A DNA stretch of 32,019 bases from an uncultured Eubacteriales bacterium. GTDB taxonomy: Bacteria > Bacillota > Clostridia > Christensenellales > Aristaeellaceae. The DNA lies in the NCBI GenBank assembly GCA_902788445.1, contig CADAKE010000012.1, positions 1 through 32,019 of the forward strand. Direction: 5' to 3'. The position numbers and the translations under genes are program-made. The notes below the pieces were generated by a model. It worked only from the letters and a program-made list of their open reading frames with translations. It did not search any database and was not told the origin of the DNA. Below are positions 1-32,019 of the stretch, one piece after another; positions within the stretch are counted from its first letter, which is position 1; every line of letters begins with the position of its first letter.

Positions 1-95
1 TTCGCGACCCCTACGGCGGGGACGACGCGGTGTATGAGCGCTGCGCCGCGCGGCTGATCGAGGCGATGAAAAGGGCGGGGATTTTCAAGGATTAG
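1..95 (+). pseudogene. C-terminal fragment of a low-molecular-weight phosphatase gene (inverted copy)
   Basis: The first 95 bases, read on the plus strand and ending in TAG, encode the last 29 or so residues of the phosphatase that is complete on the minus strand at 304-705. The two copies differ at one base near the window edge (position 4) and at one silent third position in the Ala codon before Gly-Ile-Phe. Only the tail is visible because the window starts here, so it may be a whole second gene outside the window, a truncated copy, or an assembly fold-back. It forms the left arm of the inverted duplication listed next. Confidence 0.6.
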
Positions 96-152
96 GTAGA
101 TACTGATCAATTCAATCATGTAAATATCTATACATTTGTTGGAATCATGCCG

Positions 153-257
153 TGTAGGGGCGGATATCATCCGCCCGTTAAGCAATTTTTTGCGTTCTCT
201 GCATTCCCATGCCTTGACGCAATTTGACAAGGCGGGCGGATAATATCCGCCCCTACA
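153..257. repeat. MITE-like palindromic element, copy A
   Basis: About 105 bp bounded by inverted termini TGTAGGGGCGGATAT and ATATCCGCCCCTACA, each end extending into a further GGGCGGAT-type palindrome. A second copy with the same termini, nearly the same length (106 bp) and a different interior lies at 15721-15826. There is no coding capacity. It looks like a small non-autonomous mobile element or an extragenic palindrome family. Confidence 0.75.
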
Positions 258-303
258 ATCAATTTGTATAGATATTTACATGATTGAATTGATCAGTATC
301 TAC

Positions 304-705
304 CTAATCCTTGAAAATCCCAGCCCTTTTCATCGCCTCGATCAGCCGCGCGGCGCAGCGCTCATACACCGCGTCGTCCCCGCCGTAGGGGTCGGGAATG
401 GCGGGCGCAAGCACATCAACTTTATAAGCGTATTCCGGAAAGCGCTGGTTCAGCGCGCTCCAGTGCTCCGGGGTCATGACCCACACTTGATCGGCCTGCT
501 TTAGCAGTTCTTCCGTGACGGGTCGGGCGCGGTGGCTCTTGAGGTCGCCCCCGTGGCGCGCCGCCGCGCGGATGGCTTCATCCGTCGCCGGGCTGCCCGG
601 CCAGGCCATGAGGCCCGCCGACTGCGCGTCCACGCCCCGGCTCTTTGCCAGCGCCGCCGCCAGGGGACTGCGGCAGGTGTTGCCTGTGCAGATAAACAGG
701 ATCAT
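304..705 (-). CDS. Low-molecular-weight protein phosphatase, YwlE-like arginine/tyrosine phosphatase
   Basis: The 133-residue protein opens directly with the phosphate-binding loop CTGNTCRS (Cys6 nucleophile, Arg12) and has the general-acid Asp-Pro at 105-106, so both catalytic elements of the family are intact. The Thr in the loop (Thr10) matches the residue that in Bacillus YwlE favours phosphoarginine over phosphotyrosine; arginine-phosphatase activity is inferred from that. The protein is slightly shorter than YwlE (about 150). The start is fixed by an AAGGAGGAA site 6-7 bases upstream. It stands alone, transcribed away from the phosphoribosyltransferase-like gene, and its 3' end lies in the inverted duplication. 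YwlE would remove the arginine phosphate tags that mark proteins for ClpCP; no McsB kinase is visible here. Confidence 0.85.
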   Translation of the reverse strand: MILFICTGNTCRSPLAAALAKSRGVDAQSAGLMAWPGSPATDEAIRAAARHGGDLKSHRARPVTEELLKQADQVWVMTPEHWSALNQRFPEYAYKVDVLAPAIPDPYGGDDAVYERCAARLIEAMKRAGIFKD

Positions 706-748
706 GAATCGTTCCTCCTTTGCCTGTATCGTTTTTTATGATTCATAT

Positions 749-777
749 TTGACAGGAACCGTTTTCTCTGGTATGAT
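749..777 (+). promoter_or_regulatory. Sigma-A type promoter
   Basis: TTGACA (749-754), 17-bp spacer, TATGAT (772-777). It lies about 57 bases before the start codon of the phosphoribosyltransferase-like gene and points at it. Confidence 0.8.
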
Positions 778-833
778 GATAGCAACGAAAAGGCCCGTAA
801 ACATACAAAATCATCATAGAAGGAGTGGATTCC

Positions 834-1475
834 ATGGCGATTCAACTGATCAAATACCCGACCTCGAATTCCAACCTGCCTCTGCGCGTGGCGCGGGGAC
901 ACTTTGCCACCAGCCACAGCCACATCAATTATTATATCGACCTGACCATGACCAAGCACCGCCTGTCCGAAGCCCGCGAGGCCGCGCAGGAACTGGCGTC
1001 CACCTTCAAGCCCTCCACGATCATTGACACCATCCTGTGCCTGGACGGAACTGAGGTGATCGGCGCGTGCATGGCGAGCGAACTGACCCGCGCGGGCTTC
1101 ATGAACATGAACGCCCACCGCACCATTTACGTGGTCACGCCCGAGCATACCTCCGGCAGCCAGCTTTTGTTCCGCGACAACTCCGCGCCCATGATCGTGG
1201 GCAAGCACGTGCTGGTGCTCGCCGCGTCCGTCACCACGGGCTACACCGCCAAAGCTGCCATCGAGGCCATCCGGTATTACAACGGCATTCCCGTGGGCAT
1301 CAGCGCCATTTACGCCTCCGTGGATTCCTGCGAGGGCTTCCCCATCGTGTCCATCTTCAACATGGAGCGCGACCTGATGGACTACGAGAGCCACGACAGC
1401 CACGACTGCCCCCTGTGCAAGGCCGGCGTCCGGCTGGACGCGCTGGTGAACGCGCACGGGATTTCCAGCTTCTGA
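834..1475 (+). CDS. Orotate phosphoribosyltransferase-like protein (type I PRTase fold, altered PRPP loop)
   Basis: The 213-residue protein has the alternating strand-helix pattern of type I phosphoribosyltransferases, with LDGTEVIG near residue 63 and the segment VLVLAASVTTGYTAKAA around 122-138 where PRPP-binding loops sit. The usual pair of acidic residues in that loop is replaced by Ala-Ala-Ser, while the following TTG..T phosphate-binding part remains. Residues near the C-terminus hold a CPLC pair that could bind metal. The start is the ATG at 834, placed 8 bases after AAGGAG; an in-frame GTG at 825 falls inside that ribosome site and was rejected. It is monocistronic, with its own promoter and terminator. 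Function as a pyrimidine-pathway enzyme is doubtful because of the loop change; a regulatory or nucleotide-binding role is possible. Confidence 0.7.
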   Translation: MAIQLIKYPTSNSNLPLRVARGHFATSHSHINYYIDLTMTKHRLSEAREAAQELASTFKPSTIIDTILCLDGTEVIGACMASELTRAGFMNMNAHRTIYVVTPEHTSGSQLLFRDNSAPMIVGKHVLVLAASVTTGYTAKAAIEAIRYYNGIPVGISAIYASVDSCEGFPIVSIFNMERDLMDYESHDSHDCPLCKAGVRLDALVNAHGISSF

Positions 1476-1490
1476 TTTCTTGATATGATG

Positions 1491-1518
1491 AAACGGCCCG
1501 CTGTTCGGGCCGTTTTTT
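1491..1518. terminator. Bidirectional intrinsic terminator
   Basis: ACGGCCCG and CGGGCCGT form an 8-bp stem with a 5-base loop, followed by a T-run on the plus strand and preceded by AAA on the minus-strand side. It sits between the convergent PRTase-like gene and sdaAA, and overlaps the sdaAA stop codon. Confidence 0.85.
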
Positions 1519-2410
1519 ATGTGTCCTGCCGCTCGCCGAACACCTGCTTTTGCAGGCGCAGTCCGGTCGGGGTGTCGGCCAGTCCGCCCTTCGCGGTTTC
1601 CTTGAGCGTGTTGGGCAGGGCGTCGCCGACGCTGCGCATGGCGTCCAGGCATTCGTCCGCCGGAATTTTCGCTTCAATGCCCGCCAGGGCCAGGTCGGCG
1701 CTGGAAAAGGCAATCACCAGGCCGGACACGTTGCGCTTGATGCACGGAATTTCCACCAGCCCGGCCACCGGATCGCACACCAGGCCCAATTGGTTGGCAA
1801 TGGCGATGGCGCAAGCGTCGGCGCACTGGCTGGGCGTGCCGCCCATCAATTCCACCAGCGCCGCCGCCGCCATGGCCGCCGCGCTGCCGCATTCCGCCTG
1901 GCACCCGCCCTGGGCGCCCGCGATGCTGGCCCGGCTGGCAATCACCATGCCGATGGCCCCGGCGGTGAACATGGACATGACGATGGCTTTCTGGTCAAAC
2001 CCCTGATCCTCCCACAGCGACACCAGGCACCCCGGCAGGATGCCACAGCTGCCCGCCGTCGGCGCGGCGACGATCCTGCCCATGGAAGCGTTACATCCGG
2101 CGACCGACAGCGCCCGCGAAATGGCCCGCGAAAGAAAAGGGCCGCAAAGCCCGCCGCCCGTTTTCTCGGCGTAGGCTTTCATTTTGTAGCCTTCCCCGCC
2201 GGTCAGGCCGGACATGGATTTCTGCTCGGGCCGCTGGCCCACCTGGACGGAACTGACCATCACCTGGAAGTCCATTTCCATTTTCTCGTAGACTTCCAAC
2301 TCTGTTTTTTCCATGGCCTCCGCCTGATCTTTCAGCACCAGTTCGCTGATGGTAACCTGCCGCTTTTCCGCTTCCCGCACCAGTTCACTGATGGATTCAT
2401 ATTTCAGCAT
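1517..2410 (-). CDS. sdaAA: L-serine dehydratase, iron-sulfur type, alpha subunit
   Basis: The 297-residue protein is the catalytic subunit of the two-subunit [4Fe-4S] L-serine dehydratase, which converts serine to pyruvate and ammonia in the cytoplasm. Family landmarks are present: the TAGSCGILPG segment, GAQGGCQAECG, and the LVCDPVAGLVEIPC region, which supply the conserved cysteines for the cluster. Length matches the family. An AAGGAGGAG site lies just upstream of the ATG. It follows sdaAB with an 18-base gap, so the two subunits are co-transcribed. The bidirectional hairpin at its stop codon ends the operon. Iron-sulfur serine dehydratases are oxygen-sensitive, which fits an anaerobe. 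Confidence 0.95.
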   Translation of the reverse strand: MLKYESISELVREAEKRQVTISELVLKDQAEAMEKTELEVYEKMEMDFQVMVSSVQVGQRPEQKSMSGLTGGEGYKMKAYAEKTGGGLCGPFLSRAISRALSVAGCNASMGRIVAAPTAGSCGILPGCLVSLWEDQGFDQKAIVMSMFTAGAIGMVIASRASIAGAQGGCQAECGSAAAMAAAALVELMGGTPSQCADACAIAIANQLGLVCDPVAGLVEIPCIKRNVSGLVIAFSSADLALAGIEAKIPADECLDAMRSVGDALPNTLKETAKGGLADTPTGLRLQKQVFGERQDT

Positions 2411-2428
2411 CGGCTTCTCCTCCTTCTG

Positions 2429-3097
2429 TCAGATCCTGCGGATCAGGATGGCGTTGGAAACGTGCTGGATGTTCCGGATGGCGGGGATCAGGTTTTCCGG
2501 CGGCTGGCCGTCGATCTCGATGGTCATGATGGCGTCGCCGCCTTTGTTCCGGCGGGAGAGGTGGAAGTTGGAAATGTTCAGGTCGGCGTATTCCCAGTGC
2601 ATGAGCTGCGTCACGGCGGCAATGACGCCCGGCTTGTCCCGGTGCATCACCAGGATGGTGTTGTTTTCGCCGTTAAATTCCACGCTCATCCCGTCGATCA
2701 TGTTCACCAGGATGTTCCCGCCGCCGACGCTCGCGCCCTGCATCACGCCCTCGCCGCCGTCCTCCAGGAAATAGTGGATGCGGGCGGTGTTGGCGTGGGC
2801 GCCCTTGATATCCTCTTTGATGAACTCGTACACGATGCCGCGTTCGCTGGCGATATGCAGCGCGTCCCGAATCTCCGGGGAGTAGCTGTGATAGCCCATG
2901 ATGCCCGCCAGCAGCGCGCGGTCGGTGCCGTGGCCCTTGTACGTCTGGGCGAAGGAGCCGGACAGCGTGATCTCAACTTTCTTTAGCTTCCGTCCGTCGA
3001 TCAGCTTGTTCGCCACCCGTCCCAGGCGCACCGCCCCCGCCGTGTGTGAACTGGACGGCCCGATCATTACCGGGCCGATGATGTCAAAAACGTTCAT
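2429..3097 (-). CDS. sdaAB: L-serine dehydratase, iron-sulfur type, beta subunit
   Basis: The 222-residue protein starts MNVFDIIGPVMIGPSSSHTAG, the hallmark N-terminus of serine dehydratase beta subunits; the SSSHT motif takes part in the active site shared with the alpha subunit. Residues from about 148 to 220 form an ACT domain (starting NTILVMHRDKPG), which in this family binds L-serine. The reading frame stays open for 40 more codons upstream, but those run through the simple-repeat hairpin at 3142-3300 and have no family match, so the ATG at 3097, with GGAG 9 bases upstream, is the start. It is the first gene of the sdaAB-sdaAA operon. No clear promoter was found; the repeat element lies directly upstream. 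Confidence 0.93.
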   Translation of the reverse strand: MNVFDIIGPVMIGPSSSHTAGAVRLGRVANKLIDGRKLKKVEITLSGSFAQTYKGHGTDRALLAGIMGYHSYSPEIRDALHIASERGIVYEFIKEDIKGAHANTARIHYFLEDGGEGVMQGASVGGGNILVNMIDGMSVEFNGENNTILVMHRDKPGVIAAVTQLMHWEYADLNISNFHLSRRNKGGDAIMTIEIDGQPPENLIPAIRNIQHVSNAILIRRI

Positions 3098-3141
3098 GGG
3101 ATGAGCTCCGTTTCTGTCCGGTTGTTCATGAATTGAAGGGC

Positions 3142-3300
3142 ACTTTAAATCGCCAAGATAGAAGTTAGAAGAGAGGAGATAGGAGATAAATATAGTCCTT
3201 ATTAAATTGGCCTCCAAAAGCCTTCCCCTCGCAGAGGAAGGCTTTTGGAACGGTAGTCTAACTAATCCCTATTCCCTAATCCCTCGTCCCTGACTTAAAG
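3142..3300. repeat. Intergenic hairpin with simple-repeat arms, copy 1 (CTTTAA-ended)
   Basis: The element starts with CTTTAAAT (3143-3150) and ends with CTTAAAG (3294-3300). Its left arm is a purine-rich run of GATAGGAGATA-type units (3155-3187) and its right arm a pyrimidine run of CCCTATTCCCTA units (3268-3292). In the middle is a perfect 13-bp stem, CCAAAAGCCTTCC (3214-3226) with GGAAGGCTTTTGG (3236-3248). The right half from GGAAGGCTTTTG onward recurs at 21857-21926. It shares its ends and left arm with the element at 14374-14516. Confidence 0.75.
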
Positions 3301-3324
3301 CGTCCTTTTTTGATATTCTCCCTC

Positions 3325-3361
3325 CGAAAAACAAAGAACGCGGGGCCGGTTGGGGCCCTGC
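3325..3361 (-). terminator. Probable terminator of the cyclase-methyltransferase operon
   Basis: On the minus strand GCAGGGCC and GGCCCCGC form a GC-rich stem with one mismatch and a 6-base loop, followed by GTTCTTTGTTTTT. It lies just after the stop codon of the methyltransferase gene. Confidence 0.6.
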
Positions 3362-3373
3362 GGATCAGCGGCG

Positions 3374-4546
3374 TCAGGTTTTGTCCACCCGGAAAATGCC
3401 GCATTTCAAATACTGGGTTTCCGGCGCGGCGGGGAGAATGGGATGGTCGCGGCCCTGGGTGCGGTAATCGACCTGGAACAGGTGCACCCGCGCGTCCCGA
3501 GCGGCGGAGAGGATGACCTCCTTGAACTGCCCCGGCAGCATATGCTGGCTGCACGAGCAGGTGACGAGATACCCGCCGTCCTTCACCAGCTTCATGCCGC
3601 GCAGGTTGATTTCCTTATAGCCGCGGGCGGCGGCTTCAAGGGCGGCGCGGGTTTTGGTGAACGCGGGCGGGTCGAGGATCACCACGTCGTATTGTTCCCC
3701 GGCGGCGCACTGTTCTTTCAGGAAATCAAAGGCATTGGCGGCGACGAAACGCACGTTGTCAAAGCCGTTCAGCGCGGCGTTTTCCCGGGCGAAATCACAG
3801 GCAAACTCGGAAATGTCCACGCCGGTCACGTCCGCCGCGCCGAACTTCGCCGCGTGCAGGGCAAAAGAGCCCGTGTGCGTGAAGCAGTCCAGCACCCGCG
3901 CGCCTTTCACGAACGGCGCGATGGCGGCGCGGTTCTCCTTCTGGTCGAGGAAGAAGCCGGTCTTTTGCCCCTGCTTCACGTCCACCCAGAATTTGACCCC
4001 GTTCTCCTCCATCATCACGCGGTCGGGCACCTCGCCGTGCAGCACGCCAGTCACCTGCTGAAGCCCCTCCAGCTCGCGCACCGGCACGTCCCCCCGCTCG
4101 TAAATGCCGCTGGGGTGTACCTCGTCCATGAGCGCGTCGCAAATCATCTCTTTGTATTGTTCCATGCCCAGGCACAGGCATTGCAGGCTCAGCACGTCCC
4201 CGAAGCTGTCCACGATCACGGCGGGCAATCCGTCGCTTTCCGCGAAGATCAGGCGGCAGGAGCGCATGTCGGCAAACCGCCGCCGATACTCCACCGCGCG
4301 ATGTACCCTTCCCCGGATGAACGCTTCGTCGATCGGCTCATCTTTATAGCTCAAAATCCTTAGGGCGATCTGGGAATGGGGATTATAAACCGCCATGCAA
4401 AGGAACCGCCCGTTGCTGGCGGTCACGCGCACGGTGCAGCCGGGCTGGGGGTCGCCCTTCGTGCGGGCAATATCGCTGCGGAACACCCAGGGATGCCCTG
4501 AGTACACGCGCTTTTCTTTTCCGGGCAGCAGAATCACGTCAGCCAT
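3374..4546 (-). CDS. RlmI-like 23S rRNA (cytosine-5) methyltransferase
   Basis: The 390-residue protein has an N-terminal PUA-like RNA-binding region (GKEKRVYSGHPWVF at the start), a central beta-hairpin region and a C-terminal Rossmann methyltransferase domain. Visible motifs are GFFLDQKENR, the SAM-binding loop LDCFTHTGSFALHAA, the catalytic DPPAFTK, and TCSCSQHM with the cysteine expected for m5C chemistry. Layout and length match the RlmI/YccW/RlmCD-like family that methylates 23S rRNA; which base it modifies cannot be told here. The start ATG has GGGAGGC 7 bases upstream. It is separated by only 18 bases from the GGDEF gene upstream, so it is probably transcribed from the promoter at 5566-5594. 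Confidence 0.88.
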   Translation of the reverse strand: MADVILLPGKEKRVYSGHPWVFRSDIARTKGDPQPGCTVRVTASNGRFLCMAVYNPHSQIALRILSYKDEPIDEAFIRGRVHRAVEYRRRFADMRSCRLIFAESDGLPAVIVDSFGDVLSLQCLCLGMEQYKEMICDALMDEVHPSGIYERGDVPVRELEGLQQVTGVLHGEVPDRVMMEENGVKFWVDVKQGQKTGFFLDQKENRAAIAPFVKGARVLDCFTHTGSFALHAAKFGAADVTGVDISEFACDFARENAALNGFDNVRFVAANAFDFLKEQCAAGEQYDVVILDPPAFTKTRAALEAAARGYKEINLRGMKLVKDGGYLVTCSCSQHMLPGQFKEVILSAARDARVHLFQVDYRTQGRDHPILPAAPETQYLKCGIFRVDKT

Positions 4547-4564
4547 GCGGACGCCTCCCTTTGA

Positions 4565-5527
4565 TTAGTCAGAATATCGTTTCCCTTCGGCCTTGAAATC
4601 CTTTTCGATGCTTTCCGCAAAGCTCCGGGAATAGGCTGCGCCCTTGTACTGGGCCTTGCCCACCTTCTTGGCTTCGTAGAGCACGCTGTCGGCGTGGTGC
4701 ATCATCACGCGCAGGTCGTAGGACAGGTCGCAGTCGCCATACACATAACCGGCGGAAAAATGAAGCGGGATGTTATCCTGCTCCAGGTGCACCTTCTCCA
4801 TCGCGCGGCGAAGGGCGTCCAGCTTTTCGCGGAACATATCCTCCGACAGCCCGGCGCAGATCACCAGAAATTCATCGCCGCCATAGCGGTAGCAGGCCGA
4901 CATTCCGAACACGTCCGTCAATGCTTCCCCTACCTTTTTGAGCGCGTAGTCGCCCACGGCGTGGCCGAACCGGTCGTTGATCTGTTTAAAGTTGTCCAGG
5001 TCCAGCATCATCACGTGGACGCTGTGGCCTTCAAAATTGCTGTAGTCCCGGCTCAGGGCGTAGCGGTTGAGCGTGCCGGTCAGCGCGTCCACCATGGACG
5101 CTTCTTCCAGGGCCTTGTTGTCCGTCCTGAGCAGGCGGTTGATTTCCAGCAGCTTTTCCTGCGCGGCGAGATACCGCTTTTTCAGGTTGCCGATGAACAC
5201 CACGTTCATGATCACGCCCAGAATGATGACGCTCATCTTTTGCAGGTTCATGGAGGTGAAGGTGATCATGTCATGATCCGTGGAAAAGAAGAAGAGCGAA
5301 TAAATCAGCATCGCCACCCCGCAGGCGATGCCGGACGGATAGCCGTACAGGGTGGTGAACACCGTCAATCCGGTGATGAGAATCATGTTCGGGTTGGGAA
5401 TATTGAATATGTAAACCACAAAGCACATCACGATCATCGCGGCCAGCGAGATCACCACGTGCTTCGCCTGATCCGCTGTCTGCTGCCGTTTTTCCACCTT
5501 GCCCCATTTCTGGTCTTCCGCGGACAA
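4565..5527 (-). CDS. Membrane-anchored diguanylate cyclase (GGDEF), no inhibitory site
   Basis: The 320-residue protein has about four membrane segments between residues 23 and 115, a short coiled-coil linker (about 118-145) and a GGDEF domain (146-300). The active-site loop is an intact GGDEF (216-220), and the metal-binding LDLDNFKQIND (176-186) is also present, so cyclic-di-GMP synthesis is likely. The product-inhibition RxxD motif expected five residues before GGDEF is absent. The start is TTG, chosen because AGGGGGA lies 6 bases upstream and no other start fits. The N-terminal membrane part has no recognised sensor domain. A clean promoter lies at 5566-5594. Confidence 0.85.
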   Translation of the reverse strand: MSAEDQKWGKVEKRQQTADQAKHVVISLAAMIVMCFVVYIFNIPNPNMILITGLTVFTTLYGYPSGIACGVAMLIYSLFFFSTDHDMITFTSMNLQKMSVIILGVIMNVVFIGNLKKRYLAAQEKLLEINRLLRTDNKALEEASMVDALTGTLNRYALSRDYSNFEGHSVHVMMLDLDNFKQINDRFGHAVGDYALKKVGEALTDVFGMSACYRYGGDEFLVICAGLSEDMFREKLDALRRAMEKVHLEQDNIPLHFSAGYVYGDCDLSYDLRVMMHHADSVLYEAKKVGKAQYKGAAYSRSFAESIEKDFKAEGKRYSD

Positions 5528-5565
5528 TGCCGTTCCCCCTCTTTCCCAGCGTTTTTCCGCAGAGC

Positions 5566-5594
5566 ATTATACCATACGGCCCCTGAATCTTCAA
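5566..5594 (-). promoter_or_regulatory. Sigma-A type promoter of the GGDEF-methyltransferase operon
   Basis: On the minus strand TTGAAG (5594-5589), 17-bp spacer, TATAAT (5571-5566), about 40 bases before the TTG start of the GGDEF gene. Confidence 0.8.
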
Positions 5595-5655
5595 TCGTTT
5601 CTTTCTTTCCCGCCCAATGAAAAATAAAAAATTTTGATTTCGCCGGGGAAAGGGG

Positions 5656-5684
5656 TTTACTTACACGCTTTAATGTGTTAAAAT
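5656..5684 (+). promoter_or_regulatory. Promoter of the YerC-like gene, with a downstream imperfect palindrome
   Basis: TTTACT (5656-5661), 17-bp spacer, TAAAAT (5679-5684). Downstream, GATGAAGCA and its near complement TGCTTATTTCATC (within 5696-5731) form an imperfect palindrome in the leader that could be an operator or a hairpin. Confidence 0.65.
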
Positions 5685-5752
5685 ATCAGAGAGGGGATGA
5701 AGCATTGTTTTGCTTATTTCATCGCCTTTTCTTGTAAGGAGGGGGAATACGC

Positions 5753-6067
5753 ATGGCAAAAACCGTGAAGCAGGAGCGCAGCATGGCGCTGTATCAGGCC
5801 ATCCTGTCCATTCAGAGCTTGGACGAATGCTGCCGTTTTTTTGACGACCTGTGCACGCCCACCGAGCTGCGCAGTATGGAGCAGCGCTACGACGTGGCCG
5901 CCGCGCTGATGCAGGAGCAGGTGTACATGGAGATTCAGGAAAAGACCGGGGCCAGCAGCGCCACTATCAGCCGCGTGCGCCGCAACATCCTGGAAAACGC
6001 TGCGGGGGGAGCGATGCGGGAAATCATCACCCGCTTGAATCCGGACGTGGAAGAACAGGGCAGTTAA
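5753..6067 (+). CDS. YerC/YecD family TrpR-related DNA-binding protein
   Basis: The 104-residue all-helical protein matches the YerC/YecD branch of the TrpR superfamily. The segment CTPTELRSMEQRYDVAAALM and the helix-turn-helix EKTGASSATISRVRRNI (about residues 62-79) are the family signature. Members are common in Clostridia and are DNA-binding, but tryptophan is not established as their ligand, so this should not be called a Trp repressor. A strong GGAGGGGG site precedes the ATG and a promoter lies at 5656-5684. It is followed by a simple-repeat hairpin and then paaK on the same strand; whether it controls either is not known. Confidence 0.88.
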   Translation: MAKTVKQERSMALYQAILSIQSLDECCRFFDDLCTPTELRSMEQRYDVAAALMQEQVYMEIQEKTGASSATISRVRRNILENAAGGAMREIITRLNPDVEEQGS

Positions 6068-6068
6068 A

Positions 6069-6179
6069 AGAGAGTGTGCAGAGTGCAGAGAATATAGATT
6101 GCTAAATATACGTTCCCTATCTTATTGGACGCTAAAATCTCTGCACTCTGAACTCTGTACTCTGAACTCTGCACTCTCT
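6069..6179. repeat. Intergenic hairpin with simple-repeat arms, copy 2
   Basis: The left arm repeats AGAGTGCAGAG-like units (6069-6091) and the right arm repeats CTCTGCACTCTGAACTCTG-like units (6138-6179), so the two can pair over 20 or more bases around a 45-base AT-rich loop. The flavour is the same as the element at 10025-10137 and differs from the GATAGGAG type. It fills the gap between the YerC-like gene and paaK. Confidence 0.7.
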
Positions 6180-6229
6180 ATCCTCTGAACCCTCGTTTTC
6201 TATTATTTTTTATTGGAGGCTGGTTATCT

Positions 6230-7524
6230 ATGGCGGAGCGCTACTATCAACCGGAAATCGAAACCGCGTCGCGGGAGCAAATCAAGGCCTGGCAGGACGA
6301 GCGCCTGGTGAAGCAGGTGCGCCGCGTGTGGGAGAACGTGCCCTACTACCGCAAGAAGATGGAAGAAAAGGGCGTGACGCCCGACGACATCAAGGGCACC
6401 GAGGACCTGCACAAGCTGCCCTTCCTGAGCAAGGCCGACCTGCGGGACGCTTACCCCTACGGCCTGATGGGCGCGCCGCTCAAGGACTGCGTGCGCATCC
6501 AGTCCACCTCCGGCACCACCGGCAAGCGCGTGGTGGCGTTCTACACCCAGGCGGACATTGACCTGTGGGAGGACTGCTGTGCCCGCGCCATCGTGGCGGC
6601 GGGCGGCACCAATGAGGACGTGTGCCAGGTCAGCTACGGCTACGGCCTGTTCACCGGCGGCCCCGGCCTGAACGGCGGCAGCCACAAGGTGGGATGCCTC
6701 ACCATCCCCATGTCCTCCGGCAACACCGAGCGGCAGATCATGTTCATCCGCGACCTGAACGCGACCATCCTCTGCTGCACGCCCTCCTACGCCGCCTACC
6801 TGGGCGAAACCATGAAGGAAATGGGCCTGACCCCCGCCCAGATTCCCCTCAAAGCGGGCATCTTCGGCGCGGAAGCCTGGAGCGAGGAAATGCGCCAGGA
6901 CATTCAGAAAACCCTGGGCATCAAGGCGTATAACATTTACGGGCTGACCGAATTGTCCGGCCCCGGCGTGTCCTTTGAGTGTTCCGCCCAGACCGGGATG
7001 CACATCAACGAGGACCACTTCATTGCCGAGATCATTGACCCCGTCACCGGCGAAGTGCTGCCCGACGGCCAGCAGGGCGAATTGGTGTTCACCGCCATCA
7101 CCAAGCAGGCGTTCCCCATGCTGCGCTACCGCACCAAGGATATCTGCGTCCTGAGCCGGGAGAAGTGCCCCTGTGGGCGCACCCACGTCAAGATGAGCAA
7201 GCCCCGCGGACGCAGCGACGACATGCTCATCATCCGCGGCGTGAACGTGTTCCCCAGCCAGATCGAAACCGTGCTGCTCAACATGGGCTATCCCGCCAAC
7301 TACCAGATCGCGTGAACCACACCGACACGCTCGACGTGCAGGTTGAAATGACCCCCGAAATGTTCACCGACAACATGGGCGAAATCGCCCAGCGCCAGAA
7401 AGCCCTGGTGGACGGCCTGCGCTCCATGCTCGGCCTCACCGCCAAGGTCTCCCTCGTCGCGCCCAAGACCATCGTCCGCAGCGAGGGTAAGGCCGTTCGC
7501 GTGATTGATAAAAGGAAGATTTAA
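6230..7524 (+). pseudogene. paaK: Phenylacetate-CoA ligase, split by a frameshift near the C-terminus
   Basis: The first 361 codons encode most of an AMP-forming aryl-acid CoA ligase of the PaaK family: STSGTTGKR (ATP loop, residues 92-100), YGLTELSGPG, MLRYRTKD and the GVNVFPSQIE turn that leads into the small lid domain. The frame then hits TGA at 7313-7315. The rest of the lid domain (starting DRVNHTDTLDVQVEM and ending near the conserved Gly-Lys) continues in another frame to 7524. Family members read on without interruption, so a small net deletion (one base modulo three, perhaps 7 or 10 bp) at about 7306-7312 explains it. It is either a recent inactivation or a sequencing error. PaaK activates phenylacetate or indoleacetate-type acids, typical of aromatic amino acid fermentation, and is often paired with an ACT protein, as here. 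Confidence 0.88.
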
Positions 7525-7530
7525 AAGAAT

Positions 7531-7953
7531 GAACGACGGAGCGAGGGCCTGTGCGGCCCTCGTGCACCCGCACCAGGAGATTTCATCTCCTGGACCTCAA
7601 TAGCGGATGTTGCATGACTTGATAAATCAGCTTAGTTCCCGCTGTTGCTTGGAAGGATGTGTAAGCCGGGCTTCGTGTCGTTGTGCTTCTGGCCCGGCGT
7701 CCTTTGGACGCCACCCCGGATGCAAAGCATCCGGGGAAAGCCAGGGAATAATCCGCAGGGGAAAGCGAGCTTTCCCCCTCGGATTATCCCAGGCTTTCTT
7801 GGGCCAGAAGCCCTCTAACTTTTCGTAACCTCAACGCAGCAGGCGGGAGTAGTCTGCTTTATCCAACGACGTAATTTCGCCGGTTGTGGGTCCAGGGGGA
7901 TCATCCCCCTGGCGCAGGTCTGGGGGCGCGCAGCCCCCAGCGGTTCCATTTAT
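7531..7953. repeat. Long nested-palindrome element, copy 1 (complete)
   Basis: This 420-bp non-coding stretch is one large inverted repeat built of smaller perfect hairpins. On the left are stems at 7542-7562 and 7573-7593; the right arm mirrors them with stems at 7880-7935. A longer imperfect pairing joins 7621-7648 to 7836-7863, and an 11-bp perfect stem joins 7685-7695 to 7801-7811. Inside the latter are three hairpins: 7696-7712, 7714-7736 and the long one at 7744-7790, whose base extends to GAAAGCC/GGCTTTC. A small stem lies at 7663-7673. The right end stops about 5 bases before the ribosome site of the ACT gene. A second copy begins at 31826. There is no plausible protein. Confidence 0.85.
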
Positions 7954-7970
7954 AGAAGGAGGAAGAATCA

Positions 7971-8402
7971 GTGAGCGTAAAGCAGATTTCCATATTCCTT
8001 GAAAACAAGCCCGGCTTCTTAGCCGAAGTAACCAAAATCCTGGCCCAGAATGAGATCGACATGCGGGCCTTCTCCCTGGCGGAGAGCAACGATTTCGGCA
8101 TCGCCCGCATCATCGTGGACGACGTGTTCAAAACCACCACAGTGCTCAGAGACGCGGGCTACATCAACAGCGTGATCGACATTCTGGCCGTGGCCATGGA
8201 CGACGTGCCGGGCGGCCTGAGCAAGGTGCTGACCGTGCTGGCCGAAGCCCAGGTGAACGTGGAATACATGTACGCTTTCCTCGGCGGCAAGACCGGCGGG
8301 GCCTACATGGTATTCAAGGTGGCCGACCACGACAAGGCCATCGCCGCGCTGTACAAGTACCGCATCCGCATGGTGGATCAGGACGAGCTGGGAGAACTGT
8401 AA
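7971..8402 (+). CDS. Tandem ACT-domain protein
   Basis: The 143-residue protein consists of two ACT domains (about 3-67 and 71-140), as shown by the opening [23 protein letters not shown] and the second copy of the pattern, [26 protein letters not shown] domains bind amino acids; stand-alone tandem ACT proteins of this kind usually sit beside paaK or indolepyruvate oxidoreductase genes in Clostridia and are thought to sense aromatic or other amino acids. The start is GTG at 7971, because AGGAGGA lies 7-8 bases upstream and no ATG is near. It follows the frameshifted paaK across the nested-palindrome element and is closely followed by the Fic gene. It has no catalytic domain. Confidence 0.88.
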
Positions 8403-8406
8403 GCCC

Positions 8407-9009
8407 ATGGAACTGCCGAACAGGCTGGGCCTGACGGGCCTGGCGTTTCTGCGCGAGGAAGAACGCATCAGCAAAACGAAAGCGAAGCGACTGTTTGAGG
8501 AGCGCGTGATCGACACCTTTGAGGTAGGCACCTACGCCGGTTTGCAGGCGATTCACCGCTGGCTGTTCGAGGATATTTACGATTTCGCCGGGGAAACCCG
8601 GAAGCTGAATATCGCCAAGGGCAGCTTCCGCTTCGCCTCCGCGCTGTATCTGGACGACGCGCTACGGCAAATCAGCGCCATGCCCCAAGACACCTATGAG
8701 CAGATTATCGCCAAATACGTGGAAATGAACATTGCCCATCCCTTCCTGGAAGGGAACGGGCGCGCCACCCGCATCTGGCTGGACTGTATGCTGAAACAGG
8801 AATTGGGCCGGGTGGTGGATTGGAGCCGGGTCGACCGGGAGGATTACCTGCTGGCCATGGAGCGCAGCCCCGTCCGAGACACGGAAATCCGCCTGCTGCT
8901 GCAATCCGCCCTGACAGACCGGGTGAACGACCGGCTGATCCTAATGCACAGCATCGACGCCAGTTACCGCTATGAGGGCTATAATCAGTATAAAACAGAA
9001 GATTTATAA
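8407..9009 (+). CDS. Class III Fic AMP-transferase with its own C-terminal inhibitory helix
   Basis: The 200-residue protein carries the Fic core HPFLEGNGR (111-119) with the catalytic His111, and the [11 protein letters not shown]-type flap region near residues 54-65. Near the C-terminus SYRYEG (186-191) matches the inhibitory motif (S/T)xxxE(G/N), with Glu190 placed to block ATP. This is the single-chain, self-inhibited class III arrangement known from Neisseria NmFic. Such enzymes transfer AMP to target proteins and are held off until the helix is released. The gene starts 4 bases after the ACT stop codon, using GGGAG at the end of the ACT gene, so the two are translationally linked. A strong terminator follows at 9017-9042. 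The target cannot be told. Confidence 0.9.
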
Positions 9010-9016
9010 GCAATTG

Positions 9017-9042
9017 CCGCCGGTATCCCCGGCGGTTTTTTG
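9017..9042 (+). terminator. Intrinsic terminator after fic
   Basis: CCGCCGG and CCGGCGG pair around a short loop and are followed by TTTTTT. Confidence 0.85.
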
Positions 9043-9091
9043 CATTGTCTGCGGGCGAAAAGTGTCCCGGCAGTTGTTACAATTCCCCCTG

Positions 9092-9141
9092 TTGACAAAT
9101 AGGGTAGACACATGTATACTATATGTAAACAGCTGTCTACC
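9092..9141 (+). promoter_or_regulatory. Promoter overlapped by a BlaI-type operator palindrome
   Basis: TTGACA (9092-9097), 17-bp spacer, TATACT (9115-9120). The promoter is embraced by an inverted repeat GGTAGACA (9103-9110) and TGTCTACC (9134-9141), with TGTA/TACA-like cores between them as in BlaI/MecI operators. This layout predicts self-repression of the blaI-sigma-M56 genes by the BlaI-like protein encoded next. Confidence 0.8.
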
Positions 9142-9168
9142 ACTTATTTCGATGGGAGGGAGAAAAAC

Positions 9169-9540
9169 ATGCCTGATCGCTGCACAGAGGCGGAATGGAA
9201 AATTATGGAGGTGCTGTGGGATCACGCGCCCCGCACCATGAGCGAAATTACCAAGGCGCTGGAGCCGACCACCGGCTGGACGCGCCACACGGTGATCACC
9301 CTGCTGAAAAGAATGCAGGAAAAGGGCACCGTGGCGGTGGACGAAAGCGGCGACGTGAAGCGCTACACGCCGCTGCTCACCCAGGAGGACGCATCCACGG
9401 AGCAAACGAAAAAGTTTCTGAGCCACGTGTTTTCCGGCAAAGCCTCGCTGCTCATCAACCATCTGGTGGATTCCGGGGAAATCACCCTCAAGGAAATGGA
9501 CGACCTGATGGACATGATGCGCAAGAGCGGGAAAAAGTGA
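9169..9540 (+). CDS. BlaI/MecI family transcriptional repressor
   Basis: The 123-residue protein has the winged-helix domain of the BlaI/MecI family (starting TEAEWKIMEVLWDHAPRTMSEI and GWTRHTVITLLKRMQEKG) followed by a helical dimerisation tail with the region where BlaI proteins are cut by the M56 protease. The ATG at 9169 lies after GGGAGGGAG; an in-frame ATG at 9112 lies inside the promoter and is rejected. It is the first gene of a cluster with an ECF sigma factor (7-base gap) and an M56 protease. In the classical system the protease, on sensing a signal outside the cell, inactivates the repressor. No beta-lactamase or penicillin-binding protein is present, so the signal is unlikely to be known from the neighbourhood. 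Confidence 0.93.
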   Translation: MPDRCTEAEWKIMEVLWDHAPRTMSEITKALEPTTGWTRHTVITLLKRMQEKGTVAVDESGDVKRYTPLLTQEDASTEQTKKFLSHVFSGKASLLINHLVDSGEITLKEMDDLMDMMRKSGKK

Positions 9541-9547
9541 GGGGCGT

Positions 9548-10018
9548 ATGGACGAAGCGAGCTTTTTGAACCGGGCCGTTCCGCTCCAGCAGCAGATGTA
9601 CCGCATGGCCTTTTCCATCATGAAGAACCACTTCGACGCGGAGGACGCGGTACAGGACGCGATGCTGAAAGCCTGGCGCAAGGCGGACACCCTGCGGAAT
9701 GAGGATGTGTTCACGCCCTGGCTGAAAACGATCCTGCGCAATCAATGCATTGAATCCCTGCGGAAAACCGGGCGGTTCGTGCCGATGGAAATGGACGGCT
9801 TTTACCAGGAGCCAGCGGAAGAAACACTGGAAGTCCAGGAATTGCTGGACAGCCTGAACGCCGCCCTTCGCCAAACGCTGTGGCTTCATGACGGCGAGGG
9901 ATACAAGATGCGGGAAATCGCGGAAATGATGCGCGTGCCGCTCACCACCGTCCGCTCCCGGCTGCACCGGGGAAGGAACTGTATCAGGGACAAGATTGCG
10001 TCTGCAATCGACAAATAA
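9548..10018 (+). CDS. ECF-type RNA polymerase sigma factor
   Basis: The 156-residue protein has a region 2 (MYRMAFSIMKNHFDAEDAVQ, DAMLKAWRK, WLKTILRNQCIESLRK, about residues 17-77) and a region 4 helix-turn-helix (YKMREIAEMMRVPLTTVRSRLHRGR, about 119-145) with the size of an extracytoplasmic-function sigma factor. No region 3 is present. It lies 7 bases after the BlaI-like gene with a GAGGGGC site, so the two are co-transcribed, and it precedes the M56 protease across a simple-repeat hairpin. There is no recognisable anti-sigma gene beside it; the M56 protein may fill that control role, which is inference. Which promoters it reads is not known. Confidence 0.92.
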   Translation: MDEASFLNRAVPLQQQMYRMAFSIMKNHFDAEDAVQDAMLKAWRKADTLRNEDVFTPWLKTILRNQCIESLRKTGRFVPMEMDGFYQEPAEETLEVQELLDSLNAALRQTLWLHDGEGYKMREIAEMMRVPLTTVRSRLHRGRNCIRDKIASAIDK

Positions 10019-10024
10019 TCAAAC

Positions 10025-10137
10025 ATGAGAGAGTTCAGAGTACAGAGTTCAGAAGATCAAGTGCATGATAAACATTTCCACCGTTTATTACAATCTACAT
10101 TCTCTGTACTCTGCACTCTGTACTCTGCACACTGAAA
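10025..10137. repeat. Intergenic hairpin with simple-repeat arms, copy 3
   Basis: The left arm repeats GAGTTCAGAGTACAGAGTTCAG-like units (10025-10052) and the right arm repeats TCTCTGTACTCTGCACTCTGTACTCTGC (10100-10131). They pair around a 45-base loop. It sits between the sigma factor and the M56 gene within one probable operon. Confidence 0.7.
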
Positions 10138-10152
10138 TAGGAGGGGTTACAA

Positions 10153-11856
10153 ATGCGTACCGCTGTGATTTACAATTTCCTGATCGAAGCGAACATCATT
10201 GCCGGGATCGCCATTCTGCTGATGATCCCGGTGCGGAAATTCTTCCGGAAGCAACTGGGCAGCAGGGCCCTGTGCTTCGCGTGGCTGCTGGTGGCCGTGC
10301 GGCTTTTGTGCCCGCTGAGCTTTCCGAATCCCTTAATTAACGAAATCGTGACGCCCTACAACACCCAGCCCGAGGCCATCCGCCCCATCGCCGCCCAGGT
10401 GAAGATTCGTATGCAGGACGCGCTGGACGATATGTCCTATCAGGCGCTGCGCTCCCACATCGACGAGGACGGCATGTTGTTTAACGAAGCCAGGCAAAAA
10501 ACGGATTACCAGATCCTGATGAATATGAGCAGCGACCTGGAGTACGGCCGCGGGGCCAAGAAGGCGATGGCAGTCTACGTCCTCGGCGTGGCGGCGGTGG
10601 CGGGATGGTTCGTGATTGCGAACGTGCGGTTTCAGAGGAACCTGACAAAGAACCGCATCGCCCCACTGGAAGGGGAACTGCTGGAATACTACAATAGCCT
10701 GTGCGAAAAGTACGGCGTGAAGCCGCTGCCGGTATACTTTGTTGACCCGCTGTCCAGCGCATGTCTGGTGGGCGCGGTTCGCCCCTATATCGCCCTGCCG
10801 CTGGCGGCGAACGTCGATCAGGCAAAGCAAATGCTGGCCCATGAGCTGTGCCATTACAAAGCCAAAGACCATTTCTGGACGCTGCTGACGCTGATCTGCT
10901 GCGTGGTGCACTGGTTCAATCCGCTGGTGTGGGCGGCCGCCGCCATGAGCCGCATGGATCGGGAACTGCGCTGCGACGACAACGTGACAAAGGACATGGA
11001 CGACGACGCCCGGAAGCTGTACGCGGGCACGCTGATTCAGTCCGTCACCCGCCGCGCCATCCCCGGCCTGCCCGTCTTAGCCACGGGCATGAGCATGACG
11101 GGCCGCAAGCTGAAAACCCGCGTAGGCGGCATCCTGTGGGGCGGCAAGCGGAAGAAGGCGTTGGCCCTGTCCTTTACCCTGCTGGCCTCCGTGCTGCTGA
11201 TTTTCGCCTTCGGCACCGCCGCGTATGGTGAACAGCCCGACCCCTGGACGAACGGAGACCCGAATAACAAGTACTTTAACTACCCGGAACAGACCATCGA
11301 AGAAGCGATGGCCAGCGAGAACGCCATCAAAACCGATGAGGAAGCCATTCAGAAAGCCAAGGAAATTCTCAGTGGCCCGGACTTTCAGGTGGATGTGAGC
11401 GACCCGGAAATCACCTGGGAGGTGAGTCACGACGTTGGCGTAATGGGAAAGCAGAACTATTTGGTCATTGGCTATCAGGGCGAGAACGAAAACTTCCACC
11501 AGGTGACCGTCTGGATGGCGATGGACGGCAGCGGAGCCTGGCAGGTGTACAATGGCTTCGATCCCTTCTTCACAGATTATGATATGGAAAATCAGGCAGA
11601 CTATCCGAACATTGACGACGTGCTGACAAAAGAAGAACAGACCGCCATCAAGCGCTACTGCATCGAACTTACTGAAAAGCTGGAGCCCGGCGAGAGCGAA
11701 AACTTTCAGGAGCTTCATTTTAACTGCTACATGAAGTTGGATGACAAAATCTACGTCCAACTGGAAGCGCCCTACAACGTCAATTCCGGCAAGGGTTTCA
11801 TGCTCCAGGTCAAGCCCGAGATCCGCGTGATCGACTATTCCACCGGCAACGGCTGA
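10153..11856 (+). CDS. M56 family membrane metalloprotease (BlaR1-like) with a novel extracellular domain
   Basis: The 567-residue protein has membrane segments near residues 8-26, 38-56 and 137-156, a peptidase core with the zinc motif HELCH (230-234) and a candidate third ligand Glu271, a further hydrophobic stretch at 243-263, and a last membrane segment at 336-357. The remaining 210 residues are predicted outside the cell. In BlaR1/MecR1 this part is a penicillin-binding domain with an SxxK motif; none is visible here. Instead it is acidic and looks like a PepSY/YpeB-like or unknown sensor fold (NYLVIGYQGENENFHQVTVWMA). With BlaI and sigma genes upstream it forms a signalling unit: a signal outside should activate the protease and inactivate the repressor. 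The signal is unknown. Confidence 0.88.
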   Translation: MRTAVIYNFLIEANIIAGIAILLMIPVRKFFRKQLGSRALCFAWLLVAVRLLCPLSFPNPLINEIVTPYNTQPEAIRPIAAQVKIRMQDALDDMSYQALRSHIDEDGMLFNEARQKTDYQILMNMSSDLEYGRGAKKAMAVYVLGVAAVAGWFVIANVRFQRNLTKNRIAPLEGELLEYYNSLCEKYGVKPLPVYFVDPLSSACLVGAVRPYIALPLAANVDQAKQMLAHELCHYKAKDHFWTLLTLICCVVHWFNPLVWAAAAMSRMDRELRCDDNVTKDMDDDARKLYAGTLIQSVTRRAIPGLPVLATGMSMTGRKLKTRVGGILWGGKRKKALALSFTLLASVLLIFAFGTAAYGEQPDPWTNGDPNNKYFNYPEQTIEEAMASENAIKTDEEAIQKAKEILSGPDFQVDVSDPEITWEVSHDVGVMGKQNYLVIGYQGENENFHQVTVWMAMDGSGAWQVYNGFDPFFTDYDMENQADYPNIDDVLTKEEQTAIKRYCIELTEKLEPGESENFQELHFNCYMKLDDKIYVQLEAPYNVNSGKGFMLQVKPEIRVIDYSTGNG

Positions 11857-11870
11857 TAAAATAACAAAAC

Positions 11871-11906
11871 GCTCACCCGACAAAATCCGCGGGTGAGCAT
11901 TTCATT
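11871..11906. terminator. Bidirectional terminator between the M56 and VanZ genes
   Basis: GCTCACCCG (11871-11879) pairs with CGGGTGAGC (11890-11898), followed by ATTTCATTT on the plus strand and by GTTTTGTTATTTT on the minus strand. It lies between two convergent genes. Confidence 0.8.
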
Positions 11907-12391
11907 TACGCCGTTTTCTTTTTCTTTCGCCTGTCCATCATGAACAAGACAAGCAATACAAACAGCGCGCCAAACAGCACGCCCGCGCTGTCGATGCCGA
12001 CGTCCCGCAGGGAAGGGGTGCGGGTGCCTTTGAAATACTGGTGCAGTTCATCCGTGCAGGCGTACAGCGTGCCGATGCTCCACGACCACAGCGTGGCCCA
12101 GCGAAGCCGGTACTCATTCGTCAGCAAACGCAGTGACAGGCCCAGCGCGGCAAATTCCGTGAAATGCGCCGCCTTTCGCACGATGAACACGAACAGGCTG
12201 TAAATCGCTTCCTGCTCTTCGGGGGGCAGCTGCTCAAAATCCGGATGGAACAGGCGCATGAACATATATGTAAATCCGCTGCTCAGCTCCATCGACTCCG
12301 GGCCATCCATGGAAGAAAAAAAGAAAATTGCTCCGGCCACCGCGATCACCAGCAGCCACAGGGCAGCCCGCCTTGCGCGCTTCGTTGTCAT
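11906..12391 (-). CDS. VanZ-like membrane protein
   Basis: The 161-residue protein has four predicted membrane segments (about 9-27, 64-82, 93-111, 134-153). The conserved VanZ features are FSSMDGPES after the first segment, RKAAHFTEFAALG in the second, and TDELHQYFKGTRTPSLRDVGIDSAG in the third loop. VanZ proteins are widespread in Firmicutes; one gives low teicoplanin resistance, but most occur with no resistance genes, as here. The frame stays open for 95 codons further upstream through low-complexity sequence; the ATG at 12391 is chosen because GGGAGG lies 7 bases before it and the first membrane helix follows directly. Confidence 0.9.
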   Translation of the reverse strand: MTTKRARRAALWLLVIAVAGAIFFFSSMDGPESMELSSGFTYMFMRLFHPDFEQLPPEEQEAIYSLFVFIVRKAAHFTEFAALGLSLRLLTNEYRLRWATLWSWSIGTLYACTDELHQYFKGTRTPSLRDVGIDSAGVLFGALFVLLVLFMMDRRKKKKTA

Positions 12392-12486
12392 GCCTGCGCC
12401 TCCCTTTCCTTCGGCAATCCGCTCTTTCTTTTTCACCGCCGTTTCTTTTTTTCCTCTTTTTCTTTTCCTGATGCTGAAAAAAGGGA

Positions 12487-12515
12487 TGGTACATTGGGCG
12501 TTTCTGTGGTATAGT
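12487..12515 (+). promoter_or_regulatory. Probable promoter of the YbjN-like gene
   Basis: TATAGT (12510-12515) is a good -10; the -35 at 12487-12492 (TGGTAC, 17-bp spacing) is poor. It lies 38 bases before the start codon. Confidence 0.45.
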
Positions 12516-12552
12516 AACAGCATCGACACCCTGAACGGAAGGAGAGATACCC

Positions 12553-12972
12553 ATGGTGGAAACGGCGGAGAGCTTTCTGGAGGAACTGCGGCAGAAGGAG
12601 TGGAAATATAAGGAAGCCCATGACCTGGAGGACGGAAAAACGCACGTGGCGTGCGGCGTGACGGGAAAAACCACACAGGTGGATTTTCATTTCTTTTTCG
12701 ATCAGGACGGGAAATCCGTCACGATCCGGATTTTCAAGCTGTTTATCGCGCCGATCGACAAGCGGCTGCAAATCATGGAACTGATCAATCAATCCAACTG
12801 CGAGTACCGCTGGGTCAAATTCACCATGGATCAGGACGGATGGGTCAACCTGCAGACGGACGCGATCATCAATAAGGAAACCAGCGGCGTCATCTGTATG
12901 GAATTGATGCTTCGGTTCATGAACATCATCGACACCACGTATCCCAAATTCATGCACGAGATCTGGGCCTAA
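12553..12972 (+). CDS. YbjN-domain protein
   Basis: The 139-residue soluble protein has the alpha-beta pattern of the YbjN family (putative sensory-transduction regulators related to the type III chaperone fold), with the typical central run in which a domain strand (TIRIFKLFIAPIDK) leads into a helix and then YRWVKFTMDQDGWVNLQTDA. The C-terminal helix holds the region MELMLRFMNIID usual for the family. The ATG at 12553 follows AAGGAGAG by 7 bases. It is monocistronic, divergent from vanZ and ended by the hairpin at 13008-13041. The molecular role of stand-alone YbjN proteins is not known. Confidence 0.65.
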   Translation: MVETAESFLEELRQKEWKYKEAHDLEDGKTHVACGVTGKTTQVDFHFFFDQDGKSVTIRIFKLFIAPIDKRLQIMELINQSNCEYRWVKFTMDQDGWVNLQTDAIINKETSGVICMELMLRFMNIIDTTYPKFMHEIWA

Positions 12973-13007
12973 CAGAAGCCTCGTCTATTCTGTTCAGAAA
13001 AAAGCCG

Positions 13008-13041
13008 AAGACCCTCAGCGAAGCCGCCGGGGGTCTTTTTC
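13008..13041. terminator. Bidirectional terminator between YbjN-like and FUSC-HAD genes
   Basis: AAGACCC (13008-13014) pairs with GGGTCTT (13031-13037), followed by TTTTCGCTTT on the plus strand; on the minus strand the same stem is followed by CGGCTTTTTT. It overlaps the last codons of the minus-strand gene. Confidence 0.65.
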
Positions 13042-14364
13042 GCTTTCCGGGTCGATCCAGAAAAACGGGCGGAAGGGTTCGTAGCTGTTGCCCAGGGTGT
13101 GCAGCAGGTGGGCGGCGTCGTGCTCGGAGCGGTAGCCGTTTTTGGAGAAGATTTCCACGGGCTGCAGCTCCGGCTCCTTCTTTTGCAGCAGGCGCATCAG
13201 GCGATCCTGCGCGTGGGCTATGTCGGCGTTTGCAGCGTAGAAGTAAAGGCTGCTCCCGTCCGTGAGGCCCGCCTGGGGACGAATCGCTATCCGCAGCTTG
13301 CGGTGGGCCAGGGAGGGCCCCAGGGCGGCTTGCAGCTTTGCGGCTTTATCGCCGGTCGCCACCACCTTGATATACACCACGTCCTCCAGGGCAAAATGGT
13401 CGTCGTCCAGGTACTGGCGGTAGGGGGAGCGCTTCATCCGCTGGTACACGATGGCTTCCGCGTCGGTCAGCCTGCCGCGGTGATAGATGCAGTTGCGGTT
13501 CTTATGTACCGTATAAATAAAATAGGATGTTTCCAGCGTGTCCAGCCGCTTCATCAGCCAGCGGGAGGAATCGGGGTCGAGGTTCACGGTGGACACGTAG
13601 GTGTTTTCATTCGGGTCATAGATGCCCGCCCCGTCCATCACGATCATGGGCACGCTCAGGTTCACTGAGCTCATCTGCGACATGAAGAAGGCGGGCGCGT
13701 GTTCCGACATGAGGCAGATTTTCGCCCCGTCGTTATAAAGGTAATTCAGGCGGAACAGCGCCGAGGAGGGAATGCGGGCCAATTGGTCGGAGGCCAGGTC
13801 GCTCGTGCGCACGAAAAATACCTTGTCCTTCTGCTTCACCCGCGGCAGACGGAACACGTTCACGCCGATGGCGATGCCCATGCCCACCATCACGTCCAGA
13901 ACCCGATGGAACGCCTGGTCGAGCGGGTTTTCAATGTCCGGATAGGCAATCACCACGCACACGAACACGATCGCCGCCAGGCTGGAGGTGTCCGGCTTGC
14001 GAATGACCACGGAGCTGTACAGCGAAATCAGCGTGCCCAGGCCCATCAAAGGATAGAGGATGAAGGGGTTGCGGCCGATCTCAGGAAAGATCGGCACCAG
14101 CAGCAGGAAGAGGAACCCCCAGAACGCGCCGATCAGCGTGCCGGACAGGCGGTTCAGGGCGTATTCCTTCGTGTCCTGCACGTAGGGCTGCATACAGATG
14201 ATGGCGGTGATGGCGGCTTCCGCGGACATGGTTTCCCCGCGGTATCCCCGCAGGCGGTAAAACACCAGGCACAAAAACACCGCGAAGCTCGTTTTGATGA
14301 TACGCTGCCCGAGGGGCGGAAAGTATAACTGCTCAAAAATGCTTTTGGATATTCGATGGGACAT
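13015..14364 (-). CDS. FUSC/aromatic-acid-exporter-type membrane protein fused to a degenerate HAD domain
   Basis: In this 449-residue protein residues 20-180 form the FUSC/DUF939-type membrane half-bundle (about five segments, with the family pattern AEAAITAIICMQP and NRLSGTLIGAFWG). Residues 182-449 resemble a Cof-type HAD phosphatase: VPMIVMDGAGIYD (239-251) matches the strand that follows motif II in Cof proteins, then a cap-like region and a C-terminal core half. The catalytic parts are missing: motif I (DxDGT) reads VRTSD (about 185-189) and motif II reads MSEH. So the domain probably binds or senses rather than hydrolyses. The start at 14364 follows AAAGGAG; the open frame further upstream lies in a repeat. 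Related proteins are called aromatic acid exporters, which is not proven here. Confidence 0.75.
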   Translation of the reverse strand: MSHRISKSIFEQLYFPPLGQRIIKTSFAVFLCLVFYRLRGYRGETMSAEAAITAIICMQPYVQDTKEYALNRLSGTLIGAFWGFLFLLLVPIFPEIGRNPFILYPLMGLGTLISLYSSVVIRKPDTSSLAAIVFVCVVIAYPDIENPLDQAFHRVLDVMVGMGIAIGVNVFRLPRVKQKDKVFFVRTSDLASDQLARIPSSALFRLNYLYNDGAKICLMSEHAPAFFMSQMSSVNLSVPMIVMDGAGIYDPNENTYVSTVNLDPDSSRWLMKRLDTLETSYFIYTVHKNRNCIYHRGRLTDAEAIVYQRMKRSPYRQYLDDDHFALEDVVYIKVVATGDKAAKLQAALGPSLAHRKLRIAIRPQAGLTDGSSLYFYAANADIAHAQDRLMRLLQKKEPELQPVEIFSKNGYRSEHDAAHLLHTLGNSYEPFRPFFWIDPESEKDPRRLR

Positions 14365-14373
14365 GCGATGCTC

Positions 14374-14516
14374 CTTTAAATCCTCAAGATAGGAATGAGG
14401 AGATAGAAGATAGGAGATAAATAAACGCAATCAAACGGACTATGTACTTGCGACTTATTTGAAAAACAAGATCAATCTTCTATCTCCTCTCTCCTAACTC
14501 CTATCTTGGCTTAAAG
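14374..14516. repeat. Intergenic hairpin with simple-repeat arms, copy 4 (CTTTAA-ended)
   Basis: It is bounded by CTTTAA (14374-14379) and TTAAAG (14511-14516). The left arm (CTCAAGATAGG then GAGATAGAAGATAGGAGATA units) and right arm (ATCTTCTATCTCCTCTCTCC, then CCTATCTTGG) are near reverse complements over about 45 bases with a 50-base loop. This is the cleanest member of the family and defines its termini as CTTTAA followed closely by CAAGATAG. Confidence 0.8.
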
Positions 14517-14547
14517 TGTGTTATCAGTTTCCCGAAAGATGAAACGC

Positions 14548-15465
<918 letters not shown>

Positions 15466-15541
15466 GATAAACAAGTCCTTTCTGATCTGTTATGAAGGGG
15501 TGACGGCAGGGGAAACACCGTGCCGTTCCCTGCGATCAGAA

Positions 15542-15620
15542 GAAAAAGCTCCTGGGTAGTTCCGGCTACTCGGGAGCTTTCGTTGGCAGGCGACCCACCA
15601 ATGTGGGCTTCTTCCGTCGC
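15542..15620 (-). ncRNA. Structured leader or small RNA ending in an intrinsic terminator, upstream of psuG
   Basis: From the predicted start near 15620 the minus-strand transcript runs into a small hairpin (CCCAC-ATT-GTGGG, near 15604-15592), a single-stranded stretch and then a strong terminator: AGCTCCCGAGTAG pairs with CTACCCAGGAGCT, followed by TTTTTCTT (15580-15542). psuG starts 77 bases further on. It is either an attenuator that must be read through to express psuG, or an independent RNA of about 80 bases. I could not match it to a known riboswitch class. Confidence 0.6.
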
Positions 15621-15626
15621 AGGTCT

Positions 15627-15655
15627 ATTGTACCCCAAGCGCGGCGGCGTGTCAA
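15627..15655 (-). promoter_or_regulatory. Sigma-A type promoter of the psuG leader
   Basis: On the minus strand TTGACA (15655-15650), 17-bp spacer, TACAAT (15632-15627). Confidence 0.85.
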
Positions 15656-15720
15656 GCAGGACGTTTATATCAGGGCAGGGCAATCGCTTACAGATTGTAT
15701 GCTGCAAGAAATCCCAGGTA

Positions 15721-15826
15721 TGTAGGGGCGGATATCATCCGCCCGCGCTAAACAATGTCATGCAAGCCATGAAAATGCTGATTGCTGCCATCCGTTTCTT
15801 TCGGGCGGATGATATCCGCCCCTACA
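15721..15826. repeat. MITE-like palindromic element, copy B
   Basis: The same ends as the element at 153-257 (TGTAGGGGCGGATAT ... ATATCCGCCCCTACA), 106 bp long, with a different interior. It lies in the 575-base space between psuG and the 7TM cyclase. The rest of that space holds the psuG leader, AT-rich sequence with no recognised feature (15827-15960), and the promoter below. Confidence 0.75.
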
Positions 15827-15960
15827 ATGATCGCAATTCTTTCTCGGTTTGCAGCTGTTTTTGTCGTAAAATTGCAATAAGCGATTTCCCTGTTTATCAG
15901 GGTACGTTTCAATGCCTGATTGAGAAAAACAAAAAATATGCTTCTTTTTGTTCAGATATC

Positions 15961-15989
15961 TGGAAAAAAGTGTATTGCTATGCTATAAT
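15961..15989 (+). promoter_or_regulatory. Probable promoter of the 7TM-PAS-GGDEF gene
   Basis: TATAAT at 15984-15989 is a perfect -10; TGGAAA at 15961-15966 (17-bp spacer) is a weak -35. It lies about 50 bases before the start codon, and the surrounding DNA is AT-rich. Confidence 0.5.
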
Positions 15990-16040
15990 CATTTTGTTCA
16001 AAATCTGCAAGCATGTATCCACTTATTTTGAGGTGATAGC

Positions 16041-17534
16041 GTGAGAATTGCGTTTTTCGCTGTTCTTATAGCGATGATAATTGCGCTGGGCGTCTGCGCG
16101 AAAAAAGCGCACCGTTCCCATAAGGCCATCGGCCGGTATGTGACGGGGCTGCTTTGCGCGCTCATCCCGCCGGTGATCGGCAACGCGATCATCATTATCT
16201 CCGGCCACCAGACGGTGTCCACCATCGGTTATTATATTTATTTCCTGGGGATGAACTGCGTGATGTGCGCGCTGGTTCACTTCACGTATGCGTACTGCGC
16301 GATGTCCGAAAAGAGAAACAAATGGAAGCTCGTGGTGTACGCCTTTCTGCTCGTTGATACCGTTCAGATGCTCTGCAACCCGATCTGGGGCCACGCTTTC
16401 AGTGTGGACGCTGTGACGGCGGACGGCTTTACCTATTATCAGCTTGTTCCTTACGCGGGCCAGGCGTTCCACCGGTTTGTGGACTATGGCATTCTGGCCG
16501 CGGTGATCCTGGTGTTTTTCATGCGGACGGTCAATTCGCCGCGCATCAACTCCGAGCGGTATTCCGTGATCCTGGTGTCGATGGTTGCGATCACGCTGTG
16601 GGAATCCTTCTATATTTTCTCCCGGACGCCGATCGACCGGTCGATGATCGGCTTTGGCGTGTTCGGTTTTCTGGTTTACTATTTCTGCCTGTATTACCGC
16701 CCCATGCGGCTGCTGGACAGTATGCTGTCCCACATCGCGTCCGCCCTGCCGGAAGCGCTGTTCTTCTTTGACGCGAGCGATAAATGCATCTGGGCGAACC
16801 AGCCGGGCATCGACCTGGTCGGGATCGAGAACGGGGATTTCGAGGTGGCGTCGGTGCGGCTCAAGAAGCTGTACGGGGAAAACATCTCCTGCGAATCCTG
16901 CCAGCACGAGATCGAGAAGGACGGCGAGGTCAAAACCTACGTGGTGGAGAAACACGAGATTATCGACGACCTGGGCCGCCTGACCGGCTCCTTCCTCAGC
17001 GTCCGGGACAACACCTCCGAGCAGATGACCCTGCGCGCCGAGGTGCATAAGGCCACGCACGACCCGCTGACCGGCGTGTATAACCGCGCTGGATACAACG
17101 TGCTCATGGGCCGGATGGAGCTTTGGAAAACCATCATGCTGCTCATTGACGGGGACTTCTTTAAAAACGTCAACGATACCTACGGCCACGAAATCGGCGA
17201 TAAGATTTTGCAGAAAATCGCCTCCACGATGAAGCGCTGCTTCCGCTCCGAAGATTTTGTCTGCCGCATCGGAGGCGACGAGTTCGTGGTGCTGATGGTG
17301 CATTCCTCGTCGGAACAGAAGGAACTGATTATCAGCCGGATCGAGCAGATCAACCGCGCCCTGAGCGACGGCGGCGACGGCCTGCCGTCCATCACGGTCA
17401 GCGTCGGCATCGCCCATGGGCGGAACGCGCATGACACGGAGGAACTGTTCGAGCACGCCGACAAGGCGCTGTATGAAACCAAGAGCAAAGGGAAGAATGG
17501 CTACACGTTCTATGAGGATTTGATTCAGGGTTGA
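16041..17534 (+). CDS. Diguanylate cyclase with 7TM sensor and PAS domain
   Basis: The 497-residue protein has seven predicted membrane segments (residues 2-220) like the histidine-kinase N-terminal 7TM module, a PAS-like domain (about 228-325, beginning HIASALPEALFFFDASDKCIWAN) and a GGDEF domain (335-497). The loop GGDEF (411-415) is intact, with DGDFFKNVND for metal binding, so c-di-GMP synthesis is likely. The RxxD inhibitory site is present (RSED, 402-405), unlike the cyclase at 4565-5527. The start is GTG at 16041, with GAGGTGA 5 bases upstream. It is monocistronic and ended by the hairpin at 17552-17580. The stimulus is unknown; the CESC pair in the PAS domain could bind a metal or react to redox. 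Confidence 0.88.
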   Translation: MRIAFFAVLIAMIIALGVCAKKAHRSHKAIGRYVTGLLCALIPPVIGNAIIIISGHQTVSTIGYYIYFLGMNCVMCALVHFTYAYCAMSEKRNKWKLVVYAFLLVDTVQMLCNPIWGHAFSVDAVTADGFTYYQLVPYAGQAFHRFVDYGILAAVILVFFMRTVNSPRINSERYSVILVSMVAITLWESFYIFSRTPIDRSMIGFGVFGFLVYYFCLYYRPMRLLDSMLSHIASALPEALFFFDASDKCIWANQPGIDLVGIENGDFEVASVRLKKLYGENISCESCQHEIEKDGEVKTYVVEKHEIIDDLGRLTGSFLSVRDNTSEQMTLRAEVHKATHDPLTGVYNRAGYNVLMGRMELWKTIMLLIDGDFFKNVNDTYGHEIGDKILQKIASTMKRCFRSEDFVCRIGGDEFVVLMVHSSSEQKELIISRIEQINRALSDGGDGLPSITVSVGIAHGRNAHDTEELFEHADKALYETKSKGKNGYTFYEDLIQG

Positions 17535-17551
17535 ATGCAAGAGATAAACAG

Positions 17552-17580
17552 CCATGGCGGGCGGACTGCCATGGTTTTTG
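17552..17580 (+). terminator. Intrinsic terminator after the 7TM cyclase
   Basis: CCATGGC (17552-17558) pairs with GCCATGG (17568-17574), followed by TTTTTG. Confidence 0.8.
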
Positions 17581-17614
17581 TTTTGATATAAGTTTATTTT
17601 TTAAACGAATGGTA

Positions 17615-17643
17615 TTGACAAAGTTTAATAATCGAATTATAAT
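17615..17643 (+). promoter_or_regulatory. Sigma-A type promoter of the phage packaging cassette
   Basis: TTGACA (17615-17620), 17-bp spacer, TATAAT (17638-17643), a perfect consensus promoter, in unusually AT-rich DNA. Just upstream GTTTA and TAAAC (within 17592-17606) form a small palindrome that could be an operator. Confidence 0.88.
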
Positions 17644-17685
17644 GTTTGCAAATCAAACTTGTGACTGAAAGCGAGGGATACAGAC

Positions 17686-17928
17686 ATGCGAGGAAAACTG
17701 AACGACCGGGACGCGAAATGCCCTTTTTTTGCCTTCCATACCCGGGAGGCCATCGCGTGCGAAAGCCTGATTCCGGACACCAAGGCGAAGATCACCTTTG
17801 AAAAGCCTAAGGGCAAGAGCCTGCACTACAATCTGTTCTGCTGCTTCAAGTATGAAAACTGCGAAATGTATCAGGCGGTTATGAAAACCTACGAGGAGGA
17901 CGACGAAAAGGGGGACTCTCTTTTGTGA
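17686..17928 (+). CDS. Small cysteine-containing protein of the phage cassette
   Basis: The 80-residue protein has a basic N-terminus and five cysteines (CPFF near residue 12, one near 25, the pair FCCF near 52 and NCEMY near 59), a spacing that suggests a bound metal. Its position ahead of the small terminase, and similar small ORFs I recall ahead of terminase genes in Clostridia, suggest a cassette-specific DNA-binding or regulatory protein; this is inference. The ATG at 17686 follows AGCGAGGGA. It is the first gene behind the consensus promoter. Confidence 0.7.
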   Translation: MRGKLNDRDAKCPFFAFHTREAIACESLIPDTKAKITFEKPKGKSLHYNLFCCFKYENCEMYQAVMKTYEEDDEKGDSLL

Positions 17929-17965
17929 GGCTGATCTGGAACAATAACGCCGGAGGTGAAGCGTA

Positions 17966-18505
17966 TTGTGCGCAGAAGCAGATAAACGCGCGGCAAAGCA
18001 GCGCTATTTAACGGAAGAGATTTCCCTGTCCGCGCTGTCAAAGGAAACGGGCATTCCCTATTCCACCCTGAAAACCTGGCGGAAAAAGGAAAACTGGGAT
18101 CAGGAACGCTCAAGCATTGAAAACGAAGCGTTCAAAAAAGCGGCAGTCCGGGCGGTGAACAAGAAAGCCAAGGAACTGTGCAAGCTGCTGGAGGCGTCGG
18201 ACGAACTGGAAAAGGCGCTGCTCCTGGCGGCGAAAGCCTTTTCCGCGTACCTGGAAGGGGAGGGCGGCAGCGAGATCCTCACCGACAAAAAGACCTGGGC
18301 GGATAACCTGAACCACATCGTGGCGGCCATCGGCAAACAGGCGGAAACGCGGATGATGCTCTCCGGCATCATGGCCAAGGACGAGGAAGAAAAAATCGCC
18401 CTCATGCGCCGCAAGCAAACCCTGGAGGAACGCAAGGAACGGCAGGAGGCGGCGGGCGGCATCGGCATTGTGCTGGACGCGGGGACGGAGGAACTTTCGC
18501 AATGA
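17966..18505 (+). CDS. Phage terminase small subunit-like protein
   Basis: The 179-residue protein starts with a helix-turn-helix (LSALSKETGIPYSTLKTWRKKENW, about residues 21-44), followed by a long helical region that ends in a charged coiled coil (KDEEEKIALMRRKQTLEERKERQE). This is the layout of small terminase subunits, which recognise DNA at packaging start. TTG at 17966 is the start, because GGAGGTGA sits 6 bases before it and no ATG is near. The terminase large subunit follows after a simple-repeat hairpin. A transposase-like or phage-regulator HTH is less likely, given the next genes. Confidence 0.75.
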   Translation: MCAEADKRAAKQRYLTEEISLSALSKETGIPYSTLKTWRKKENWDQERSSIENEAFKKAAVRAVNKKAKELCKLLEASDELEKALLLAAKAFSAYLEGEGGSEILTDKKTWADNLNHIVAAIGKQAETRMMLSGIMAKDEEEKIALMRRKQTLEERKERQEAAGGIGIVLDAGTEELSQ

Positions 18506-18511
18506 CAGCAG

Positions 18512-18598
18512 GGAAGATAGGAGATAGAAGAGAGGAGATAGGAGATGAATATAGATGACAAAAAACTCCTCACTCCTCACTCTTCACTCCTAACTCTC
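18512..18598. repeat. Simple-repeat hairpin, copy 5, overlapping the start of the large terminase
   Basis: The left arm has GATAGGAGATA units (18514-18546), the right arm ACTCCTCACTCCTCACTC units (18564-18598). The two arms are of different flavours, so pairing is only partial. The left arm ends GGAGATAGGAGATG and so supplies a ribosome site and an ATG (18545); the right arm encodes the first residues after it. Confidence 0.65.
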
Positions 18599-19975
18599 AA
18601 AATGCCCCCGCCCAATCCCCGGCAGCGCATGTTCTTCCAGGCGAAGCAGAAGTACGTGATCTTCGGCGGGGCCAGGGGCGGGGGAAAAAGCTGGGCGGTG
18701 CGGTGGAAAGCGGTGCTGATGTGCTGCAAGTATCCGGGCATCCGCGTTTTGATTATGCGCAGGAGCTATCCGGAACTGCTGGCGAATCACATCAACCCGC
18801 TGAAAACCCTGCTGCACGGCTTCGCCAGCTACAACGGCACGGAGCACGAATTCCGTTTCCCCAATGGCAGCACGATCAAGTTCATGTACTGCGCCGGGGA
18901 CGATGACCTGCTCAACATCCAGGGCCACGAATACGACGTGATCTGCATCGACGAGGCGACCCAGATGACGGAGTATCAAATCAAAACCATTGCCGCCTGC
19001 GTGCGCGGAGTGAACAGCTTCCCCAAGCGCCTGTACATGACCTGCAACCCCGGCGGGAAAGGGCACCAGTACATCAAGCGCCTGAAGGAAGGCCGGTTCA
19101 AGGATGGGGAAAAGCCGGAGGATTATGTGTTCATCCAGTCCCTGGTCACGGACAATCTGGTGCTGATGCGGCAGCAGCCGGACTACATCGAGCAGCTGAA
19201 AGCCCTGCCGCCCAAGATGCGCGACGCCTGGCTGTATGGCAACTGGGACATCTACGAGGGACAGTTCTTCGAGGAGTTTACCGACGACCCGGCCCATTAC
19301 CAGGACAAAAGGTTCACTCATGTTATCGCGCCGTTCGACCCGCCCGCGGGCTGGAAAATCTACCGCTCCTTCGACTGGGGCTACGCGAAGCCCTTCTCCT
19401 GCGCCTGGTGGGCGGTGGACTACGATGGGGTGGTGTACCGCATCCTGGAATTGTACGGCTGCCGGAAGGATCAGGACGGGCAGGACGTGCCGAACGAGGG
19501 CGTCAAGTGGGTGGACGACAAAATCTTTTCCGAGATCGCGCGGATGGAGCGGGAGCACCCCTGGCTGAGAGGCAGGCAGATTCAGGGCGTGGCTGACCCC
19601 AGCATCTGGGCGGGGGAGGAGAGCGGCGTGAGCCGCTACGACGCGGCGGTGAAACATCGCGTATATTTTGAAAAAGGGAACAACGACCGCATCCCCGGCT
19701 GGATGCAGTGCCATTACCGGCTGGCCTTCGATGAGAACGGGTATCCGATGATGTACGTGTTCCATACCTGCCAGGCGTTCATCCGCACCATCCCACTGCT
19801 GTGCTATGACCCGCGCGAATCGGAGGATCTGGACAGCAGCCAGGAGGATCACGCGGCGGATGAATGGCGGTATTTCTGCATGAACAATCCCATCCAGCCC
19901 AGAAGAGAACAGCAAAAAGCAGACGCGGGCTTTGACCCGCTGAACATGTTTGCCAGGAGGAGGAAAAGAAAATGA
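18545..19975 (+). CDS. Phage terminase large subunit
   Basis: The 476-residue packaging motor has an ATPase half with Walker A GGARGGGKS (41-49) and Walker B DVICIDEAT (131-139), and a nuclease half with the RNase H-type acidic residues in SFDWGYAKP (Asp277), VADPSIW (Asp351) and EDHAADEW (Asp435/439). All parts needed for DNA translocation and cutting look intact. Residues 1-20 are encoded by the simple-repeat hairpin; an alternative start at 18602 (MPPPNPRQRMFF) gives the usual family N-terminus. The TerL stop overlaps the portal start by 4 bases (ATGA). GC and codon use look like those of the chromosomal genes around it. Confidence 0.93.
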   Translation: MNIDDKKLLTPHSSLLTLKMPPPNPRQRMFFQAKQKYVIFGGARGGGKSWAVRWKAVLMCCKYPGIRVLIMRRSYPELLANHINPLKTLLHGFASYNGTEHEFRFPNGSTIKFMYCAGDDDLLNIQGHEYDVICIDEATQMTEYQIKTIAACVRGVNSFPKRLYMTCNPGGKGHQYIKRLKEGRFKDGEKPEDYVFIQSLVTDNLVLMRQQPDYIEQLKALPPKMRDAWLYGNWDIYEGQFFEEFTDDPAHYQDKRFTHVIAPFDPPAGWKIYRSFDWGYAKPFSCAWWAVDYDGVVYRILELYGCRKDQDGQDVPNEGVKWVDDKIFSEIARMEREHPWLRGRQIQGVADPSIWAGEESGVSRYDAAVKHRVYFEKGNNDRIPGWMQCHYRLAFDENGYPMMYVFHTCQAFIRTIPLLCYDPRESEDLDSSQEDHAADEWRYFCMNNPIQPRREQQKADAGFDPLNMFARRRKRK

Positions 19976-21795
19976 ATGAACGCATGACCCGGGAAAGAAT
20001 CCTGGAGGCCGGCAAGACATTGAAAAAGTACAAGGCAGGCAAGGCGCGGCTGGAAGCCCGGCTGGTTGCCGACGAGCAATGGTGGAAGGGCCACGCCTGG
20101 GACACCATGCTGGAGCAGGGCAATCCCGGCGCGGCGAAGCGCTCCACCAAATGGCTGGTGAACGTGATCATGGGCAAGCATTCCGACATGATGGACGCCT
20201 ACCCCGAGCCCGTCATCCTGCCCCGGGAACAGGGCGACGAGGACGAGGCCCGCAGGCTCACCAGCATCCTGCCCGTGGTGCTGGAGCAGAACCACTTCGA
20301 GGAAGTGTATAGCAAGCAGGCATGGGAAAAGAACAAGCACGGCACGGCGGTCTACGCCGTGTACTGGGACAGCGGGAAGCTGAACGGCCTGGGGGATGTA
20401 ACCGTATGCGGCATCGACCTGGCGAACCTCTTCTGGGAGCCGGGCGTGGAGGACATTCAAAAGAGCCGCAACGTGTTTCTGATTTCCGTACTGGACCGGG
20501 AAACGCTGGCGCAGCGCTATCCGCAGCTGCAAAACGTCAACCTGCAATCGGACTTCGCTCTGCCCCAGTACCGCACGGAGGACGCTTCCGGCAGGGCCAA
20601 CAAAGCCATGGTGGTGGACTGGTATTACCACACCGAAGTGGGCGGGCAAAGGCTGCTGCAATACTGCAAATTCGTGGGCGATACCGTGCTCTACGCCAGC
20701 GAGGACGACCCGGCGATGCAGGGCCAGGGCTGGTACGCGGATGGGGAATACCCCTTCGTGCTGGACGTGCTGTTCCCGCAAAAGGAAAGCCCAGTAGGCT
20801 GGGGCTACATCGACCTGGGCCGCGACACCCAGGAGGAAATCGACCTGCTGAACCAGGCTATCACCATCAATGCCTGCGCGGGCGCGATTCCCCGCTACTT
20901 CCGCCGCCGGGATTCCGCCATCAACCTGGAACAATTCCTGGACTTCACCAATCCCGTGATCGAGGTGGAAGGGGGCCTGAGCGACACGGACATGGTGCCG
21001 GTGCAGCATTACGCGCTGGACGGCATCTATGTGCAGCACCTGAACAATAAGATCGAGGAACTCAAGCAGACCTGCGGCAACCAAGACGTATCCAACGGCA
21101 TCACCTCCGGCGTCACCGCCGCCAGCGGCATCGCCGCGCAGATGGAGGCTGCGGGCCGCACCAGCCGCGACAGCAACCGGGGCACCTACCGCGCGTACAG
21201 CCGCATCCTGGAAAAGGTGATCGAGCGCATCCGGCAGTTCTACGACGTGCCGCGCACCTTCCGCATCCTGGGCGAAAACGCGGCGTATGAGTTCGTGCGC
21301 TATGACAATTCCGGCCTCATCTTACAGCCCAATCCGCCGCTGGCCGGGCTGGATATGGGCTGGCGCAAGCCGGTTTTTGATATCCAGGTCAGCGCGCAGA
21401 AGCAGAACGCTTACAGCAAAATGGCCCAGAACGAACTGGCCTTGCAGCTGCTCGGCGCGGGCGTGTTCAATCCCCAGCTTTCCGAGCAGAGCGCGATGCT
21501 GCTTTCCATGATGGATTTCAGCAAGAAGGACGAGCTGCTGCGCAGCATCCAGCAGCAGGGCCTGGCCCGGCAGATGCTGGCCATGTGGCAGCAGATGGCG
21601 CTGGAGCTGGCCCAGCGCTACGAGCCCGACACCGCAGAGCGCATGGCGATGGCCGTCATGAGCGCGGCGGGCGAGGTGGTTGCGGATACGCCGCCCAAAG
21701 AAATCCCCGACCTGGACGAAACCGCAGACCCCGGCAATACCCGGCCCATGCAGCGGGCAAAAGAATTTGCCCGCGAAGTGAGCCAGCCGGAATAA
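19972..21795 (+). CDS. Phage portal protein
   Basis: The 607-residue protein has the features of large P22-type portal proteins. The N-terminal region contains WWKGHAWDTMLEQGN and TKWLVNVIMGKHSDMM; the middle shows a long alpha-beta wing and stem (DLGRDTQEEIDLLNQAITINACAG, ITSGVTAASGIAAQMEAAGRTSRDSN); the end is a helical barrel-like tail. Portals form the ring through which DNA enters a capsid. The start overlaps the end of the terminase gene (ATGA). It is ended by a strong terminator, and no protease, capsid, head-tail or tail gene follows: the next gene is a MATE exporter. So the packaging unit is isolated. Confidence 0.9.
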   Translation: MNERMTRERILEAGKTLKKYKAGKARLEARLVADEQWWKGHAWDTMLEQGNPGAAKRSTKWLVNVIMGKHSDMMDAYPEPVILPREQGDEDEARRLTSILPVVLEQNHFEEVYSKQAWEKNKHGTAVYAVYWDSGKLNGLGDVTVCGIDLANLFWEPGVEDIQKSRNVFLISVLDRETLAQRYPQLQNVNLQSDFALPQYRTEDASGRANKAMVVDWYYHTEVGGQRLLQYCKFVGDTVLYASEDDPAMQGQGWYADGEYPFVLDVLFPQKESPVGWGYIDLGRDTQEEIDLLNQAITINACAGAIPRYFRRRDSAINLEQFLDFTNPVIEVEGGLSDTDMVPVQHYALDGIYVQHLNNKIEELKQTCGNQDVSNGITSGVTAASGIAAQMEAAGRTSRDSNRGTYRAYSRILEKVIERIRQFYDVPRTFRILGENAAYEFVRYDNSGLILQPNPPLAGLDMGWRKPVFDIQVSAQKQNAYSKMAQNELALQLLGAGVFNPQLSEQSAMLLSMMDFSKKDELLRSIQQQGLARQMLAMWQQMALELAQRYEPDTAERMAMAVMSAAGEVVADTPPKEIPDLDETADPGNTRPMQRAKEFAREVSQPE

Positions 21796-21800
21796 ATAAC

Positions 21801-21838
21801 ACCGCAGAGGAGCGTCTGTTTCCTCTGCGGTTTCTTGT
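21801..21838 (+). terminator. Intrinsic terminator of the phage cassette
   Basis: CCGCAGAGGA (21802-21811) pairs perfectly with TCCTCTGCGG (21821-21830), followed by TTTCTTGTT. Confidence 0.85.
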
Positions 21839-21856
21839 TGACTACATTGCCTGCCA

Positions 21857-21926
21857 GGGGAAGGCTTTTGACGGGTTCTCATCATCCCTATTCCCTACTC
21901 CCTAACCCCTATCCCCTCATCCCTCA
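21857..21926. repeat. Half copy of the element at 3142-3300
   Basis: GGGGAAGGCTTTTG followed by CCCTATTCCCTACTCCCTAACCCCT runs. It matches the right half of the element at 3236-3292 (GGAAGGCTTTTG, then CCCTATTCCCTAATCCCT). The left arm is missing; the terminator of the phage cassette stands in its place. Confidence 0.6.
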
Positions 21927-21995
21927 TAACAGAACAACCCACCGCTTTTGATGGCTGTGCTTGGCGGCATAGCCATTTTTGCGCAAAAAAGATCA

Positions 21996-22024
21996 TTTAC
22001 GGAATTTGAATCTTCTGGTATACT
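21996..22024 (+). promoter_or_regulatory. Probable promoter of the MATE gene
   Basis: TTTACG (21996-22001), 17-bp spacer, TATACT (22019-22024). It lies inside the longer open frame, which argues that translation starts downstream at 22050. Confidence 0.6.
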
Positions 22025-22049
22025 GTCGACAGCGGATGAAAAAGGGGTG

Positions 22050-23417
22050 ATGCCTTTGGAAATCAAACCGGCTGTGATTGACAAAAAAGTGTTTTATGAC
22101 CGGCTGAGGAAGCTGGCGCTGCCGATTGCGCTGCAAAGCCTGATGCTGGCGGCGGTGGCGGCGGGGGACGCGCTGATGCTGGGCCGCATCGCGCAGGACG
22201 AAATGACGGCAGTGTCGCTGGCGACGCAGATTCAGTTCGTGCAGAATATGTTCCTGTCGGCTGCCACGGCGGCGGGGGCGATTTTGGGCGCGCAGTATTG
22301 GGGCAAGGGCGACACAGCTACCATCCAAAGCCTGTTCAATCGGATGCTGCGTTTCTGCGGATTGATTTCGCTGCTGTTCTTCACGGCCTGCGAGGCGGTT
22401 CCCGAACTGCTGATGCGCATTTTCACCCATGACGGGCCGCTGATCGCCATCGGCAGCGCGTACCTGCGCGTCGCGGGTGTTTCTTACCTGATTACCGGCG
22501 TTTCCCAGTGTTACCTGACCACCATGAAAGTGACCGACCACGTGGCGCCCAGCGCGTGGATTTCTTCAGCGGCGGTCGTGATCAATATTATCCTGAACGC
22601 CATCTTTATTTTCGGTCTGCTCGGCGCGCCGAAGATGCAGGCCCGGGGCGCGGCGCTGGCAACGACCCTGGCCCGTGTGATGGAGTTGGCGCTATGCCTG
22701 GGCGTATCCGCTGGAAAGGATTATGTGCGCCCGGCCTGGAGCCGCTTCCTGGAGCGGAATAAACAACTGAGCGCGGATTTCCGGCGGCAGTGCCTGCCGC
22801 TGCTGGGCGGCGGCTTGTTCTGGGGCGTGGGCTTTACGAGCTATACCGCCATCATGGGCCACATGGGCGCGGACGCGGCGGCAGCCAATTCCGTGGCGGC
22901 GGTGGTGCGCGATTTGATCTGCTGCGTATGCAACGGCATCGGCAGCGCGGCGGGCATCATGGTGGGGAACGAATTGGGCGCGGGCCGCCTGGACATGGGC
23001 AAGGCCTACGGCATCAAGCTGAAAAACATCTCCTATGTGATCGGCTTTGCTTCCACGGCGGTGGTGCTGGCCCTGACGCCGCTGGTGGTCCGCATGGTGA
23101 TATTGACCGACGAAGCGCGGCAATACCTGACCGGGATGATGGTCATTATGGCGGTGTACATGATCGGCCGCTGTGTGAACACCGTCACCATCAACGGCGT
23201 GCTGGACGGCGGGGGAGACACGCTGTTTGACATGTACAGCCTGGCGGTGTGCATGTGGGGCATCGCCATCCCCCTGGCGCTGCTGGGCGGCTTCGTGTTC
23301 CACTGGCCTGTGCTCGCCGTCTACGCCTGCACCTGCCTGGACGAGGTGGGCAAAATTCCCTGGGTCATGGCGCGGTTCAGAAAGTACAAATGGGTCAAAA
23401 ATCTCACAAGGAAGTGA
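22050..23417 (+). CDS. MATE family multidrug/metabolite exporter
   Basis: The 455-residue protein has 12 predicted membrane segments in two similar halves, as in MATE transporters. The N-terminal half opens LRKLALPIALQSLMLAAVAAGDALMLGRI, the usual MATE start, and the second half starts at about residue 250 (QCLPLLGGGLFWGVGFTSYTAIMGHMG). MATE pumps export drugs or metabolites using a Na+ or H+ gradient; the substrate is unknown. The open frame extends 34 codons further upstream but crosses the promoter at 21996-22024. ATG 22050 has AAGGGGTG immediately upstream (tight spacing); TTG at 22056 would have better spacing. It is followed by a simple-repeat hairpin. Confidence 0.92.
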   Translation: MPLEIKPAVIDKKVFYDRLRKLALPIALQSLMLAAVAAGDALMLGRIAQDEMTAVSLATQIQFVQNMFLSAATAAGAILGAQYWGKGDTATIQSLFNRMLRFCGLISLLFFTACEAVPELLMRIFTHDGPLIAIGSAYLRVAGVSYLITGVSQCYLTTMKVTDHVAPSAWISSAAVVINIILNAIFIFGLLGAPKMQARGAALATTLARVMELALCLGVSAGKDYVRPAWSRFLERNKQLSADFRRQCLPLLGGGLFWGVGFTSYTAIMGHMGADAAAANSVAAVVRDLICCVCNGIGSAAGIMVGNELGAGRLDMGKAYGIKLKNISYVIGFASTAVVLALTPLVVRMVILTDEARQYLTGMMVIMAVYMIGRCVNTVTINGVLDGGGDTLFDMYSLAVCMWGIAIPLALLGGFVFHWPVLAVYACTCLDEVGKIPWVMARFRKYKWVKNLTRK

Positions 23418-23462
23418 AAGAGCAATCATTGTTCAGGTGAACCGTGATACGCCTTGATAACC

Positions 23463-23570
23463 GGGTGTGGAGTGTGGAGAGTGGAGTGTGGAGTTATAAG
23501 ATCGTTTTGCCAACTCAACTATTTCATCTTTAAAAATGGAAATCATATTTCAACTCCACACTCCACACTT
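23463..23570. repeat. Intergenic hairpin with simple-repeat arms, copy 6
   Basis: The left arm repeats GTGGAGTGTGGAGAGTGGAG units (23465-23494); the right arm is AACTCCACACTCCACACTTC (23551-23570). They pair around a 55-base AT-rich loop. This is the third unit flavour (GTGGAGT). It lies between the MATE and GH3 genes. Confidence 0.7.
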
Positions 23571-23642
23571 CGCTACAACAGCCTTCCTTCAATGATGAAT
23601 GATCAACTACAAAGAATAAAAAACAGAAAGGGAGAGATTCAC

Positions 23643-25916
23643 ATGAAAGACATCAAAGCACTGGTCGCCCAAATGACGTTGGAGGAAAAGGCGGGGCTGT
23701 GCTCCGGCCTGGACTTCTGGCACACCAAGCCGGTGGAGCGCCTCGGTATCCCCTCCACCATGGTATCCGACGGCCCGCACGGCCTGCGCAAGCAGGATGA
23801 GGAGGCTGACCATCTGGGCATCAACGACAGCATCAAGGCCGTGTGTTTCCCCGCCGCCTGCGCTACCGCCGCGTCCTTTGACAAGGAATTGATCGGCAAA
23901 ATGGGCGAAGCCATCGGCGACAGCTGCCAGCATGAAAAGCTGAGCGTGGTGCTGGGCCCCGCCGTGAACATCAAGCGCTCGCCCCTGTGCGGCCGCAACT
24001 TTGAGTACTTCTCCGAAGACCCCTACCTGGCGGGAAAAATGTCCGCGTCCTACATCAAGGGCGTGCAGAGCCGCAAGGTCGGCACCAGCATCAAGCACTT
24101 CGCCGCCAACAACCAGGAGCATCGCCGCATGAGCTCTTCCTCCGACGCGGACGAGCGCACCCTGCGGGAAATCTACTTCCCGGCGTTTGAAATCTCCGTC
24201 AAGGAAGCCCAGCCCTGGACGGTCATGTGCTCCTACAATCGCATCAACGGCGTGTACGCCTCCGAAAACCCCTGGCTGCTCACCGACGTGCTGCGGAAGG
24301 AATGGGGCTTTGAGGGCTATGTGATGAGCGATTGGGGCGCGGTTTCCAACCGCGTCAAGGGCGTGGCCGCAGGCCTCGATCTGGAAATGCCCGCTTCCGG
24401 CGGCGTCAACGACCGCAAGATCGTGGAAGCCGTAAAGAAGGGCGAGCTGGACGAAAAGTATGTTGACCTCTGCTGTGAGCGCATCCTGAACATCATTTTC
24501 CGTTCTCAGGAAAACGCGAAGCCCGAAACGCCCTGGGACAAGGAAGCCCAGCACGCTTTCTCCGGCCAGATCGCGTCCGAGTGCATGGTGCTGTTGAAAA
24601 ACGAGGACGAAATCCTGCCCCTGAACAAGGAGGACGCCATCGCCTTCATCGGCGAGTTCGCCGAAAAGCCCCGGTTCCAGGGCGGCGGCAGCAGCCATAT
24701 CAACAGCTTCAAAACCACCAGCGCCCTGGAAGCGGCGAAGGGCCTGAACGTCGCCTACGCCCAGGGCTACAGCGTGGCGAAGGACGAAGCCACCGACGAG
24801 ATGATCGCCGAAGCGGTGAAAGCAGCCAAAGCGGCGAAGGTCGCCGTGGTGTTCGCGGGCCTGCCGGACAGCTACGAGTCCGAGGGCTACGACCGTCCGC
24901 ACATGCAGATGCCCGCCTGCCAGAACAAGCTGATCGAAGCCGTGGCCGCCGCCAACCCCAACACCGTGGTGGTGCTGCACAACGGCTCCCCCGTGGAAAT
25001 GCCCTGGATCGGAAAGGTCAAGGCCGTGCTGGAAGCGTATCTCGGCGGCCAGAACGTGGGCGACGCCACGGTGAAGGTGCTGTTCGGCGACGTGAACCCC
25101 TCCGGCCACCTGGCGGAAACCTTCCCGATCAAGCTCCAGGACAACCCATCCTATCTGTATTACGGCGGCGAGGGCAACCGTACCGAGTACCGCGAGGGTG
25201 TGTTCGTGGGCTACCGCTACTATGACAAGAAGGATATGGACGTGCTGTTCCCCTTCGGGCATGGCCTGAGCTACACCACCTTTGAATACTCCAACCTGCG
25301 GCTCAGCGCGAAGGAAATCAAGGATACCGATACCCTGACCGTGACCGTCACCGTGACCAACACCGGCAAGCGCTTCGGCAAGGCCGTGGCCCAGCTCTAT
25401 GTGGGCGATCAGGAGAGCACGCCCATCCGTCCCGTGCGGGAATTGAAGGGCTTTGAAAAGGTGGCGCTGAATCCCGGCGAAAGCAAGGACGTGACCTTCA
25501 CCCTGGACAAGCGCAGCTTTGCCTATTGGAATGAAACCATTCACGACTGGCATGTGGAGACCGGCGCCTTTACCATCGAAGTCGGCGCTTCCTCCCGCGA
25601 CCTGCCGCTCAAGGAATGTGTACAGGTGGAATCCACCGTGGCGGTGCCCGTCCAATATACGCTGGACAGCATCTTTATGGATTTGATGGCTGACCCCAAG
25701 GCCAGGGCGGTGATGGAGCCTTTCATGAAGAAGAGGAAAGCGGCGTTTGCGCCTGACCAGGACGACAGCGCCACCGACGCGGCGAAGGAAGCCATCTCGG
25801 ACGACATGGGCCTGGCGATGATGAACTACATGCCCCTGCGCGGCCTCCTCAGCTTTGGCGGCGCGGATTCCGCCCCTGCGCTGGACGCGCTGCTGAAAGC
25901 ATTGAATGAAAACTGA
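23643..25916 (+). CDS. Glycoside hydrolase family 3 beta-glucosidase-like enzyme
   Basis: The 757-residue enzyme has a GH3 N-terminal barrel with the nucleophile Asp230 in YVMSDWGA, the catalytic-pocket segments KHFAANNQEHRR and SYNRINGVYASENPW, then a GH3 C-terminal alpha-beta domain (about 310-520, ending at YLGGQNVGDATVKVLFGD) and a fibronectin III-like domain (about 590-660). A further 80 residues at the C-terminus are helical and not part of the usual family. No signal peptide is present, so it works in the cytoplasm on imported short sugars; the exact linkage is unknown. The ATG at 23643 follows GGGAGAG; longer open sequence upstream runs through the repeat. No transporter or regulator for sugars is adjacent. 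Confidence 0.9.
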   Translation: MKDIKALVAQMTLEEKAGLCSGLDFWHTKPVERLGIPSTMVSDGPHGLRKQDEEADHLGINDSIKAVCFPAACATAASFDKELIGKMGEAIGDSCQHEKLSVVLGPAVNIKRSPLCGRNFEYFSEDPYLAGKMSASYIKGVQSRKVGTSIKHFAANNQEHRRMSSSSDADERTLREIYFPAFEISVKEAQPWTVMCSYNRINGVYASENPWLLTDVLRKEWGFEGYVMSDWGAVSNRVKGVAAGLDLEMPASGGVNDRKIVEAVKKGELDEKYVDLCCERILNIIFRSQENAKPETPWDKEAQHAFSGQIASECMVLLKNEDEILPLNKEDAIAFIGEFAEKPRFQGGGSSHINSFKTTSALEAAKGLNVAYAQGYSVAKDEATDEMIAEAVKAAKAAKVAVVFAGLPDSYESEGYDRPHMQMPACQNKLIEAVAAANPNTVVVLHNGSPVEMPWIGKVKAVLEAYLGGQNVGDATVKVLFGDVNPSGHLAETFPIKLQDNPSYLYYGGEGNRTEYREGVFVGYRYYDKKDMDVLFPFGHGLSYTTFEYSNLRLSAKEIKDTDTLTVTVTVTNTGKRFGKAVAQLYVGDQESTPIRPVRELKGFEKVALNPGESKDVTFTLDKRSFAYWNETIHDWHVETGAFTIEVGASSRDLPLKECVQVESTVAVPVQYTLDSIFMDLMADPKARAVMEPFMKKRKAAFAPDQDDSATDAAKEAISDDMGLAMMNYMPLRGLLSFGGADSAPALDALLKALNEN

Positions 25917-25927
25917 TTTCCAATTTT

Positions 25928-25951
25928 GAGGCAGGGGGAAACCCCTGCCTC
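25928..25951. other. Perfect 10-bp hairpin with GAAA loop after the GH3 gene
   Basis: GAGGCAGGGG pairs with CCCCTGCCTC around GAAA (a GNRA-type loop). No T-run follows, so it is not a plain terminator; it could protect the GH3 mRNA end or lower read-through into the next gene. Confidence 0.7.
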
Positions 25952-25995
25952 CGGAGCCAAACCGGTTTTTCCCATGGAGGCAACGGAGGGATACT

Positions 25996-27120
25996 GTGAA
26001 AAGACATGTGATCGTCTGGCTGGCCATCCTGCTTATGACGCTGTACGCCGCGGCGGAAGCGTCCAGCACAGCTGTCACGCTGACCAGCCTGAAGCTGCGC
26101 AAGGAACCCAGCGCGTCGGCCAAGGTGCTGGACACGTATAAAAAAGGCACCGAGGTGACGGTGCTTGGCATCGACGGCGAATGGGTGAAGGTGCAGGTCG
26201 GGAAGCGCACGGGGTATATGATGGCGGAATACCTGGATATCCCGGACGACCTGGAACTGCCGGACCCAAAGGAAATCGCGCTGAGCGCGCCGGGCAGGAC
26301 GGACTTTGAGCCCGCGCCCGGCGAAAGCCTGTGCGACACCGCGTACCTGCTGGATGAAGGCCAGGAGCCGATCGTCACCAACTCCTCTTACCAGAGCGGG
26401 AATGTGTTCATCGACATTACCTCCGCGCGGGAGTACAACACCGACGTGTATGTGGCGGATATCCGCGTCCGTTCCCTGGACAGCTTCCGGCGTGGCCTGG
26501 CCAACAAGTGGAGGAACGGGACGGCGAAGATCACCAAGATCGCGGAACAGCACGGGGCGATTCTCGCCATGACCAGCGACAGCGCGGAGAACCTGGACGC
26601 GGGCTGGGTGATCATGAACGGCGAAACCATGCGCCGCACCAGGAACCGCAAGCGCGACCTGTGCGTGCTGTACACGAACGGCGAAATGGCGGTAATCCCC
26701 GCCGACGAACTTGTTCATGAGGAGATTGCCGCGCTGGCGGAAGCGGGGGAGATCTGGCAGACGTTCCTGTTCGGCCCGTCCCTGCTGGACAAGGACGGCC
26801 ATGCCATCCCGGATATCCAGTCCAGCATCGGCATTCAGAATCCCCGTTCCGTGATCGGGTACTATGAGCCGGGACACTATTGCTTTGTGCAGGTGGACGG
26901 ACGGAAAACGGCCAGCCAGATGGAACCGGGCAAAAAGAATAAGGGCATGACGCTGACGGAGCTTTCCCAGTTTATGGAAAGCCTGGGCTGTAAGGCGGCG
27001 TATAACCTGGACGGCGGCCAGTCCTCGGTCATGTTCTTTAACGGGAAAATCCATTCCACGCCCCAGAACGGCAGCCGCCGCCTCGGCGACGTGGTGATGA
27101 TCGCGGAACCGAATCAATAA
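25996..27120 (+). CDS. Secreted protein with SH3 domain and phosphodiester glycosidase (NAGPA-like) domain
   Basis: The 374-residue protein starts with a signal peptide (about 1-23), then a bacterial SH3 domain (26-80: VTLTSLKLRKEPSASAKVLDTYKKG, GYMMAEYLDI) and a NAGPA-type domain (about 125-372), recognised by VYVADIRVRS, WVIMNGE and NLDGGQSSVMFFNG near the end. The latter family is related to the phosphodiester glycosidase that uncovers mannose 6-phosphate in animals; in bacteria it is thought to act on cell-surface or exopolysaccharide phosphodiesters. The SH3 part would bind the cell wall. The start is GTG at 25996, because GGAGGG lies 5 bases upstream and no ATG is near. A terminator follows at 27127-27166. 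Confidence 0.88.
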   Translation: MKRHVIVWLAILLMTLYAAAEASSTAVTLTSLKLRKEPSASAKVLDTYKKGTEVTVLGIDGEWVKVQVGKRTGYMMAEYLDIPDDLELPDPKEIALSAPGRTDFEPAPGESLCDTAYLLDEGQEPIVTNSSYQSGNVFIDITSAREYNTDVYVADIRVRSLDSFRRGLANKWRNGTAKITKIAEQHGAILAMTSDSAENLDAGWVIMNGETMRRTRNRKRDLCVLYTNGEMAVIPADELVHEEIAALAEAGEIWQTFLFGPSLLDKDGHAIPDIQSSIGIQNPRSVIGYYEPGHYCFVQVDGRKTASQMEPGKKNKGMTLTELSQFMESLGCKAAYNLDGGQSSVMFFNGKIHSTPQNGSRRLGDVVMIAEPNQ

Positions 27121-27126
27121 CAAAAT

Positions 27127-27166
27127 AAACGGCATCACAGAGTAATCCGCGGTGCCGTTTTGTTTT
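27127..27166. terminator. Bidirectional terminator
   Basis: AAACGGCATC (27127-27136) pairs with GGTGCCGTTT (27151-27160) with one mismatch, followed by TGTTTT on the plus strand and by ATTTTGTTATT on the minus strand. It lies between convergent genes. Confidence 0.7.
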
Positions 27167-27362
27167 ACCAGCATTCGTTTTTCAGGCTCCCGTCCCGGTA
27201 GGTTTCCTCGTAGGGCTCCGGGTTGGGTGCTTCGGTCTGGTCAGCCCACGCGCGCTCCTTGAGGATTGCGGATTTGCGGTCGGTAAGGGACGGCTTCTGG
27301 ACGTTCCTTTTCGTATCCGGCCGTTGTTCTGCTGGCTGATCTTTTCTCTGCTGATTGTTCAT
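27165..27362 (-). CDS. Small polar protein of unknown function
   Basis: The 65-residue predicted protein is rich in Lys, Arg, Glu, Gln and Pro with no hydrophobic core, so it is probably disordered. The C-terminus reads YEETYRDGSLKNECW. GAGG lies about 11 bases upstream of the ATG, which is weak support. It is placed between a bidirectional terminator and a simple-repeat hairpin and has no recognised relatives. The reading is kept because it fills a gap with a start, a weak ribosome site and a stop next to a terminator. Confidence 0.45.
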   Translation of the reverse strand: MNNQQRKDQPAEQRPDTKRNVQKPSLTDRKSAILKERAWADQTEAPNPEPYEETYRDGSLKNECW

Positions 27363-27445
27363 GGTTGAATGCGCCTCACAATTTGAGATGTCATAAGAAA
27401 ATTATCGTAATTGTTCAGTCGCTTACCGTACAAAAGCATCATTCC

Positions 27446-27569
27446 AGAGAGGAGTTAGGGGAGAGGAGATAGGAGATGAAAAATGACAATGCTTTTATTG
27501 GCTGCTTTCATGTGCGCTTTTGTATCGGACGCTATCAATCTTCTAACTCCTAACTCCTATCTCCTATCT
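27446..27569. repeat. Intergenic hairpin with simple-repeat arms, copy 7
   Basis: The left arm GAGAGGAGTTAGGGGAGAGG then AGATAGGAGATG (27446-27478) pairs with the right arm TCTTCTAACTCCTAACTCCT then ATCTCCTATCT (27539-27569) around a 60-base loop. The flavour is the same as at 14374-14516 but without the CTTTAA ends. It lies downstream of the ABC operon and may serve as its end. Confidence 0.7.
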
Positions 27570-27616
27570 GATGGATCGTGCTCTTTTGAAGTGCCACTGA
27601 ACAGATACAAATGATA

Positions 27617-28414
27617 TTACCCCAAAAGCATCCTGTCGGCGCTGAGCTCTTTGCCCGCGTTTTCCCGAAAGCGCTGCAAAAGCTGGGGCACGGTCAACTG
27701 CTCCCGCTCCGCGCCACTCACGTCCAGCACGATTCTGCCGCTGTCCATCACGATGGTGCGGTTGCCAAGCGCCAAAGCGGACTGCATATTGTGCGTGATC
27801 ATCAGGCAGGTCAGCTGGCGTTTGGCGATGATCTTCTTTGTCAGGTCGAGCACCTTTTCCGCCGTGGCGGGGTCGAGGGCGGCGGTGTGCTCGTCCAGGA
27901 GGAGCAGCTTCGGTTCCGCGATGGTCGCCATGAGCAGGGACGCGGCCTGGCGCTGCCCGCCGGAGAGCAGGCCCATCTGTGTTTTCATCCGGTCTTCCAG
28001 CCCCAAATCCAGTTCCCGGAGCAGCGAACGGAAGTATTCGCTGTCTTTTTTATTGACGGCAAAGAAGGATTTCCGGGCCTTCCGTGTATAGGCCAGGGCC
28101 AGATTTTCCTCAATGGTCATGTTCGGCGCGGTGCCGCGCAGGGGATTTTGGTACAGGCAGCCAATGTTGTAGGCCCGCTTGTAGTCCTTGAGCCGGGTGA
28201 TGTCCTCGCCGTCCAGGATGATCTTGCCCCTGTCCAGGCGGAACTTGCCCAGGATGGCGTTGAACAGCGTGGATTTACCCGCGCCGTTGGAGCCCAGCAC
28301 CGTGATAAAATCGCCGGAGGCGACCTCCAGGTTCACCTGATCCAAAGCCAGCTTGGCGTTGGGCGTGCCTTTTTCAAACACCTTTTTGAGTCCGATCAAA
28401 GAAAGTCCGCTCAT
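27617..28414 (-). CDS. trpZ: ABC transporter ATPase, TrpZ-like
   Basis: The 265-residue ATPase has Walker A GSNGAGKST (about 42-50), the Q-loop (near YQNPLRG), the signature LSGGQRQ, Walker B LLLLDEHTAALD and the H-loop MITHN, all intact. Together with the permease and binding protein it belongs to the family of uptake systems that includes TrpXYZ. It powers import of a substrate, presumably tryptophan or a related compound in view of the T-box in front of the operon. The ATG overlaps the permease stop codon (ATGA), so translation is coupled. Substrate and symbol rest on analogy with streptococcal TrpXYZ. Confidence 0.85.
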   Translation of the reverse strand: MSGLSLIGLKKVFEKGTPNAKLALDQVNLEVASGDFITVLGSNGAGKSTLFNAILGKFRLDRGKIILDGEDITRLKDYKRAYNIGCLYQNPLRGTAPNMTIEENLALAYTRKARKSFFAVNKKDSEYFRSLLRELDLGLEDRMKTQMGLLSGGQRQAASLLMATIAEPKLLLLDEHTAALDPATAEKVLDLTKKIIAKRQLTCLMITHNMQSALALGNRTIVMDSGRIVLDVSGAEREQLTVPQLLQRFRENAGKELSADRMLLG

Positions 28415-29379
28415 GCTTCCGTCTCCTCCTCCCTGTTGGCGCGGCGCTCGGTGACGAGCCGCTTGAGCAGCGGCAGCGTCAGCGCGATCACCACGATCAC
28501 CGCCGACAGCAGCTTGACCGCGTAGCTTGGCATGTCGATCTTGTACGCGGCTTGCAGGATGATGCGGTAGATGAGGGAGCCGACGACGGCGGAGATGATG
28601 CCGAGGGTGACGCTCCGCTTGCCGAAGAACACTTGGCCAATGATGACCGACGCCAGCCCGACCACCAGCATCCCGTTGCCGAAGTTCAGGTCGGCGTAGC
28701 GCTGCTGTTCGCAGAGCAGCGCGCCGGAGAACGCCACCAGGGCGTTGGACAGCATGATGCCGAAAATGCGGGAGCGGTCGGCGTTGATGGAGGAGGAGCG
28801 CACCATTTCCTCGTTGTCGCCCGTGGCGCGGATTGCCATGCCGGTGCGCGTGTGGAAAAACACCGCGAGAACCGCCGCCACGACGGCCACGATCACCGCA
28901 GTGATGATCAGCACGCTCAGGTTGTTGTCCAGCCGCTTGTTGCCGGTCAATTCCACCAGGAACGCGCGGAAGGTTTTATACAGCGTATCGCTGGCTACCT
29001 GCGTTTCCGCGCCAGCGGAGTTGACGGCGGTGCGCTGGAGGTACAGGTTGGATTGCCCGCCCAGCACCATGAAGTTGATGGTGTACAGGCCCGTCATGGT
29101 CAGGATGCCGGAGAGGATCGGGTTGATGCGCAGCTGGGTCTGCATCAAGCCGGTCAGCAGCCCGGCCAGCGCGCCGACCGCCATTCCGCACAGCAGCGCC
29201 AGATACGGATGCCCCGCGATGGTGACCACCGCGCAGACGCACATGCCGGCCACAAAGCTGCCGTCGATGGTCAGGTCGGGCGTGTTCAGGATGCGGAACG
29301 CAATATACACGCCCAGCGCCATCGGCGCGTAGATCATGCCCTGGCTCAGGGCGGAAATCAGCAGGCTCAGGATGTTCAT
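28411..29379 (-). CDS. trpY: ABC transporter permease, TrpY-like
   Basis: The 322-residue permease has eight or more predicted membrane segments, with the family pattern TPDLTIDGSFVAGMCV near residue 33 and the coupling region RATGDNEEMVRSSSINADRSRIFG near 190, which is typical of the BPD-transp-2 type permeases related to branched-chain amino acid and sugar systems. It works with the ATPase and binding protein. AAGGGG precedes the ATG. A hairpin (29416-29445) separates it from the binding-protein gene, which probably gives more binding protein than permease. One membrane gene only, so a homodimer is expected. Confidence 0.86.
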   Translation of the reverse strand: MNILSLLISALSQGMIYAPMALGVYIAFRILNTPDLTIDGSFVAGMCVCAVVTIAGHPYLALLCGMAVGALAGLLTGLMQTQLRINPILSGILTMTGLYTINFMVLGGQSNLYLQRTAVNSAGAETQVASDTLYKTFRAFLVELTGNKRLDNNLSVLIITAVIVAVVAAVLAVFFHTRTGMAIRATGDNEEMVRSSSINADRSRIFGIMLSNALVAFSGALLCEQQRYADLNFGNGMLVVGLASVIIGQVFFGKRSVTLGIISAVVGSLIYRIILQAAYKIDMPSYAVKLLSAVIVVIALTLPLLKRLVTERRANREEETEA

Positions 29380-29415
29380 AGAATCCCCTTCGTTTTTACA
29401 GTTTCAGCAGGAAGC

Positions 29416-29445
29416 GCCCGCGCGGAGGCTTTTGTCCGCGCGGGC
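29416..29445 (-). other. Intercistronic hairpin between the binding-protein and permease genes
   Basis: GCCCGCGCGGA pairs perfectly with TCCGCGCGGGC around an 8-base loop, with no T-run. Its position just after the binding-protein gene is typical of hairpins that stabilise the upstream mRNA, or act as a partial stop, so that binding protein exceeds membrane parts. Confidence 0.75.
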
Positions 29446-29462
29446 AGGAAAACGGGTCAGGC

Positions 29463-30455
29463 TTATTCGCCAAAGTGGCTGGTGCCGTCGGCTTCCACCA
29501 GCACGCTGTAGGAAGCTAAAATCTCGCCGTCGATTTCCATGCCGATGCGCTCCGCCGCCTGGAGGTTCACGAACTTGGCGTATTCGCTGAGCGTTTCGTA
29601 GGGAATATCCTCGGGCTGTTCGCCGTTCGCCAAGCGCACCACGATCTGCGCCACCTGCTTGCCCAATTGCACATAGTCCACGCCGATGGTGGCGAAGCCG
29701 CCGTCCGCGACCATGGAGTCCGCGCCGCAGTAGACGGGGATGCCGTATTCATAGGCCGCGTCGATGTAGGTGCTCATGGCGGAAGCGATGGAGTTGTCGT
29801 TGCCGGTGTAGAGCGCGTCCACGCCCTTGGAGATCAAGGTTTCCACGGCGGTTTGCAGTTCGGACAGGTTGGCGATGGACACTTCTTCATAGGCGATATT
29901 GTTCGCGTCGCAGTAAGCTTTCGCCGCGTTGATGGTGGACACGGAGTTGGTTTCGGAGGAGGTGTACAGGAAGCCGATCTTCTGGTAGGCGGGCTGGAAG
30001 TCGGAGATCAGCCGCACGATTTCGGCGGCGGGGATGTTGTTGGACACGCCGGTGATAAAGCCGCAGTCGTCGCCCGTCAGGCCCGCCGCCACGGGGTCGG
30101 ACACCGCCGCGAACACGACCGGGATGCCGCTGTCCTCATACACCACCTTGGCGCTCTGGGCGGTGTTGGTGGCGATGGGCACCAGGATATCCACGCCGTC
30201 CATCTTCACGTTTTCCAGGATGGTGGACAGGGCGCTGGAGTTGCCTTCCGCGTTGCGGGTGACGATTTCAAACTCCACGCCGGAGGATTCAAGCTCAGCG
30301 ACAATGGTGTCCCGAATCTGGTTCAGGGAGGTGTGGGTGAGGGGCTGCACCACGGCGACCCGGATGGGCTCCGCCAGCGCGGAAACGGACAGGGCGGCCA
30401 CCAGGATCAAAGACAGGGCCAGGGTCATCAGGGAACGGATCACAGTACGTTTCAT
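29463..30455 (-). CDS. trpX: ABC transporter substrate-binding protein, TrpX-like
   Basis: The 330-residue protein has a signal peptide (1-28, cleavage after ALA) and the two-lobed periplasmic-binding fold of the COG2984 family (starting PIRVAVVQPLTHTSLNQIRD and VDILVPIATNTAQSAKV, then IPVVFAAVSDPVAAGL). Families of this type include the tryptophan-binding TrpX. No lipobox cysteine is visible near the cleavage site, which is unusual for a Gram-positive binding protein (see findings). AGGAGGA precedes the ATG by 7 bases. It follows the dehydrogenase with a 36-base gap and should be co-transcribed from the T-box promoter. Confidence 0.88.
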   Translation of the reverse strand: MKRTVIRSLMTLALSLILVAALSVSALAEPIRVAVVQPLTHTSLNQIRDTIVAELESSGVEFEIVTRNAEGNSSALSTILENVKMDGVDILVPIATNTAQSAKVVYEDSGIPVVFAAVSDPVAAGLTGDDCGFITGVSNNIPAAEIVRLISDFQPAYQKIGFLYTSSETNSVSTINAAKAYCDANNIAYEEVSIANLSELQTAVETLISKGVDALYTGNDNSIASAMSTYIDAAYEYGIPVYCGADSMVADGGFATIGVDYVQLGKQVAQIVVRLANGEQPEDIPYETLSEYAKFVNLQAAERIGMEIDGEILASYSVLVEADGTSHFGE

Positions 30456-30491
30456 GGTTTTTTCCTCCTAAATCATCATTTTAGTTTTCTA

Positions 30492-31424
30492 TCACAGGCT
30501 GGCCCGTATTTCGTCCGCCAGCCGGATATGCTTTTCAATCACGCTTGCGCTTCTGTTCAGCGCCTGCTGTTCTTCCTCGGTGATCGGCAGTTCGATGATT
30601 TGTACGATCCCCTGCCTGCCGATCATGCAGGGCACGCCGCAGTGGATGCCCGTCAAGCCGTATTCTCCCTTCAGCAAGGGGGAGAGGGGAAGCACCGCTT
30701 TGCTGTCCGTCAGGATGTTTTGCACCAGGAAAGCCGTGGCCTGGCCGATGCCAAACTCGGTGGAGCCTTTGCCGTTGATGATGTCCATCCCGATTTCGTG
30801 GGTGCGTCGCAGTGCGTCTTCCGCGTTGAACCCCGCCACATCCCGCGGCGCTTTCCCCGCGATGCGCACGGCGGAGAAGGGAATTATGGAGGAATCGCCG
30901 TGCTCGCCCATCACGCAGGCATTGATCTTGTTCCTCGGGCAGCCCGTCTGTTCGGACAGCGTGCGGATCAGGCGGGCGGTGTCCAGCAGCGTTCCCGTTC
31001 CGAACACCCGGGAGCGGTCAAGGTTCAGTTCCTTGCGCAGGCAGTCCGCCGCGATATCGCAAGGATTGGTGATGCTGATTACCGGGCCGCCGAGCCCGGC
31101 TTTCCGTAAATCCCGGGCCAGCACGTGAATCATCCGCACGGAATCGCCCAGCAGATCCAGCCGCGTCTGGCCCGGTTCCCGTGGCTTCCCGATGGCGGAA
31201 ACGATCACGTCCGCGTCCGCGCAGTCGCCGTAATCGCCCGTCCGCACCGTGACCGGCACGAAAGGATAGGTGAAAGCGTCCGCTATATCCATCGCCTGCG
31301 CCGCCGCCTTTTCCGGCAGCAGATCCACCAGCACGATTTCGCTGCCAATCTGCCCGCCCGCCAGCGCCCGCGCCACGTGGGAGCCCACGTGCCCGGCGCC
31401 TAATACCACGATCTTTCCTTTCAT
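30492..31424 (-). CDS. LDH/MDH-family NAD-dependent 2-hydroxyacid dehydrogenase under a Trp T-box
   Basis: The 310-residue protein has the NAD loop GAGHVGS (9-15) and Asp34 for NAD, and the catalytic residues of the LDH/MDH family: Arg88 (standard 109), Asp148/Arg151 (168/171) in LLDTARL, and His175 (195) in MGEHGDSS. At the substrate-selecting position (Gln102 in lactate dehydrogenase) it has Arg82, as in malate dehydrogenases, although the rest resembles L-lactate dehydrogenase (TRLDL, GSTEFGI). So the substrate may be oxaloacetate/malate or another 2-oxoacid, and cannot be fixed. GGAG lies 9 bases upstream of the ATG, 20 bases after the T-box terminator. An ABC importer follows in the same operon. 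The frame continues into the T-box, but that part is not protein. Confidence 0.88.
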   Translation of the reverse strand: MKGKIVVLGAGHVGSHVARALAGGQIGSEIVLVDLLPEKAAAQAMDIADAFTYPFVPVTVRTGDYGDCADADVIVSAIGKPREPGQTRLDLLGDSVRMIHVLARDLRKAGLGGPVISITNPCDIAADCLRKELNLDRSRVFGTGTLLDTARLIRTLSEQTGCPRNKINACVMGEHGDSSIIPFSAVRIAGKAPRDVAGFNAEDALRRTHEIGMDIINGKGSTEFGIGQATAFLVQNILTDSKAVLPLSPLLKGEYGLTGIHCGVPCMIGRQGIVQIIELPITEEEQQALNRSASVIEKHIRLADEIRASL

Positions 31425-31444
31425 CCTGAATCTCCTTTTGCAAA

Positions 31445-31717
31445 TAAAAAACCTGTCCCTGCAATTGCTTGCTGGGACAGGATGAAATCTCCTGCGGTGC
31501 CACCCGGCTTGGCGTTTTCTCAACGCCCTCTCTGCGCATACCATCATATGCCGACGTTTGATAACGGAGCGCCTTCTCCGTCTCGCGTACTCGGGGAACC
31601 TACCCCTTTCTGTTCGCCCTCTGAAGTCCATTCAATCCGGAAACCCCTGCCGCACTCTCACCATCGGCGACTCTCTTTGAGCGGTTATCCGCACCTACTT
31701 ACTCTTCATCTGCGGTT
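31445..31717 (-). promoter_or_regulatory. T-box riboswitch, tryptophan (specifier UGG)
   Basis: Read on the minus strand, this leader has the T-box layout: the conserved AGAGAG segment near 31675-31670 with the following GGTG, then the specifier region GAA-UGG-AC-TTCAGAG with the codon UGG at 31630-31628, then the antiterminator T-box sequence CCGGGTGGCACCGC at 31507-31494 and a terminator (CCTGTCCC with GGGACAGG, then TTTTTT, 31481-31445). Two independent parts agree on tryptophan: the codon UGG, and the T-loop UGGC (31502-31499), which pairs with the GCCA end of tRNA-Trp. Uncharged tRNA-Trp should open the terminator and switch on the dehydrogenase and importer. Confidence 0.93.
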
Positions 31718-31723
31718 GCCTTT

Positions 31724-31752
31724 TTTATATCAGATTTTGTTCTTTCTGTCAA
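31724..31752 (-). promoter_or_regulatory. Sigma-A type promoter of the T-box operon
   Basis: On the minus strand TTGACA (31752-31747), 17-bp spacer, TATAAA (31729-31724). Transcription should start near 31717, at the T-box 5' end. Confidence 0.9.
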
Positions 31753-31825
31753 TGGTTTTCCCAACGGGGAACAATGAAAATACATTTTGTTCCATTACTA
31801 TTCAACTATCGCATGATGCATGATA

Positions 31826-32019
31826 ACCGGAGCGAGGGCCTATGCGGCCCTCGTGCACCTGCACCAAAGGCCTTCGGCCTCTGGACTCCGGCTGCGGAAT
31901 TGAGTTGCGCGTATAATTCGTGTTGGTTCCCGCTGATACATGGAGGAACGCGGATATTCCGCTTGACCGCGTTGTGTTTCTGGCCCGGCGTCCTTCGGAC
32001 GCCTTCCCGGATGCGAAGC
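31826..32019. repeat. Long nested-palindrome element, copy 2 (cut by the window end)
   Basis: This matches the left half of the element at 7531-7953. The conserved order is: CCGGAGCGAGGGCC stem (31833-31853), flank TGCACC, second stem (31864-31884), TTCCCGCTG, a small stem (31950-31962), TTCTGGCCC, the GGCGTCC/GGACGCC stem (31987-32003), then the first arm of the CCCGGATGC stem. The second stem (AAAGGCC with GGCCTCT) differs entirely from that of copy 1 (AGGAGAT with ATCTCCT). It lies upstream of, and divergent from, the T-box promoter. Confidence 0.85.

Follow-up and report, generated by a model that had tools for sequence, protein, structure and literature searches.

Prokaryotic MITEs such as Correia/NEMIS, RUP, ERIC/RU-1 and QMITE1/2 are short, noncoding, intergenic sequences with inverted ends, usually smaller than 500 bp and typically, if not strictly, AT-rich. 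In the inverted terminal repeats of AAV and other parvoviruses small palindromes are nested in a large one, and flip and flop forms occur. MITE reports describe many copies, size variants and stable predicted folds of the transcripts (PMC10969869, PMC2229807). REPINs and REP-BIME are inverted pairs of hairpins; the size of a REP is given as 20-40 bp (PMC3733652), and compensatory changes are mentioned for REPINs (PMC3116915). In rRNA hairpins, paired changes accompanied by inverted loops have been presented as the footprint of template switching (PMC8794818).

The window analysed here, a stretch of 32,019 nucleotides from an uncultured Eubacteriales bacterium of the Aristaeellaceae (contig CADAKE010000012.1), holds a noncoding repeat of ~400 bases that occupies numerous genomic sites in one genus of uncultured ruminant-gut bacteria. 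In copy number, location and absence of genes it is like other palindromic repeats of intergenic DNA, and it is best regarded as a non-autonomous, MITE-like palindromic repeat with an elaborate core of conserved shape (probability about 0.6), probably parasitic and spread by enzymes supplied from elsewhere. It is termed MITE-like rather than a full MITE because no partner was found in five transposase families and no target duplication by eye; it further differs from MITEs in its GC-rich core of ~400 nt, its nested hairpin layers, its covarying stems and the presence of several outer ends per core. In contrast to REPINs, the element is far larger than a REP, and no match to a Y1 transposase was obtained in five element-bearing genomes. 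Unlike the template-switched rRNA hairpins, the changes are seen here across repeat copies, and at one hairpin either orientation of the loop is frequent; the likeness to parvoviral ends is one of resemblance only, no replication protein or viral context having been seen. The first-pass annotation knew of no described element of this form. None was found in the open-licence literature searched, and in Rfam 15 no family reached the gathering threshold in the window, and each of the nine matches obtained from five loci at E <= 1 stayed below its gathering score; the general kind, however, is already known from MITE-like intergenic palindromic repeats and REPINs.

Architecture of the element

The extent first proposed, 7531-7953, is close to that defined by the profile (Table 1), which also matches the reverse strand of a copy. 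The whole copy is a single large imperfect inverted repeat, in which a branched centre separates two homologous arms of opposite orientation. In its commonest form an arm begins on the outside with the terminal hairpin, of 8 bp with a 5-nt loop; inwards follow a linker, the second hairpin, of 9 bp with a 3-nt loop, and an inner helix that is weak. In the centre, a stem opens into the small hairpins J1 and J2 and into a third branch, which bears an apical hairpin. Stem lengths, loop lengths and junctions are almost invariant in 55 copies. The fold of copy 1 surpassed chance level both as RNA (Table 1) and as DNA (z = -8.98), with none of 100 shuffles as good in either case. The central domain of the window copy has a GC content of 0.61, and no open reading frame of at least 100 aa overlaps this copy, the one examined in this respect.

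Inspection of the sequence agreed with the description of a second hairpin occurring three times, as AGGAGAT-TTC-ATCTCCT in the left arm of copy 1 (HL2, 7575-7591), AGGGGGA-TCA-TCCCCCT in the inverted right arm (HR2, 7894-7910) and AAAGGCC-TTC-GGCCTCT in copy 2 (31866-31882). The first hairpin (7543-7561 in copy 1, 31834-31852 in copy 2) had been claimed to behave alike; its stem is identical in the two window copies, which differ there in the loop and opposite arm only, and across 55 copies four of its eight pairs have changed on both sides.

Table 1. Position of the element and its parts in the window.
Feature	Position	Strand	Basis
Nested-palindrome element, copy 1, 402 nt	7541..7942	+	profile match, model positions 1-402; fold z = -9.35 (RNA)
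Left terminal hairpin HL1, 5-nt loop	7543..7561	+	length survey, A1 covariation, sequence
Left second hairpin HL2, 9 bp, TTC loop	7573..7593	+	length survey, pair counts, A1 covariation, sequence
Left inner helix GCGG/CCGC, 7603-7606 with 7639-7642	7603..7642	+	A1 covariation, helix 3
Central branched domain (region of covariance model R1)	7682..7815	+	150.7 bits (window row within model); A4 covariation
Central stem, 7685-7695 with 7801-7811	7685..7811	+	helix 4 of A1, helix 1 of A4
Hairpin J1	7696..7712	+	length survey, A1 covariation, sequence
Hairpin J2, loop AAA here, TTT/GAA/TTC elsewhere	7714..7736	+	length survey, loop counts, sequence
Third branch, apical hairpin GGGGAAAG..CTTTCCCC	7737..7798	+	A1 covariation, helices 7-9
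Right inner helix, 7842-7846 with 7877-7881	7842..7881	+	A1 covariation, helix 10
Right second hairpin HR2, inverted counterpart of HL2	7892..7912	+	length survey, pair counts, A1 covariation, sequence
Right terminal hairpin HR1, counterpart of HL1	7920..7940	+	length survey, A1 covariation, sequence
Copy 2, truncated by the contig end; class C-like outer end just to the left (by eye)	31828..32019	+	blast, R1 model

Distribution

Recurrence of the element in its own genome, a draft in 218 contigs, was confirmed by 59 blast matches to copy 1, many of which are partial or at contig ends and several of which belong to one copy; many lie at contig ends because the assembly broke within the repeat. 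Among 60 genomes, the same query matched the own genome and 27 of 28 congeners, and none of 31 from other genera. R1, a covariance model built on the 134 central positions, found matches in 28 of the 29 genomes of the genus, numbering 1 to 115 per positive genome, figures that do not represent copy counts because at most 115 candidates were scored in each and a palindrome can match on both strands. In 297 genomes of the order, searched with stricter filters than the genus, R1 matched five, three belonging to the genus and two to others, one of the latter with its match at a contig end.

A pattern scan of named genomes matched at least 106 stretches; among the matches listed nearly all are from Clostridia MAGs and many, judged by name, from gut MAGs of cattle, goat, buffalo or deer. 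The MAGs include RUG14706, RUG563, RUG13860, RUG14052, RGIG3226 and RGIG3310, and some are labelled Christensenellaceae. Two Chloroflexi matches (L104, L105) were dismissed as chance, the profile finding no element in either. A full copy was also seen on a 4.3-kb IMG/VR contig (L184).

Conservation of pairing

Copies gathered from the genome and its relatives and compared with shuffles upheld the main claim of the first-pass annotation, that stems change in sequence and keep their pairing. The MAFFT alignment A1 contains 55 of the 63 unique full-length copies without runs of N, two having been left out for scores below 150 and six by hand for length or gaps (30 of the 55 form alignment A2). 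In A1, standard pairs make up 97.6% of the cells in 87 pairs, and 37 pairs and 316 cells have changed on both sides compared to 20.0 and 84.5 in shuffles, a control that ignores the relatedness of copies (0/500 as high). Slid controls lower the paired share to 39-57%; additional pair types stand out less (78 vs 71.8, with 8 of 500 shuffles as high). For alignment A4, 34 loci were chosen and their 34 matches at E <= 1e-15 used; two divergent congeners supply 20 of these. Here 36 of 48 core pairs changed on both sides, 97.3% of the cells are paired and 240 cells changed on both sides (69.5 in shuffles, 0/500), values that lean toward the model structure because A4 was aligned to the model, and with which slid controls and a separate MAFFT alignment agree. 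Pairing was borne out across copies for HL2, HR2, J1, J2 and the central stems; the central stem reads CCAGGGCAC/GTGCCCTGG in the congener G017 and TTCTGGCCC/GGGCCAGAA in the window copy. That pairing is kept while the stem sequence changes, also in the two divergent congeners, is strongly supported.

The small palindrome (7663-7673 in copy 1, 31950-31962 in copy 2) had been counted among the covarying stems and was rejected as a conserved stem, its pairing being at shuffle level: in the 43 of the 55 copies that are ungapped there, 146 of 172 cells pair, compared to 143.1 in shuffles, of which 258 in 2000 were as high.

Bases of the linker that adjoins the second hairpin complement those of the terminal-hairpin loop more than permuted combinations do (for example GGTGC with GCACA, GGCGC with GCGCA, GGTTC with GAACA). 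The 208 parsed ends gave 62 distinct combinations, a part of which derive from the centre of the element and not from its ends; over these 62 the mean longest complement was 2.18, vs 1.53 after permutation (0/2000 as high). Complementarity is absent from some of the frequent ones (GGTGGGGT with GAA or AAA). In the simplest reading, linker and loop would form an H-type pseudoknot.

The excess of covariation over shuffles and slid controls, the recognition of divergent congeners by the covariance model and the linker-loop complementarity would also suit a structured RNA family, transcribed and selected for its RNA fold, which would spread because the RNA is useful or would itself move as RNA. 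This explanation appears rather improbable, as copies show no strand preference with respect to genes, the two arms are mirror-symmetric, a scan of 7300-8200 revealed no promoter-like or terminator-like site within the copy, and non-standard cells in the centre favour neither strand (G.T 14 and A.C 18 in A1; G.T 23 and A.C 30 in A4). It should be kept in mind that covariation in bacterial repeats alone does not prove a functional RNA. Wobble pairs were considered as a guide to the strand that folds: on the + strand HL2 has 33 A.C and 1 G.T, and HR2 24 G.T and 4 A.C, so that G.T falls on the outward-reading strand in both arms. This use was rejected, the signal resting largely on about two stem variants that the arms share; the other helices do not have the pattern (left inner helix G.T 7, A.C 1; centre approximately even; A1 arms mixed).

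Variation of stems and loops

The stem of J2 is almost constant and its loop occurs in both orientations, with TTT (56), GAA (32), AAA (30) and TTC (13) together accounting for 131 of 139 loops. The overlap of these loops with their reverse complements is 88, compared to 5.3 for random triplet pairings (0/5000 as high), and the same statistic is weaker or absent elsewhere, random pairings being as high in 76 (J1), 1128 (HL2) and 205 (HR2) of 5000 trials. When J2 was compared in 151 pairs with at most 8 differences in 90 flanking positions (pairs that are not independent, their counts being given without a chance level), the loop differed in 69, at one position in 32 and at all three in 37; every one of the latter is an inversion with at most one substitution, 16 being exact. 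Non-Watson-Crick cells in J2 are scarce (5/1112, copies with more than three such pairs left out).

Variants are common to both arms and to different copies: eight forms of the second-hairpin stem appear both in the left list (14) and in the right list (13). At an orthologous site shared by the own genome (L002) and RUG14706 (L173), where flanks are ~84-85% alike, HR2 differs at its two innermost pairs together, with identical adjoining bases, and the apical, left and J1 hairpins likewise differ in blocks. Another orthologous pair, from two species (L078/L176), is nearly identical throughout the element; the element and its near flanks (6000-6470 and 5066-5536, respectively) are almost the same and the wider flanks 90.9% alike, suggesting a recent local exchange or conversion.

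Inverted loops, stem changes with few intermediates and common variants are marks of template switching and copy-to-copy conversion. The first-pass annotation had concluded that covariation means that the structure is kept. The pairing is indeed kept, but the step from covariation to a selected structure is not secure, because loops invert and stem changes affect whole pairs, few intermediates being seen. Taken to its limit, mutation would account for everything, template switching and conversion keeping the palindromes perfect with no selection on the fold. The inversions of the J2 loop, including those at all three positions, the scarcity of non-Watson-Crick cells there and the paired blocks at orthologous sites are all in line with such upkeep, yet as the sole cause it is improbable: it leaves unexplained the nearly fixed lengths and junctions in 55 copies, the persistence of the branched layout across the genus and a linker-loop matching that goes beyond simple hairpin repair, and the loop statistic is weaker or absent at J1, HL2 and HR2. 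Probably both selection and mutational repair of palindromes act, and the many natural copies of one fold provide a test bed for distinguishing covariation due to selection from that due to palindrome-repairing mutation. For the MITE-like repeat preferred here, a whole stem may be replaced at once, through template switching at its hairpin and through conversion from another copy; such renewal would account for loops in inverted form, for paired changes that pass through few intermediates, for variants common to the arms and for swapped interiors.

Outer ends and nested layers

The flanks of many copies show an outer inverted end, of which there are at least four types: A (TAACAGTCATGTTGTGAAGG), B (GGGCACTTTAATTCAC), C (GTTACCATTCAGCTATCGCATGATG) and D (CAAATTGGGATTTG). 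The window copy has none of the four. Class A sites number 79, 101 and 79 in G019, G009 and G013 (1, 2 and 0 for the reversed pattern), and class B sites 83, 82, 103 and 30 in G000, G019, G009 and G013 (2, 2, 1 and 1 reversed). TA precedes 87 of 265 loose class A matches. The fetched loci contain 28 pairs of A ends spanning 97-643 bp and 21 pairs of B ends spanning 152-551 bp, of which 23 and 13, respectively (36 of 49), hold a core match of at least 150 positions. Short pairs consist of outer layers only: the smallest hold barely more than the terminal hairpin, and a 147-bp pair adds the second hairpin. The core-bearing end-to-end copies range from 226 to 643 bp, 29 of 36 being below 500 bp. 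No transposase gene of their own lies between the ends, the longest of the 49 pairs measuring 643 bp in a search that allowed up to 4000 bp; longer copies could be missed because assemblies break in repeats.

Extra layers are seen inside the element as well. Extra hairpins of ~80-120 nt lie inside the second right hairpin at four loci (L022, L091, L033, L035), and inserted hairpins occur in three of the six end pairs of at least 530 bp. By eye, the structured inserts in HR2 of L022 (~826-950) and L091 (~2823-2904) have stems that differ between the loci and stay paired. B ends also bound quite different interiors, for example at 3138-3305 of the window, one of several stretches of stuttering AGGAGATAGGAGATA or CTCTGCACTCTG inverted repeats (also 14374-14510, 18502-18598, 27433-27569, 6073-6185 and 10010-10134). 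In L151 and L083, which represent an orthologous site with flanks 94% alike, the core is present in one species, and in the other a matching right end adjoins a different interior; at a second such site (L155/L138) the core is in the opposite orientation.

These observations are consistent with a MITE-like repeat that would be spread by an enzyme supplied in trans and acting at the outer ends, its hairpins being kept because the folded form may matter for spread, replication or host tolerance. Against this reading stand the missing partner and autonomous copy, the GC-rich core and a window copy without the four end types; in addition, movement is inferred indirectly, since the absence of a copy from a site may also result from its loss and the swapped interior of L151/L083 could represent two independent insertions.

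A variant of mobility that we consider possible but not likely is a palindrome recognised by its shape. Both ends would bear one and the same module, composed of a hairpin and of a terminal hairpin with a loop that forms a pseudoknot with the linker, and a recombinase or a replication process would read the fold and not the sequence. Freed from sequence constraint, stems would drift as whole pairs, loops and even the core would invert, and new hairpins inserted into old ones would make the element grow or shrink in nested layers. An enzyme that reads the fold would make this an unusual kind of mobile DNA end.

Insertion sites and neighbouring genes

The window copy has a paaK-like gene on one side and an ACT-domain gene on the other; the ACT gene was found in 26 of the 29 genomes of the genus, the own genome included. 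Among the 26 other loci with the two genes, a search at E <= 1e-3 picked up no copy between them, and in the eight gaps that were aligned the spacers are short or different. In G006 a copy lies on the other side of the ACT gene, where G026 and G011 give weak partial matches. By eye, the same gap in G019 (L187) holds a different palindromic element, of other sequence and similar layout. In the window, the upstream paaK-like gene (6230-7524) is split in two frames, with its C-terminal domain in the other frame, by a sequencing error or as a pseudogene.

With genes predicted by an in-house caller, and after seven duplicates (loci fetched under two names) had been dropped, 102 of 117 copies overlapped no predicted gene by more than 40 nt, that is, the element is mostly intergenic. 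The 82 copies with both neighbours lie in 53 tandem, 25 convergent and 4 divergent spacers, and other spacers of at least 80 nt are tandem in 125, convergent in 25 and divergent in 51 cases. Tandem copies have no orientation bias (28 on the same strand as the genes, 25 on the opposite). The rarity of copies in divergent spacers and their excess in convergent ones would fit a 3'-end element that serves neighbouring transcripts by protection or by factor-dependent termination in both directions, and its symmetry would suit either direction. Nevertheless, no intrinsic terminator was found in the copy and insertion sites differ between species, and we regard such a role as unlikely.

Search for a partner transposase

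Five families were searched in the 29 genomes: Y1_Tnp, ISL3, DDE_Tnp_1, IS630-type (DDE_3) and IS256-type (Transposase_mut). All five were rejected as partners, since none of 63 fetched loci (49 tested for ends A-D and 14 for A and B) had a matching pair of ends around the transposase, only loose single matches being scattered there. The element-rich genomes G009 and G019 gave no match to four of the families, and two and one matches, respectively, to DDE_Tnp_1. The partner could belong to other families or have been lost in assembly gaps. No target duplication was noticed among 19 copies in an inspection by eye that was not systematic.

The inverted arrangement of hairpins, and the compensatory changes mentioned for REPINs (PMC3116915), recall REP/REPIN repeats moved by a RAYT or another Y1 (HUH) transposase. 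Y1_Tnp is nonetheless found in 10 of the 29 genomes and gave no match in five that carry the element (G000, G009, G019, G006 and G013, the own genome among them), drafts of 80-95% completeness in which a single gene could be missed; this origin is very unlikely. Among the rivals, a structured RNA is placed first, followed by mutational upkeep, a transcript-end element and lastly REPINs, and not all of them are mutually exclusive.

An element lies near a transposase match at three of the 49 loci (L214, L304, L306). Of these, L306 was discarded as a transposase-element unit: together with L168 and L100 it represents one contig stretch, 100% identical, and not a repeated unit. This stretch, with the element beside a DDE_Tnp_1 gene, occurs in the bins Oscillospiraceae RGIG1531 and Clostridia RGIG3310, an identity that would reflect either mis-binning or transfer.

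Other inverted repeats in the window

At the start of the contig (1-398), the arms 1-134 and 265-398 enclose a palindromic repeat and are inverted copies of each other (99%); the arrangement resembles a fold-back at the contig end, perhaps an artefact of assembly. A further inverted repeat pair is located at 153-257 and 15721-15826, with 25-nt ends (TGTAGGGGCGGATATCATCCGCCCG) that are themselves hairpins.
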